The notes under the pieces were generated by a model that made no database searches, was not told the DNA's origin, and saw only the letters and a list, made by a program, of their open reading frames with translations. Source: Flavobacteriales bacterium (GTDB lineage: Bacteria > Bacteroidota > Bacteroidia > Flavobacteriales_C > GCA-002722245). From it: DNA of 50,468 nucleotides. The translations under genes were made by a program, and so were the position numbers. Shown in pieces: positions 1 to 50,468 of the stretch; within the stretch, counting starts at the first letter, position 1, and each line of letters starts with the position of its first letter. The stretch covers positions 1-50,468 of the forward strand of contig JAQXEE010000023.1 of the NCBI GenBank assembly GCA_029251005.1, given 5' to 3'.

Positions 1-1
1 C

Positions 2-229
2 TATAATAATTTAGGGCTAATCGTTTTAAACTTCACCCTTAGCTATGGTTTAGGGATGCTATTTGACTTAAATGGAATCGTTTTAGCATCATTAATTTCT
101 GCTATTGTGGGGTCTATAACTTACACGTATTTTTCAGAGAAAATATATTCCTTTAACTATAAACTTAAATTTGTTTCCTTAATACTTGTAGTTATACTTT
201 TAATTAATTTGGCTATTTTATTAATGTAG
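2..229 (+). CDS. C-terminal end of a polysaccharide flippase-like membrane protein (5' truncated)
   Basis: An open frame enters from the left edge and ends at the TAG at 227-229, leaving 75 residues. The fragment is very hydrophobic, with two or three predicted membrane segments: one near residues 4-20, one around 25-45 and a final one ending in an ILLM-type tail. A short basic stretch (SFNYKLKF) lies before the last helix. This layout and the position next to glycosyltransferases, Wza and Wzz fit the C-terminus of a Wzx/MATE-type O-antigen or polysaccharide flippase, which would translocate undecaprenyl-linked units. The identification rests mainly on context; any polytopic membrane protein would give a similar tail. 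Confidence 0.5.
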   Translation, partial: YNNLGLIVLNFTLSYGLGMLFDLNGIVLASLISAIVGSITYTYFSEKIYSFNYKLKFVSLILVVILLINLAILLM

Positions 230-465
230 GGTACTTTTAATGGCTTTATAGAAAGAGGTTATTTCGAAAAGGATGAATTTTTAGCAAATTGTAAAGCCGG
301 AAATAACTCTTGTGGTATAAATTATTTTTATATTGCAAATTAGTAAAAGAGGCAGAATGCAGTGTGAGAGGCTAAATCAAGTTTTTTTCGAAATATTCGT
401 AAGCTCAATTGAGCTAACTCAACATACAGGTGTTTTTGTTTTTCAAATAAACTTTTAGGGTTGAT

Positions 466-1872
466 ATGAAAGGAATAGAAGACATATTATACCCTCTTAA
501 AAAACATTACGAGAATTCGCCTCTGTTTGTGCAGTCGATACTAGGGAAAATCTATAGATTTATTCCTTTAAAGTACCGAGTTGGGGAGGTTTATTTTGAG
601 TTTAAAAAATTATTGAAATCTAATTCATGGGATTCTGATTTTATTAAATATTATCAGAATAAAGAGTTTTTAAAAACTATCGAAGTAGCAAAGAAAACAG
701 TTTTTTACCCTAAGTTTTATAAAGAAAATGGAGTGGATATCAATGACATTAAATCGATTGATGACATCCAAAAGCTTCCTTTTCTTGAAAAACATCATTT
801 GCAAGAGTTCCGAGAAGAAATGGTGAATCCCGAAGAGAATGGAAATTCGCTTTATTTAACAACGGGAGGATCAACTGGAACTCCAACTGGATTTTACTAT
901 GAAAAGGGCGTTACCCGCTCAAAAGAGCAAGTGTTTATTGAAGATTTATGGGAACAACAAGGGTATAAAAATGGTGATAAATGTATCGTAATTAGAGGAG
1001 GCGTTATTTCTTCTGATAGTAACTCCAATAAGTTTGATAAATACGATGCTGCTAGGAATTGGTTAATCATGTCTTCTTATCATTTGAATGAAGATACTTT
1101 TATGAAGTATATTGAAAGAATTAATCAGTTTAAATCAAAATTTATACAAGGATATCCCTCGGCTCTTACTATGTTGGCGAAGTTTATGAATACCAACAAT
1201 GTAAAACTCAAGGTGAAAATTAAAGGGATTTTTGCTGGTTCCGAAAATATATTCCCTCATCAAATTGAGGAAATAGAGAAAGCATTTGATGCAAAAGTAA
1301 TTACTTGGTATGGTCATACCGAGGTTTTAATTCTTGGTGGATATTGCAATTACGATAATATTTATCATATCTATCCGCAATATGGGATTACGGAAATAAT
1401 AGATATAAATGAACACTCAATTCAAATTGGAGAAGGAGAGTTAATTGGAACAGGTTTTCACAATAATGTAATGCCTTTAATCAGGTTTAAAACAGGTGAT
1501 ATTGCGCAAGTTTCGGATAAAAAAGCGTGTGCTTGTAAAAAGAACCACATGTTTATTGATCGCATTTTAGGAAGATCTCATGAGTTTATTCTCAGCCCCT
1601 CCAATCGGAAAATAAGTTTAACAGCCATTAACATGCACGATGATGTTTTTGCAAATATTAAACAATACCAGTTTGAACAGTTTGAAAAAAGTGAGGTTTA
1701 TTTTCGTTATGAGCTGGTTAGTCCTGACGCAGATATAAATGAGCCCATTATTGTCAAAGCACTTTCTAAAAAATTAGGCGACGATATTTTACTCAAAGTT
1801 GAAAAAGTCAATAAAATTGAGCCAACAAAAAGAGGGAAACTACAAGCTTTGATTCAACATATTAGCGAGTGA
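466..1872 (+). CDS. CapK/PaaK-like adenylate-forming enzyme of a polysaccharide locus
   Basis: The 468-residue protein belongs to the phenylacetate-CoA ligase/CapK branch of the ANL superfamily. The ATP-binding loop TTGGSTGTPTG lies near residues 132-142, and the RFKTGDIA motif near 340-347 matches the hinge region of these enzymes. The adjacent CACKK cysteines resemble the cysteine-bearing segment seen in some family members. CapK-type proteins are common in capsule and O-antigen clusters, where they are presumed to activate an acyl or amino-acid substituent; the substrate here cannot be read from sequence. The ATG at 466 is preceded by a 236-base gap, and the 3' end overlaps the convergent glycosyltransferase gene by 19 bases. 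No terminator is visible between the two. Confidence 0.8.
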   Translation: MKGIEDILYPLKKHYENSPLFVQSILGKIYRFIPLKYRVGEVYFEFKKLLKSNSWDSDFIKYYQNKEFLKTIEVAKKTVFYPKFYKENGVDINDIKSIDDIQKLPFLEKHHLQEFREEMVNPEENGNSLYLTTGGSTGTPTGFYYEKGVTRSKEQVFIEDLWEQQGYKNGDKCIVIRGGVISSDSNSNKFDKYDAARNWLIMSSYHLNEDTFMKYIERINQFKSKFIQGYPSALTMLAKFMNTNNVKLKVKIKGIFAGSENIFPHQIEEIEKAFDAKVITWYGHTEVLILGGYCNYDNIYHIYPQYGITEIIDINEHSIQIGEGELIGTGFHNNVMPLIRFKTGDIAQVSDKKACACKKNHMFIDRILGRSHEFILSPSNRKISLTAINMHDDVFANIKQYQFEQFEKSEVYFRYELVSPDADINEPIIVKALSKKLGDDILLKVEKVNKIEPTKRGKLQALIQHISE

Positions 1873-2816
1873 TAAAGTTCACTTAGCTGATGAATAGCAT
1901 CCTTTTGTTCTCTAGGTTTTGCTTGTGTTTGATTATCAAGTAATGTTTCTAAATTATTCATTTTTTCTAAGGCAAAGGTTGTGCACCCTTCAGGCCTGTC
2001 AACGCAGTTAGTTGCAAAAACGGGTTTCCCTTTAAATAGAGCTTCTCTTACGGATAAAGAATCACCATCGGTTGTGGTAGCACGAATTAACCCAGAACTT
2101 TCAACTATGACGTTTAGAAAGTCATGATTTTCGCTTATGAATAGGATATTTTCTGAAATAATTACATTGTTCTCTTGATACCATATTTGGTATTCACCAG
2201 AAGGTTCTGATATGATTAAGCCTTTCGAAGGCATTTTTTCAAATTGTTTTACGAGTGCTTTAATTGAATAAATTTCCTCACCCTGAGCATCGAATTTAAT
2301 ACTGTATGCATTGGTACAGTAACTATTTCCAGGGAACTTTTTCACAAAATTTTGAACTTTACTGTCTATATGTTGAGGTAAAGGGTTGATATTTGAAGGA
2401 TAGATAAATGCTGTGATTAATTGAGTTTTTTTATTTGCTTTTCGAACAATTTCCAAGCTTTTATCATTTAACACAATAGGTATATTTGCTAATCGGTTTG
2501 CCCAAGAATCAAATAAGTTATTTACAAACCCTTTTGAACCAACTTTTCCATGATTAGTAATCACAACCTTTTTTAGGAACAGCTTGAAGATTAAAACGGA
2601 AATGAATTTTAATTTAGGTTTTGAAAGGTGAACATGGATGACGTTCGCTCGAAGTATTTTCCCAATGTTGGAAAACTTAAGTAAAGATTTACTTTCAATA
2701 ATATCTACGTCTAACCCTTTAAGTTTAATACCGTCCATTAACCTTTGGATATGAATAGAAACCCCACCAATTGGTGGAGGTAAAGAACCAACTAATAGTA
2801 TTTTTTCTTGTTTCAT
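1854..2816 (-). CDS. GT-B fold glycosyltransferase, family 4-like
   Basis: The 320-residue protein starts with KILLVGSLPPPIGGVSIHI, the glycine-rich N-terminal nucleotide-binding edge typical of GT4 enzymes that begin with 'PPxGG'. The VIHVHLSKPK segment near residues 59-68 and a VITNHGK segment near 84-90 fit the acceptor half of a GT-B fold. The C-terminal donor half is short and less canonical: the usual EGxxxxxxE motif is represented by a region around SLSVREALFKGKPVFATN. It is the last gene of the Wza-Wzz operon and is coupled to the preceding glycosyltransferase through a TAATG stop/start overlap. It probably adds one sugar of the repeat unit at the cytoplasmic membrane. Confidence 0.78.
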   Translation of the reverse strand: MKQEKILLVGSLPPPIGGVSIHIQRLMDGIKLKGLDVDIIESKSLLKFSNIGKILRANVIHVHLSKPKLKFISVLIFKLFLKKVVITNHGKVGSKGFVNNLFDSWANRLANIPIVLNDKSLEIVRKANKKTQLITAFIYPSNINPLPQHIDSKVQNFVKKFPGNSYCTNAYSIKFDAQGEEIYSIKALVKQFEKMPSKGLIISEPSGEYQIWYQENNVIISENILFISENHDFLNVIVESSGLIRATTTDGDSLSVREALFKGKPVFATNCVDRPEGCTTFALEKMNNLETLLDNQTQAKPREQKDAIHQLSELYHSLIC

Positions 2817-3928
2817 TATTGTTCTAGTGCTTGTTTAAAGAGGGTAGAGTAACGTTCTCCGAGTTTTTGAACCGACATTTCTTTAACGACTTTTTCTCGC
2901 GCATTTTTAACCATTTGATTTTGACTCTCTTTGGATAGATTTACGAAAGATAAAATAGTTTCAGACAGCTCCTTTTCTGAGTTAGGATTAAATAATAATC
3001 CCGTTTTGTTAGGTTCGATTAATAAAGAATGGTCAAATACATCGCTTGCAATAACAAAGATACCTTTGGCCATTCCTTCACCAATAACATTAGGGAAACC
3101 TTCACCAAGTGATGGATGAATTAATAAATCGAACTGAGACATGTACTGAGCAACATCTTTTCTAACCCCACCCCATTTCCAGTGATTATTTAAGTTGCTT
3201 TTTTCAAGCAAGGTTATACACTCTTTAGAATACTCTGTAATTAAATCTTGTTTAATGAAGTTAGCTCCAACCCATTCAATTTTTATATTAGATATGCCTT
3301 GGTCTTTTAATAGCTTAAGCGCTTTGATAACAACTTTAGTGTTTTTGATTTGTGAAACCCTTCCAATACATAAAATAGATATTTCCTGGTTGGATCTAAT
3401 TTTAGGGTTATATGAAAACTGTTGTTCATTAATCCCATTTGGAATGTATTGTATTTTAGGCTTTTTAGGAAATAATTTTTCTAATTGTTTTGATTGATGT
3501 TTTGAGTTTGGAACAATGCAGTAAGCTTGTTTATATAACTTTCTGGTTACTTTTTTATGAAACGTAGTCACATTCCCTTCAAAGGTACGCTCTGATAAGA
3601 TTAGTTTGTGTTTTCCTGCAAAAATGATCTTTGAGACCAATACGAACAGCGATGGGAGAAATAAGTATACACAAACAACATCAAATTGGTTTTGCTTAAT
3701 TACCTGATGCAATTGTTTTAAAAACTTCAGCATCCCCATTTTCCCTCCTTTCGATAATTGAATTATTGGGACTTTAGCTTCGCCAAGAATATCTTTATAG
3801 TGATCACCATTATTGTAGTATAATAGACTAACGTTATGGTTTGTTCGTTTTAACTCAATAGCAAGGTTCACAACTTGTCTTTGTGCACCACCAGAGTTTA
3901 AAGCATCAATTACCAATAATACATTCAT
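2816..3928 (-). CDS. GT4-family glycosyltransferase
   Basis: The 370-residue protein is a standard GT-B enzyme. It opens with MNVLLVIDALNSGGAQRQVV, the 'GGAxR' acceptor-side motif of GT4 enzymes. A SILCIGRVSQIKN segment begins the donor-binding half near residue 184. HPSLGEGFPNVIGEGMA near 270-288 is the EGFPxxxxE nucleotide-sugar signature. It lies 7 bases downstream of the membrane polymerase-like gene and overlaps the next glycosyltransferase by one base, so it is part of the same operon. Its expected role is cytoplasmic transfer of a sugar from a nucleotide donor to the undecaprenyl-linked repeat unit. The specific donor is not deducible. Confidence 0.9.
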   Translation of the reverse strand: MNVLLVIDALNSGGAQRQVVNLAIELKRTNHNVSLLYYNNGDHYKDILGEAKVPIIQLSKGGKMGMLKFLKQLHQVIKQNQFDVVCVYLFLPSLFVLVSKIIFAGKHKLILSERTFEGNVTTFHKKVTRKLYKQAYCIVPNSKHQSKQLEKLFPKKPKIQYIPNGINEQQFSYNPKIRSNQEISILCIGRVSQIKNTKVVIKALKLLKDQGISNIKIEWVGANFIKQDLITEYSKECITLLEKSNLNNHWKWGGVRKDVAQYMSQFDLLIHPSLGEGFPNVIGEGMAKGIFVIASDVFDHSLLIEPNKTGLLFNPNSEKELSETILSFVNLSKESQNQMVKNAREKVVKEMSVQKLGERYSTLFKQALEQ

Positions 3929-3935
3929 AGCGTAC

Positions 3936-5282
3936 CTACATTAATAATTTTACAAAGGTATAAAGACAAAACATGGATACTATGATGGTATTGTATAAAA
4001 ATCTGAAGCTTACATGAAATTTGTGTATCAAATGGTCTTTATATAAGAAGTAAAAAAGAAAACCAATTGGAAAAAGCATTAATCTGTGACGAACTGTTCC
4101 GGAGATGATAAACAAGATCCACATTAAAGCTAAAAGCAAGATTATTGATGAAAAAGTTAATGCTTTTATTTTTTTACCGGGTGATTTAATTGCTTTGTAA
4201 ATCCCAAAAAATAAGTACGGAATAGTGAAGTACCATATAATTGCACCAAGCCCCAAAACAACCGTGTTGAAACGGTAATTAGGAAAAGGAGGAATCGGAT
4301 TATACAATGAAATAATGTAATACAAACTTCGAATAATTGGGTTGGAAGAGAAGGCAATTTTAGCACCTATTGATCCACTTTGTGCTCCTGCTGTTCCTAG
4401 TCCCTGGTATTTTTCGAAAATGGTGGTTTGTAAGGTGGAAAATACGGAAAGAAAAAATACAAAGAAAACGAATAATACGATACCTATTATTATGGCTTTT
4501 AAAATTTTATTCTTTAGCGAGAAAAACCCATAAGAAACAACAAACAAAATAGTAATGGCGCCTGTTGCATGTCTGAAGTTAAAGGAAACTAAACAGAGAA
4601 ACCCAAGAATTAGAATTTTTAAAATTATGTTTAGTTTGGTGACCGTTAAGATGAAAATAATCCAAACTAAAATTGATAAAACCCAAATGTCTCTCAATAA
4701 AATACTAGAGAAATACATTGTAGATGGGAAAATGGCCAATAAATAACCGAGATTGTTGGCATTTTTAAAGGACAAAAATTGTTGTCCAACTCTATACATT
4801 AAAGGAGCTACTGTAGCTCCAACAAAAGCATTAGTCACACCAATATTAAGAGGACTATTATCATAGAAACCAAAGAAATTAAGAAATTTAAAAATTCCAG
4901 TATTAATGTAAATGTAAAAAGGATAGTTTCCGAGAGCAGCTGTTTTTCCAGCCAATATCGTTAAGGCCTTCTCATAAAAATTTTCGTCGTCTCCCCCTCC
5001 TATAAAAGGACTTCCATTGAGATTTTCAAAATACAATGCAAAAAGAATTAATAGGGTAAGGTTAAAACCATATGCAATTCGGAAGAAGTGTTTTGATTTT
5101 TTTTGAAATATTAAACAACCGGCAAAGAAGTAAACAAGACTTAGGAAAAAGAAAGAGAATTGTCCTTTAAACATTCCGTAGGAAAAAAGCGCACTAAACC
5201 CTGATAAAGAGGCTGCAAAAAGCAAATAACTTGCAATGCTTATTTTACTCTCTTGTTTTGTATAGGTAAGACTGAATTCCAT
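3936..5282 (-). CDS. Polytopic membrane protein, putative polysaccharide polymerase or GT-C glycosyltransferase
   Basis: The protein has 448 residues and roughly ten or more membrane helices. A large loop after the third or fourth helix carries GGGDDENFYEKA near residues 95-106. Paired acidic residues in such a loop are characteristic of GT-C enzymes, and large periplasmic loops are typical of Wzy polymerases. The frame can be extended two codons to a TTG at 5288, but the ATG at 5282 is the natural start. It sits between the Wzz-like and glycosyltransferase genes, where a Wzy is expected. A Wzy-type polymerase role is inferred from context; a GT-C transferase is the alternative. Confidence 0.65.
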   Translation of the reverse strand: MEFSLTYTKQESKISIASYLLFAASLSGFSALFSYGMFKGQFSFFFLSLVYFFAGCLIFQKKSKHFFRIAYGFNLTLLILFALYFENLNGSPFIGGGDDENFYEKALTILAGKTAALGNYPFYIYINTGIFKFLNFFGFYDNSPLNIGVTNAFVGATVAPLMYRVGQQFLSFKNANNLGYLLAIFPSTMYFSSILLRDIWVLSILVWIIFILTVTKLNIILKILILGFLCLVSFNFRHATGAITILFVVSYGFFSLKNKILKAIIIGIVLFVFFVFFLSVFSTLQTTIFEKYQGLGTAGAQSGSIGAKIAFSSNPIIRSLYYIISLYNPIPPFPNYRFNTVVLGLGAIIWYFTIPYLFFGIYKAIKSPGKKIKALTFSSIILLLALMWILFIISGTVRHRLMLFPIGFLFYFLYKDHLIHKFHVSFRFLYNTIIVSMFCLYTFVKLLM

Positions 5283-5313
5283 CCTCAATTTTTAGTCATT
5301 AAGATGGAGAAGT

Positions 5314-6369
5314 TTAATTCAAATTAGAAGAGATACCTTTCTCTATTTCGTTCATCTTTGTACTAATTTGTTTCCATAAGTCTCTTCCAATAACAAATAA
5401 TAAGCTAATAAATCCTCCAAGGAAACTAAAGAGAATTAAACTACTAACTAGGCTTACTTTACTGGTGCTTAAAGGCTTCATTGGAGAATCAATAATTTGA
5501 ATTAAAGGCTTCTCATATTCTAATTTAAACTTGGCAAATTCATGATTTTTTACTGCTTCAATATATAATTTGTTTAACAGCTCAACATCTCTTCTTAGTC
5601 GAATTTCCTCCAATCTTGCCTGTGCTTTAACGGAGGCAATATTATTATCCTTGAAGGATAAATACTTAATTTCAACTATTGCTAATCTTGATTTGATTGA
5701 ATCCAGTTTCTTGTTAATTAGCGAAAGATTTTTCACCTCTTTTTCAGTGATGTTAGCATAATAATACTCACCCATCTTTTTTACTAATTCCTTGTTTAAT
5801 TTTAAGGCCAAGTCTTCCGCCTTCAACTTAACTGTAAGGTCTATAATCCCTTCGTTTGAAAGTTTAGCAAATAAGCATTGTTTAGTAAAATAACCATATA
5901 TACGCTCAATTACTTTTTTCTTTTTATTATTGAGCTCTAAAAGTGAGGTGTCCTGAAGACTAAGTGTTACAAGATTATCTCTTTCTTCAGACCATTCAGA
6001 ATTCATAAAATGGTTAGCAATACAGTCTAGAGTATCATTTATTTTGATGGTTTTTAAGAAGGTTGATTTAACGACTGTTCTTGACTTAAGAACTTGAATC
6101 ATTTTTTCAGCTTCGTTATCACCTAAATTGTTTAACCCAAATTGAGAAGCCATATTAAGCGCACCACTAAGTCCACCTATACTACTATCTCCTTTGTCCA
6201 ACATCAATGTGCATTGAGCTTCGTAAACCTTAATACTAACCTTGAAGTAATAAAAACCAAGACCAGACCCTAAAAGGCTAAAAAGTGCAATGACTTTTAA
6301 GTTTTTTATGATAAGAATTATGAAATATTTAATTCTAAGTAAAACGTTGTAAATTGAATATGGTTCCAT
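5314..6369 (-). CDS. Wzz/GumC-like polysaccharide chain-length determinant, without kinase domain
   Basis: The 351-residue protein has the two-helix layout of polysaccharide co-polymerases. A cytoplasmic N-terminus is followed by a helix near residues 25-45, then a long periplasmic portion with extended helices rich in K, E and L around 200-260, and a proline-containing PMKPLSTSK segment just before the final helix at about 308-330. There is no C-terminal Wzc-type tyrosine kinase domain and no Walker motif, so it corresponds to a stand-alone Wzz/PCP rather than a Wzc. It lies between the Wza-like export gene and the polymerase-like gene and would set chain length at the inner membrane. Confidence 0.85.
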   Translation of the reverse strand: MEPYSIYNVLLRIKYFIILIIKNLKVIALFSLLGSGLGFYYFKVSIKVYEAQCTLMLDKGDSSIGGLSGALNMASQFGLNNLGDNEAEKMIQVLKSRTVVKSTFLKTIKINDTLDCIANHFMNSEWSEERDNLVTLSLQDTSLLELNNKKKKVIERIYGYFTKQCLFAKLSNEGIIDLTVKLKAEDLALKLNKELVKKMGEYYYANITEKEVKNLSLINKKLDSIKSRLAIVEIKYLSFKDNNIASVKAQARLEEIRLRRDVELLNKLYIEAVKNHEFAKFKLEYEKPLIQIIDSPMKPLSTSKVSLVSSLILFSFLGGFISLLFVIGRDLWKQISTKMNEIEKGISSNLN

Positions 6370-6396
6370 TTTAAATAAATCAAGTTATAGGAGTAA

Positions 6397-8643
6397 TTAC
6401 AAGTTGACTCGTGATAGTAAAACCCATAGGGTTGCAACCCCAGATAGCTTTAAAGTAAGATTCTCTATTTGTCCATTCCAATCTATTCTATCTTCTTTTG
6501 CTCTTTTTTCCTTTTTTGGTAAATATTTAACGATAATTTCATCACCCTTTTCAACTTTAGGTTTTATTAATCCCAACATTTTGGATCTTTTTATTTTTCC
6601 GTTTAACGTTATAGCATATACATTTCTTCGATTTGCTTTTTTGTCGTAGCCTCCTGCGAATTTTTTAATATAATAAGAGGCTCTTTTTCCTTTTTTGAAT
6701 GCAACATTTATTTTTTCTTGCTGATCTACGAATTTTGCACCAATGGCTCCTGATATAGCCACAATATCGTTAATCCTTGGAATTACAATTGTATCTCCAG
6801 GTCTAAGGTTGTAATTAGATGAAGACTCGTTGTTTTTCAATGCTGTTTTTAGGTTAAGAAGAATCATTCCTACGTTATCCTCGGATCGTTTTATGTAAGC
6901 TTTTTCTTCATAAGCTAAATTATTCAAGCCACCAGCTCTTGGTATAATATCAGATAATTGCGTTCTATTTCCTACTAATGAATATGCTCCAGGATATTTC
7001 ACCTGACCTTTTATAATAACAGTTTCTTGGAACCTAAAATTAGGTAGAGGCCGGATGTTAATTATATCATATGGTTGTAAAATAAATTTTGAATCGGAAG
7101 CAAAATCTTTAACCTGTAGGTTAACATAATTTATTGTATCGCTTTTTGGTTTAGAAAAATCTATTCTTTCGATTTCTATTCTACTTATATCAGCTTGAGG
7201 TAATGTTCCTCCCGACATCGTGATAAGGTCATTTAAGGTAAGCCCATTTTTAAATTCTACTTTGCCTGGTTGCCGTACAAACCCATTAATTGATAGATAT
7301 GTCGTGTCAATGAAGCTACTTTTGTTAAAAATGAATATTTCGTCAAGATCAGACATCTGAATGTTTTTTATGTTGTCAGTATTACTTAAATCAATTTGAA
7401 TTACTTCTCGTTCAAGGTTTTTGTTAAGTCTGTAAATATGAGCGTTTTTCAAATAAGCATTAGGAGTTAAACCATTTGCTCTGCTCAACAATGTATTAAA
7501 CGTTTCACCATTTTTAAACTCATATATTCCTGGAGCAAAAATCTCTCCTTTAATGGTCACTTTATTACTAATGTTTTCGGCGTTTTTAGAGATTATTAAT
7601 TTGTCTCCATTCTTTAGTTCTACATTACTAGCCTCTGCAGAAGAATAAGATTTCACTAACCTTCCGTTTTCAGTTTGTCTAATAATACTAATGGAAGATT
7701 TGTTTGCCAGCGAATTAAACCCACCCGCGAATTTAAGGGCTGTTGCTAAACTCTCTTTTTCTTTTAATTCATATTGAGCTGGTCGAATAACTTCTCCTTG
7801 TATGTTTACAACATTACCTAATGTAGGGACAAGTAAAAAGTCTCCATCTTTAAGGTAAATGAAAGATTTATTATTGGGGTTATTCATAAATTCATATACA
7901 TCTAATTTTGATACAACCTTTCCGCTACGTATGATTGATATGTTTCTTACAGAACCTTTTTCGCTTGGTCCTTTAGCAAGAGAAAGGACATTGAAGGCTG
8001 AATTTATTGAAGGAATAGAGAATGTTCCAGGTGAAACAACTTCTCCAACAATATTAACAGAAATCACTTTTGAATAACTTAAGTTAATTGATATTTGAGA
8101 AGAGTTAAATCTATAAACTTTACTAAATCTACTTTTAATAATTTGTTGAGCTTGATTAAAAGTTTTTCCTTTTAAGCTAATTCTACCTATTAGATTAGGA
8201 TTGATATTACCAAACTCATCTAGCATAAATTCACCATCAAATTGTGATATTCCCCAAATTGTAATACTTAATCGATCACCAGAACCTAATATATAGTTAA
8301 GTGGAGGGACAATTCTATCGCTGTTGTTTTGAATATTAACGGCTCCTGATCTGAAAATCGATTGACCAAATACAACCTCTCTAACAATCTTTTCTTTAGT
8401 AGACTTTACAACGATTTCTTTTTCGTTTTCTAACTCTGAAGGCTGAACAGATGTTTCTTGAGTTTCCTTTTCTGTTGTATTGCTATTCTCTTGTTTTAAT
8501 CTTTCAATATCACTAGTAGAAATATCTAAACTTTTTAAGTCATCTTCGGAAGATATCCCAGCTTTTTTCAAATCTGCTAATGAGATTTGTGAAAATGAAA
8601 TAGTGGGAATTAACAGTAAAAAAAAAGACAATTTTCGCAACAT
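6397..8643 (-). CDS. Wza-like polysaccharide export protein with multiple SLBB domains
   Basis: The 748-residue protein has a signal peptide (residues 1-18, ending near ISFSQ), then a polar, glutamate- and lysine-rich linker. A polysaccharide-export domain begins around residue 110 (NYILGSGDRLSITIWG is diagnostic). Several SLBB repeats follow, recognisable by recurring 'V.I.GEV..PG.Y.....TL.D.I..AGG' patterns, for example near 195-225, 280-310, 365-395, 455-485 and 545-575. A short hydrophobic segment near the C-terminus (LSGVATLWVLLSRV) may insert in the outer membrane. It is the first gene of the export/assembly operon and would form the outer-membrane exit channel. It is much longer than E. 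coli Wza (about 380 residues) because of extra SLBB repeats, as is usual in Bacteroidota. Confidence 0.92.
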   Translation of the reverse strand: MLRKLSFFLLLIPTISFSQISLADLKKAGISSEDDLKSLDISTSDIERLKQENSNTTEKETQETSVQPSELENEKEIVVKSTKEKIVREVVFGQSIFRSGAVNIQNNSDRIVPPLNYILGSGDRLSITIWGISQFDGEFMLDEFGNINPNLIGRISLKGKTFNQAQQIIKSRFSKVYRFNSSQISINLSYSKVISVNIVGEVVSPGTFSIPSINSAFNVLSLAKGPSEKGSVRNISIIRSGKVVSKLDVYEFMNNPNNKSFIYLKDGDFLLVPTLGNVVNIQGEVIRPAQYELKEKESLATALKFAGGFNSLANKSSISIIRQTENGRLVKSYSSAEASNVELKNGDKLIISKNAENISNKVTIKGEIFAPGIYEFKNGETFNTLLSRANGLTPNAYLKNAHIYRLNKNLEREVIQIDLSNTDNIKNIQMSDLDEIFIFNKSSFIDTTYLSINGFVRQPGKVEFKNGLTLNDLITMSGGTLPQADISRIEIERIDFSKPKSDTINYVNLQVKDFASDSKFILQPYDIINIRPLPNFRFQETVIIKGQVKYPGAYSLVGNRTQLSDIIPRAGGLNNLAYEEKAYIKRSEDNVGMILLNLKTALKNNESSSNYNLRPGDTIVIPRINDIVAISGAIGAKFVDQQEKINVAFKKGKRASYYIKKFAGGYDKKANRRNVYAITLNGKIKRSKMLGLIKPKVEKGDEIIVKYLPKKEKRAKEDRIDWNGQIENLTLKLSGVATLWVLLSRVNL

Positions 8644-8663
8644 TCCTTCTAGGTATTTTTGAG

Positions 8664-8671
8664 CAAATATA
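8664..8671 (-). promoter_or_regulatory. -7 promoter element TATATTTG of the wza-wzz operon
   Basis: On the minus strand TATATTTG lies 20 bases before the ATG at 8643, an exact match to the Bacteroidota TAnnTTTG element. An AGAAGGA stretch just before the ATG may help ribosome binding. I do not see a convincing -33 TTG at normal spacing. Confidence 0.6.
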
Positions 8672-8853
8672 GTTTTTTATTCTAAGATATAGCTTAATTA
8701 TCAAATAACCCCCTTGATTTAGATGTTCTAGCGGTATTAACGAACGCATCAAATAAAACCTAAGTGTACCGTCTAACAATTGAGAATCGACTGTTATTTT
8801 AAGTTTCTTTATCATTTTGTTTTTTTTATCTCTTAACCTTGATTTTATCCTTT

Positions 8854-8886
8854 TTGTCAGTTATTAATTTACATTCGTTATTTTTG
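8854..8886 (+). promoter_or_regulatory. gmhA promoter, predicted leaderless or nearly so
   Basis: TATTTTTG at 8879-8886 matches TAnnTTTG, and a TTG at 8854-8856 lies 22 bases upstream as a possible -33 element. The ATG at 8891 follows after only 4 bases, so the transcript should begin at or next to the start codon. Confidence 0.6.
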
Positions 8887-8890
8887 GAGC

Positions 8891-9481
8891 ATGAGCAGTT
8901 TAGAGCAGGTATTTAATCAGTCATTTGAAAAGTCAATTGAGTTAAAACAACTTGTTTTAAATGACGGAGAATTAAAAGACATCATCTTAAGTTCAGCACA
9001 AGCTTTTATTGATGCTTATAAGAATGGAAATTGTTCACGTTTTTGTGGGAATGGTGGAAGTGCAGGGGATGCACAACATATTGCGGCTGAGTTGAGTGGG
9101 AGGTTTTATTTTGATCGTCCACCTCTGGATGCTGAAGCGCTTCATGTTAATGGTTCTTACGTTACTGCTGTTGCTAATGACTATTCATATGATGTGATTT
9201 ATGAGAGAATGGTGCAAGCGCAAGGGAAACCTGGTGATGTGTTAGTTGGTATTTCAACTTCTGGTAATTCTAAAAATGTTCTTCTAGCGATGAAAAAGGC
9301 GAAAGAATTAGGAATGAAAACAATCGCCTTAACTGGTGAAGGTGGAGGAGCAATGGCAGAATATGCTGATTTTTTAATTGCGATTCCTTCAAAGGATACT
9401 CCAAGAATACAAGAAGTTCACATTTTGGTTGGACATATCATTTGCCAAATTGTTGAAGAGGAATTATTTGGATCTAAATAG
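8891..9481 (+). CDS. gmhA: Sedoheptulose 7-phosphate isomerase (GmhA), SIS domain
   Basis: The 196-residue protein is full length for GmhA. The hallmark CGNGGSAGDAQHIAAELSGRF lies near residues 52-72. The SIS-domain phosphate-binding segment GISTSGNSKNV occurs near 118-128, and the C-terminal helix has the conserved histidine-bearing EVHILVGHIICQ segment. GmhA converts D-sedoheptulose 7-phosphate to D-glycero-D-manno-heptose 7-phosphate, the first step of the heptose precursors used in LPS core or surface glycans; it works in the cytoplasm as a tetramer. It is divergent from the Wza operon and convergent with argB. No other heptose-pathway gene is visible here, so the rest of the pathway must lie elsewhere. 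Confidence 0.93.
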   Translation: MSSLEQVFNQSFEKSIELKQLVLNDGELKDIILSSAQAFIDAYKNGNCSRFCGNGGSAGDAQHIAAELSGRFYFDRPPLDAEALHVNGSYVTAVANDYSYDVIYERMVQAQGKPGDVLVGISTSGNSKNVLLAMKKAKELGMKTIALTGEGGGAMAEYADFLIAIPSKDTPRIQEVHILVGHIICQIVEEELFGSK

Positions 9482-9599
9482 TTGCATGCGGATTTGGCAG
9501 ATCTTTTATTTAGGAATGACTTGTAAAGTAAGCTTTGGCTTATTGGATGCCCAGAATACTCAATTCTTAAGAATCAATTCGGTTTTATAACATCAAAAC

Positions 9600-9639
9600 A
9601 ACAGATCCGCGGAATCTCCGAGATCTGCGTGAAAAATCA
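9600..9639. repeat. Dispersed intergenic repeat candidate (CCGCGGAATCT / ATCTGCGTGAAAAAT type)
   Basis: The stretch between the convergent gmhA and argB genes is GC-richer than its surroundings and has the degenerate internal repetition of ATCCGCGGAATCT and GATCTGCGTG. Arms CAGATC (9602-9607) and GATCTG (9622-9627) are inverted. A related GCGGATTTGGCAGATC lies just after gmhA, near 9486-9505. This pattern resembles a family of short repeats that I know recurs in intergenic DNA of many Bacteroidota. Copy number could not be tested here. Confidence 0.5.
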
Positions 9640-10401
9640 TTTACAGATCACTGTTCCGAGATCACCACCAACTTTTAGTGCATTACAAATCTTAACAGAT
9701 TCAACACCTGCATTGATCGCATTAAAAGCATTAGACAATTTAGGAATCATTCCATCTGAAATAATCCCTTCTGATTTGTACTGCTCAAATAACTCAGGAG
9801 TGATTGTTTGAATAACACTCGATTTATCATTAAAATCATGTAAAACACCATCCAATTCAAAACCTAAAATTAATTGTGTTTTTGATTTTTGAGCTAAGGC
9901 AGTAGCAACTGTACTGGCAATAGTATCTGCATTGGTATTTAACATTTGTCCTTCTCCATTGTGGGATAAGGGAGCTATTACAGGAACGATGTTGTTTTCA
10001 ATAAGACTCATTAATAGGTCAGCATTAATCGAGTCGATATCTCCAACCCATCCGTAATCTACATCTTTAACTGGTCGTTTATGTGCTGATATTAAATTTC
10101 CATCAGCTCCACTTAAACCAAGAGCATTTGTTCCTTTCGCCTGAAGCTTAGCAACAATTTTTTTGTTGGCCAATCCACCATAAACCATGGTAACAACCTC
10201 AAGCATGTTTTCGTCGGTAATACGTCGGCCTTCCACCATTTTAGTTTCGTAACCTAAGCTTTCAGCAACTTTTGTGGCCATTCGCCCGCCACCATGAACT
10301 AAAACTTTCGGACCTTCAATTTTGGAAAATGAATCTAAAAAAGTGCTTAACGCATTTTCGTCTTCAATAATCCCACCACCAACTTTTACGACTTTAATCA
10401 T
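9637..10401 (-). CDS. argB: Acetylglutamate (or succinylglutamate) kinase
   Basis: The 254-residue protein has the amino-acid kinase fold signatures of ArgB. KVGGGIIED lies at the N-terminus for phosphate binding and VLVHGGGRMATKVAE near residues 34-48. A GLSGADGN segment sits near 115-122, NTNADTIASTVA in the middle, and SDGMIPKL near the C-terminus. It phosphorylates the N-acylated glutamate in the second step of arginine synthesis in the cytoplasm. In Bacteroidota with the ArgF' type of carbamoyltransferase the acyl group may be succinyl rather than acetyl. It follows argF' on the same strand after 84 bases, and that gap contains a dispersed repeat. Confidence 0.95.
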   Translation of the reverse strand: MIKVVKVGGGIIEDENALSTFLDSFSKIEGPKVLVHGGGRMATKVAESLGYETKMVEGRRITDENMLEVVTMVYGGLANKKIVAKLQAKGTNALGLSGADGNLISAHKRPVKDVDYGWVGDIDSINADLLMSLIENNIVPVIAPLSHNGEGQMLNTNADTIASTVATALAQKSKTQLILGFELDGVLHDFNDKSSVIQTITPELFEQYKSEGIISDGMIPKLSNAFNAINAGVESVKICNALKVGGDLGTVICK

Positions 10402-10453
10402 TTTAACAGGGATAAGCGACTAGCTAATAGTTACTAGTTTGGATTGTATATTT

Positions 10454-10477
10454 ATCCTTCGACTAAGCTCAGGATGA
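10454..10477. repeat. Dispersed intergenic repeat candidate (CCTTCGACTAAGCTCAGGAT)
   Basis: This short element between argF' and argB has the dyad TCCTtCGA...AGCTCAGGA. It closely matches a well-known short intergenic repeat of the 'CATCCTGAGCTTAGTCGAAGG' kind that recurs in many bacterial genomes, Bacteroidota included. It is the only such sequence I saw inside an operon-like gap in this window. Whether it acts as a processing site, attenuator or simply a mobile repeat is unknown. Confidence 0.5.
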
Positions 10478-10485
10478 GAATTATA

Positions 10486-11430
10486 TTATTTTTTCAAAAA
10501 TTCTTGCAAAACAGTTTGAATAGAAACTACTCGATTTCCTGCTTGTTCAATCACAACTGAGTTTTCTGAATCGATCACTTCATCTGCAACAACTACATTT
10601 CGTCTAACGGGCAAGCAATGCATAAATTTAGCATTATTTGTTACTGCCATTTTATCTACATCAATCGTCCAAGAAGGATCTGTAGATAAAATTTGACCGT
10701 AGTTGTCATAAGAACTCCAGTTTTTAGCATAAACAAAATCAGCCCCTTCAAAAGCCTTCTTTTGATCATGCTCAACTGTAACACCCTCAGTAAATTGAGG
10801 TGCTAAGTCATATCCTTCTGGATTTGTGATTACCAATTCAACATCAGCTTTTTTCATCCATTCAGTAAATGAATTAGAAACAGCCTGCGGTAAAGCGCGT
10901 GGATGAGGTGCCCAAGTTAAAACAACCTTCGGACGAGCTTTTGTTTTATGAGTTTCAATCGTCACTAAATCAGCCAATGATTGAAGCGGATGTAAAGTAC
11001 TTGATTCTAAGTTTACAATTGGAACAGTAGCATGTTTGATGAAGTTTTGGAGAACCTCTTCATTATAATCAGCCTCTCGATCTTCCAATCCTGCAAAACA
11101 TCTAATACCTAATACATCAACATAAGTACTAATTACAGCAGCAGCTTCTTTAATATGTTCAGCAGTTCCTTGGTCCATAATAGCACCATCTTTCGATTCT
11201 AACTGCCAACCATCACTTCCAATGTTAAGTGTAATAACATCCATTCCTAAATTAAACGCTGCTTTTTGAGAGGAAATCCTGGTTCTTAAACTTGAGTTAT
11301 AAAAGATTAAACCTAATGTTTTGTGTTTACCCAAGGTAGTGTTTGCTAATGGATTTGCTTTGACTTCCATTGCTTTTTTAAGTAACTCCTGAACGTTTAC
11401 TACATCCTTAACCGAAAAAAAATTTTCCAT
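10486..11430 (-). CDS. argF': N-succinylornithine / N-acetylornithine carbamoyltransferase
   Basis: The 314-residue protein carries the carbamoyl-phosphate loop SSLRTR near residues 46-51, the TLHPLQSLADL block near 163-175 and the HCLPVRRNVVV motif near 268-278. The WAPHPRALPQAV segment is shared with the Bacteroides fragilis succinylornithine enzyme, not with ordinary ornithine carbamoyltransferases. It transfers a carbamoyl group to an N-acylated ornithine in the arginine pathway. In known family members Pro-90 marks the succinylornithine form, and Glu at the same place marks the acetylornithine form of Xanthomonas. Here residue 90 is Ala (QGTAEH), so the acyl preference is uncertain. It precedes argB on the same strand. 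Confidence 0.92.
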   Translation of the reverse strand: MENFFSVKDVVNVQELLKKAMEVKANPLANTTLGKHKTLGLIFYNSSLRTRISSQKAAFNLGMDVITLNIGSDGWQLESKDGAIMDQGTAEHIKEAAAVISTYVDVLGIRCFAGLEDREADYNEEVLQNFIKHATVPIVNLESSTLHPLQSLADLVTIETHKTKARPKVVLTWAPHPRALPQAVSNSFTEWMKKADVELVITNPEGYDLAPQFTEGVTVEHDQKKAFEGADFVYAKNWSSYDNYGQILSTDPSWTIDVDKMAVTNNAKFMHCLPVRRNVVVADEVIDSENSVVIEQAGNRVVSIQTVLQEFLKK

Positions 11431-11542
11431 TATGCTTTGCTTAAATTATCAGGTAAAGGTAATGTTTCTTGATGTGTAGTGAAAACTAAACCATTTAAGT
11501 TTTCTTGATAAGGATAACATTTAGAAATAAGCATAAAAATAA

Positions 11543-11550
11543 TACATTTG
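11543..11550 (+). promoter_or_regulatory. -7 promoter element TACATTTG of the ABC exporter gene
   Basis: TACATTTG is an exact TAnnTTTG match ending 4 bases before the GTG start at 11555. The position implies a leaderless or nearly leaderless transcript. It supports GTG 11555 as the real start, because any start further upstream would precede transcription. Confidence 0.55.
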
Positions 11551-11554
11551 TACT

Positions 11555-13402
11555 GTGAGTAAATTCAAGAGGTTTATATCCTATGCAAAGGATTTTAAAG
11601 GCTATTTCGCCTTAAACGTGACGTTTAATATTTTGGGGGTGATTTTTACTATGATTGGTATGTCTACCATGATGCCCTTAATTGAGATTTTATTCAAATC
11701 GGATATTTCACAAATCAATGATTTTTTAGCGCCTAATCCAAACCTTGATTTCTCAAGAGAATATTTGGAGTATGAAGTTAATCATTGGTTTGCAGGAATG
11801 ATTGATGGAGCTTCTTCTTTTATCGAAGGAAAAAAAGAAGCCTTATATAAGATATGTATACTTATTTCTGTAGCATTTTTGTTCAAAAACTTATTCCTTT
11901 ATTTAGCACAATTCTTTTTAGCACCTATCCGAAATGGGATGATTGCTAAGTTGAGAAACGACGTTTACAAAAAGATGTTAAGATTACCAGTTTCTTTCTT
12001 TAACAATGAAAAGAAAGGTGATTTAATGAGTAGAATGACCAATGATGTTGGTCAAATTGAATGGGGAATGGTTTCGCTTCAAAAAATTGTGAGAGAGCCC
12101 ATTCAAATTATTGTATTCATTTATGGATTACTTTTTATTAGTGTAAAATTAACGTTAGTGGTGCTGTTACTTCTGCCAATTACGGCCATTGTGGTTTCTA
12201 TTATTGGTAAAGGATTAAAGCGAACATCTAAAAAAGCACAAGGAAAACTCGGACAGGTATTATCGGTTGTCGAAGAAAGTATAACTGCCGTTAAGGTGAT
12301 TAAGGGATTTGCAGTTGAGAAGATATTCACCAAAGATTTTGAACAACATAATCATCGCTTTTATACACTCACTAATCGCCAAATTAGAAAAAGAACAGCT
12401 TCTTCACCAATAAGTGAAACGATAGGTATTGGTGTTTTTGCTTTGGTAATGTGGGTTGGAGGAAACATTGTTTTTGATTCGGAAAACGGTTTGAGTGGGT
12501 CAACATTAATTACTTATTTGGCATTCATGTGGGGGTTATTGTCTCCTATTAAATCAATGACGGCTTCTTTAAATGCTTTGCAAGTCGCATTTGTGTCGTT
12601 GGAAAGAGTGGATGAGATATTAGATGCGGACGAGAAGAATGAAACTGAAACTGGAGGTAAACAAATTAATGGTTTTGAAGATAAAATAGAATTGAGTAAT
12701 GTGCGCTTTAAATACGAAGAAGAGGAAGTTTTAAAGGGGATTAGTTTAAGTTTCGAAAAAGGAAAAACGTATGCTTTAGTAGGAGAGTCTGGATCGGGTA
12801 AATCTACTTTAGCTGATTTGGTTCCGCGTTTTAATGATGTTACGGATGGTATTATAACAGTAGATGGAAAAGATGTTCGTGAAATAAATATTCAATCTCT
12901 TAGAAAGTTAACAGGTATAGTAACACAAGATTCCATTTTGTTTAACGATACAGTCAGACAGAATTTATCACTGGGCGTTGAAAATGTTTCTGATGAAGAT
13001 TTTACAAAAGCGTTGAAAATTGCTAATGCCTATGATTTTGTATCTGAATTGGAGTATGGAATTGATTCGGTAATTGGAGAAGGTGGCGGAAAATTGAGTG
13101 GAGGACAACGGCAACGTTTATGTATTGCAAGAGCAATATTACTCAATCCTCCCTTACTAATTCTTGATGAAGCAACGTCTGCATTGGATACAGCATCAGA
13201 GAAATTGGTTCAGGAAGCTTTAGAAAAAGTAATGGAAGGAAGAACTGCAATTGTTATAGCACACAGATTAAGTACGATTCGGAATGCTGATAAGATTGTA
13301 GTATTGGATAAAGGGAATATTGCAGAGGAAGGAAGTCATGACGAATTGTTTGACAGAAAAGGTCATTATTATAAGTTGTGTAATCTTCAAAACATTAAGT
13401 AA
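11555..13402 (+). CDS. MsbA-type ABC exporter (fused permease and ATPase)
   Basis: The 615-residue protein has the half-transporter layout, with six membrane helices over about residues 1-330 followed by the nucleotide-binding domain. Walker A is GESGSGKST near 410-418, the signature LSGGQRQR near 513-520, Walker B LLILDEATSALD near 533-545, and the switch histidine is in AHRLST. The length fits the lipid A/lipid exporter MsbA group, and the neighbouring envelope genes favour lipid A or glycolipid flipping, although drug exporters share this layout. The first codon is GTG and lies 4 bases after a promoter -7 box. The lipoprotein gene follows after a single base (stop TAA at 13400, ATG at 13404), which suggests co-transcription. 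Confidence 0.88.
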   Translation: MSKFKRFISYAKDFKGYFALNVTFNILGVIFTMIGMSTMMPLIEILFKSDISQINDFLAPNPNLDFSREYLEYEVNHWFAGMIDGASSFIEGKKEALYKICILISVAFLFKNLFLYLAQFFLAPIRNGMIAKLRNDVYKKMLRLPVSFFNNEKKGDLMSRMTNDVGQIEWGMVSLQKIVREPIQIIVFIYGLLFISVKLTLVVLLLLPITAIVVSIIGKGLKRTSKKAQGKLGQVLSVVEESITAVKVIKGFAVEKIFTKDFEQHNHRFYTLTNRQIRKRTASSPISETIGIGVFALVMWVGGNIVFDSENGLSGSTLITYLAFMWGLLSPIKSMTASLNALQVAFVSLERVDEILDADEKNETETGGKQINGFEDKIELSNVRFKYEEEEVLKGISLSFEKGKTYALVGESGSGKSTLADLVPRFNDVTDGIITVDGKDVREINIQSLRKLTGIVTQDSILFNDTVRQNLSLGVENVSDEDFTKALKIANAYDFVSELEYGIDSVIGEGGGKLSGGQRQRLCIARAILLNPPLLILDEATSALDTASEKLVQEALEKVMEGRTAIVIAHRLSTIRNADKIVVLDKGNIAEEGSHDELFDRKGHYYKLCNLQNIK

Positions 13403-13403
13403 T

Positions 13404-14225
13404 ATGAAAGCTTTATGTTCGTTTCTATTTGTTATTTCAGTTTTACTAGCTTGTAAAAAAGAAGCCAATAAAGAGGAGTCTTCACTATCTTACTCATGTA
13501 TATCTTTTAACGGAAATTTCGTACCGAATAATAAGGATACAGTTAATTTCTTAATCGATTCGACGATTTACTCAGGAATGGTTTTAGGCAGTGATAAAGG
13601 AACGACTTGGGATTTTTCAAAACTTACTCAAGTTGATAGTTTTGATATTCCTTTTATTGGAGTATCGTTACTTCCAAATGCATCAGACTTTCCAGATGCC
13701 GATGTTGCTGGTGAATTTACTTTTTTAAAAAAAAATGCAAATGGGTTAGCGGTTTTAAGTGTAGAGACTGGAGTTGAAGGCTTAGATTTTGTTTTGAAAC
13801 TAGATGAAACGTATAATTTATTTGATTATCCTTTGGAATACCAAGATGAATTTTCAGATGAATTCTCACTTAGTCAAACGGAAAAATTGGTAACTTTTGA
13901 ATACGAAGGAGCAACTGAAGATTTTGATTCGATTACTTTTAACCGTCACGGAGAAATTAGTAAAAGGGTAGACGGTTGCGGTAAATTAGTTACGCCAAAT
14001 GGAACATTTGATGTATTAAGAGTTTATAAAGAAGAAACTATAACCGACACTATTATAGGATATAAATTTGTAGGGTTATTCAGTGTTGCACTTCCCATTG
14101 TTAATTCAAAAGAAACTTACTATTCTTACGAGTTTTATACTGATTCTGCTTATTCGGTTTATCCTATTGTCAAAACTAATTTAAACGCAAATAAAGAAAT
14201 TCAGGAGGTTATTTATCTAAAATAA
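13404..14225 (+). CDS. Hypothetical lipoprotein
   Basis: The 273-residue protein starts MKALCSFLFVISVLLACKKE, a lipoprotein signal with the lipobox LLAC and modified cysteine at residue 17. The mature part is acidic and beta-rich, with no motif I recognise; patterns such as GTTWDFSKL resemble secreted Bacteroidota proteins of unknown role. An in-frame start at 13320 exists inside the ABC exporter gene, but it would bury the signal peptide, so the ATG at 13404 is preferred. It is probably co-transcribed with the ABC exporter and convergent with the argE-like gene 81 bases away. Confidence 0.75.
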   Translation: MKALCSFLFVISVLLACKKEANKEESSLSYSCISFNGNFVPNNKDTVNFLIDSTIYSGMVLGSDKGTTWDFSKLTQVDSFDIPFIGVSLLPNASDFPDADVAGEFTFLKKNANGLAVLSVETGVEGLDFVLKLDETYNLFDYPLEYQDEFSDEFSLSQTEKLVTFEYEGATEDFDSITFNRHGEISKRVDGCGKLVTPNGTFDVLRVYKEETITDTIIGYKFVGLFSVALPIVNSKETYYSYEFYTDSAYSVYPIVKTNLNANKEIQEVIYLK

Positions 14226-14306
14226 ATTAGTGACTTAGCTTTTGAAAAGATTTTTTCTTTAAGATTCAAACAGCTTAATTAAGTTGTTCTCATCGGAAAA
14301 CCTTTG

Positions 14307-15374
14307 TTAGGAAACCGTTAAGGTTTCTCCAAGGTTGTTTAACACATTTATGTATTTCGGTATAGCTTGATTTAATTCATCAACATAAATAAACTCATCA
14401 GCAGTGTGAGATCGTGCTGAATCTCCAGGCCCCATTTTAACACTTTCACAAGGCATTAAAGCTTGATCTGATAAGGTAGGTGATCCGTAGGTATTGATGT
14501 TTAAATTTTTGGCAACCTTTTTAATAGGATGCGTTTCATTCACTCCACTTGAGTTTAGTCTTGTTGATCGAGCTGTTACTTGACAAGAAACATTTGATTT
14601 AATAATATCTAACACCTCTTCATTACTGTACTTGTCGTTAACTCGAACATCTACAACAAAATCACATTCCGCAGGGACAACATTGTGTTGACTACCTGCT
14701 TTAATTACAGTGACACTCATACCAATACCCCCAGTTTCAGGTGAATGCTTAGGGAATTCGTAAGTGTTAAACCAATTTATGTCTTCAATTGCTTTAGAAA
14801 TAGCATTTACGCCTTCTTTACGTGCGGCATGTCCTGAATTACCAATCGCTTTGCAATCGAGCACCATAAGTCCTCTTTCTGAAATTGAAATATCTAGTAA
14901 AGTAGGCTCCCCAACAATTCCAAAATCAATTTTAGGTAGTTTAGGAAATAGATATTCCATTCCATTTTTACCACTGATTTCTTCTTCCGCTGAAGCTGCG
15001 AAAATTAAATTAAAAGGAAGGTTCTTTTTTTCGAAAAAATGAAGAAAAGTACCCAATAGTGTAATTAAAGCACCTCCTGCATCATTACTTCCTAATCCAA
15101 ATAATTTCCCATCTTCAATAATAGATTTGTAAGGCTCTTTAGTATAGCCTTTATTAGGCTTTACAGTATCAAGATGAGAGTTTAATAATATGGTATATTT
15201 TCCTTCTTGAAAATGTTTGTTTTTTGTCCAAACATTATTTTTATCTCTCGTGAATTGTACTTTATGCTGTATGAGAATATTTTCTATGTAAACTGCTGCA
15301 GGTTCCTCTTCTTTACTTAAAGATTTGATGTCAATAAGTCCTGAAAGGATTTTTACAGGATCAAAAGTGGTCAT
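14307..15374 (-). CDS. M20 metallopeptidase, ArgE-like N-acylornithine deacylase
   Basis: The 355-residue protein has the M20 dizinc motifs. NSHLDTVKP lies near residues 65-73, with H and D as ligand and catalytic-site residues. GLGSNDAGGALI near 92-103 supplies the bridging aspartate, and AAEEEISG-type acidic residues near 130 supply the catalytic glutamate. GEPTLLDI and SARSHTADEF occur further on. It resembles ArgE/DapE-like deacylases, and argB and argF' nearby favour deacylation of N-acyl-ornithine or citrulline. It overlaps the upstream Wzi-like gene by 14 bases (ATGACCACTTTTGA), so it ends the polysaccharide operon and not an arginine operon. A peptidase role is the alternative. Confidence 0.82.
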   Translation of the reverse strand: MTTFDPVKILSGLIDIKSLSKEEEPAAVYIENILIQHKVQFTRDKNNVWTKNKHFQEGKYTILLNSHLDTVKPNKGYTKEPYKSIIEDGKLFGLGSNDAGGALITLLGTFLHFFEKKNLPFNLIFAASAEEEISGKNGMEYLFPKLPKIDFGIVGEPTLLDISISERGLMVLDCKAIGNSGHAARKEGVNAISKAIEDINWFNTYEFPKHSPETGGIGMSVTVIKAGSQHNVVPAECDFVVDVRVNDKYSNEEVLDIIKSNVSCQVTARSTRLNSSGVNETHPIKKVAKNLNINTYGSPTLSDQALMPCESVKMGPGDSARSHTADEFIYVDELNQAIPKYINVLNNLGETLTVS

Positions 15375-17013
15375 TGTATGTATTATTAAGTGTTGTTCTT
15401 AAGCCAAGGTAAATAAATCGGTTTTGACTATCATTTCCATAATGTTTGGATAAACTTCTGTCCTTTAAACCAATTTCAAAATATAATCTAGCGCGTGGAT
15501 TAACCATGAATCCATAGCGGGCATCTAGGTAGTTTAATTTGCTGAGGTCTCCTTGTGCTATTCCATAACCGGTAAGTCCTTCATCACCATTAATATCTAC
15601 GCGATTTGTGTTGTAACTGTAAAAGACATTTCCTCCATGATTTACACTTGAGGTGTCTCTTCCTATTTCAGACCAAACAACTTTTAAAGTGAATTTATGT
15701 CGTTTGTATTTGTAACGAACAATTCCAATTGCTTCTTGAAAATTAGCTCCAAGTGGATGGGCTAAAGGTTCATTCATGTGCGTATGTGCATTTGCGCTAT
15801 CAAAGTGCGTGTACGTAAATGGTCTTACTACGTTGTATTCAGCCTGAGCGCTTAAACCATATATTTTAAATAAATTGTAAGCTTTCACTCCAATTTGACC
15901 TCCGTATTTATTCCCCCAGTAACCATTTGCTTTTTTAAGTTCAGAAAATTTTAAATCATCCAATACTGCCTGGCCATAAATAGAGACATTATTATTGACT
16001 TTGAATTTAACATTAGCACCCAATAGCACATTATCCGCTGATCCGTTTTGCCACTCCACAGGTCGCATAAATATAATAGGGTTCATATATTGCCAATCAA
16101 ATCCTTTGTCTGCTTTTAACCAAGAAACAGATTCGTAGAATCCTATGTTTAATCTTTTGGTCGCATTCCAACTTAAATAATGAACTGCTAAGTACTTCTG
16201 TGTCCAGTTTCTATCTGCAGCATCTTGAAAACCAATATGACTTAATTGTGCCCAAAGGTTTACATATTTAATATTCCAAACAGTTGTTTCAAGTTTAAAA
16301 TACGGGTAATTAAATGAGTTGTCACTTAATAATAGTGAGCGATATCCGTCGCCTAAAAAGTTTTTACCGTGACCAATAAATGCTGTGAAGAATTTACTTG
16401 GTTTATAACCAACAGCTCCTGATGAAAAGCCCCAATCAGCTCCTGCACCTTCTTTGAATAGTTTAAACCTTCCTTGTCCTGGAACAACAAAGTTTGAATT
16501 AGCATATTGGCTAATGTAGGGTAGTAATTTCGCCTGATTTTCATAGAAGGCAGATTCAAAAAATATTTTTTCACCAATTTGGCCAGAAAGCCAATATCCA
16601 CGTGTATTATTCCAAAATGATTCTTTTAAATATGTATCGTTTCCAGCGTTTAATCCTAAAAGCATGTTGGCTCTTAATTTTAAATCAGGTTGATTGATAT
16701 ACACCAAATCTTCATCTAACAATTTGTTTTCACTCCACATGAGAAATTTCGCCCAATTAGATGTTGGAAGAAGATATAATCGATTGGTGTCGGTGACTGT
16801 AGAGTCAATCGAGTCGATATTGATTACATTTTTAACATCTTGATAAAAATAAGGTTTTATCGAAGTGTGGGAATTTACGTTAACGTCACTTAAATACATC
16901 TCAACAAATGCGTTTTCGTCATGATCTAACGGCAAAAACAATTGTTGAGCTTGAAGTATACTGGTGAAAACAAGTGCAATAAAAGCAAGTTGAATTCTAA
17001 GTTTAGTAATCAT
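15361..17013 (-). CDS. Wzi-like outer-membrane beta-barrel protein (paralogue 2)
   Basis: The 550-residue protein has a signal peptide (MITKLRIQLAFIALVF..., cleavage near LQAQ) and many alternating beta-strand segments. Characteristic blocks are GHGKNFLGDGYRSLLLSD, the NPIIFMRPVEW region, VVRPFTYTH and LAHPLGANFQE. These match capsule-assembly Wzi-family proteins of Bacteroidota, which are outer-membrane barrels linked to surface polysaccharide attachment; some relatives are annotated as RemB gliding proteins. The frame is open to 17082, but the ATG at 17013 gives the clean signal peptide. It overlaps the preceding paralogue by 11 bases (ATGATTACTAA) and the following argE-like gene by 14, so translation is probably coupled. 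Confidence 0.8.
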   Translation of the reverse strand: MITKLRIQLAFIALVFTSILQAQQLFLPLDHDENAFVEMYLSDVNVNSHTSIKPYFYQDVKNVINIDSIDSTVTDTNRLYLLPTSNWAKFLMWSENKLLDEDLVYINQPDLKLRANMLLGLNAGNDTYLKESFWNNTRGYWLSGQIGEKIFFESAFYENQAKLLPYISQYANSNFVVPGQGRFKLFKEGAGADWGFSSGAVGYKPSKFFTAFIGHGKNFLGDGYRSLLLSDNSFNYPYFKLETTVWNIKYVNLWAQLSHIGFQDAADRNWTQKYLAVHYLSWNATKRLNIGFYESVSWLKADKGFDWQYMNPIIFMRPVEWQNGSADNVLLGANVKFKVNNNVSIYGQAVLDDLKFSELKKANGYWGNKYGGQIGVKAYNLFKIYGLSAQAEYNVVRPFTYTHFDSANAHTHMNEPLAHPLGANFQEAIGIVRYKYKRHKFTLKVVWSEIGRDTSSVNHGGNVFYSYNTNRVDINGDEGLTGYGIAQGDLSKLNYLDARYGFMVNPRARLYFEIGLKDRSLSKHYGNDSQNRFIYLGLRTTLNNTYNDHF

Positions 17014-18556
17014 AATAGAGGTTAAATAAAGATGTTCTAAAACCACCGTAAAGGTAGTGATGATTTTCTTTATTTCCATCAAGCCATTGTGTTCTATTTT
17101 GATAACCTATTTCTAGCATTAATAAATATTTAGGGTTTAGTAAGTAATTGACTTTAGTATCCCAATTTAATTGTTTGTAATCAATACCATATCCTATTTC
17201 ATATCCATCTTCGTAAAGCCTTTCGTTGTATGATTTAAAGATATCCTTACCGCTTGAAATACTATCTATAAATTCTTCTCCACCCTGAATGTAAACGAAT
17301 TTGGTGTTTATATTGAAGCGTTGTTTTCTAAAGTTAATTACGCCTAAGAGTTCTCTAAAATTGGCACCGAATGGATGCGCAAGAGAATTGTAATTGTGTC
17401 CGTAATTCATTCCCGAAGTTCTGTGAGAATAAGTAAATGGGCGAACGGTATTGTGTTCGAGTTGAACAATTAAATTTTCTAACGGTAAATTATGGATTTT
17501 AACTCCTGCCTGGTAGCCGTATTTGTTTGCCCACCAAGTTGGGTTGTAAATTAGGTTTTTAGAGTGTAGTTCGTCTAAAACAATCTGTCCATAACCGTTA
17601 ATATATTTATGAATATCCCATGAACCGTTGAAACCGATAAGCATATTATCTGGTGAGCCTATGTTGTATTCTAGTGGTCTTAAAATTACAAAAGGATTAA
17701 TATAATTAAGTTCAATAGATGTTCTTGCGTTAGAATCACCTTCCCAGATAACAGCTTCAAAAAAAGCAAGTTTTAATTTTTTACTTGCGAGAACATCGAT
17801 GTAATGAAAACTTCCGTATTTTTTTCGTTTTAGGCCGTCTCCAATTAAATTATTGGTGAAATCTATGAATTCACCAATAATCGAGGTGTATTTTACGCTT
17901 CCGATACTTAAGTCACCACGAATAAAAGGATAATTCCCGGCTGCGTCGGAAAGTAGTAAACTCCTGTAGCCGTTTCCAATAAAGTTTTTACCGTGACCTG
18001 CACTTAATTTGAAAAACGTACTAAATTCATATGTAAAACCACCTCCGGAAACGGAATAATCAAATGGTCCGTTGGGATTTTTAACCTCTGCTTCACCCGG
18101 AGCTACTGCCGTGTAATTTATGATTTTATTAGTTTTGGGATCAAAATTTTGATAGTTTTCATAAAACGAGGTTACCCATTTAAACTTTGTGCCGATGGTG
18201 CCTCTAGCAGAACCCCCTCTACGAGATCCGTAAAACTTATCAGATCCGGTAGAAACATTAAAAATAGGATTTAATCTAAAAGAGTATTTATCGTTTTTTA
18301 CACCGTAAATATTTTTATTAAACATCCAGTTAAAAAAAGGAGATTTTATAGGGTATGAAAAACTATCTGAAGGTAAGTTTTCAAATACAAAATAAGCTTC
18401 TAGACTGTTGATGTTGGAATTTAGAATTGTATCTCCTTTTGAAAGTTCTTTGTCGAACATCCATTTAACATCATTGTTTAAAATATTAAATTGAGCTTTT
18501 GTAAAAAAAGCAAAGAGGATAAAAAGACTTACCGTTATTTTAAATTTAACTGGCAA
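17003..18556 (-). CDS. Wzi-like outer-membrane beta-barrel protein (paralogue 1)
   Basis: This is a close structural twin of the next gene, sharing GHGKNFIGNGYRSLLLSD, the NPFVILRPLEYNIGSPDN region, TVRPFTYSH and LAHPFGANFRE. The open frame runs back to 18670, but a leader with a proper hydrophobic core (KFKITVSLFILFAFFTKAQ) begins only near 18556. I therefore propose the TTG at 18556, giving 517 residues and an 11-base overlap with the preceding transferase gene (TTGCCAGTTAA). An upstream ATG at 18670 would add about 38 highly basic residues and overlap that gene by 125 bases. Its likely role is surface polysaccharide assembly or attachment at the outer membrane. Confidence 0.75.
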   Translation of the reverse strand: MPVKFKITVSLFILFAFFTKAQFNILNNDVKWMFDKELSKGDTILNSNINSLEAYFVFENLPSDSFSYPIKSPFFNWMFNKNIYGVKNDKYSFRLNPIFNVSTGSDKFYGSRRGGSARGTIGTKFKWVTSFYENYQNFDPKTNKIINYTAVAPGEAEVKNPNGPFDYSVSGGGFTYEFSTFFKLSAGHGKNFIGNGYRSLLLSDAAGNYPFIRGDLSIGSVKYTSIIGEFIDFTNNLIGDGLKRKKYGSFHYIDVLASKKLKLAFFEAVIWEGDSNARTSIELNYINPFVILRPLEYNIGSPDNMLIGFNGSWDIHKYINGYGQIVLDELHSKNLIYNPTWWANKYGYQAGVKIHNLPLENLIVQLEHNTVRPFTYSHRTSGMNYGHNYNSLAHPFGANFRELLGVINFRKQRFNINTKFVYIQGGEEFIDSISSGKDIFKSYNERLYEDGYEIGYGIDYKQLNWDTKVNYLLNPKYLLMLEIGYQNRTQWLDGNKENHHYLYGGFRTSLFNLYYDY

Positions 18557-19649
18557 TACTGTTGTCCTTTTTTGTTTTTTTCTCTTGTTCCGGGTGAACC
18601 ACCTGCAGTGCTCTTTTATCGTTATTTCTTCTAATAATGATTGATGGGATAAATGAAAACAATCCAGCAATACATACCTCTACTGCTAAGAGATTTAAAC
18701 CTCCTATATTTCTTAAGCTGTAAACTAAAACAATAAATAAAGCATTAAAAATCATTATTAAAATAGATGATTTCATGTGCGAAAATCCTAGCTCTAAAAG
18801 TTTGTGATGAATGTGGTTTTTGTCAGGGTTTAAAGGGCTTTTGCCGTTTAAAGCTCTGAATATAAAAACTCTTAACGTATCAAACAAAGGAACAATCAAA
18901 ATACCAAATGCTACAATTGGAACCGAATTAATTCCCCAAGTTGAGTTGGGACTTAATTGGATAAAGAATATGATTTGAACACCGATAATTAGTCCAATAA
19001 TTAACGAACCTGTGTCACCCATGAATATTTTAGCTGGAGTCTTATTAAACCAAAGGAAGCCTAATAGAGAACCAACTAATGAGGCTGAAATTACTGCTAA
19101 ATCAACATGGCCTGTAAGGTAAAACCATGATCCTAAAGCAGAAGAAACGATAATTGAAACACCAGCCGAAAGCCAGTTTATCCCATCAATTAAATTAAAC
19201 CCATTCATTATTACAACCAGTGTGAATACTGTTAAGGTGGATGCAATTTCAGGCCTTAGTTCTTCAACACCTAAAAAACCATACATACTTGTAATCCGAA
19301 CGCCTCCTAACACTACTAAAATTACAGCAGCTAGTAACTGACCCATTAATTTTTTAATTGGAGCGGTAATTAAGATATCATCTTTAATTCCAATAAAAAA
19401 TATGATCATTAATGCTCCAACTAGATAATTGTAATTAAAGTATGATTGTTCTGTGATACAAAGACTTGAGCTAATCATGAAGCCAGCAAATATTGCCAGT
19501 CCTCCTAATGTTGGAATAACTTTATCGTGCGACTTTCGTTCGTCTGGAACGTCGTATAAATGTTTTAGATAGGAAACTTTAATAACCGAAGGTATAGCAA
19601 CGACAACAATTAATAAACTTGATATGAATGCGAGTATAATTTCTAGCAT
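18546..19649 (-). CDS. WecA/MraY-family undecaprenyl-phosphate sugar-1-phosphate transferase
   Basis: The protein has 367 residues and about ten or eleven membrane helices. Family motifs are DVPDERKSH near residues 33-41 with TLGGLAIF, NGFNLIDGINWL near 153-164 with the catalytic aspartate, FMGDTGSL near 208-215, and the cytoplasmic HIHHKLL histidines near 279-285. Such enzymes start undecaprenyl-linked glycan synthesis by transferring N-acetylhexosamine-1-phosphate from a UDP-sugar. A TTG at 19667 could extend the frame, but it falls inside the -7 promoter box (19665-19672), so the ATG at 19649 is the start. It follows the GT/heparinase operon with its own promoter and is coupled to the Wzi-like genes. 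Confidence 0.9.
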   Translation of the reverse strand: MLEIILAFISSLLIVVVAIPSVIKVSYLKHLYDVPDERKSHDKVIPTLGGLAIFAGFMISSSLCITEQSYFNYNYLVGALMIIFFIGIKDDILITAPIKKLMGQLLAAVILVVLGGVRITSMYGFLGVEELRPEIASTLTVFTLVVIMNGFNLIDGINWLSAGVSIIVSSALGSWFYLTGHVDLAVISASLVGSLLGFLWFNKTPAKIFMGDTGSLIIGLIIGVQIIFFIQLSPNSTWGINSVPIVAFGILIVPLFDTLRVFIFRALNGKSPLNPDKNHIHHKLLELGFSHMKSSILIMIFNALFIVLVYSLRNIGGLNLLAVEVCIAGLFSFIPSIIIRRNNDKRALQVVHPEQEKKTKKDNSIAS

Positions 19650-19663
19650 TAGTTTTTCTTGGT

Positions 19664-19689
19664 GCAAATATAGTGAAATATATATTTGC
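19664..19689 (-). promoter_or_regulatory. Promoter of the wecA-like operon embedded in a 9-bp inverted repeat
   Basis: On the minus strand TATATTTG occupies 19665-19672, 15 bases before the ATG at 19649. The same region forms a perfect dyad: GCAAATATA (19664-19672), 8-base spacer, TATATTTGC (19681-19689). A repressor site is possible, but AT-rich promoter DNA gives such dyads by chance. Confidence 0.5.
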
Positions 19690-19730
19690 TTAAGGCACGA
19701 CGCGTTAAAAGTGAAAAAGATGCCTTTTGA

Positions 19731-20936
19731 TTATATTTCCAGTAAAAAATTTCGCATTTTTTCAGCCATTTTTTTCCGATCGAACTCTTTTGCTAACTTC
19801 AAGCAACCTTCCTGACAATTCTCGTAAACGGTTTGATCTTCTTTTAGCAAGTTTAGTTTGGTTAAAAAGTCTTCTTTGTTTTCAGGTTCGAAACACAATC
19901 CGGCATTATATTTTTGAATAATATCAGCACTTTCACCTTCAACACCTAATAGTATTGGTATTTGCATGGCAGAGTTTTCAAATATTTTTGAAGGAATAAC
20001 AGTTTTGAATAATTCACTTTTTTTAAGTGGAACTAAAGAAACATCCATTAATGATAAATATGCAGGAACGTCTTCTTTTAACATACTTGGAATGAATGAA
20101 ATATTGGTTATGTTTAGCGCTTTTGCAAGTGCAATTAACTTTGATTTTTCTGCACCATCTCCCATTAACATTAGGTGAAAATCAGGATTATTTTTGGGCC
20201 AAGAATTAAGAATAAAATCTAGTTTATGAGCCATTCCATGTGTTCCAACATAACCCGCAACAAATTTTCCTTTAAGATTGTATTTTTCAACTAAAGCGGC
20301 ATCTTTTTCCATTTTAGAAAAACGTTCAAGATTTGCTCCATTAATAACAACCTTTACTTTTTTACTATCAATTCCCCTTTCAATTAGATTCTTTTTAAAT
20401 GACTCAGTTACGCTTATTACTCTACTTGATCTTTTGTATAATCTTAATTCTATTTTTTCGAGGAATTTAAAAATTTTACTATCACCATTTATAGCCCCTA
20501 CTGCTCTAATAGATTCTGGCCAAATATCTCTTAGTTCAAATACCCAAGGCTTTCTTTTTAACGTTGCTAAGGTTTCGGCTGTCCAAGTCGTGAAAAACTG
20601 CGGAGAAGTAGCTATAATAACATCTGTTTTTTTGAATAACCCGACCCAAAACGCCATGAAGGCAAAACTTAAAAAGTCAATTATTCTTTTTGCAAAACCT
20701 TCATTAGCCGAAATATAAGACCATACTCTTATGACCTTTATACCTTTTATTTCTTCTTTTTGAAAAAGTTTATTTTTGTAACCTTCATATACTTTTCCTT
20801 TTGGAAAGTTCGGCGCGCAAGTAATCACCGTTACTTCATCCCCTTTTTTCACCCATTCTTTGCAGTGTTCAAACGTCCGTGTTGCTGGTGCATTTACTTC
20901 TGGTGGAAAATTATCAGTGATAAAAAGAATTTTCAT
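19731..20936 (-). CDS. WbuB-like GT4 glycosyltransferase
   Basis: The 401-residue protein begins MKILFITDNFPPEVNAPATR, the 'FPPExxAxAxR' acceptor motif of WbuB/WbpH-like fucosamine and related transferases. It also has VITCAPNFPKGKVYEGYKN near 38-56 and ELRDIWPESI near 133-142, both typical of that subgroup. The donor domain begins at FVAGYVGTHGMAHK near 229, and the EGESADII region replaces the usual E..E motif. It is the third gene of the operon starting at 24682, with only 3 bases separating it from the heparinase-like gene. The likely job is early sugar addition to an undecaprenyl-linked glycan; the donor, possibly a dideoxy-amino sugar, is inferred from the family. Confidence 0.85.
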   Translation of the reverse strand: MKILFITDNFPPEVNAPATRTFEHCKEWVKKGDEVTVITCAPNFPKGKVYEGYKNKLFQKEEIKGIKVIRVWSYISANEGFAKRIIDFLSFAFMAFWVGLFKKTDVIIATSPQFFTTWTAETLATLKRKPWVFELRDIWPESIRAVGAINGDSKIFKFLEKIELRLYKRSSRVISVTESFKKNLIERGIDSKKVKVVINGANLERFSKMEKDAALVEKYNLKGKFVAGYVGTHGMAHKLDFILNSWPKNNPDFHLMLMGDGAEKSKLIALAKALNITNISFIPSMLKEDVPAYLSLMDVSLVPLKKSELFKTVIPSKIFENSAMQIPILLGVEGESADIIQKYNAGLCFEPENKEDFLTKLNLLKEDQTVYENCQEGCLKLAKEFDRKKMAEKMRNFLLEI

Positions 20937-20939
20937 GAC

Positions 20940-22538
20940 TTATTTATTGCAAGCGGTTAGGGTAATGTTTGATTTCAGTTCGTCTTTAAAGATAACTTCT
21001 ACAACCTTGGCACTTTCGGTTAAATTGTAACCATGAGCGTAAGTGTATTCTTTAATTCGAGTACTTATGGCTCCTTCAAAGCTGATTTCTACTCCTTCCA
21101 CATGTACCTTTTTTTCGGTCATAATAACCTTAATGTTTGGGTGAAAATGAAGGTAAGCACTACTGTTTCCTAAAAGTTTCCGTTTCGTTACCATTTTATC
21201 TAAAATGGTAATTGTGTTGTCATTTAATTCAAAATGTCTTTGGTGGAATACACCATATTTAGCGTAGCCTTTATGATACCCTGTTATTGAATTTGAAGAT
21301 TCACCAGTAATCAAAGCCTTTGCTCTTCGTCCTACCCTAAAACCACCCCAAACTTCAGTCTGATCGACCTTGCCATATCTCACGGTGTTATGGCTTGATG
21401 TGCTCCGTTCTCTTTGTCTTCGGGGACCAACATCATAGGTTGATATCCCTGGGTCGACAATTATTGGATTTTCTTTGAAGTTTAAAATAAAATTAAAAGT
21501 GTCCGAATGTGCATGACCAGGAATATAACTTGGTCCAATTTCCCCATAATCCACAAACAGTTCTAAGTTGTTATTTTCAAACAGTCGGTATCCAGAATCT
21601 GATAATTCGGTCTTTTTCCAATTAACATTTAGTGATTTTGCATACTCAAATAATTGGATAGAATCTGGAGCGATGTTTTCGGTTGAATCGTTAACTCTTG
21701 GTGTAGTGCCGTTTTTAAAAGTTATTTTTTCTAACCAACCCAACATGTTTTCGGCTTTAGCTAGTAAAAACGCTTCAAACGCTTTGTCTTCATAAACATC
21801 TCTGTTATTAATTATTAGATTGTAAGAGTCTAATAATCGATGTAAAATTATTTTATGATACATCGGGGTGAGCTCAAAATGTGCTCCGTCGGAAAGAATT
21901 TGCTCTCGCAACTCAATCGATATGATTTCAACACCTTTCAAATAGAGTTCGCTTCCTTTAAAATAGTAACCTCCAAATAGCAACGAGAAACCGTTTTCTA
22001 GTAAATGGTTTCCAAGTATATGATATTCTAAATTGTCAAGTAGTATTCTATATTGACTGTATAAAAATCGATCTAATGATTTTACTTCTAGGTTGTGAAT
22101 CGATAAGAATTTCACCCAATTCATGCCTCTTAAAGAAGTAGGGTAGGGTTCGTTTGCATTTTTTAACTCTTTTAATTGATCTACAAATAAGTACATCAAA
22201 GATTGCCCTATTTCAGGGGTCATTTCCTTTTGATTTAAAAAGTCAAAATAATTTAAATTATAAGCCCACAACTTTCCGTTGTCCATATAATCCCAATCAA
22301 TTCCATCAGAAAAAGAAATTGAGCGATTTAAAAAAGTAAAAGTGTTTTCCTTAAAAGATTGCGAGTTGGGAATTATTGGACTGAAAACAAGAGGCTTACC
22401 CTTCCGGTATAAATTAAACTTTTGGTTAAATCTTACAAAATCTTGGTATTTCTTACGAAAAGTGTAATACAATCGGTAAGTAATTTGTTTCAGTTTTAAA
22501 TAACGAACTGTCCTAAGGAGCAAGAAGATATCACCCAT
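20940..22538 (-). CDS. Heparinase II/III-like protein of an envelope polysaccharide cluster
   Basis: The 532-residue protein has an alpha-helical N-terminal half and a beta-rich C-terminal half. The diagnostic C-terminal block runs GHAHSDTFNFIL (near residue 340) to DPGISTYDVG and SSHNTVRYGKVDQTEVWGGFRVG, as in heparinase II/III-domain proteins. No signal peptide is evident, so it may act in the cytoplasm or be cell-associated, unlike secreted polysaccharide lyases. The gene overlaps the upstream dehydrogenase fusion by one base (TAATG). The pairing of a heparinase-domain protein with that two-domain oxidoreductase recurs in many polysaccharide loci. A role in making or trimming a uronic-acid-containing glycan is plausible but unproven. 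Confidence 0.8.
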   Translation of the reverse strand: MGDIFLLLRTVRYLKLKQITYRLYYTFRKKYQDFVRFNQKFNLYRKGKPLVFSPIIPNSQSFKENTFTFLNRSISFSDGIDWDYMDNGKLWAYNLNYFDFLNQKEMTPEIGQSLMYLFVDQLKELKNANEPYPTSLRGMNWVKFLSIHNLEVKSLDRFLYSQYRILLDNLEYHILGNHLLENGFSLLFGGYYFKGSELYLKGVEIISIELREQILSDGAHFELTPMYHKIILHRLLDSYNLIINNRDVYEDKAFEAFLLAKAENMLGWLEKITFKNGTTPRVNDSTENIAPDSIQLFEYAKSLNVNWKKTELSDSGYRLFENNNLELFVDYGEIGPSYIPGHAHSDTFNFILNFKENPIIVDPGISTYDVGPRRQRERSTSSHNTVRYGKVDQTEVWGGFRVGRRAKALITGESSNSITGYHKGYAKYGVFHQRHFELNDNTITILDKMVTKRKLLGNSSAYLHFHPNIKVIMTEKKVHVEGVEISFEGAISTRIKEYTYAHGYNLTESAKVVEVIFKDELKSNITLTACNK

Positions 22539-24682
22539 TATATTTTTTGAAGTTCACCAGTTTTTAATGATCTAAGAATAGCAAACGTAAGTTTTGAAGT
22601 AGAGTACATTTCCTCAAATGAAATTGCAAGCTCTCCTTTTTCAACTGCCGTTTTTAACGCTGTAAATTCACCTTTAAATCCTTTATCTTGATTAGAGTTT
22701 TTAGATTTAGTAGATTTTCCTCCTTTAAAGATTTCTAATTCTCTAAAGTTATCCATTGTCATTGCTAAATCTGGCGCAAAGAGTTCAATGTATTCTTTTG
22801 GTAATTGATTGTTTCCGAAAGCGTAATAATTAATTACAGCCGTTGATCCGTTTTGATATTTTATTGTAATACTAACATTGTCTTCATCTGGAATACTTTG
22901 ATCTGGCTTAGTAACACAGCTTGCAAAGACACTTTCAGGAAGAGATCCAATTAAGAAAGTACACGTATCAATAAAGTGGCAAGCCTCTCCAATAATTCTT
23001 CCTCCACCAACTGCAGGATCTTGAACCCAAACATCTTTTGGAATAACACCTGCATTTACTCTATAGTTAATACTCATTGGTAAATCACCAGCTTCTTTTT
23101 TCATCGCTTGCACCAATGGAGCGAAACGTCTGTTATAACCAACTTGTAAAACCGGTTTTTTATCAGTGTTTGCATAAAAGTCCTTAATTTCTTCCAGCTC
23201 ACTCTCAAGAATCGCTAAAGGCTTTTCTACAAAAACATTCTTGTCTGCTTTTAAAGAGGTTAACACCTTTTCACCGTGATCATTGTGACGAGTCGTAATG
23301 AAAACAGTATTGATGTCATTATTTTTTAACAACTCTTGGTAATCTGTAGTGATGTATTTAAAATTGTGTTTGTTGCCTGTAGAGTGTGCGCTTACACCAG
23401 TTGCTGTACAAAGTCCAACAAGGTTAGCGTCATTTATCTTTTTAAGGTTAGGAATAATAACCGATTTTGTAAAGTTACCTGCTCCAATTAGGCCAACATT
23501 TAATTCACCTGATTTGATTGTCGCATCTGAAATTTTAACCAATTCAGATTTAAGCGAATATTCTTCTTTGTAATTTAAAAGAATTCCCAAATAATCTTCT
23601 TTGATTTTACCCTCCAATAAATCATATGCTGTTAAAGCATTATCAAATTCGTATTCATGAGATACCATTTCCGAAGGTGTGATTTTACCTTCATCAACTA
23701 AATCAAGAAAAGCTTCAAAGTTTCTTCCTTCAGTCCATCTAACGTGAGCGAAAGGATAATCAATTCCTTGCTCTTCATATTTGGGGTCATATCTTCCTGG
23801 GCCATAAGCCATAGAAAGTTTTAACTCCAATTCTTTTTTGTAGTATTCAGTTCTCGGAATATCCATTCCAACTAAACCAACTACAATGACTCTTCCTTTT
23901 ATTCTTGAAATTTCACCGGCATCAGCAATAGGCTGACTGCTAGATGTGCTTGCTGCAATAACAACAGCATCAGCTCCATTTCCATTGGTGAATAATTTTG
24001 CTTTGTCAATTACTTTATCAGGAGAACAAACTTCATCAGCACCTAATTTTTTAGCTAATTCTAATTTTCTTGGATCAAAATCAGTTCCTAAAACTTTACA
24101 CCCATTGGCTTTTAATAATTGAACTGTGATTTGACCTAAAAGCCCTAATCCCATTACAACTACTTTTTCTCCTAAACTTGGGTTGGTTTGACGAATTCCT
24201 TGTAATGCAATCGAACCAACTGTAACAAATGAAGCGTCAGCATCGGAAACATTTTCAGGAACTTTGACAAATAAGTTTCTTGGAACATAATTAATTTCAC
24301 TGTGATTTGCATAACCAGCTCCACCACAAGCTACGCGATCTCCTACGGAAATTCCATTTACTTTGTCGCCAACTTTTACAACTTCGCCAACACATGAATA
24401 CCCTAAGGGAATTGGAGTGTCTAATTTTGTAAAAACTTTTTCAAGGGTGTTTTTCACACCTTCTTGTTTCATTTTATTTACAACTTGCTTCACTAAATCA
24501 GGCCGGGCCTTCGCTTTTCCAACAAGTGATTTTTTTGCTAAATCAACAATCATTTTTTCAGTCCCTGCAGAAACAAGAGAAGTAATTGTTCGAACAAGTA
24601 CTCCGTTTTCTCCGCAAATTGGAGCTGGAACTTCATAAACTCCTAACTCACCTGTTTTATATGATTGTATAAGTTGTTTCAT
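22538..24682 (-). CDS. Two-domain oxidoreductase: zinc-type dehydrogenase fused to Gfo/Idh/MocA domain
   Basis: The 714-residue protein is a fusion. Residues 1 to about 355 form a medium-chain dehydrogenase with the NAD-binding GLGLLGQITVQLLKANG near 172-188 and CVGEVVKVGDKVNGISVGDRV near 76-96. From about 395 onward a Gfo/Idh/MocA domain starts with GLIGAGNFTKSVIIP, then VEKPLAI (the EKP motif), and ends with a C-terminal sheet domain around GGGRIIGEACHFIDT. Both are Rossmann NAD(P)-dependent sugar-oxidoreductase folds, so the protein may catalyse coupled redox steps on a nucleotide or lipid-linked sugar. It is the first gene of the operon with the heparinase-like gene. The exact substrate is not known. 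Confidence 0.88.
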   Translation of the reverse strand: MKQLIQSYKTGELGVYEVPAPICGENGVLVRTITSLVSAGTEKMIVDLAKKSLVGKAKARPDLVKQVVNKMKQEGVKNTLEKVFTKLDTPIPLGYSCVGEVVKVGDKVNGISVGDRVACGGAGYANHSEINYVPRNLFVKVPENVSDADASFVTVGSIALQGIRQTNPSLGEKVVVMGLGLLGQITVQLLKANGCKVLGTDFDPRKLELAKKLGADEVCSPDKVIDKAKLFTNGNGADAVVIAASTSSSQPIADAGEISRIKGRVIVVGLVGMDIPRTEYYKKELELKLSMAYGPGRYDPKYEEQGIDYPFAHVRWTEGRNFEAFLDLVDEGKITPSEMVSHEYEFDNALTAYDLLEGKIKEDYLGILLNYKEEYSLKSELVKISDATIKSGELNVGLIGAGNFTKSVIIPNLKKINDANLVGLCTATGVSAHSTGNKHNFKYITTDYQELLKNNDINTVFITTRHNDHGEKVLTSLKADKNVFVEKPLAILESELEEIKDFYANTDKKPVLQVGYNRRFAPLVQAMKKEAGDLPMSINYRVNAGVIPKDVWVQDPAVGGGRIIGEACHFIDTCTFLIGSLPESVFASCVTKPDQSIPDEDNVSITIKYQNGSTAVINYYAFGNNQLPKEYIELFAPDLAMTMDNFRELEIFKGGKSTKSKNSNQDKGFKGEFTALKTAVEKGELAISFEEMYSTSKLTFAILRSLKTGELQKI

Positions 24683-24699
24683 AACAATGATAATTTTCT

Positions 24700-24707
24700 C
24701 AAATATA
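24700..24707 (-). promoter_or_regulatory. -7 promoter element TATATTTG of the dehydrogenase-heparinase operon
   Basis: On the minus strand TATATTTG lies 17 bases before the ATG at 24682. It is identical to the -7 octamers before the wza and wecA-like genes. No clear TTG is seen at the usual -33 distance. Confidence 0.55.
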
Positions 24708-24903
24708 CTATATCGAATGGGTTTTTAAAAGGAGAAAATAAATTGGAATGAATAATAAGTGTATTCTATTTGTTATTTTTTCAGAGCTTTAAAAGAACAT
24801 TTCATTAGGTTTATTGAAGTTTGCATATGTATATTATAGGTTTTGGATTTGGTTTGAATGAGGCATATTACTTTGAAGAATACTGAGCCAAATTGCTAAT
24901 TGG

Positions 24904-24946
24904 AAAATTAAAAGGATGAAGTGAACTTTTTCATCCTTTTAATTTT
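24904..24946. terminator. Strong hairpin terminator, probably bidirectional
   Basis: A perfect 17-bp stem (24904-24920 with 24930-24946) has a 9-base loop and is followed on the + strand by a T run to 24950. It ends transcription of the gpx gene (minus strand). It sits in the 300-base gap between gpx and the dehydrogenase operon, and I see no gene in the rest of that gap. Confidence 0.8.
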
Positions 24947-24982
24947 TTTTATGTAAAACCTGTAAAAATAGATTTTGTTGTA

Positions 24983-25534
24983 CTACAAATGCTTTGTGAT
25001 TTTCGAGCTTTTAGGCTTAGTCAATGAGTACCAATAGTCAATCCACATGCCATCTTCATCAACTAAGTATTTTTGAAAATTCCATTTCACCGAAGTGGAG
25101 TTTTTGCCATTGAGTTCTTTGCTTGTAAGCCATTTGTATATTGGGTGCTGGTTTACACCTTTTACGTCAATTTTTTCACTCATAAGAAATTCAACGCCAT
25201 AATTTTTCTTACAAAAGCTTTGGATTTCATCTGACGAACCTTTCTCCTGTTCTCCAAACTGGTTACAAGGGAACCCAAGTATAACCAATTTATCTTTGTA
25301 TTTATCGTGCAGTTCTTGTAGGCCTTCGTATTGAGGGGTAAATCCACACTTTGAAGCGACATTTACAAATAGGATTTTTTTTCCTTTAAACGTATTTAGT
25401 TCTATAGTATCACCATTTAAGCTAACAAAAGAGTAGCTATGTATTGAATTCTCTTTTTCCATTTTGTCGTCATTTTTTAAAACACAAGCAAGACTTATTA
25501 GTCCAGCCAATGATAAATAAAATAATTTTTTCAT
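24983..25534 (-). CDS. Glutathione/thioredoxin peroxidase family protein, exported
   Basis: The 183-residue protein has the GPx tetrad. The peroxidatic Cys-63 is in NVASKCGFT, Gln-92 in FPCNQFGEQE, and Trp-151/Asn-152 in VKWNFQKYLV; Cys-90 is the extra cysteine of thioredoxin-dependent GPx proteins. The first about 20 residues form a hydrophobic signal with a cysteine at position 17 (ISLAC), so it may be periplasmic or a non-canonical lipoprotein. It would reduce hydroperoxides, probably using thioredoxin because glutathione is rare in Bacteroidota. It is monocistronic, with a hairpin terminator downstream and a palindrome in its upstream region (25580-25599). Confidence 0.9.
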   Translation of the reverse strand: MKKLFYLSLAGLISLACVLKNDDKMEKENSIHSYSFVSLNGDTIELNTFKGKKILFVNVASKCGFTPQYEGLQELHDKYKDKLVILGFPCNQFGEQEKGSSDEIQSFCKKNYGVEFLMSEKIDVKGVNQHPIYKWLTSKELNGKNSTSVKWNFQKYLVDEDGMWIDYWYSLTKPKSSKITKHL

Positions 25535-25579
25535 AAACCTTAAGTTAAATTTTAATCGGTAAAAAAAACAATAAGCTTA

Positions 25580-25599
25580 AAAGATATATCTATATCTTT
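25580..25599. promoter_or_regulatory. Palindrome AAAGATATA-TC-TATATCTTT upstream of the peroxidase gene
   Basis: Two perfect 9-base arms with a 2-base centre lie about 46 bases upstream of the gpx ATG (25534). The 310-base stretch from 25535 to the tRNA terminator at 25846 is otherwise AT-rich and shows no gene. The palindrome is a candidate operator for a redox or metal regulator, inferred only from symmetry and position. Confidence 0.35.
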
Positions 25600-25845
25600 C
25601 ATAGTCTAATCTTATTCCAAATTTTTCAGTTCTATTTTGTTCAAGATTTAAAAGCCAAATCAGACAATTTTTTAATATTTAAGTCTCTTAACAATTAAAC
25701 ACTTTATTGTTCTAAAATAAAAGTGATTTAATTATACATTTTATTCTGTTTTGCAAAAAAAAGCTAATGGTTATTTGCATAATAGCTTAAACATAATTTA
25801 ACGATAAGAAAGCATGTGTATTACAAATGCGTTAAAATAGGGCAT

Positions 25846-25876
25846 AAAAAAAGGAGTTACATTTCTGTAACTCCTT
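25846..25876 (-). terminator. Rho-independent terminator downstream of tRNA-Asn
   Basis: Read on the minus strand, AAGGAGTTACA-GAAA-TGTAACTCCTT forms an 11-bp stem with a 4-base loop, and the stem's closing TT runs directly into TTTTT (25850-25846). It begins about 11 bases after the tRNA 3' end. Confidence 0.9.
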
Positions 25877-25887
25877 GATTATAACCG

Positions 25888-25961
25888 CTCCCCCTCTAGG
25901 ACTCGAACCTAGGACCCTCTGATTAACAGTCAGATGCTCTAACCAGCTGAGCTAAGGAGGA
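25888..25961 (-). tRNA. tRNA-Asn (anticodon GTT)
   Basis: The minus strand folds as a tRNA. The acceptor stem TCCTCCT pairs with AGGGGGA (one G-T pair), the D-arm contains AGCTCAGCTGGTTAGAGC, and the anticodon loop CTGTTAA carries GTT. The T-arm is CTAGG-TTCGAGT-CCTAG and the discriminator is G. The 3' CCA is not encoded, since the gene is followed by CGG. It is a single gene with its own promoter upstream and a hairpin terminator downstream. Confidence 0.97.
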
Positions 25962-25990
25962 ATTTAATCTTATTCCCCAAAATGGGATGG

Positions 25991-26021
25991 CAAATTTACT
26001 AATGTTTTCTAAAATAAACAA
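25991..26021 (-). promoter_or_regulatory. tRNA-Asn promoter (TTG-N20-TAAATTTG)
   Basis: On the minus strand TTG (26021-26019) and TAAATTTG (25998-25991) are separated by 20 bases, the best full Bacteroidota-type promoter in the window. The -7 box ends about 29 bases before the tRNA 5' end, which leaves room for a short processed leader. It lies in the gap shared with the divergent pfkB-family gene. Confidence 0.75.
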
Positions 26022-26054
26022 TACCTTTATTGAATAATTTCTAAAAAAATTAAA

Positions 26055-26969
26055 ATGAGTCTTTTAATCATTGGTACTGTAGCGTTCGATGCAATAGAAA
26101 CCCCATTTGGTAAAACGGATAAAATTGTCGGAGGTTCAGCGACTTACGTTGGATATTCGGCTGCGAAATTAGGGGTGAATCCTAAATTAGTTGCTGTTGT
26201 TGGAGATGATTTTCCAACTGAAACAATTAACGATTTAAAGAATGCTGGGTTTGACTTAGAGGGTTTACAAGTGAAAAAAGAAGAAAAAACCTTCTTTTGG
26301 AGTGGTAAGTATCACAACGACATGAATTCAAGAGATACTTTGATAACTGAATTAAACGTTTTAGAGTCATTTAATCCTGTAATTCCAGATTCTTACCAGG
26401 ACTGTACTTATCTAATGCTAGGTAATCTTGCCCCTGCACTACAAACTCAAGTAATTAATAGTTTAAAGAATCGTCCGAAATTAATCGCAATGGATACCAT
26501 GGACTTTTGGATGGATATTGCAATGGATGATTTAAAAGAAGCAATATCAAAAGTTGATGTTCTTACAATTAATGATGAAGAGGCTAGACAATTATCGGGT
26601 GAATATTCGTTGTTAACTGCAGCTGAGAAAATACAATCAATGGGGCCTAGATATTTAATCATCAAAAAAGGTGAACACGGGGCGTTGTTGTTTCATGGGA
26701 AAGAGATGTTTTATGCGCCTGCATTACCATTGGCATTCGTAAAAGACCCAACTGGGGCTGGTGATACTTTTGCTGGAGGATTCATGGGTTATTTAGCAAG
26801 TACTGATGATGTTTCTTTTGAGAACATGAAAAGAGCAGTTGTTTATGGAAGTGCGTTGGCTTCATTTACAGTAGAAGAGTTTGGAACAGACAATATTAAA
26901 GCTGTCACCCAAAAAGACCTTGAAGCTCGAATGGATGCATTTAAAGCGTTAATGAGTTTCAAACATTAG
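26055..26969 (+). CDS. PfkB/ribokinase-family sugar kinase
   Basis: The 304-residue protein has the N-terminal GGSATYVGYSAAKLG substrate-side motif near residues 27-41 and the C-terminal DPTGAGDTFAGGFMGYLA near 231-248, where the GAGD aspartate is the catalytic base. A LIIKKGEHGALLF segment lies just before the second motif. These define the ribokinase/PfkB family, cytoplasmic kinases of sugars or nucleosides. Nothing in the sequence fixes the substrate. It is the first gene of a + strand operon: the next ORF starts 5 bases later, followed by a thioredoxin-like and a barrel-like protein, which is an unusual set of partners for a sugar kinase. Confidence 0.88.
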   Translation: MSLLIIGTVAFDAIETPFGKTDKIVGGSATYVGYSAAKLGVNPKLVAVVGDDFPTETINDLKNAGFDLEGLQVKKEEKTFFWSGKYHNDMNSRDTLITELNVLESFNPVIPDSYQDCTYLMLGNLAPALQTQVINSLKNRPKLIAMDTMDFWMDIAMDDLKEAISKVDVLTINDEEARQLSGEYSLLTAAEKIQSMGPRYLIIKKGEHGALLFHGKEMFYAPALPLAFVKDPTGAGDTFAGGFMGYLASTDDVSFENMKRAVVYGSALASFTVEEFGTDNIKAVTQKDLEARMDAFKALMSFKH

Positions 26970-26974
26970 AGTTT

Positions 26975-27484
26975 ATGAAAAAGTTTTTTTCGATATTGTT
27001 AGTTCTTATTTTAGGAGCATGTTCTGAACCGCTGGATGCGTCGAAGGTTAAAGTTCGCAAGATTGATCTTTCTTCAATTGACATGCCTGTGAAATTAAAT
27101 GTTCCTGATTTTGCGACGGTAAACTCAACTGGTGAGCCTGAAGATATGTTGGGATTATACTCAATTTTATCAGGAAATGTGAAAGCAGAGAATTTTAGTG
27201 TTGAGATAACGTGCTTTACAATGACAGATTCTAATTTGGAAGAGGTGTTAGATGAGGCTGGTAATGAGATAAAAGCTGAAAGTGGGTTTGAAAAAATAAT
27301 TCAACAGCGTGAAGATGGTTTTCTTTTTCAATCAACTGAAATTAATGGAGATCCTAATTTTAGTTTTATTAAAGTAATCGTTACCCCGGAAGTTTATGTT
27401 GTAGTCAGTCCCGAGCCTAAATCGGATGGAAATACAACGCAGGAGGAAGCTCAATATATGTATGATATTTTAAATAAGATTTGA
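26975..27484 (+). CDS. Hypothetical lipoprotein
   Basis: The 169-residue protein starts MKKFFSILLVLILGACSEP with a clear lipobox (LGAC, cysteine 16). The mature part is acidic and carries no motif that I recognise. The gene starts 5 bases after the PfkB-family gene and is followed 28 bases later by the thioredoxin-like gene, so it is a member of the same operon. The lipid anchor predicts an envelope location. Function unknown. Confidence 0.78.
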   Translation: MKKFFSILLVLILGACSEPLDASKVKVRKIDLSSIDMPVKLNVPDFATVNSTGEPEDMLGLYSILSGNVKAENFSVEITCFTMTDSNLEEVLDEAGNEIKAESGFEKIIQQREDGFLFQSTEINGDPNFSFIKVIVTPEVYVVVSPEPKSDGNTTQEEAQYMYDILNKI

Positions 27485-27512
27485 TTGGTTTAATTTTTGA
27501 TAAAGTTGTGAC

Positions 27513-28007
27513 ATGAGAAATTTAATTACGTTGTTATTAATAGCTTTCTTTTCTATCTCATTTATTGGTGATGGAAATATTGGAAAAATATTTCCTAATG
27601 TTGAAATAAAAACGTTGGAAGGAGAAGTAGTTGAGACAAGTTCTTTTGTTGATATTGGTAATCCTAAAATTGTTTCATTTTGGAGTACAACCTGTGTGCC
27701 TTGTATCAAGGAATTAAATGCAATTAACTCCAAATACTCAGAATGGAAAAAGGAAACTGGATTGGAAGTTTATGCGATTAGTACAGATGATGCTCGATTT
27801 CAAAATAGAGTTCCTTTGATTGTTTCTAAGAAAAAATGGCAATTTCCAGTATTCTTTGATGAGGTTAAAAAGTTATTTACAGAACTTGGAGTTTCGACTA
27901 ATCCTTATACGGTTGTTTTGGATAAAACAGGTAAGATTGTTTACGAACATAATTCATATATTGATGGTGAGGAAGAAGAATTAATAAAAGTAATTAGAGG
28001 ACTTTAG
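27513..28007 (+). CDS. TlpA-like thioredoxin-fold protein with CVPC active site
   Basis: The 164-residue protein has an N-terminal signal or anchor segment (residues 1-18). The redox motif FWSTTCVPCIKEL places CVPC at residues 61-64, and a TNPYTVVLDKTG segment supplies the cis-proline-type loop of TlpA/ResA proteins. Such proteins are periplasmic thiol-disulfide oxidoreductases, often reducing specific client cysteines. The gene starts 28 bases after the lipoprotein and is followed 2 bases later by the barrel-like gene. Its client is unknown; the operon suggests an envelope partner. Confidence 0.87.
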   Translation: MRNLITLLLIAFFSISFIGDGNIGKIFPNVEIKTLEGEVVETSSFVDIGNPKIVSFWSTTCVPCIKELNAINSKYSEWKKETGLEVYAISTDDARFQNRVPLIVSKKKWQFPVFFDEVKKLFTELGVSTNPYTVVLDKTGKIVYEHNSYIDGEEEELIKVIRGL

Positions 28008-28009
28008 AA

Positions 28010-28651
28010 ATGAGAAATTTAACAATTATTTTTTGCCTTTTTTGTTCGGTTTCATTCGCCCAAAATAAGTTTATTAATAGTGTTCATGTAGATTTTTTCG
28101 GAAATCAAGTAGACGGTGATGGTTATTCTGGGTATAATCATATTGGTATTCAAGCTGGATTGGGTTCGTTGTATTTGTTAGGTGGTCTTAATGGAGGAGT
28201 CGGTTTTGAAATAAATTATGTTACAAAAGGTACTCGAGTGTGGCCTCGTCCTAAAAACGGACTTAATAATGACTTTAAATTTAATCTATCTTATTTCGAA
28301 GTTCCAATTTTTTATGTGTTTAATAAGTGGGGAGTTCCCTTTGAAATAGGGCCAACAATTTCTTATTTAATTGCTGCCAAAAGGGAGTTTAACGGAATTA
28401 CAAGTGCTACTTCTTTTCCTTACAGAGAAATAGAGTTGGGAGGTATGATTGGGTTTAATTATAAAATGACGGATAAGCTATATTTCAAGTTTCGAATAAC
28501 AAACTCGATAAGTCCAATTTTTAAAGTGGATGCCGGGCCATTTCGGAATTGGTTGGCAGGTAACTTTCACAGGGGGGCGGGTTTAAATTTAACCTATTAT
28601 TTTTCGAAGCCTAATTTCAAGCAGCCAAAGGAAGAACCTATTGTAAACTAG
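28010..28651 (+). CDS. Outer-membrane beta-barrel-like protein
   Basis: The 213-residue protein has a signal peptide (MRNLTIIFCLFCSVSFAQN, cleavage near residue 18). The rest is built of alternating aromatic/polar strands with glycine turns, for example GFEINYVTKGTRVW and ELGGMIGFNYKMTDKLYFKFRITNSISP. This fits a small eight-stranded porin-like barrel of the kind common in Bacteroidota. It is the last gene of the kinase/lipoprotein/thioredoxin operon and is convergent with the arginase-family gene, from which it is separated by 8 bases. No enzymatic motif is visible. Confidence 0.72.
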   Translation: MRNLTIIFCLFCSVSFAQNKFINSVHVDFFGNQVDGDGYSGYNHIGIQAGLGSLYLLGGLNGGVGFEINYVTKGTRVWPRPKNGLNNDFKFNLSYFEVPIFYVFNKWGVPFEIGPTISYLIAAKREFNGITSATSFPYREIELGGMIGFNYKMTDKLYFKFRITNSISPIFKVDAGPFRNWLAGNFHRGAGLNLTYYFSKPNFKQPKEEPIVN

Positions 28652-28659
28652 ATTTGTTT

Positions 28660-29616
28660 TTAAGAGATTTGACTTATTAAATCTTCCAATATTTCAAAAG
28701 CCATTTCACCCATTTTATTACCTTTGTCGTCAAGACTAGGGTTGATTTCTACCATTTCAAAACAACAAACTTTTTCGTGTCTTATTAAGGTATTAAGCAA
28801 GTTTTTAGCTTCTTTTAAAAACAAGCCTTTTTCTACTGGTGTGCCTGTTCCTCTACTTAATGAATCATCGAGTACGTCAACATCAAATGAAATGTAAATG
28901 AGATCAGCATTAATTAGTCGTTGTATTACAGATTTAGCGGTTTCTATCCCTCCATGTTTCCTTACAAAATCAACTGTATATTCTTGAATTTTTAATTCTT
29001 TAATTATCTTTTTTTCTTGCCATTCCGTATCCCTAACCCCAACGTATACTAAGTGCTCTGGTTTTAATTTGGGAAAGATACCTTCCAGGTTTTTTAAATT
29101 ATTCCAAAGATTGATTACTTCTTGATGTGGTTGATTTCCATTTAGTAAAATATGATTTAAGCCAAGTGACGCAGCTAAAGGCATGCCATGCATATTCCCC
29201 GAAGGTGAGGTATATGGAGTATGAACATCAGCATGAGCATCAATCCAAATTACGCCAACGTTTTTATTAGGATAAGCCGCTTTAATTCCTGCAATAGTTC
29301 CTAGTGAAGATGAATGATCACCAGATATTAAGATTGGGAATATATTATTATTTAGCTGTTGTTTTACGGTCGAAGAAAGATCTGAAAATATGTTTGATAA
29401 TTCCTTAATTCTTTTTGCAAATTCAAATTTTGGTTCATTAATTAAGGCATTATTTTTATCATTGATTTCAATGGTGGCAAACTTTGATAATAATTTACTT
29501 TTTTTTGATTTGGCCGCGTTTTCTAGCGCTAAATAACCTTTTGATGCTCCACGAGTTCCTGCACCCAGCTCAGAACTTGTTTTAATGAATTTTATATACT
29601 TGTTAGATGCAGTCAT
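28660..29616 (-). CDS. Arginase-family ureohydrolase, most likely arginase
   Basis: The 318-residue protein has all manganese-ligand blocks of ureohydrolases: ISGDHSSSLG near residues 96-105, WIDAHADVHTP near 125-135, and ISFDVDVLDDS near 235-245. SGNMHGMPLA near 140-149 is characteristic of arginases and argues against agmatinase. It would hydrolyse arginine to ornithine and urea in the cytoplasm. It is divergent from the GbsR-like operon, and the first TTTCA-N8-TGAAA dyad lies between the two genes. Ornithine could feed polyamine synthesis, but no ornithine decarboxylase lies in the window. Agmatinase or formimidoylglutamase are the alternatives. Confidence 0.82.
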   Translation of the reverse strand: MTASNKYIKFIKTSSELGAGTRGASKGYLALENAAKSKKSKLLSKFATIEINDKNNALINEPKFEFAKRIKELSNIFSDLSSTVKQQLNNNIFPILISGDHSSSLGTIAGIKAAYPNKNVGVIWIDAHADVHTPYTSPSGNMHGMPLAASLGLNHILLNGNQPHQEVINLWNNLKNLEGIFPKLKPEHLVYVGVRDTEWQEKKIIKELKIQEYTVDFVRKHGGIETAKSVIQRLINADLIYISFDVDVLDDSLSRGTGTPVEKGLFLKEAKNLLNTLIRHEKVCCFEMVEINPSLDDKGNKMGEMAFEILEDLISQIS

Positions 29617-29656
29617 ATATTCTTTAACGAAGTAATAAAATAATCGTTGTTTAAAT

Positions 29657-29684
29657 TAAACTTTCAAAATTATCTGAAAGTTTA
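29657..29684. promoter_or_regulatory. Operator candidate 1: 10-bp inverted repeat TAAACTTTCA-N8-TGAAAGTTTA
   Basis: Perfect 10-base arms with an 8-base spacer lie just upstream of the -7 box of the GbsR/MarR-like gene and reach the expected -33 region. The core TTTCA-N8-TGAAA (29662-29679) recurs before the second gene of the operon (30233-30250). It is a good candidate binding site for the regulator encoded next door. Confidence 0.6.
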
Positions 29685-29696
29685 GAATTATTTAAT

Positions 29697-29704
29697 TAAG
29701 TTTG
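29697..29704 (+). promoter_or_regulatory. -7 promoter element TAAGTTTG of the GbsR-like operon
   Basis: TAAGTTTG matches TAnnTTTG and ends 4 bases before the ATG at 29709, predicting a leaderless transcript. CTG at 29674-29676, inside operator candidate 1, sits 20 bases upstream as a degenerate -33 element, so a bound dimer would block polymerase. Confidence 0.6.
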
Positions 29705-29708
29705 TAAT

Positions 29709-30215
29709 ATGGATTTAAAAGAAGCACAAGAAAAGTTTATTTCAACATGGGGAGCGTTTGGAACTCAATGGGGAATCAATCGTACGATGGCACAAATTCA
29801 TGCACTTCTTTTAATAAGCGAAGAGGCACTTTCTGCAGAGGATATCATGAAGAAATTAAATGTCTCTAGGGGAAATGTTAACATGAATGTTCGCGATTTA
29901 CTGTCTTGGGGAATTGTTCACAAAGTACTTAAGTTTGGCGAACGCAAGGAATTCTTTGCAGCTGAAAAAGACATTTATAAAACAGCAATGCAAATAATGA
30001 AAGAACGTCGGAAACGTGAATTAGGACCTGTTTTAGAACTCTTGGAGGATTTGAAATTAGCTGAAATAAATGAACAAGGTGGTGATCATTTTAGTAAAGT
30101 TGTGAGCGAAATTCACACATTTGGAGAAAGCACAAATAAGATGCTTGATAAAATGATTAAAGCAGATGAGCATTGGTTTACAGGATCATTGATGAAATTT
30201 TTTGTTAAAAAATAA
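29709..30215 (+). CDS. GbsR/MarR-family transcriptional regulator
   Basis: The 168-residue protein has a winged-helix core. The helix-turn-helix is around ALSAEDIMKKLNVSRGNVNMNVRDLLSWGIV, with the wing in VLKFGERKEFFAA. A helical C-terminus, rich in E and K, probably forms the dimer interface. The N-terminal 'FISTWGAFGTQWGINRTMAQIHALL' style is characteristic of GbsR-type members of the MarR superfamily. It leads a seven-gene operon. A dyad immediately upstream of its promoter and a second copy before gene two suggest that it controls its own operon, probably in response to a small ligand. Confidence 0.87.
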   Translation: MDLKEAQEKFISTWGAFGTQWGINRTMAQIHALLLISEEALSAEDIMKKLNVSRGNVNMNVRDLLSWGIVHKVLKFGERKEFFAAEKDIYKTAMQIMKERRKRELGPVLELLEDLKLAEINEQGGDHFSKVVSEIHTFGESTNKMLDKMIKADEHWFTGSLMKFFVKK

Positions 30216-30232
30216 AAAATTTGTCCTTGAAT

Positions 30233-30250
30233 TTTCAATAATAATTGAAA
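30233..30250. promoter_or_regulatory. Operator candidate 2: TTTCAAT-N4-ATTGAAA (TTTCA-N8-TGAAA)
   Basis: This dyad has the same half-sites and the same 8-base spacing as the core of operator candidate 1. It lies 12 bases before the ATG of the methyltransferase gene (30263). A -7-like AACTTTTG (30249-30256) overlaps its right edge, so an internal, repressible promoter is possible. Confidence 0.55.
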
Positions 30251-30262
30251 CTTTTGAACGGT

Positions 30263-31165
30263 ATGGAAACAATAATTAAAGAAAAATATAAAACGATAAC
30301 GAGTGACTTTAGCTCTGAAACAGGTGATTCTATCATTGATTATTACACGGAAGCTGGTCCTGATTATGAATTTTGGAGTAAAAACTTCAATATGCATTTT
30401 GGATTTGCTGATCAAACTTGGGATTGCCTTAGCAGAGAAAAAATGTTGCAACGAATGAATGAGCATGTTCTGGATACGTTAGTCCTTAAAAAAGGGAATA
30501 AGGTGATTGATATGGGTTGTGGGATAGGGGCGACTGTTCGTTTTGGGTCAATACATTATCCTAGCGTAAAATTTACTGGATTTACAATCACTCCGTGGCA
30601 GATTAAAAAAGCTGAAGAGCTTATTAAAGCAGCAAAACTCACTGATGTTGAAGTGAAATACGGAGACTATAATAAGTTACCAATAAAGTCCGGTTCTATT
30701 GATGCTGTTTATGGATTGGAAAGTATTTGCCATGCTGAAGAAACGAGTAAAAAAGGACCGTTAAAAGAAGCTTATAGGATATTGAAAAAAGGGGGGCGAT
30801 TTACAATGGTTGATGGATTTATAAAAAAACCAGAACAAGAATTGCTAACCTTGACATATAAGATGTATCGAACGGTTTGCGAAAACTGGGCACTTCCTTC
30901 ATTTCCAAATATTAATGACGTTTCCTCTGAGTTAAAAGAACTTGGCTTTAAAGGCGTTTCAATAAGAGAAATTAGTTGGAAAATAGCACCATCGGCAGTT
31001 CATGCACCATTTGTAAGTCTGTTTTTTCTAGCTAAGAAACTCATAAATGGCGAAAAATTAAAAAGACAAAATTGGAATAATTTGAAAGCATGTTTCACAA
31101 TTTTCTTTTTAGGATTGTGCCGAAAATCAATTGGCTATTACGAAATAACAGCAAAAAAAGATTAA
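30263..31165 (+). CDS. SAM-dependent class I methyltransferase
   Basis: From the ATG at 30263 the protein has 300 residues. Motif I is VIDMGCGIGAT near residues 81-91; the post-I acidic and aromatic residues follow, then AVYGLESICHAEE near 149-161 and the KKGGRFTMVDGF beta-strand near 174-185. The N-terminal 'NMHFGFAD' segment and the active-site-like 'ESICHA' resemble sterol, tocopherol and cyclopropane-type lipid methyltransferases, so a lipophilic substrate is likely. A TTG at 30245 would add six residues but falls in the operator, so the ATG is preferred. The C-terminal half has two hydrophobic stretches that may touch the membrane. Confidence 0.85.
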   Translation: METIIKEKYKTITSDFSSETGDSIIDYYTEAGPDYEFWSKNFNMHFGFADQTWDCLSREKMLQRMNEHVLDTLVLKKGNKVIDMGCGIGATVRFGSIHYPSVKFTGFTITPWQIKKAEELIKAAKLTDVEVKYGDYNKLPIKSGSIDAVYGLESICHAEETSKKGPLKEAYRILKKGGRFTMVDGFIKKPEQELLTLTYKMYRTVCENWALPSFPNINDVSSELKELGFKGVSIREISWKIAPSAVHAPFVSLFFLAKKLINGEKLKRQNWNNLKACFTIFFLGLCRKSIGYYEITAKKD

Positions 31166-31166
31166 A

Positions 31167-31982
31167 ATGAAAAATTATACAATAGTTTTTGATAACCAAT
31201 GTGCGGTTTGTAGCATAGGCGTAAAAACACTTAAAAAAATTGGTGTGATGGGCGATAATAACACAATAGAGTTAAATGCTTTTGAGCAAAATAAGATGGC
31301 TTGTAATGTAGATTCTCAAAGAGCTTGTAATGAGATGGCGGTTATCGATCAAGAAACATTAGAAGTGAGTTATGGATACGATGGTTATGTGAATTTGGTA
31401 AGTTTAAAATCAGAACGACTTGGACGAGTAATGGCAAAAAAATGGGTGAAGTATTTATTCAATCCCTTTTATGTTTTTTTCGCAAGTAACCGAAGAGTTA
31501 TTGCTCCACTGCAGGAATCAGGAACAGTTTGTCAGCCTGAATTAAAAAAGGGCTACCGTCTTTTTTTAATTGCCTTCATGGCTTTATTCGCAGTTACAGT
31601 AACCTACTTTAAAGGGGAGATTCTAAACAGTACTAACGGATTTGAGTTTTTGAATGGTTGGAAGTTAATTACAATAACTGGATTGGGTTGGTTGTTAACG
31701 GGAATTTTTTATAAGAACAAGAACAAGTGGGATTATTGGGGAAATTTATCCGTAATAGCCGGAACGGCGATTTTGCTGCAGTTTTTAGGATTAATTGGCT
31801 ACTATTTTATCCCTGATTTTTATTGGGTTGTTGGAACAATGTTGGCAAGTGATTTTATAATGCTTTGGATGCATTACCGTAGAGTAAAGCTATTAGGAGT
31901 GAGTCAGAAATATACCTTCAGGTGGTGGCTGATTTTACACTTAAGCGCCACAGGGTTAATGGCTTTGTATTATTTCAACTAA
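31167..31982 (+). CDS. DCC-family thiol-disulfide-like protein with a C-terminal membrane domain
   Basis: The 271-residue protein has the DCC (DUF393) N-terminal motif VFDNQCAVC with Asp-9, Cys-12 and Cys-15. The usual DxxCxxC pattern is intact. The first about 120 residues form the thioredoxin-like-sized domain. About four membrane segments follow near 130-147, 163-180, 190-212 and 245-265. DCC proteins are thought to be redox-active, but few have been tested. The fusion to membrane helices places the putative redox site at the cytoplasmic face of the membrane. It starts one base after the methyltransferase stop codon. Confidence 0.78.
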   Translation: MKNYTIVFDNQCAVCSIGVKTLKKIGVMGDNNTIELNAFEQNKMACNVDSQRACNEMAVIDQETLEVSYGYDGYVNLVSLKSERLGRVMAKKWVKYLFNPFYVFFASNRRVIAPLQESGTVCQPELKKGYRLFLIAFMALFAVTVTYFKGEILNSTNGFEFLNGWKLITITGLGWLLTGIFYKNKNKWDYWGNLSVIAGTAILLQFLGLIGYYFIPDFYWVVGTMLASDFIMLWMHYRRVKLLGVSQKYTFRWWLILHLSATGLMALYYFN

Positions 31983-31994
31983 AACTTTTTGAAG

Positions 31995-32957
31995 ATGAAA
32001 AACTTTTTAAAGAAACATAAGATACTGATTATTAGTGTTCTGATATCAGCTACTTATGGCTTAGTTGCAAGACTTGGTTTTGGACTATTTCACAAAATGA
32101 ATTCCATTTCATATTTAGTTGTTATCCCGATAATAATGGGAGCCATTCCTCAATTAATTAAAACTTCGGTTAAGAGGAAAGCCTATTTAGATTTACTTTT
32201 TATTCCTTGGATAAGTGTTCTTACTTTTTTTGTAATAACCTATGCTTTTAAATTAGAGGGTTTTATTTGTTTGTTGATTCTTGCTTTACCCTTTATTGTA
32301 TTGGGAACATTGATTGCTTTTATCGTTCGGATATTTAAAATAAACTCAGCACAAAGAAAGAAGAAAACATTGATTTCATTCCTGCTTCTTCCAGCCTTTT
32401 TATCTCCGATGGAAGATTATATTCCGAGTCCATCTAAAGATTACACAGTAAGAAATGAGATTGAAATTTTGGCAAGTAAGCAAATGATTTGGAATCATAT
32501 TATTGAAGTAGATCAGATAGACGAGAAAGAATATAACTCAGGAGTTTTTCAATATTTAGGAATTCCAAGACCAATACAAGCCTCGGTTTCATATAAAGGA
32601 GTAGGAGCAACAAGAATTGGTGAGTTTTCAGGAGGTTTAAAATTTGTTGAAATAATAGAAACCTTCAAACCCTTAGAAGAAGCAGAGTTTAGTATTCAAT
32701 TAGATGAGAAATCACTGCGAAAAATAGCTTTTGATCATCATGTTTTAAATGGTAATTACTTTCATTTTAATACAGCCAAATATCGAATTAAAAGTAGAGA
32801 AGGAAAGCATTTTTTAAGTTTGGAATCAAGTTACTATCTAAGATCAAAATTAAATTTTTACGGTGCTTTTTGGGGAAATTGGATGTTAGAAGATTTTCAA
32901 GGAAGATTACTCTCGGTAATTAAAAATAGGTGTGAACTTAAAACGAATGAGTTATGA
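31995..32957 (+). CDS. Membrane protein with C-terminal SRPBCC (polyketide cyclase-like) domain
   Basis: The 320-residue protein has an N-terminal region of about four membrane helices (residues 10-120), then a soluble START/SRPBCC-like domain from roughly residue 150. That domain begins with a typical 'EIEILASKQMIWNHIIEVDQI' strand-helix start and contains GVGATRIGEF and SSYYLRSKLNFYGAF. SRPBCC domains form a helix-grip cavity for lipophilic ligands. A TTG at 31989 could extend it two codons, but the ATG at 31995 is preferred. It is in the same operon as two other SRPBCC-related or DUF2071-like genes and overlaps the next gene by 4 bases. Confidence 0.75.
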   Translation: MKNFLKKHKILIISVLISATYGLVARLGFGLFHKMNSISYLVVIPIIMGAIPQLIKTSVKRKAYLDLLFIPWISVLTFFVITYAFKLEGFICLLILALPFIVLGTLIAFIVRIFKINSAQRKKKTLISFLLLPAFLSPMEDYIPSPSKDYTVRNEIEILASKQMIWNHIIEVDQIDEKEYNSGVFQYLGIPRPIQASVSYKGVGATRIGEFSGGLKFVEIIETFKPLEEAEFSIQLDEKSLRKIAFDHHVLNGNYFHFNTAKYRIKSREGKHFLSLESSYYLRSKLNFYGAFWGNWMLEDFQGRLLSVIKNRCELKTNEL

Positions 32958-33604
32958 AATTTACAGGAGAATTACACAACGTTAAATTGATCAATTTTTC
33001 AGTCAATTTGGAAGAGGTTTTACCATTTGTTCCAAAACAATTAAAGATTTTACAGGAGAATGGGAAAGCCATCATTTCTATGGTTGACGTTCAGCTCAAA
33101 AACATGAGCCCTAAAATATTACCATTCATCAAATTTAGTTATCGTCATATGGCTTTCAGGTTATTAATTGATGATTCAGGAATGAATTCTGAGCATGAGC
33201 CCAAAGGGGTTTTCTTTTTGAAAAGTTTCTCTGAAAATTCGATTTTAAATAAGCTTGGGAATATAATGGCTGATTATCAATTATCTAAGGTTAAAGTAGA
33301 AGAGTATTTTGATGCTTTTAGTTTAAAGCAAGATGAAAATTATGTTGATTATGCCTTGGATCCATATACGACTTTAGAAGAAAGTGAGGACCTTTATCAA
33401 AAAATACATCGTATTGATAGAGCTTACGCAACAAGGGATGAAGATATTTTCGTGACAGAAATAGCCCGAAAAAACTGGCCAATAACACCTATTAAATGTT
33501 ATCACTTTGCAACCAATTTTTTTAAAAGTGCAAAACTCTTAGGAGCTTTTAAAGTTGATGGAGTGATTGATTATACTTGGCAGGATGCAAAACGAATTGT
33601 TTAG
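32954..33604 (+). CDS. DUF2071 (YqjF)-like protein
   Basis: The 216-residue soluble protein starts with a pattern in which LEEVLPFVPKQLKI and AIISMVDVQLKNM follow each other, as in DUF2071/YqjF proteins. A YRHMAFRLLIDD strand and KGVFFLKSF come next. No catalytic residues are evident. The family is related to acetoacetate decarboxylase-like folds and is often found near redox or hydrophobic-compound genes. It overlaps the preceding gene by 4 bases and ends 2 bases before the next, so translation is likely coupled. Function unknown. Confidence 0.7.
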   Translation: MKFTGELHNVKLINFSVNLEEVLPFVPKQLKILQENGKAIISMVDVQLKNMSPKILPFIKFSYRHMAFRLLIDDSGMNSEHEPKGVFFLKSFSENSILNKLGNIMADYQLSKVKVEEYFDAFSLKQDENYVDYALDPYTTLEESEDLYQKIHRIDRAYATRDEDIFVTEIARKNWPITPIKCYHFATNFFKSAKLLGAFKVDGVIDYTWQDAKRIV

Positions 33605-33606
33605 TT

Positions 33607-34062
33607 ATGATTTTAAAATTAGAAACCGTAATAAATGCACCGATAGAAGTTGTATTTGATGCAGCTCGGAACTTAGACCTTCATCAAAAGGCGAATAAAA
33701 AATCGAGTGAACGGATAATCGATGGTAGAAAACACGGTTTGATTGAGTTGGGTGATATTATTACTTGGGAAGCAAGGCATTTTGGAGTGAAGCAAAAGCT
33801 AAAGGTTGAAGTGGTAAAACTAAAAGCTCCTTATTTGTTTGAAGATAAAATGTTGCAAGGAGCTTTTAAGTACCTGTTTCATTCACACCAATTTGAAGCG
33901 CTTAATTTTGGCACAAAGATGATTGATGTATTTGAATTTAAGTCGCCATTTGGGATTTTGGGAAGCATTATTGACTACCTAGTTTTAGGGAAATATATGG
34001 CTCGATTTTTAACAGCTAAAAACCAATTTTTAAAGCACCAAATTGAAAATCAGATATTATGA
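33607..34062 (+). CDS. SRPBCC-family ligand-binding protein
   Basis: The 151-residue protein starts at the ATG at 33607, where TVINAPIEVVFDAARNLDLHQK is a standard SRPBCC N-terminus (strand then helix). An upstream in-frame start at 33577 would overlap the preceding gene and add ten residues with two cysteines, so it is not chosen. A central antiparallel sheet and a long C-terminal helix (YLVLGKYMARFLTAKNQFLKHQ) complete a helix-grip fold. Such proteins bind or modify hydrophobic molecules. Its operon partners include a second SRPBCC domain, a methyltransferase and an NAD(P)-binding protein. Confidence 0.78.
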   Translation: MILKLETVINAPIEVVFDAARNLDLHQKANKKSSERIIDGRKHGLIELGDIITWEARHFGVKQKLKVEVVKLKAPYLFEDKMLQGAFKYLFHSHQFEALNFGTKMIDVFEFKSPFGILGSIIDYLVLGKYMARFLTAKNQFLKHQIENQIL

Positions 34063-34919
34063 GGATAGCTATTTTAGGAGGGACAGGACAAATTGGAGCG
34101 GTAATCAGTAGAGAATTGCAATTGAAATTTCCGGAAGCTGAAATTCTTTCTTACTCTCGAAGTGGAAAAGGGATTAATGGTTGTTCATTTAATGTTTATC
34201 AAAAAGATTGGACTGTTCTTGGGAAATTAGATGTGCTTATTAATGCTGTTGGAATTATTGAAGAAAAAGGCGAAAATACGTTTCGAAAAATTCATGTAGG
34301 AATCGTAAATAAAATGGTTGTCGAACGAGAGAAATTAGGGAATCCTAAGATTATTCACGTCTCTGTTTTGGGCTCCAATAAGGATTCACCTTCTAAGTAT
34401 GCTTCTACAAAAGGTACAGCAGATAATATTTTAAAAACCCAAGAAAATTGGGTGATTATTCGTCCTAGTTTTGTTTGTACATCAGGAACTACAATTGTCC
34501 AAAAAGTTAAAATGCTTCATAAAATAAGTAAAATAAGTTTCGGGCTACTTCCAATTCCTGCACATTTTTTAACGGCTAAATTTCAACCCGTGATGGGTGA
34601 AGATGTAGCGCATATATGTATTGAAAGTATACGACAGAATTTATCCGAAAAAGTGATTTATGCCACTGGTTCAGAATTTTATACTTTGGAAGATTGGCTA
34701 AGAACTATTGGAAAGGGGAGAATTAGATTGGTTAAGATTCCGAAATGGTTAATTGATCGTCCGTTTAGGTTGTTAATTAGAGTAATTCCTCAAATTATGA
34801 ATACGGATCAGTACTTATTATTGGGAGAGGATAATACGCATGATAATGTTGAAATGATTAAGGTTTTAGGCAGACGACCTTTGGATACAAAACAGTTTTG
34901 GGAGGATGAACTAGTTTAA
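34059..34919 (+). CDS. Atypical SDR (NmrA/NDUFA9-like) NAD(P)-binding protein
   Basis: The 286-residue protein has the Rossmann motif ILGGTGQIGAVISREL at residues 3-18. VLINAVGIIEE near 65-75 is the 'NAVG' strand end of extended or atypical SDRs, and SKYASTKGTADNIL includes the YxxxK-like catalytic pair. The C-terminal half carries the membrane-facing helices seen in NDUFA9/NmrA-type proteins. It overlaps the preceding gene by 4 bases (ATGA) and ends the operon, facing the DUF4837 gene across 7 bases. It may be a reductase or epimerase of the lipophilic product made by the operon. Confidence 0.8.
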   Translation: MRIAILGGTGQIGAVISRELQLKFPEAEILSYSRSGKGINGCSFNVYQKDWTVLGKLDVLINAVGIIEEKGENTFRKIHVGIVNKMVVEREKLGNPKIIHVSVLGSNKDSPSKYASTKGTADNILKTQENWVIIRPSFVCTSGTTIVQKVKMLHKISKISFGLLPIPAHFLTAKFQPVMGEDVAHICIESIRQNLSEKVIYATGSEFYTLEDWLRTIGKGRIRLVKIPKWLIDRPFRLLIRVIPQIMNTDQYLLLGEDNTHDNVEMIKVLGRRPLDTKQFWEDELV

Positions 34920-34926
34920 GTTTTGT

Positions 34927-35970
34927 TCAAATACCTTCTTCGGCGCTATTAAGAGTTAAGCAAATAGCCTCTAATTCCTTAATAAATCGACGTTTATTAA
35001 AATTAGGTCCAAATATAAAAGCATCAACAACTAGTACTCTTCCGCGAATTTCATCAACATAAGCAGTACTTACAAAAGGCCCGCCCATTGTACCATTCTT
35101 CATGTCCCACCAACCCTTTACCTTGTATCCAAATTTGTTGTTTAAAGTGATGTTTTGAGTAGCTAATGGTAATCCATCATAAACCTGCATGTAAGATCTT
35201 AAATTATTGCTAGGTTTAGGCCCTTCAATATAAAGCTGTGTAATTGAATCGCGCATTTGATGGAAATACTCCGGAGTAAATATTTTTTCGGTTGTGTAGG
35301 GAAGATAGTATGCGAATATTCCAGTTTGATAATAGCATTTATTATGACTAAACTTTTCACATTTCATTTCACCTTTTTTGAAAAAATATATAAAGTTTGT
35401 TGTATCTATACCAAGTTTATAGCTTTTGGGGATAGTTAAACTTATTCCGTGACTATTTTGAATTAGGCTTTCCAGTTTTGGATTATTTTCTTTTCGTGCT
35501 AATTTTTGGATAACTGCTGTTCTTTGAGCGCTTAGTGCTGCTAATATTTCCTCTTTTTTTTGTTTGAATAAAGTTTTGACTGCTGATTTGGATCTTGCTG
35601 CAACCTGAATAATAGCTTGTCCGTTTGCATAAACATCTTTTTTAATACTAACCCCGGGTATTTCTACCTTGTTAGAGATTACGAAAAGTAAGATTAAGCG
35701 TTGTCTTTGAAATAAACGATTAAATGCTTTAGAACGGATCTTTTTAACGTCAAATTCACTTTCTAAGCTAATTAGTCCATCAATTCCTTTTGTGAGTACA
35801 GGCTCTATTAAGTCTTTTAATCCTTCATTCCATAAAGCTTCATCGGCAACAACATTAACAGTGCTATATCCTCCTGATGCATCTGGTAGGTAAGAAAAGT
35901 TTTTTTGAGTGTTTTCATCACTACATGCGTAAAACGTAGTAATTAATATGAAGGCGAAAATAAACCGCAT
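34927..35970 (-). CDS. DUF4837-family lipoprotein
   Basis: The 347-residue protein has a lipoprotein-type signal (MRFIFAFILITTFYACSDEN, cysteine 16). The mature part contains the GGYSTVNVVADEALWNEGLKD start and a paired-domain pattern around the GLPLATQN and VSTAYVDEIRGRV segments, as in DUF4837 proteins of Flavobacteriia. It has two related halves, but no known enzymatic motif. It follows mltD by 15 bases on the same strand, so the two are probably co-transcribed and may share a peptidoglycan or envelope function. Confidence 0.8.
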   Translation of the reverse strand: MRFIFAFILITTFYACSDENTQKNFSYLPDASGGYSTVNVVADEALWNEGLKDLIEPVLTKGIDGLISLESEFDVKKIRSKAFNRLFQRQRLILLFVISNKVEIPGVSIKKDVYANGQAIIQVAARSKSAVKTLFKQKKEEILAALSAQRTAVIQKLARKENNPKLESLIQNSHGISLTIPKSYKLGIDTTNFIYFFKKGEMKCEKFSHNKCYYQTGIFAYYLPYTTEKIFTPEYFHQMRDSITQLYIEGPKPSNNLRSYMQVYDGLPLATQNITLNNKFGYKVKGWWDMKNGTMGGPFVSTAYVDEIRGRVLVVDAFIFGPNFNKRRFIKELEAICLTLNSAEEGI

Positions 35971-35985
35971 TTTAGTTGAATAATC

Positions 35986-37479
35986 TTAAGTGGATTTGAT
36001 TTTTATTTTCATCCCAGGTTTTAAAATTTTCTGAGCAGTAATAGCGTTCAACTTAATAATGTCGTTGGCCGAAACTCCTTGGTATTTCTTAGCGATGTCC
36101 CATAACGTGTCTCCGCTTCGAATAGTATAATACAAATAACCATTATAAGTGACTTCCGATTTAATTGAGTACCCACTACTTCCAGAGGATGTGCTTTTGG
36201 CAAAAATTAATAATTTCTGACCAGGATAAATGTAGTTTTTACTTGAAAGCTTATTCCATTCTCTAACGTCACTAATTCTAACATTATAACGCTGAGCGAT
36301 TAAGCCAACGCTTTCTCCTTTTCTAACACGGTGAACTAACTCACTTCTATTTGCATAAGCATCATTAGGTGTTGTTTCAACATCATTTGCTTTGTAGTTG
36401 TATATGATCTCTTCGTTGGTGATAAAGTCGCCAATTAATGAAATTGGTAAAGTGATGGTGTAGTTAATCGTATCACTAGATTTTATAGGAATGTAGGCAC
36501 GTTTGTATTGCGGATTTAAAAAGATTAAATCACTTTGAGACATACAAAGGACTTCCGATATTTGATTAAAATGAACGGCTTGTTTAATGGTAACAGTATC
36601 CACGTTACGTAAATTAAACTTAGGTTCAGCAGGGTATAAATTGTGATCGGCAGAGTGGCTCATTAAATAAACTACCGCCATAAATGATGGAACGTAATTT
36701 CGAGTCTCTTTTGGCAAGCCGTATTGAATTGCCCAAAAATTCTTTTTACCTCCAGCTCTACGAATAGCTTTGTTTACATTCCCTGGTCCAGCGTTATATG
36801 CAGCTAAAGCCAATAACCAATCATCGTATAAACCATGTAAATAGGAAAGGTATTTAATAGCAGTTTGTGTGGATTTGATTGGATCACGACGTTCATCAAC
36901 ATAGGAGTTGATTTCTAAACCTAGATATTTTCCTGTTCGGTACATAAACTGCCACATTCCAACAGCTCCAGCTCTTGACCGTGCAGTATTGTTTAGAGCA
37001 GATTCAACTACTGGTAAATATTTCAACTCCATTGGAAGGTCTTTCTTTGATAGCTCTTCTTCGAAAAGAGGAAAGTATAATTTAGACATTCCCATTACTC
37101 TCGAAAGCATTAATCTACGATGTGTTCCATAAACCGATATAAATCTTTTTACCTTGGCGTTGTAAATGAATTCAATGGGAGAAATTGTATTTAAATCTTG
37201 CATCCTTAAGTGCATAATGGAATCGCTGTAAACAGGAATGGAATCTAAAGGGAATTTGTGAATGTTCAAGACCGATAAATCGTAACTAATGTCTGAGTTG
37301 TTAAATGCATCAGCTTCATAAAGACTATCGAGCATTGCCATAAAAGGGTCGTCGGGTAAAAAGTGAGTTTCAATTATGGAATCCTTATCGGACAAAGCGA
37401 TAGTCTTTACTGTATTGTCGGACTGTGCATTTATGCCGAAACCTATTGTAAACAATAAAATCACTACCCAATTTCTCAT
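35986..37479 (-). CDS. mltD: Membrane-bound lytic murein transglycosylase D with LysM domains
   Basis: The 497-residue protein has a signal peptide (residues 1-18), a short linker and an SLT domain near residues 125-260. The catalytic glutamate is in VVESALNNTARSRAGAVGMW near 152, and the substrate-binding ALAAYNAGPGNVNKA lies near 223-237. Two LysM repeats at about 387-430 and 450-495 (RKGESVGLIAQRYNV and RSGDTLWDIAKKYQ) bind peptidoglycan. It cleaves the MurNAc-GlcNAc bond in the periplasm. It is followed by the DUF4837 lipoprotein gene. A small palindrome (37499-37513) lies in its leader. Confidence 0.94.
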   Translation of the reverse strand: MRNWVVILLFTIGFGINAQSDNTVKTIALSDKDSIIETHFLPDDPFMAMLDSLYEADAFNNSDISYDLSVLNIHKFPLDSIPVYSDSIMHLRMQDLNTISPIEFIYNAKVKRFISVYGTHRRLMLSRVMGMSKLYFPLFEEELSKKDLPMELKYLPVVESALNNTARSRAGAVGMWQFMYRTGKYLGLEINSYVDERRDPIKSTQTAIKYLSYLHGLYDDWLLALAAYNAGPGNVNKAIRRAGGKKNFWAIQYGLPKETRNYVPSFMAVVYLMSHSADHNLYPAEPKFNLRNVDTVTIKQAVHFNQISEVLCMSQSDLIFLNPQYKRAYIPIKSSDTINYTITLPISLIGDFITNEEIIYNYKANDVETTPNDAYANRSELVHRVRKGESVGLIAQRYNVRISDVREWNKLSSKNYIYPGQKLLIFAKSTSSGSSGYSIKSEVTYNGYLYYTIRSGDTLWDIAKKYQGVSANDIIKLNAITAQKILKPGMKIKIKST

Positions 37480-37666
37480 ATATTTATCTTAAAACTCCCC
37501 ACATTTAATGTGGATAATTTAGTAAAGGTCTTCTTTATATCGCAGGGGTGCAAGTGTTTAAATGAAAACAATGGGAATTAACTTATTGAGCTAAATTGAT
37601 TTGTGTGTTACAATAAGTAAAAGAGGGGGTATTTATAAAATAACGTGGGTCATTCTTCGATATCAC

Positions 37667-37696
37667 AAAAAAAAGACTGCCCATTGGACAGCCTTC
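37667..37696 (-). terminator. Rho-independent terminator of the T9SS cargo gene
   Basis: On the minus strand AAGGCTGTCC-AATG-GGCAGTCTT forms a stem with two G-T pairs, followed by a run of T. It starts about 22 bases after the TAA at 37718. No gene is visible in the rest of the 238-base gap to mltD. Confidence 0.8.
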
Positions 37697-37717
37697 AATA
37701 TTTTATAAAATTTAGAG

Positions 37718-38644
37718 TTATTTTACAATAACTCTTGAAGTTGAAACTACTCCGTTGGCAGTAGTTTGTACAAAATAAACTCCAGCGTTTAAGTTAGATG
37801 TGTTAACGATTGTAGCATTTGTTGAAACGTTTTCGTTTGAAACTAATGTTCCTAATGCATTGTAAAATTTTACGTTTTCTAAACCTTTAGCTTTAACGGT
37901 AAAGTTATCAGTTGCAGGGTTAGGGAAAATGTTTGCTTTGTTTGCAATAACTTCGTTATTAGAGGTAATAACATCAAAGTTATTATTGTGCATCACACTA
38001 AATTTACCACCCATAATTGTTGCAATTCTACCGTATTCTTTAGTTTCCCAATAGTAGAAAATTTGATCAGTAACTCCACTAACAACAAATTGTTCTTTTA
38101 CTAAAAACGCTTCAAAACTTCCGTAAGATGTAACAACTGTTCCTTCAGCTAAAATAGATCCAGTTAATGATGTCGGATATGGAGTTCCTCCAAAAGGATG
38201 AGGAATTGTTGTTGATGCTAACCATGAGTCGTTAGAAACATGAGAAAGTCCAATTTCTAAGGATCCACTAAATGCAACAGATCCTGATAATAGATCAACA
38301 TACATGGCTGCCATTTGAAAATTAGTAGCTGTAGAAATATAATCAGTTTGGGGTATTAATTGGGAGTTGATACTTAAAGAAGCTCCTACTAAATCACCTA
38401 CATTTGTTGCTGCACCCACTACGATTGTGTCTTCAGTTGAAGATGATTCGTAAGATGTTAAGTCCCAAGTAATTCCTGAGCCCGTACTTGTGAAATCATT
38501 AATATTTATGTTTGAGGTAACCTTCATGTACCATTCGTTTCCTATTTCCCATTTTAAATTACTGGAAGTGATTTCTAAACCCGGTGGGGTTGCGAATGTA
38601 GATAAGCTTGTTAAAGCTAATACTGAGAGTAATAATTTTTTCAT
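37718..38644 (-). CDS. Secreted protein with type IX secretion C-terminal sorting domain
   Basis: The 308-residue protein has a signal peptide (residues 1-18, cleaved after TFA). The body is beta-rich, with no catalytic motif. The last about 70 residues have the classic T9SS type A sorting pattern NIFPNPATDNFTVKA, then VKFYNALGTLV, NTSNLNAGVYFVQ and a final SRVIVK. Proteins with this tag are exported by PorSS/T9SS and attached or released at the cell surface. It is monocistronic, with its own terminator. A role in adhesion or degradation cannot be told from sequence. Confidence 0.9.
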   Translation of the reverse strand: MKKLLLSVLALTSLSTFATPPGLEITSSNLKWEIGNEWYMKVTSNININDFTSTGSGITWDLTSYESSSTEDTIVVGAATNVGDLVGASLSINSQLIPQTDYISTATNFQMAAMYVDLLSGSVAFSGSLEIGLSHVSNDSWLASTTIPHPFGGTPYPTSLTGSILAEGTVVTSYGSFEAFLVKEQFVVSGVTDQIFYYWETKEYGRIATIMGGKFSVMHNNNFDVITSNNEVIANKANIFPNPATDNFTVKAKGLENVKFYNALGTLVSNENVSTNATIVNTSNLNAGVYFVQTTANGVVSTSRVIVK

Positions 38645-38764
38645 ACGTTTCTAGTTTAAGGCTCTAAATTAAGGTTTAATCCCTGTAATTCCAATTTTCA
38701 TGTGATTAAGCAATTTTGTTGATTACTCTTTAAAACTTCCTGTGTAATTAATTAACCTTCTTGT

Positions 38765-38772
38765 TATTTTTG
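38765..38772 (+). promoter_or_regulatory. -7 promoter element TATTTTTG of the alpha/beta hydrolase gene
   Basis: TATTTTTG ends 4 bases before the GTG at 38777, the same spacing as the gmhA, ABC exporter and GbsR-like genes. It identifies the GTG as the start and predicts a leaderless or nearly leaderless transcript. No good -33 TTG at normal spacing. Confidence 0.55.
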
Positions 38773-38776
38773 AAAG

Positions 38777-39598
38777 GTGTTAAAAACGGCTTTATATAAA
38801 GGTGCTAAAATTAATTATGAGCGAAAAGGAAACTCGAAGAGGACTGTTGTTTTATTGCATGGCTTTTTAGAGAATCATAAAGTTTGGGATGACTACACTA
38901 AAGTTTTGGCGAAAACCAATACAGTTTATTCAATTGATTTACCCGGGCATGGTTCAAGTGATTGTTTGGGTTATGTACAGTCTATGGAAGATATGGCTGG
39001 TTGTGTTCAGCAAGTGTTAAACGATAATCGAAAACGTAAAGCAGTAATAATTGGACACAGTTTGGGTGGTTATGTTGCTCTAGCGTTTGGAGATTTATAT
39101 CCAGATTCTTTAAATGGCTTGTGTTTATTTAATTCAACAGCGAAAGCAGATTCGATAGAAAAAGTGAAGTTTAGAAATCGAGCTATTGAAGTTGTGAAAG
39201 AAAATCATGAGTTGTTTATTAAAAGTGCAATCCCAAACCTATTTGTTGGGCCTAAAAATAACGCGATTCGTGGTGCAATTCGTAGAGTTTTAAATATGGC
39301 TTTAACAACTCCAAAGCAAGGAATATTAGCGACGTTGGAAGGAATGAAAATAAGAGCGGATCGTGAAATAATTCTTCGGTTTGCACCTTATCCAGTATTG
39401 TGTGTTGCTGGGAAACAGGATTTAGTTGTGCCTTGGCGTGTTTTGAAAAAGCAGAGTGAGTTGTGTGAAAATGGAAGTTTTCATCTTTCAGAAAAAGGAG
39501 GGCATATGTGTTTTTTTGAAGACAAGTATCCTTGCCTCAAAGTATTAGAAAAATTTGTGATTAGTTGTTACTCGAGTAAGAAACTACCTGTTTATTAA
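38777..39598 (+). CDS. Alpha/beta hydrolase
   Basis: The 273-residue protein begins at a GTG. It has VLLHGFLENHKVW for the oxyanion-hole region near residues 26-38, and the nucleophile elbow GHSLGGYV places the serine near residue 96. The aspartate is in GKQDLVVPW near 213-221 and the histidine in KGGHMCFFE near 240-248, so the triad is complete. It has no signal peptide and is cytoplasmic. The family covers esterases, lactonases and C-C hydrolases, and the substrate is unknown. Its 3' end overlaps the convergent FAD-protein gene by 15 bases. Confidence 0.88.
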   Translation: MLKTALYKGAKINYERKGNSKRTVVLLHGFLENHKVWDDYTKVLAKTNTVYSIDLPGHGSSDCLGYVQSMEDMAGCVQQVLNDNRKRKAVIIGHSLGGYVALAFGDLYPDSLNGLCLFNSTAKADSIEKVKFRNRAIEVVKENHELFIKSAIPNLFVGPKNNAIRGAIRRVLNMALTTPKQGILATLEGMKIRADREIILRFAPYPVLCVAGKQDLVVPWRVLKKQSELCENGSFHLSEKGGHMCFFEDKYPCLKVLEKFVISCYSSKKLPVY

Positions 39599-41092
39599 AC
39601 TAGCAGCATAAATTCCCGAATCAAGCGCTTCAAACATTAAGGGTAATCGCCCATTATCAACCCCTGAGAAATAAAAATTGTCTTTTTGAGTTTGATCGTT
39701 TCGGTCATTAAATAAGTATCCTTTTTCGGGAATAGGCATTGCATGGCCCATCACCTTAACATGGGCTGATTTGATGTTTTGTTCACAATTTGTATTGAAA
39801 TACTCGTTTAAAAAGGAAATTCCTTCTTGCACGATTAAGGATGGTTTAGCCATTATTTCGGGCATTTTAATGCGCTCCTTAGGGTTGAAACAAAGGTACA
39901 TTGTTAGCACTTTATTTTTTGTTTTTTGAGTGCCAGAATTCACAAACCCCACTAGGTTGTTGTTTACTCCTAACATATCATTTTGCCATTTTAAAGGTCC
40001 TTTGATTTCATTTTTTAACTCGAAATTAATGGCAACCCAAGCAGAGTAATTGGTGGCTTTAAATAGTTGATGGTATTGAGGGTATATAAATCGTAATGCA
40101 TTCTTCTGTCCAGCGTATATGATGTTTTTACTTACAACGGTTTGAACAATATTAGTTTGTGTGTTGAGGTATTTGGAATAGTAAAAATTATTTTTTCGTT
40201 CAATATGAAAAATGATGGAAGAAGATTTAACTTGTTCAGGCTTTAGTTGATCGTATAGTTTTTTAACGAAATAATAATTTCCTTCAGGTGGCGAGAATAA
40301 TTCTGGTTTATTTCTTCCATAATAATCTCTACATGCATAGTAATGTATTCCTGCTAATGCGGAAATTCTTGAACAATTAGCGCCGTAATCATCAATCATT
40401 TGATAATCGATACCTGTAATTAATTGTGGATCGTGAATGAGATATTTATCAATAAAATCGTAAAACGTGATATCATTTAAACCTTTAAATTTATTGTCAA
40501 TTAATCGGGTGGGCATTTTCATTTCACCAACATAAGGCGAAATCAAAGACAAGAAATCAGCTTTGTTTACACTCGATTTAATCGGGCTGTTGTTAAAACC
40601 TTCTCTAGTGTAACACGTTTCTTGATCCTCTTCGTTGATTAAAAACTGGGTGTCTTTAAATGTGAATTGACTTTTAAGGCTATCGAAACCAATAACATTC
40701 ATGTCTTCCAATAAACTCAAACCATCCTTTCCGTAATTGTCAGGATAAGATAAATCATAATGTGCACCCTGAGAGAATAAATTCCCATTAATGGAGGTAG
40801 CTCCAGAGCTTCCTCCAAGATTATCGTCCATCTCCATCAACAAAAAGTCATTATTATTAAGAGTTTTAGCAGCAGATAATCCTGCAATTCCTCCTCCAAT
40901 AATTAAGGTTTCTGTTTGTAGAGTTTGCGTGGATGGAATAGAAACAGCCTTCATGATTTTATGTCCTGTTTCCATATTGCTTGAAGCATAAATGGGAAAA
41001 TCAAGTACTGTCTTTTTGTTTTCGATATCCAAACAACCTGTTAAAGCAACACTTCCTAAAGCAGATAATTTCACAAAATGTCGCCTATTCAT
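39584..41092 (-). CDS. Tat-exported FAD-dependent oxidoreductase (amine-oxidase-like), predicted lipoprotein
   Basis: The 502-residue protein has a twin-arginine leader (RRHFVKLS, residues 3-10). That is followed by a lipobox LTGC with cysteine 20, so it is probably folded and loaded with FAD in the cytoplasm, then anchored in the envelope. The dinucleotide motif IIGGGIAGLSAAKTL lies near 64-78, and GSSGATSINGN follows as the second FAD contact. The C-terminal 'FSGVDNG' segment fits the flavin-containing amine-oxidase fold. It ends an operon containing SpeD and an aminopropyltransferase, so an envelope polyamine oxidase is a reasonable guess. It overlaps the preceding gene by 8 bases (ATGAATAG). 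Confidence 0.78.
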   Translation of the reverse strand: MNRRHFVKLSALGSVALTGCLDIENKKTVLDFPIYASSNMETGHKIMKAVSIPSTQTLQTETLIIGGGIAGLSAAKTLNNNDFLLMEMDDNLGGSSGATSINGNLFSQGAHYDLSYPDNYGKDGLSLLEDMNVIGFDSLKSQFTFKDTQFLINEEDQETCYTREGFNNSPIKSSVNKADFLSLISPYVGEMKMPTRLIDNKFKGLNDITFYDFIDKYLIHDPQLITGIDYQMIDDYGANCSRISALAGIHYYACRDYYGRNKPELFSPPEGNYYFVKKLYDQLKPEQVKSSSIIFHIERKNNFYYSKYLNTQTNIVQTVVSKNIIYAGQKNALRFIYPQYHQLFKATNYSAWVAINFELKNEIKGPLKWQNDMLGVNNNLVGFVNSGTQKTKNKVLTMYLCFNPKERIKMPEIMAKPSLIVQEGISFLNEYFNTNCEQNIKSAHVKVMGHAMPIPEKGYLFNDRNDQTQKDNFYFSGVDNGRLPLMFEALDSGIYAASLINR

Positions 41093-42173
41093 TTGCTATG
41101 ATTTTTTTTAGATTAGGATTCGTTTGACCAAACTTCCAAATAAAGCCATCAAGTACATAATGTGTTGCTTGAGGTAAGGTGAGAATGGCTGTAAAAAGTG
41201 CAATTAAAAACGGTGAATTTTGAATATTCGCCCAGTAAGGTGAAAATGATTCGAAGAACTCCTGTTTTTCAAGATTAATTAGCATATCCCATAAATATTC
41301 TTCTGAAAAAGCGAGTAAAAGGATAACTGAAAAAATTGAAAATACGTGAAGAATAACTTCTGGTTTAGGAATTTTTTTGTTTGATAAAAGATGTTGTTCT
41401 TCAACTTTATATTTCAAGATCAAGACTAAATATGGAATTCCATGTGCAACTACATTCGTTACAGAAAAGACAAAATCTGAATTGAAGTACACAATTCCTA
41501 AAAACCAGTTAAAGTAGGTTGTGGTTACCCAAATAATCTTTCCTAAAGCAAGGTCTTTTTTTCTGGAAATACTTACTTCATTTAGAATCCAAGCTAGTAA
41601 TATGGCAAAATAAATAATGTTTAAATACGAGAAGATATTGATGTCTTGTACAACTTGGTGCAATGGGAGGAAATCGTCTTCGGCAAACCAATTGAATAGC
41701 CGAGATTCATCAAAATGCCAAAAAATAATAGGGTAAAGCATTCCTATGTAGATGACGATTTTATCAAACAGTCTTTTTTTAGGACTATTCTGCTCTTTGT
41801 TTTTAAAGGAATACAAAGCCATAAATCCATACTGCTGTTTTATAAAGTGGTATACAGCAACGTAGGCTAGTATAGACCAATAAATTTTAATATTGATGTA
41901 TGAAAATGTGGTTAAAAAAGGGAGCAGTAAGCAAGGGATCCAGATTAGTTTAGCACGATGAATTGTGCGGTCATTCTTGTTTAGGTAAGTTCTGAAAATC
42001 GTACTCCATACATGACTAACATCAATTCCGACGATGAAAATAACCCATGCCCATAGTGGTAACGTTTGTTCCTGAATGTTACTGGAGAAAGCCCAAACCC
42101 AAACCAACCAAACAGGTACGAAAAGAAATAGCAAATCGGTTTTACGAGAAAATAGCCAGGACGATCTAGTCAT
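41085..42173 (-). CDS. Histidine-rich polytopic membrane protein of unknown function
   Basis: The 362-residue protein (from ATG 42173, since the open frame to 42266 would run into the preceding gene) has about eight to nine membrane helices. Conserved-looking histidines sit at residues 54 (DVSHVW), 109 (VYHFIKQQYG), 244 (AHGIPY) and 338 (ATHYVLDGFIWK), most at helix ends. That arrangement is reminiscent of membrane metal enzymes such as desaturases or carotenoid cleavage enzymes, but no known motif is matched. It overlaps the aminopropyltransferase gene by 8 bases (ATGACTAG) and the FAD gene by 8, so all three should be translated together. Function unknown. Confidence 0.75.
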   Translation of the reverse strand: MTRSSWLFSRKTDLLFLFVPVWLVWVWAFSSNIQEQTLPLWAWVIFIVGIDVSHVWSTIFRTYLNKNDRTIHRAKLIWIPCLLLPFLTTFSYINIKIYWSILAYVAVYHFIKQQYGFMALYSFKNKEQNSPKKRLFDKIVIYIGMLYPIIFWHFDESRLFNWFAEDDFLPLHQVVQDINIFSYLNIIYFAILLAWILNEVSISRKKDLALGKIIWVTTTYFNWFLGIVYFNSDFVFSVTNVVAHGIPYLVLILKYKVEEQHLLSNKKIPKPEVILHVFSIFSVILLLAFSEEYLWDMLINLEKQEFFESFSPYWANIQNSPFLIALFTAILTLPQATHYVLDGFIWKFGQTNPNLKKIIANE

Positions 42174-43719
42174 AAAAGCTTTGATTAAACGCAGTTCCTT
42201 TGATGTAGTATTTAAATAAAACAGGATTGTGTATTGAGTTAACCTCAATTCCTGATGTATCGCCAACTGTCTTTCCGAATTTGCACATCATTTGGAGTGC
42301 TTCTGTATTTAACCATTTGGTATTTTTAACGGGTAACTCTTTAATGGATGACAATTTTTCAATCATTTGATTTTTGTCATACAGTTGGGATCCAACAATC
42401 CAACCCCATTCACCAAAAGATTGGACATGATTATGAATTTGAAGCGTATTTAACCCAGCCGCCTCCATGGTTTTATTAATGCAGTAAAAAGATTTCGCTT
42501 GATAGTAAGGACTGGTTGCTTGGGTAATAATGACTCCATCTTGTTTTAGTCTTTTTTTACAGAATCGATACATCTCCTTCGTATAAAGCCTTGATAGTTC
42601 GATTGATCTTGGATCAGGAAAATCAATAATTATTAAATCATAATAACTAGAGTCATCTTCTAAAGCGATAAATGCATCTCCATTTTGAACGGTTACTTTA
42701 CTGTTTTGATAAGCGCCTCGGTTAAGCTCTTTGAAAATAGCGTTTTGAGCTCCGAAATTAGTCATGCCCGGATCTAAATCTATGATTTTAACTGATTCAA
42801 CTTCTTGGTACTTTAACACCTCCCGAATTGCACAACCATCTCCTCCACCAAGGATTAAAATATTTTTTTTACCTGAGTTTAGTAACATCGGTACATGTAC
42901 TAATGGCTCATGATAAAGCCATTCATCCATCGTATTGAGTTGCATACTATTGTTGAGGTATAAAATGTAATTGTGCTTTGATTTTGTAAGTGTTATTTTT
43001 TGATATTTGGTTTGTTCAGAGAAAACAACTTTGTCGCTATATCTGCTTTGTTCTCCAAACATGATAATTGGTTTCGCAAAGTAAACACCTAAGCCTATGG
43101 ATAATGAAATAAATATAATAGCTCCTAATAACCACTTTTTTAAGCGTTCATCTAACCGGTCTGAAAAATTGAAAAACAGTAAAATTGCAACAATTAAATT
43201 AATTGTACCTAATAAAAAAGGCGTGTAGGTTAATCCTAAATACGGTAATCCTATAAATGCAAAAAACAAACCTCCAAGTAAACTACCATAGTAGTCTTTT
43301 TCCATTACGCTGGAAATATTCGCTTTTAAATCGTGGTATCTACCATTGATTCTAGTAACTAATGGAATTTCTAGTCCAATAAGTAGTCCAACCAATATTG
43401 CTAAAGAATAAATGAATATTTCGACATATTCGGTTGTACCCATGAGTGAATAAACCAGCAGCGCACATAACGAGGTAAGGAAGGATAGGAGTAATTCCGA
43501 AGCGATAAAAAACTCAATGATGTTTTTGTTTATCGATCGACTAATTCTACTTCCAAGACCCATTGAGAAGAGCATGATCGATAATATAATCGTCCATTGA
43601 AAGACGGAGTTTCCAAGGAAGTAGGTAGCTAAAGTGGCCAATACATATTCTGAAACTATACCTGCTACACCTGTAGCAAATAATGAACTCATCAATATTT
43701 TCGAATCTGATAATTTCAT
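42166..43719 (-). CDS. Membrane-anchored spermidine synthase-like aminopropyltransferase
   Basis: The 517-residue protein has an N-terminal domain of six or seven membrane helices (residues about 5-215). Then comes a soluble aminopropyltransferase domain with GGGDG at 291-295, DLDP at 314-317 and IIDFPDP at 364-370, the binding and catalytic blocks of SpeE-type enzymes. The domain order is that of membrane-bound spermidine synthases seen in many bacteria. It would use decarboxylated SAM supplied by the speD gene of the same operon. The acceptor may be a membrane or cell-envelope amine and not free putrescine. It starts 3 bases after the small membrane protein gene and overlaps the next gene by 8. 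Confidence 0.85.
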   Translation of the reverse strand: MKLSDSKILMSSLFATGVAGIVSEYVLATLATYFLGNSVFQWTIILSIMLFSMGLGSRISRSINKNIIEFFIASELLLSFLTSLCALLVYSLMGTTEYVEIFIYSLAILVGLLIGLEIPLVTRINGRYHDLKANISSVMEKDYYGSLLGGLFFAFIGLPYLGLTYTPFLLGTINLIVAILLFFNFSDRLDERLKKWLLGAIIFISLSIGLGVYFAKPIIMFGEQSRYSDKVVFSEQTKYQKITLTKSKHNYILYLNNSMQLNTMDEWLYHEPLVHVPMLLNSGKKNILILGGGDGCAIREVLKYQEVESVKIIDLDPGMTNFGAQNAIFKELNRGAYQNSKVTVQNGDAFIALEDDSSYYDLIIIDFPDPRSIELSRLYTKEMYRFCKKRLKQDGVIITQATSPYYQAKSFYCINKTMEAAGLNTLQIHNHVQSFGEWGWIVGSQLYDKNQMIEKLSSIKELPVKNTKWLNTEALQMMCKFGKTVGDTSGIEVNSIHNPVLFKYYIKGTAFNQSFYD

Positions 43720-43722
43720 GGG

Positions 43723-44589
43723 TTACTTTCCAAAATAATGGGTGTCGTCGTTCATAAAATAAGAAGCTGGGGCGTTTTCTGAGTCGGCATATCCAACATC
43801 AAACAGACCTAAAAGAATAAATATCAATACTAAAGGCGCTAATTTTTTCGCCCATTTTAGCATTATATTTTTTGATTTAGCATTGGTTAAATCTGGAATT
43901 GTACGAGTTACTTCATCATCAAAAAAGATGTAAAAGATGTAAAGTGCTCCGGCAATAAGAAATATAATTCCGTAAGAGTATAAAAAATTAGTTCCTAAAA
44001 ATTGATGACTTAAATCAAAATGAATCTTTTGTGGTAAATGATCCGCTCTTGAATGTTTGGTGATGATTTGATAATAATATTTCCCAGAATCTGTTATATC
44101 AATATCATAACGCATATGGAACTCTGAATATGTACCATCTAAATCCCTTTCGTAAAAAAGATCTTTACTTGCGCCACAAATAAAATTCTTGTTTTCGTCT
44201 AAAATTAATGCAGTTACTGAACACCACTTATTATTAGTTCGGGGTAAATTATATTGTAGGGAGAGACTCTGTAATTCGGAAGAATTTGCTTCAATCGGAC
44301 CAATAAGACCACCTTCGTTCGAAATATCTCCAGAGATTATTGAAGGTGATGTGAAAGTGATTAAACTTTTTAATACGATTAGTGAAATTCCTAAAAGAAC
44401 TATAACTACTGCAATTGGGACGTTTTGCTCTCTGAAGGCTATTGTTTTCTGTTTTAAATTTTTTCTAATCTCTTTTCTTTTACTGTTGTCTTTTATTGCT
44501 CGTTCAGAATTGTTTTCTCGAACACTAGTTGCCATCGCTTCTCTAGCACGTCGTCTTTTTATGACTTCTTCTTGTCCTTTCGTTAACAT
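43723..44589 (-). CDS. Membrane protein with an extracytoplasmic domain, unknown function
   Basis: The 288-residue protein has a basic, helical N-terminus rich in K, R and E (residues 1-55). It has a first helix near 57-77, an exported domain of about 120 residues with alternating strands (LSLQYNLPRTNNKW, YDIDITDSGKYYY), and two further helices near 202-220 and 247-264. I cannot assign a family. The similar placement next to DUF350 and PspA genes hints at a subunit of the membrane-stress complex. It follows speD by 7 bases and precedes the aminopropyltransferase by 3. Confidence 0.7.
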   Translation of the reverse strand: MLTKGQEEVIKRRRAREAMATSVRENNSERAIKDNSKRKEIRKNLKQKTIAFREQNVPIAVVIVLLGISLIVLKSLITFTSPSIISGDISNEGGLIGPIEANSSELQSLSLQYNLPRTNNKWCSVTALILDENKNFICGASKDLFYERDLDGTYSEFHMRYDIDITDSGKYYYQIITKHSRADHLPQKIHFDLSHQFLGTNFLYSYGIIFLIAGALYIFYIFFDDEVTRTIPDLTNAKSKNIMLKWAKKLAPLVLIFILLGLFDVGYADSENAPASYFMNDDTHYFGK

Positions 44590-44596
44590 TTTAGGT

Positions 44597-44965
44597 TTAG
44601 ACTTCTGAAGGTTGATTAACTACATTTTCACCACGTTTGATGACCTGATGCTTAAAAACCTTGCAACCAAACTTTTCTTTCAAGTAGACTAAAGCTTTGT
44701 CATAATCCATGTATTCCGAGCAGGTAAACATATCTACAGCAGCGTAATTATGTTCTGGCCAGGTGTGAATTGCAAAATGGCTTTCCTCGATAACAACAAC
44801 TCCCGAAACACCTTGTGGAGCAAACTTATGAAATACTGATTTTACAATTGTAGCCCCAGCTATTTTCGCGGATTCATTTAAATGTTTTTCAACGTATTCA
44901 ATATTATCGATACTGCTTCTCGAACATTGTTCAAATTCAGCAATTATGTGCCAACCTAGTGTCAT
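44597..44965 (-). CDS. speD: S-adenosylmethionine decarboxylase proenzyme
   Basis: The 122-residue protein has the self-cleavage site EESHF with Ser-62, which becomes the pyruvoyl group. His-67 is in HTWPE and Cys-82 in FTCSEY, giving the complete class 1 SpeD set of residues. It produces decarboxylated SAM, the aminopropyl donor. Its ATG directly follows the TAA of the DUF350 gene (TAAATG), so expression is coupled. Having speD inside a PspA/DUF350 operon and next to a membrane aminopropyltransferase indicates a dedicated pathway separate from general polyamine synthesis. Confidence 0.94.
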   Translation of the reverse strand: MTLGWHIIAEFEQCSRSSIDNIEYVEKHLNESAKIAGATIVKSVFHKFAPQGVSGVVVIEESHFAIHTWPEHNYAAVDMFTCSEYMDYDKALVYLKEKFGCKVFKHQVIKRGENVVNQPSEV

Positions 44966-45817
44966 TTAGAAACACCAAGTAATTAGTAAAGCAACAGATA
45001 TGTAAGCCATCGCTTCAATTAAACCGGCACCAATATTTGGCTTTACTTGCCCAACTAATTCATCCTTTAAACTGTATCCAGAAAGTACAAATTTACCAGT
45101 GATTAATCGTGCAATTGGAATAAGGATAAATCCAATCACTATAAGCGATATAATAGAAGTAATTGCTTCAGAAAATAATTCGAAATGTATAGAAACTGCG
45201 TTTGAAACTATAATTGAGATAGCGATAATAGATCCAGAGTAACCAACACCTACTGCAACATTATCCTTTTCAATTTCAGTATGAATATCGTACGGAGTAA
45301 TAATATTATAAAGGATTGATGAAAGAATCAAAGCAACTTGAGCAATTCCCCAGTAGGCTAAAATCATTAAATTACTATCAGCACCTTTACTTGCACCCAA
45401 AATAATTAACCCTGTTGAAATATAGTTTGCAGCTTCAATAATACCTGTACCAGCATTTTGATCTTCTAAGATCTCCTTTTTGATTTTAAACTTGCTAAAA
45501 ATGATGAACTCATTAATAACAGTAGTAATGTTTAATAATAATATCGCTCCTAAACCATAAATTGCAATTGCGATTAAATCGGCTTGTAACGAAACATGTT
45601 CTCCTAAAAGAGCACTTCCAATAGCCATTACTAATCCAACAAAATATCCAACGTATGAAAAGGAAAAAGCTAAATTGTCTTTTTCTAATAGTTCATTAAT
45701 TGTGTTCAGTTTTGGGTGGAATAATTTATAAATTACTTTCCCTATAAAAACCAATATTAAACTCGCTAGGAAATAAAGGCTTGAGTTTCCAATCTCTTCA
45801 AAATTTATATGTTCCAT
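44966..45817 (-). CDS. DUF350-family membrane protein with two repeats (YjfL-like)
   Basis: The 283-residue protein has about eight helices arranged as two similar halves. Matching blocks are GIIEAANYISTGLIILGA and GLIEAMAYISVALLI, and YVGYFVGLVMAIGSA is matched by GVGYSGSIIAISIIV. This duplicated DUF350 layout corresponds to E. coli YjfL-type proteins. Its function is unknown, but DUF350 genes recur beside PspA-family and YjfI/YjfK-like genes, as here. It follows the lipoprotein gene by 2 bases and abuts speD with no gap. Confidence 0.85.
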   Translation of the reverse strand: MEHINFEEIGNSSLYFLASLILVFIGKVIYKLFHPKLNTINELLEKDNLAFSFSYVGYFVGLVMAIGSALLGEHVSLQADLIAIAIYGLGAILLLNITTVINEFIIFSKFKIKKEILEDQNAGTGIIEAANYISTGLIILGASKGADSNLMILAYWGIAQVALILSSILYNIITPYDIHTEIEKDNVAVGVGYSGSIIAISIIVSNAVSIHFELFSEAITSIISLIVIGFILIPIARLITGKFVLSGYSLKDELVGQVKPNIGAGLIEAMAYISVALLITWCF

Positions 45818-45819
45818 AA

Positions 45820-46512
45820 TTATTTTCCGTATCCAAATCCACTACCTCTCCCACTTCTTCGGGAGGAGCTAGATCTTCGGGATGAATTCCAATTTGTATT
45901 TCTTGCTTTTCGTTGGTAAAAATCTGGTCTGTTTTTTTGGGTGACTTTACTACTTGTTCCGTAATAATTTCCACCTTGATAACCTGACCCATAAAATGAA
46001 CGATTAGTTCCATAGTAACTACCATAGTAACTGCGATGCATTCCATAATAAGCAGGGTGGTAACCTAAGCCAAAAACACTCCTTAAAAACATGTAACGAC
46101 CGTAAAACACCCAAATACTTTGGTCTCCATTTCCTTGCCAGTGGCCGTATCGCGAATTACCTATGTAGTTGTCATAACCAGCAGGTATAGCAGCTTTAGT
46201 GACTTTTCCAGTGCTATCTTTTGATACAATTTGCATCCCAAGATTATTTTCATTTTTCTTAAAAAATTCGTAGCTAACAGGTAGAAATTTCGTTTTACTT
46301 TGTGTGATTTTGTCAGATTTAGAAACTTTAACAACCGAATATTTATGATAATGCCCATCGTTTTTAGCGTCCATGTCATCCAGAATGATCGTATATGACT
46401 TCTCATTACTCATACTCTTAATCATCAGATTAACAGGGTTTTCAATGTAGTGGTCTTGCCCATTACATCCAGCAAAAAGTAGCACAATTAAGACAAAAAA
46501 TATTTTTTTCAT
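45820..46512 (-). CDS. Low-complexity lipoprotein of the PspA-like operon
   Basis: From the ATG at 46512 the protein has 230 residues and starts MKKIFFVLIVLLFAGCNG with a lipobox (FAGC, cysteine 16). The middle is ordinary. The C-terminal about 70 residues are rich in Tyr, Gly, Ser and Arg, with repeated YYG, SFYGSG and SSRRSG units, which suggests a disordered, possibly membrane- or polymer-contacting tail. The reading frame extends to 46599, but the lipoprotein start is decisive. It occupies the place of YjfM-type secreted proteins in the E. coli cluster, but I cannot show homology. It follows the DUF4178 gene by 4 bases. Confidence 0.72.
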   Translation of the reverse strand: MKKIFFVLIVLLFAGCNGQDHYIENPVNLMIKSMSNEKSYTIILDDMDAKNDGHYHKYSVVKVSKSDKITQSKTKFLPVSYEFFKKNENNLGMQIVSKDSTGKVTKAAIPAGYDNYIGNSRYGHWQGNGDQSIWVFYGRYMFLRSVFGLGYHPAYYGMHRSYYGSYYGTNRSFYGSGYQGGNYYGTSSKVTQKNRPDFYQRKARNTNWNSSRRSSSSRRSGRGSGFGYGK

Positions 46513-46516
46513 GAAA

Positions 46517-47053
46517 TTATTTCTCTGGTGAAGATAGGAAATTTGAGAATTCAAATTCTTTAACATATCTACCGTGCACTCCGTCAATTTCAGTTTCACT
46601 CCAACGGTTAAGAGATATGAATTCGGATTCGTCGCCGTTGTTAAATACCCAATTCACGAATTTAGACCAATCGTCGTCGTCATTTACACTTTTACAGTGT
46701 CCTAAAAACTCGTCGGATAAAAAGTATTCAACGCCTTTGTAAACTATTTTTTTTGGTGGAGAGTCTGTTTCTACAATGGTTTGTTTTACATCTCTACCCA
46801 AATCAAACATTTTAATTTCTGAGCTTACATCCAACTTTAAAGTTGGAGATGTATTAACGTGTAAAAATGAAGATACACTACCATTCTCAATAGTGTATTC
46901 AAAGGAAAATTGATTATTCCCCCAATCGTATTCAGTTTTATCTTTAACAATCCAAGATTGAAGGTCGTATTCTAAAATGCAACCGACACTCAAATTTCGA
47001 ATAGATAAATCAACTATTTTTTTTTCTTTTTTGAAAAAATCAAAAAGTCCCAT
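46517..47053 (-). CDS. DUF4178-family protein
   Basis: The protein has 178 residues from the ATG at 47053 (MGLFDFFKKEKK), a start chosen because amphipathic GLFDFFKKEK openings are usual for this family. The body has DLSIRNLSVGCILEYDLQSW and WIVKDKTEYDWGN segments, then a beta-rich C-terminus ending in GRYVKEFEF, as in DUF4178 proteins. It is soluble and probably membrane-peripheral through its amphipathic start. It corresponds in position to YjfK of the E. coli cluster. Its 5' end overlaps the candidate 50-residue membrane ORF, and it precedes the lipoprotein by 4 bases. Confidence 0.78.
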   Translation of the reverse strand: MGLFDFFKKEKKIVDLSIRNLSVGCILEYDLQSWIVKDKTEYDWGNNQFSFEYTIENGSVSSFLHVNTSPTLKLDVSSEIKMFDLGRDVKQTIVETDSPPKKIVYKGVEYFLSDEFLGHCKSVNDDDDWSKFVNWVFNNGDESEFISLNRWSETEIDGVHGRYVKEFEFSNFLSSPEK

Positions 47054-47166
47054 ATTAAAGATTGTTTTCCAATAAAACACCCCACAATTAAACCAATAAA
47101 AAGAGCACCAATTATAGTTCCAATTGTAAAAAAGTATCGAAGAAAAGACAGGGCGAGAATAAACAT
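47014..47166 (-). CDS. Candidate small membrane protein (50 residues) with glycine-zipper helix
   Basis: A short frame in the only large gap of the operon (47054-47210) encodes 50 residues. They consist of a hydrophobic core with glycines spaced G16, G20, G25, G29 and G33, a pattern seen in oligomerising membrane helices. A lysine-rich tail (FSKKKKK) follows. It ends in a TAG at 47014 and overlaps the DUF4178 start by 40 bases in another frame. All other junctions in the operon are tight, so a real small gene is attractive. No RBS supports it, and the lysine tail arises from the DUF4178 coding sequence read in another frame, so chance is a fair alternative. Confidence 0.4.
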   Translation of the reverse strand: MFILALSFLRYFFTIGTIIGALFIGLIVGCFIGKQSLIWDFLIFSKKKKK

Positions 47167-47210
47167 TCCCGCCACTGTAATTAATTTATGAATTGTTTTT
47201 ATAGACTAGA

Positions 47211-47909
47211 TTAATTATCTAGTCCCATTTTTTTCTTTAATTCATCTAAAGATGACGATGATGTTTCATCTTCTAAAACGGTATCAATTTCTTCATCGAT
47301 TGATTTAGACTCGTTTGCAATTTCACCGTAAGACTCAGCCAGAGCTTCTTCTTGCGCTACTTTTTCTTTCATTTTCTCTAACATAGAAACTGTTCCAGTT
47401 GAGTCAATTTGAGAAAGCTGTTTGTTTAGTTTAGCTGTAGCAGTACTCACTTTTACTCTAGCTTTTAACGTCTTTAATTCGTTTTCCCACTTGCTAACGT
47501 TCGATCTTATTTTTTTAACATTTTGATCTAATTGAGAGGTCGAAGATTCGAATTTTTGAAGTTCACTTTTTACTCTTTCTAAAGATTCAAGATTTTCATC
47601 CTTTCTTCTAAGAGCTTCACTTGCTAACCGATCAGCTTCTTCAGGAGCAATCGACCCTGATTGTGCTTTTTTTAGAATAAGCATTGCTTTTCTTTCGTAA
47701 TCTTTGGCTACCTCTTGATGCTTTTTAATATCACCACGAGATCTTATTTCCATTGCTTTAACTTCCGCTAAAGCCTGAAGGCTTTTATCAAGATCCGTCT
47801 TCATGTCTCTAATCCCTTGTTCCGTTAATTTGATTGGGTCTTCTAATTTATCGATTACAGAATGCGCTTCTGCTTGACCAATTTTGAATAATCTTTTGAA
47901 AATGCTCAT
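47211..47909 (-). CDS. PspA/IM30-family membrane-stress protein
   Basis: The 232-residue protein begins MSIFKRLFKIGQAEAHSVID, the amphipathic N-terminal helix that binds membranes in PspA/Vipp1 proteins. LEDPIKLTEQGIRDMKTDLD follows, matching the conserved start of the coiled coil. About residues 25-195 form a long helical hairpin rich in K, E and A, and the final helix (EIDTVLEDETSSSSLDELKKKMG) is acidic. ESCRT-III-like PspA proteins polymerise on damaged membranes. It is the second gene of the operon, 12 bases after the YjfI-like gene, and corresponds to E. coli YjfJ. Confidence 0.93.
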   Translation of the reverse strand: MSIFKRLFKIGQAEAHSVIDKLEDPIKLTEQGIRDMKTDLDKSLQALAEVKAMEIRSRGDIKKHQEVAKDYERKAMLILKKAQSGSIAPEEADRLASEALRRKDENLESLERVKSELQKFESSTSQLDQNVKKIRSNVSKWENELKTLKARVKVSTATAKLNKQLSQIDSTGTVSMLEKMKEKVAQEEALAESYGEIANESKSIDEEIDTVLEDETSSSSLDELKKKMGLDN

Positions 47910-47921
47910 AATAGTATAGTT

Positions 47922-48317
47922 TTAGTTTTTTGAAAATTTGATTAATTCTTCTGAATATTCACTTAATAATAAGCTAAGTGAGTTAATAGAGCCTTCTAGT
48001 TCGTTTAGGTCTAAACTTTCTAATTGAAGCGTATCTCTAAAAATAACTTTGTCGCCTGTTTCATTTAAAACAAATGCTCCATGTACGATGTCTCTATTCT
48101 TTTTTAATAATTCCTTAAATATACTGCCATTTCCTTTCGGAACATCAAACATGTTTTGTTCCATGATTAAAATTGGGTCAGCACATCCAAACACTAAATT
48201 ATAAATCCCCGCCCTTTCGTCATTAATTACAAGAAGTTGGTTTTCATCATCCTGAATGGAAATGTCGTGGCCTAATTCCACGAGATATGTTTTTACTTTT
48301 TCGAAATTGTTTTTCAT
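47922..48317 (-). CDS. YjfI-like DUF2170 protein
   Basis: The 131-residue soluble protein has an alpha/beta pattern with CADPILIMEQNMF in the centre and GAFVLNETGDKVIFRDTLQLESLDLNEL in the C-terminal half. DUF2170/YjfI proteins have similar length and layout, and the neighbour order (YjfI, then PspA/YjfJ) matches E. coli. It has no signal or membrane segment. It is the first gene of a 10-11 gene operon; a -7-like TACATTTA (48344-48351) lies 26 bases upstream of its ATG. Confidence 0.75.
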   Translation of the reverse strand: MKNNFEKVKTYLVELGHDISIQDDENQLLVINDERAGIYNLVFGCADPILIMEQNMFDVPKGNGSIFKELLKKNRDIVHGAFVLNETGDKVIFRDTLQLESLDLNELEGSINSLSLLLSEYSEELIKFSKN

Positions 48318-48437
48318 TTGCTTTTAGTATTGAGTTTCTTTTATAAATGTAAAAAAGTTTAAGACTAAAAATCGGCGTTTTTCTATCTTAAATTTTATTT
48401 AGTACTAATATTACCACACAATAATAATAACTAAATG

Positions 48438-48468
48438 TCAATAATGCAAATAATATTTGCATCATTGA
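48438..48468. promoter_or_regulatory. 31-base near-perfect palindrome in the divergent intergenic region
   Basis: The core ATGCAAATA-A-TATTTGCAT (48444-48462) is perfect, and the flanks TCAAT/ATTGA extend it to 14 of 15 matched pairs. It lies in the 474-base gap (48318-48791) between the PspA-like operon and a surface-protein gene, about 121 bases upstream of the former. It could be an operator controlling either. The rest of the gap is AT-rich and shows no gene, apart from a 23-codon frame that I reject. Confidence 0.45.
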
Positions 48469-48791
48469 TGCTTTATTATATAAAAATCATTCATTTTGTT
48501 GTCTAGTAAGCTTTGATGCTAATAAAATTAGCTAAAAAGTATGCCTTCAAATTGATTTTAAGATTTGAATTCTAAATAGAATTAATTTCAAGAGAATTGT
48601 TTAATTTTAAATTAACTAAAGATTAGCCTTAATTCTATAGTTGACTTTTATGTGTTGATGTTATGTACATCTAAAATTGTAATACTAACTGCGGGATAGT
48701 AACTTTATTTAATTACGATTGTTTTGTGTTAATGAATAACTATTCGGTTTAGAAATTTACAAGCTCATAAACTTGAATAAACGAGATATAG

Positions 48792-50468
48792 ATGAATAAA
48801 ATAATAAATAGATTACCAATAAAAAAGATTGTTTTTGGAGCAGCTTTTTTATTGTCCATTAACAGCTTTCATTTGGTAGCTCAATCGTGTGTGACTTCAT
48901 CAAGAAATTCTTGGGAATGGCCCGGTCATAACAATTGGTTTTTAGCAACAGGTGGTACAGGTGGTATTAGTTACATGTTAGATCAAAAAAATCAATCTGT
49001 AACTTCTGTAATACAAACTGATCCATGTTATAATTGTGCTTGGGATGCTGCTACAACTAAAATAAGAGCCTATCAAGGTGTTGCTACTGCCAGTAATGAT
49101 AAGGGAGAATTAGTGTTTTTTACGAATGGGCGAAAAGCTTGGGACGCTGAAGGAAAATTAATCACAGATAAGATTTTATCAGGGAATGAATGTGGAAGCA
49201 CTGAGGATATGCAAAGTGCAGTTCATGGAGTCATGACTATGCGGCATCCTCTAACTCCTGAAAAGTACTATATAATTTCTATTGATGATATCGTTAGTCA
49301 AGGAACACCCAATGTTAATAATCAGAAAGGAACTTGTGGTAATGGAGTTACTTTTGCTCTAATTGATTCAAGCGGGGGGCTTGGGCACGCTTCAATACCT
49401 ATAGAGAGTAATATTTCATCAGGGAATCTTGGCGCATTTAGAACTACTGAAGATTTTGCTGCTACACTACATGCAAATGGGGTTGATATTTGGGTTACTT
49501 TTCATCCTTTATGGCAAACACATGTGGTTTCTTATTTGTTAACATGCGATGGTTTTGTAACTCCTCCTGTTGTTTCTGGAAATGGAAACGTGCCTTACGT
49601 TTCTATTTTTGAAGGTAATGGTGGGTTGGATTTTAGTCCGGATGGAAGTAGGCTCGCCTTAGGTGCAGAGATTAATTTATCCGGTTCAAATGTTGATTCA
49701 AAAGGAGGAACAGGCTCTGTTAATCTTTACGATTTTAATAATAAGACAGGTGAGATAACAAATAGAAAGGCTATTTATCATAAAAGTAATGGTACTCAAA
49801 ACTTTTATAACTTATTCTTCTCGGCAAGTGGGAATGAACTTCACTATGGAGGAAGTGGAGGAGGAGGGAAATATGATGTAAGTAGTAATGATGAGGCAAC
49901 TATATTAGCCTTAGGATCTCAAACTTCAAGTACTTTTAGTTCAGGAGATAAGTTTGCAGGTGGGGCTATGACTTATCAAGGAGTGCTTGAAACATCACAT
50001 CAAACTTTCGCAAAATATTCAGAGACATCTAGTAATATAAAGTGGTCATCAAACAATATTTACATACCCCCATTAGAAGAGCCGGATATCCAGGAAGTAG
50101 GTCCATTTTGCGATACTGTGCAAATAGTAGATTTACATACTAATTGGTTATGCTCTGGTGTAAGTGCTGAAGACACTTTGTATCAACGACATTTATATAA
50201 AGGTGATGGGATTGTAGATGATAAATTAGGTCATTTTAATCCAGCAGTTGCGGGTCCTGGAACCCATGAAATAGTATTTACATACTGTGGCGTTGATGAC
50301 ACAACTTACATTGAAGTAGTATTCTGTCCAGCCTGTAAAGTTGAAGTTAAAGAAGAACATCCTGAAATTTGTGTAGGAGAGAGTGTTCGTTTGGATACGA
50401 TGATAAATATTGCAAACGGAGAACGAATTTGGAGTATAGATTCATTTCCAACAACAGCTTCTCAAAGT
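48792..50468 (+). CDS. Large secreted surface protein, N-terminal part (3' truncated)
   Basis: The frame is open from ATG 48792 to the window edge, giving 559 residues with no stop. A signal peptide spans about residues 1-31, with an LSINSFHLVAQS cleavage region. The N-terminal part contains a GLDFSPDGSRLALGAE segment typical of a WD40-like propeller. Later, strand-rich cysteine-containing repeats such as FCDTVQIVDLHTNWLCSG and CVGESVRLD resemble PKD/Ig-like modules of flavobacterial gliding or T9SS cargo proteins. The C-terminus, where a sorting domain would lie, is outside the window. Surface attachment is inferred. It is divergent from the PspA-like operon. Confidence 0.8.
   Translation, partial: MNKIINRLPIKKIVFGAAFLLSINSFHLVAQSCVTSSRNSWEWPGHNNWFLATGGTGGISYMLDQKNQSVTSVIQTDPCYNCAWDAATTKIRAYQGVATASNDKGELVFFTNGRKAWDAEGKLITDKILSGNECGSTEDMQSAVHGVMTMRHPLTPEKYYIISIDDIVSQGTPNVNNQKGTCGNGVTFALIDSSGGLGHASIPIESNISSGNLGAFRTTEDFAATLHANGVDIWVTFHPLWQTHVVSYLLTCDGFVTPPVVSGNGNVPYVSIFEGNGGLDFSPDGSRLALGAEINLSGSNVDSKGGTGSVNLYDFNNKTGEITNRKAIYHKSNGTQNFYNLFFSASGNELHYGGSGGGGKYDVSSNDEATILALGSQTSSTFSSGDKFAGGAMTYQGVLETSHQTFAKYSETSSNIKWSSNNIYIPPLEEPDIQEVGPFCDTVQIVDLHTNWLCSGVSAEDTLYQRHLYKGDGIVDDKLGHFNPAVAGPGTHEIVFTYCGVDDTTYIEVVFCPACKVEVKEEHPEICVGESVRLDTMINIANGERIWSIDSFPTTASQS

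Follow-up and report, generated by a model that had tools for sequence, protein, structure and literature searches.

An envelope operon of the PspA/CesT polyamine type in a Flavobacteriales bacterium, joined to genes for SpeD, a putative membrane aminopropyltransferase, an exported FAD protein and an uncharacterised membrane family

Among the phage shock protein (PSP) operons classified by Ravi et al. (2024, PMC11237479), group 2, with AAN56744-AAN56747 as its type operon, comprises a CesT/Tir-PspA dyad, DUF4178, the Ctha_1186 lipoprotein, an 8TM DUF350 protein and a 7TM-spermidine synthase, and polyamine sensing was put forward by these authors as one option. The same study describes polyamine PSP variants that combine band-7/SHOCT proteins with SpeD and a polyamine oxidase, and a comparable order, SPFH/SHOCT-DUF4178-DUF4178-DUF350-synthase-FAD-SpeD, is found in Novosphingobium ES2-1. 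A third point of comparison is the yjfIJKLMC cluster of E. coli, in which genes for DUF350 and lipoproteins come after PspA, along with one for a polyamine-linked enzyme, YjfC, a peptide-spermidine ligase according to Pederick et al. (2023) as cited in PMC10948618. For the full cluster described below, our literature search found Ravi et al. 2024 alone.

The window analysed here, a stretch of 50,468 nucleotides, contains an operon of ten genes on the minus strand (39584-48317; Table 1), each of them at the position given in an earlier note on this DNA. The ten-gene operon is real. With gene starts set from relatives, the successive junctions are gaps of 12, 157, 4, 2, 0, 7 and 3 bases followed by two 8-base overlaps. 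All ten genes are kept in a genome of the same genus (G004), with 90-97% protein identity except in g7 (about 40%), and eight, from DUF4178 through FAD, are kept in a second genome (G003); judged by this sequence comparison, the gene run is more than chance. The 157-base junction, previously read as a gap, holds a small membrane-protein ORF that overlaps the DUF4178 gene by 40 bases and was missed in the first reading. Comparable TM ORFs of 45-58 aa stand in the same place at eight other loci (L042, L043, L182, L049, L058, L061, L066 and L079).

Table 1. Features of the operon and its upstream region, in window coordinates; families were assigned by Pfam/NCBIfam profile scores.
Feature	Coordinates	Strand	Evidence
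Palindrome, possible operator	48438..48468		upstream of first gene; TTGCAAATATTATTTGCAA-like core
CesT/Tir-like chaperone (PF22550)	47922..48317	-	181.8 bits, cut-off 27 (Pfam); 96% identity in G004
PspA/IM30	47211..47909	-	PF04012 (PspA_IM30), 142.2 bits
Small membrane-protein ORF	47014..47166	-	50 aa from ATG; conserved hydrophobic frame in G004
DUF4178 protein	46517..47053	-	50.6 bits, cut-off 25
Lipoprotein, GYS-rich tail	45820..46512	-	lipobox LFAGC by eye
Duplicated DUF350 (YjfL-like)	44966..45817	-	PF03994, two stretches, 167.6 bits
SpeD, short prokaryotic class S-adenosylmethionine decarboxylase	44597..44965	-	AdoMet_dc / TIGR03330, 138.2 bits
g7, TM / beta-sandwich / TM / TM protein	43723..44589	-	hhalign to C-terminal half of fused protein
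Membrane spermidine synthase-like aminopropyltransferase (predicted)	42166..43719	-	PRK03612, 531.2 bits, cut-off 472
HisTM (g9), integral membrane protein	41085..42173	-	invariant residues; predicted model
FAD oxidase (g10; putative), Tat-type, lipobox, amine-oxidase superfamily	39584..41092	-	NAD_binding_8; polyamine oxidase profile match

The CesT-PspA-DUF4178-lipoprotein-DUF350-synthase part of the operon is of the published group 2 type. The CesT/Tir-PspA dyad, the 7TM synthase, the YjfL-type 8TM DUF350 protein and DUF4178 are all present, whereas SpeD, g7, the small TM ORF, HisTM and the FAD protein are added to them in one run. The band-7/SHOCT variants share SpeD, the oxidase and DUF350 with the window, which differs from them in having PspA/CesT in band-7's stead and in HisTM. 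The resemblance to the E. coli cluster is more limited. The earlier note had matched the first five genes to yjf in order and type and had called the first of them YjfI-like, but YjfI belongs to DUF2170 (PF09938) and the gene in the window to PF22550; DUF2491 (YjfK), DUF1190 (YjfM, which YjfL precedes) and GSP_synth are likewise absent from the window, and PspA and DUF350 are the only Pfam families in common. The equation of the operon with yjf was rejected on these differences of family, YjfK and YjfM having no counterpart family here. The same note's suggestion that a decarboxylated-SAM/aminopropyl module stands in the place of the YjfC ligase was borne out, and such operons are a published type (PMC11237479).

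The lipoprotein gene matches no family in Pfam or NCBIfam; its position makes it a probable counterpart of the Ctha_1186 lipoprotein described by Ravi et al., and a link to the small TM protein 'YYHK' known from other clusters was rejected for want of a profile match. The DUF350 gene, the only one in the genome, encodes a protein with seven TM segments over the hydropathy threshold where eight are expected. No Pfam or NCBIfam family was found for g7, which resembles the C-terminal half of a fused Zn-ribbon-DUF4178 protein of other clusters (P 96, E 3.8e-9). Upstream of the first gene, the core of the palindrome is retained in G004 amid a diverged intergenic region, suggesting a possible operator; a scan for consensus promoters was uninformative (46 found vs 43 expected), and an Rfam search gave no match.

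The aminopropyl enzymes appear to be intact. SpeD scores above the TIGR03330 equivalog cut-off of 75.65 and retains the cleavage site E61-S62-H63 together with H67 and W69. The synthase has about seven predicted TM segments by hydropathy, as in 7TM-type fusions, and its motifs YHE, GGGDG and DFPDP, kept in nearly all copies, are intact; by score and motifs it is a membrane aminopropyltransferase of predicted activity. Both genes are the sole representatives of their kind in the genome, a second spermidine synthase suspected on contig 46 having been rejected as a methyltransferase. The genome also possesses a CANSDH/NspC (carboxynorspermidine) route, in which NspC scores above its cut-off, as it does in G003, and CANSDH gives a match of 395.9 that lies below the equivalog cut-off of 800. 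Because the genome has this route of its own, bulk spermidine need not come from the operon, and the combination of a sole SpeD, a sole real synthase and CANSDH/NspC supports a product other than ordinary spermidine. Clusters in which SpeD has no polyamine role have reportedly been described (Li et al. 2019, Biochem J 476:2579, as cited by Ravi et al.), and they resemble the present case in that a SpeD within a cluster need not serve spermidine synthesis.

One competing explanation is that the module simply supplies spermidine, or some other free polyamine, whenever the membrane needs steadying, the FAD protein being an ordinary polyamine oxidase that removes the excess. The intact catalytic motifs of the synthase and SpeD fit this explanation, as does the polyamine-sensing option of Ravi et al. 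(PMC11237479), and since clear NspC is absent from most relatives outside the window genus, the module could be the sole source of spermidine there. Nevertheless, we consider it somewhat unlikely, given the NspC of the window genome and G003 and the presence of an export-type oxidase, HisTM, DUF350 and g7, all unnecessary for free spermidine.

The FAD protein has a NAD_binding_8 FAD domain, an RR motif and a lipobox, the signal sequence and lipobox being judged by eye. The best PDB matches of its profile are to the polyamine oxidase FMS1 (E 4.6e-9) and are confined to the FAD domain. Against PF01593 (Amino_oxidase) the window protein scores 14.5, under the Pfam cut-off of 19.8, which a relative (L025) passes with 35.9. 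The catalytic lysine of amine oxidases is not obvious by eye. The alignments with solved oxidases span the FAD domain alone, and we infer the protein's oxidase chemistry. HisTM is an uncharacterised membrane family, widespread and unannotated, with no match in Pfam, NCBIfam or PDB sequences, in which thirteen polar/aromatic positions are invariant across 81 sequences. A structure model built on 81 rows, which raised the pLDDT to 94.2 from the 67 obtained with 19 rows, found no fold match among solved structures with Foldseek (best E 0.73). It is tempting to speculate, though we regard it as rather unlikely, that HisTM represents a new membrane enzyme family, novel in fold and built around a buried, probably metal-binding D/H/H/Q/H/Y/H/D site. 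Together with the exported FAD oxidase it would then finish a covalent aminopropyl modification of envelope lipid or protein, of a kind not known from bacteria, with PspA, or band-7 proteins in other phyla, as the guide.

The association of these families in other genomes, on which the earlier note had staked its reading, was searched for and proved strong across phyla. At 80 HisTM loci genome-wide, which span several phyla, a FAD gene lies nearby in 67, the synthase in 62 and SpeD in 49. In an independent Bacteroidota sample, a FAD gene was found in 11/11 genomes with module-type HisTM, and all 15 FAD genes lay beside a synthase, DUF350, a DUF4178-type gene and SpeD. SpeD was single-copy and inside the cluster in 16/16 module-bearing Bacteroidota genomes. 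These counts bear on a second alternative, that the substrate of the FAD protein and HisTM is a quinone or membrane lipid, with nothing but regulation in common between these two and the aminopropyl genes. HisTM can indeed be solitary (L048, L053, L055) or sit with a FAD gene alone, in Flammeovirga (L062, L065, L085) it is linked to FAD and duplicated DUF350 without synthase or SpeD, and the likeness of the FAD protein to the amine oxidase superfamily is confined to its FAD domain. With the synthase present at 61 of the 67 HisTM loci that have FAD, and beside every FAD gene of the Bacteroidota sample, we find this alternative distinctly unlikely.

PspA-synthase operons lacking FAD/HisTM occur (L182, L188, L193, L200, L201). 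At some ten related Flavobacteriales loci the PspA and HisTM-FAD halves face each other from opposite strands, and are therefore separate transcripts there, though neighbours. The idea that the two halves are fixed parts of one transcript is weakened by this convergent arrangement. Merged single-strand forms exist in Crocinitomix (L066) and, starting at DUF4178, in Aureispira (L068/L072). That the single-operon form is confined to few genera could mean that the halves became adjacent by accident of one lineage. Such an accident is already hard to sustain and highly improbable, as 14 loci carry CesT, PspA, synthase, HisTM and FAD on a single stretch, which in 12 cases includes SpeD, and merged forms recur in these other genera. 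Band-7/SPFH occupies the place of PspA in other phyla, which points to a membrane-scaffold role.

The reading that we favor, with no more than middling confidence, is that a group 2 PspA/CesT polyamine-type envelope operon has merged with a separately conserved SpeD-membrane synthase-FAD oxidase-HisTM module, and that the whole carries out membrane aminopropylation scaffolded by PspA, its product being oxidised or completed outside and most likely not bulk spermidine. SpeD would make decarboxylated SAM, as known for its family, and with it the membrane-anchored synthase, which has intact catalytic motifs and a TM domain, would aminopropylate an amine located at the inner membrane or within it. 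Following Ravi et al., the role of PspA, CesT, DUF4178/g7, DUF350 and the small TM protein may be to build the complex on the membrane and couple it to the state of the envelope, while the exported FAD protein and HisTM would oxidise or complete the product on the outer face.

PspA-polyamine operons had been proposed to link membrane stress and aminopropylation. The present locus and its relatives provide a fuller parts list, consisting of SpeD, the synthase, an exported oxidase, HisTM, g7 and a small TM protein. All the module-bearing Bacteroidota genomes tested reserve their SpeD for the cluster. Because the window genus has a separate route to spermidine, a search for the product by difference becomes feasible, and the presence of the core module in culturable Flavobacterium, Pedobacter and Mucilaginibacter makes the question testable.

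The run of ten minus-strand genes reported in the earlier note was confirmed at 39584-48317. When starts were corrected with relatives, successive junctions proved to be gaps of 12, 157, 4, 2, 0, 7 and 3 bases followed by two 8-base overlaps. Pfam and NCBIfam assigned CesT_Tir_1, PspA_IM30, DUF4178, two DUF350, AdoMet_dc/TIGR03330 (SpeD), the PRK03612 aminopropyltransferase (a membrane spermidine synthase-like protein, hereafter the synthase) and the FAD protein, and gave no family for the lipoprotein, g7 or g9 (HisTM). The window contains the set of a published PSP operon, in which six to seven genes encode CesT/Tir-PspA, a 7TM-spermidine synthase, an 8TM DUF350 protein, a lipoprotein and DUF4178 (Ravi et al. 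2024, PMC11237479); the window's lipoprotein is probably the equivalent one, judging by its position. The match to E. coli yjfIJKLMC is weaker than had been claimed: only the Pfam families PspA and DUF350 are common to both, YjfI, YjfK, YjfM and YjfC being DUF2170, DUF2491, DUF1190 and GSP_synth, respectively. The lipoprotein and DUF350 genes also follow one another in the opposite order. Calling the first gene YjfI-like is nevertheless correct at the superfamily level, because Ravi et al. 2024 (PMC11237479) assign YjfI to the CesT/Tir superfamily as well, although the families differ (CesT_Tir_1 versus DUF2170).

Locations of features in the window and in other loci (L)
Feature	Location	Description
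Alpha/beta hydrolase-like gene	window 38777-39598	convergent; overlaps FAD gene 3′ end by 15 bases (39584-39598)
g7	window 43723-44618	variable gene
Small ORF	window 47166-47014	unannotated, about 50 aa, small membrane protein, PspA-DUF4178 gap; reads MFILALSFLRYFFTIGTIIGALFIGLIVGCFIGK
Hairpin	window 47152-47173	GC-rich, 9 pairs, 3′ of PspA, weak T run next; conserved; overlaps small ORF start
Palindrome	window 48438-48468	operon-upstream; core ATGCAAATATTATTTGCAT; kept in same-genus genome G004
CesT-PspA dyad	L180 4549-5663	window's own genome, contig 157; no synthase
Tandem duplication	L092 1883-10032	Solitalea; zinc-ribbon-DUF4178, small TM and DUF350 genes within module
Synthase-like proteins preceding HisTM, no GGGDG motif	L049 7764-8987; L054 7406-9001; L058 7766-9001; L076 7577-8989; L050 7498-8970	probable pseudoenzymes retained as partners

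The association predicted by the earlier note was found elsewhere. A genome-wide scan for HisTM yielded at least 539 relatives, and among the 80 loci kept, whose counts are conditional on HisTM presence, the FAD gene occurred at 67, the synthase at 62, DUF350 at 53, DUF4178 at 51 and SpeD at 49. The phyla include Bacteroidota, Acidobacteriota, Pseudomonadota, Melainabacteria, Planctomycetota and Myxococcota, with one Leptospiraceae bacterium. The converse test used 395 Bacteroidota genomes sampled independently. Module-type HisTM occurred in 11 of them, each of which also carries FAD, and 15 had the FAD gene, always next to SpeD, the synthase, DUF350 and a gene of the DUF4178 type. Each of the 16 genomes with the module that were tested (14 of those 15 plus the relatives' genomes G003 and G004) had a single SpeD copy, located inside the cluster. 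In clusters other than the PspA type, DUF4178 is part of a zinc-ribbon-DUF4178-TM-beta-sandwich-TM protein, and a band-7/SPFH protein occupies the place of PspA in several phyla. The window genes very probably form one functional module.

In the synthase tree, a PspA/lipoprotein clade that includes the window stands apart from a multi-phylum zinc-ribbon clade. In about ten Flavobacteriales loci each half is an operon with its own synthase and the two converge, synthase-HisTM-FAD against synthase-DUF350x2-lipoprotein-DUF4178-SpeD-PspA-CesT, whereas in the window, and in its relatives from Crocinitomix and Aureispira, the arrangement is on one strand with a single synthase; thus, of the proposal that the halves are one operon, co-location is robust, but a single transcript is not universal. 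PspA-synthase operons lacking FAD and HisTM also exist.

The length of the 157-base gap was as described, but it is not empty. The frame of its small ORF is preserved in G004, relative to which the window has lost the stop codon ahead of DUF4178, and hydrophobic ORFs of 45-58 aa lie at the equivalent position in L042, L049, L058, L061, L066, L079 and L182. The hairpin is a possible attenuator separating PspA from the remaining genes, and the palindrome a possible operator.

HisTM is a widespread, uncharacterised membrane family, with no match in Pfam, NCBIfam or PDB sequences. A confident model from 81 sequences (pLDDT 94.2, pTM 0.91) gave a best Foldseek E of only 0.73 against the PDB. Thirteen residues (D51, H54, Y63, H109, Q113, Y121, Y142, H244, Y248, H338, Y339, D342 and W346) do not vary across the 81 rows, distant members of about 20% identity included. 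Predicted helices hold most of these residues, which may form a shared buried site, possibly metal-binding. Some genomes carry a solitary HisTM, and the FAD gene was found in 4 of the 5 genomes checked, including 3 of the 4 without a linked copy. Distant relatives from other families of the phylum (L036-L041, L044; 390-412 aa, ~20% identity) have zero partner genes. The FAD protein bears an RR motif and a lipobox, and its profile best matches polyamine oxidase FMS1 in the PDB (E 4.6e-9, FAD domain only). A relative's protein passes the Pfam Amino_oxidase cut-off, while that of the window falls below it. The appropriate label is amine-oxidase-superfamily flavoprotein rather than polyamine oxidase, which is not proven.

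The g7 protein matches the C-terminal half of the zinc-ribbon-DUF4178-TM-beta-sandwich-TM protein (hhalign P 96, E 3.8e-9), so the window carries this type of protein as two genes. The region is about 91% identical to G004 in DNA except at g7 (29-59%); the g7 products are ~40% identical and each neighbour 90-97%, and three genus alleles are roughly equidistant (40-44%). The divergence has sharp edges at the SpeD end and the synthase start, which suggests allele replacement or strong diversification, and that g7 may face something variable.

SpeD and a true synthase each occur once in the window's genome, within the operon; a second weak synthase match was rejected as a methyltransferase. Since the genome also encodes NspC above the cut-off and a carboxynorspermidine synthase-like protein, on the same contig as each other, bulk spermidine probably has another source there, as in G003. 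This argument cannot be extended to the majority of other genomes with the module, which have no clear NspC.

The earlier reading of a PspA operon joined to an aminopropyl and flavin module is partly supported, and the observation itself stands. In contrast to the gene content, motifs, conservation and dedicated SpeD, which are observed, the mechanism as a whole has about an even chance of being correct: the synthase would transfer aminopropyl groups onto a membrane amine, PspA and CesT would provide scaffolding, and the FAD protein with HisTM would carry out oxidation at the outer face. The system is real and well conserved, a known PSP-polyamine operon with a conserved SpeD/oxidase/HisTM extension.
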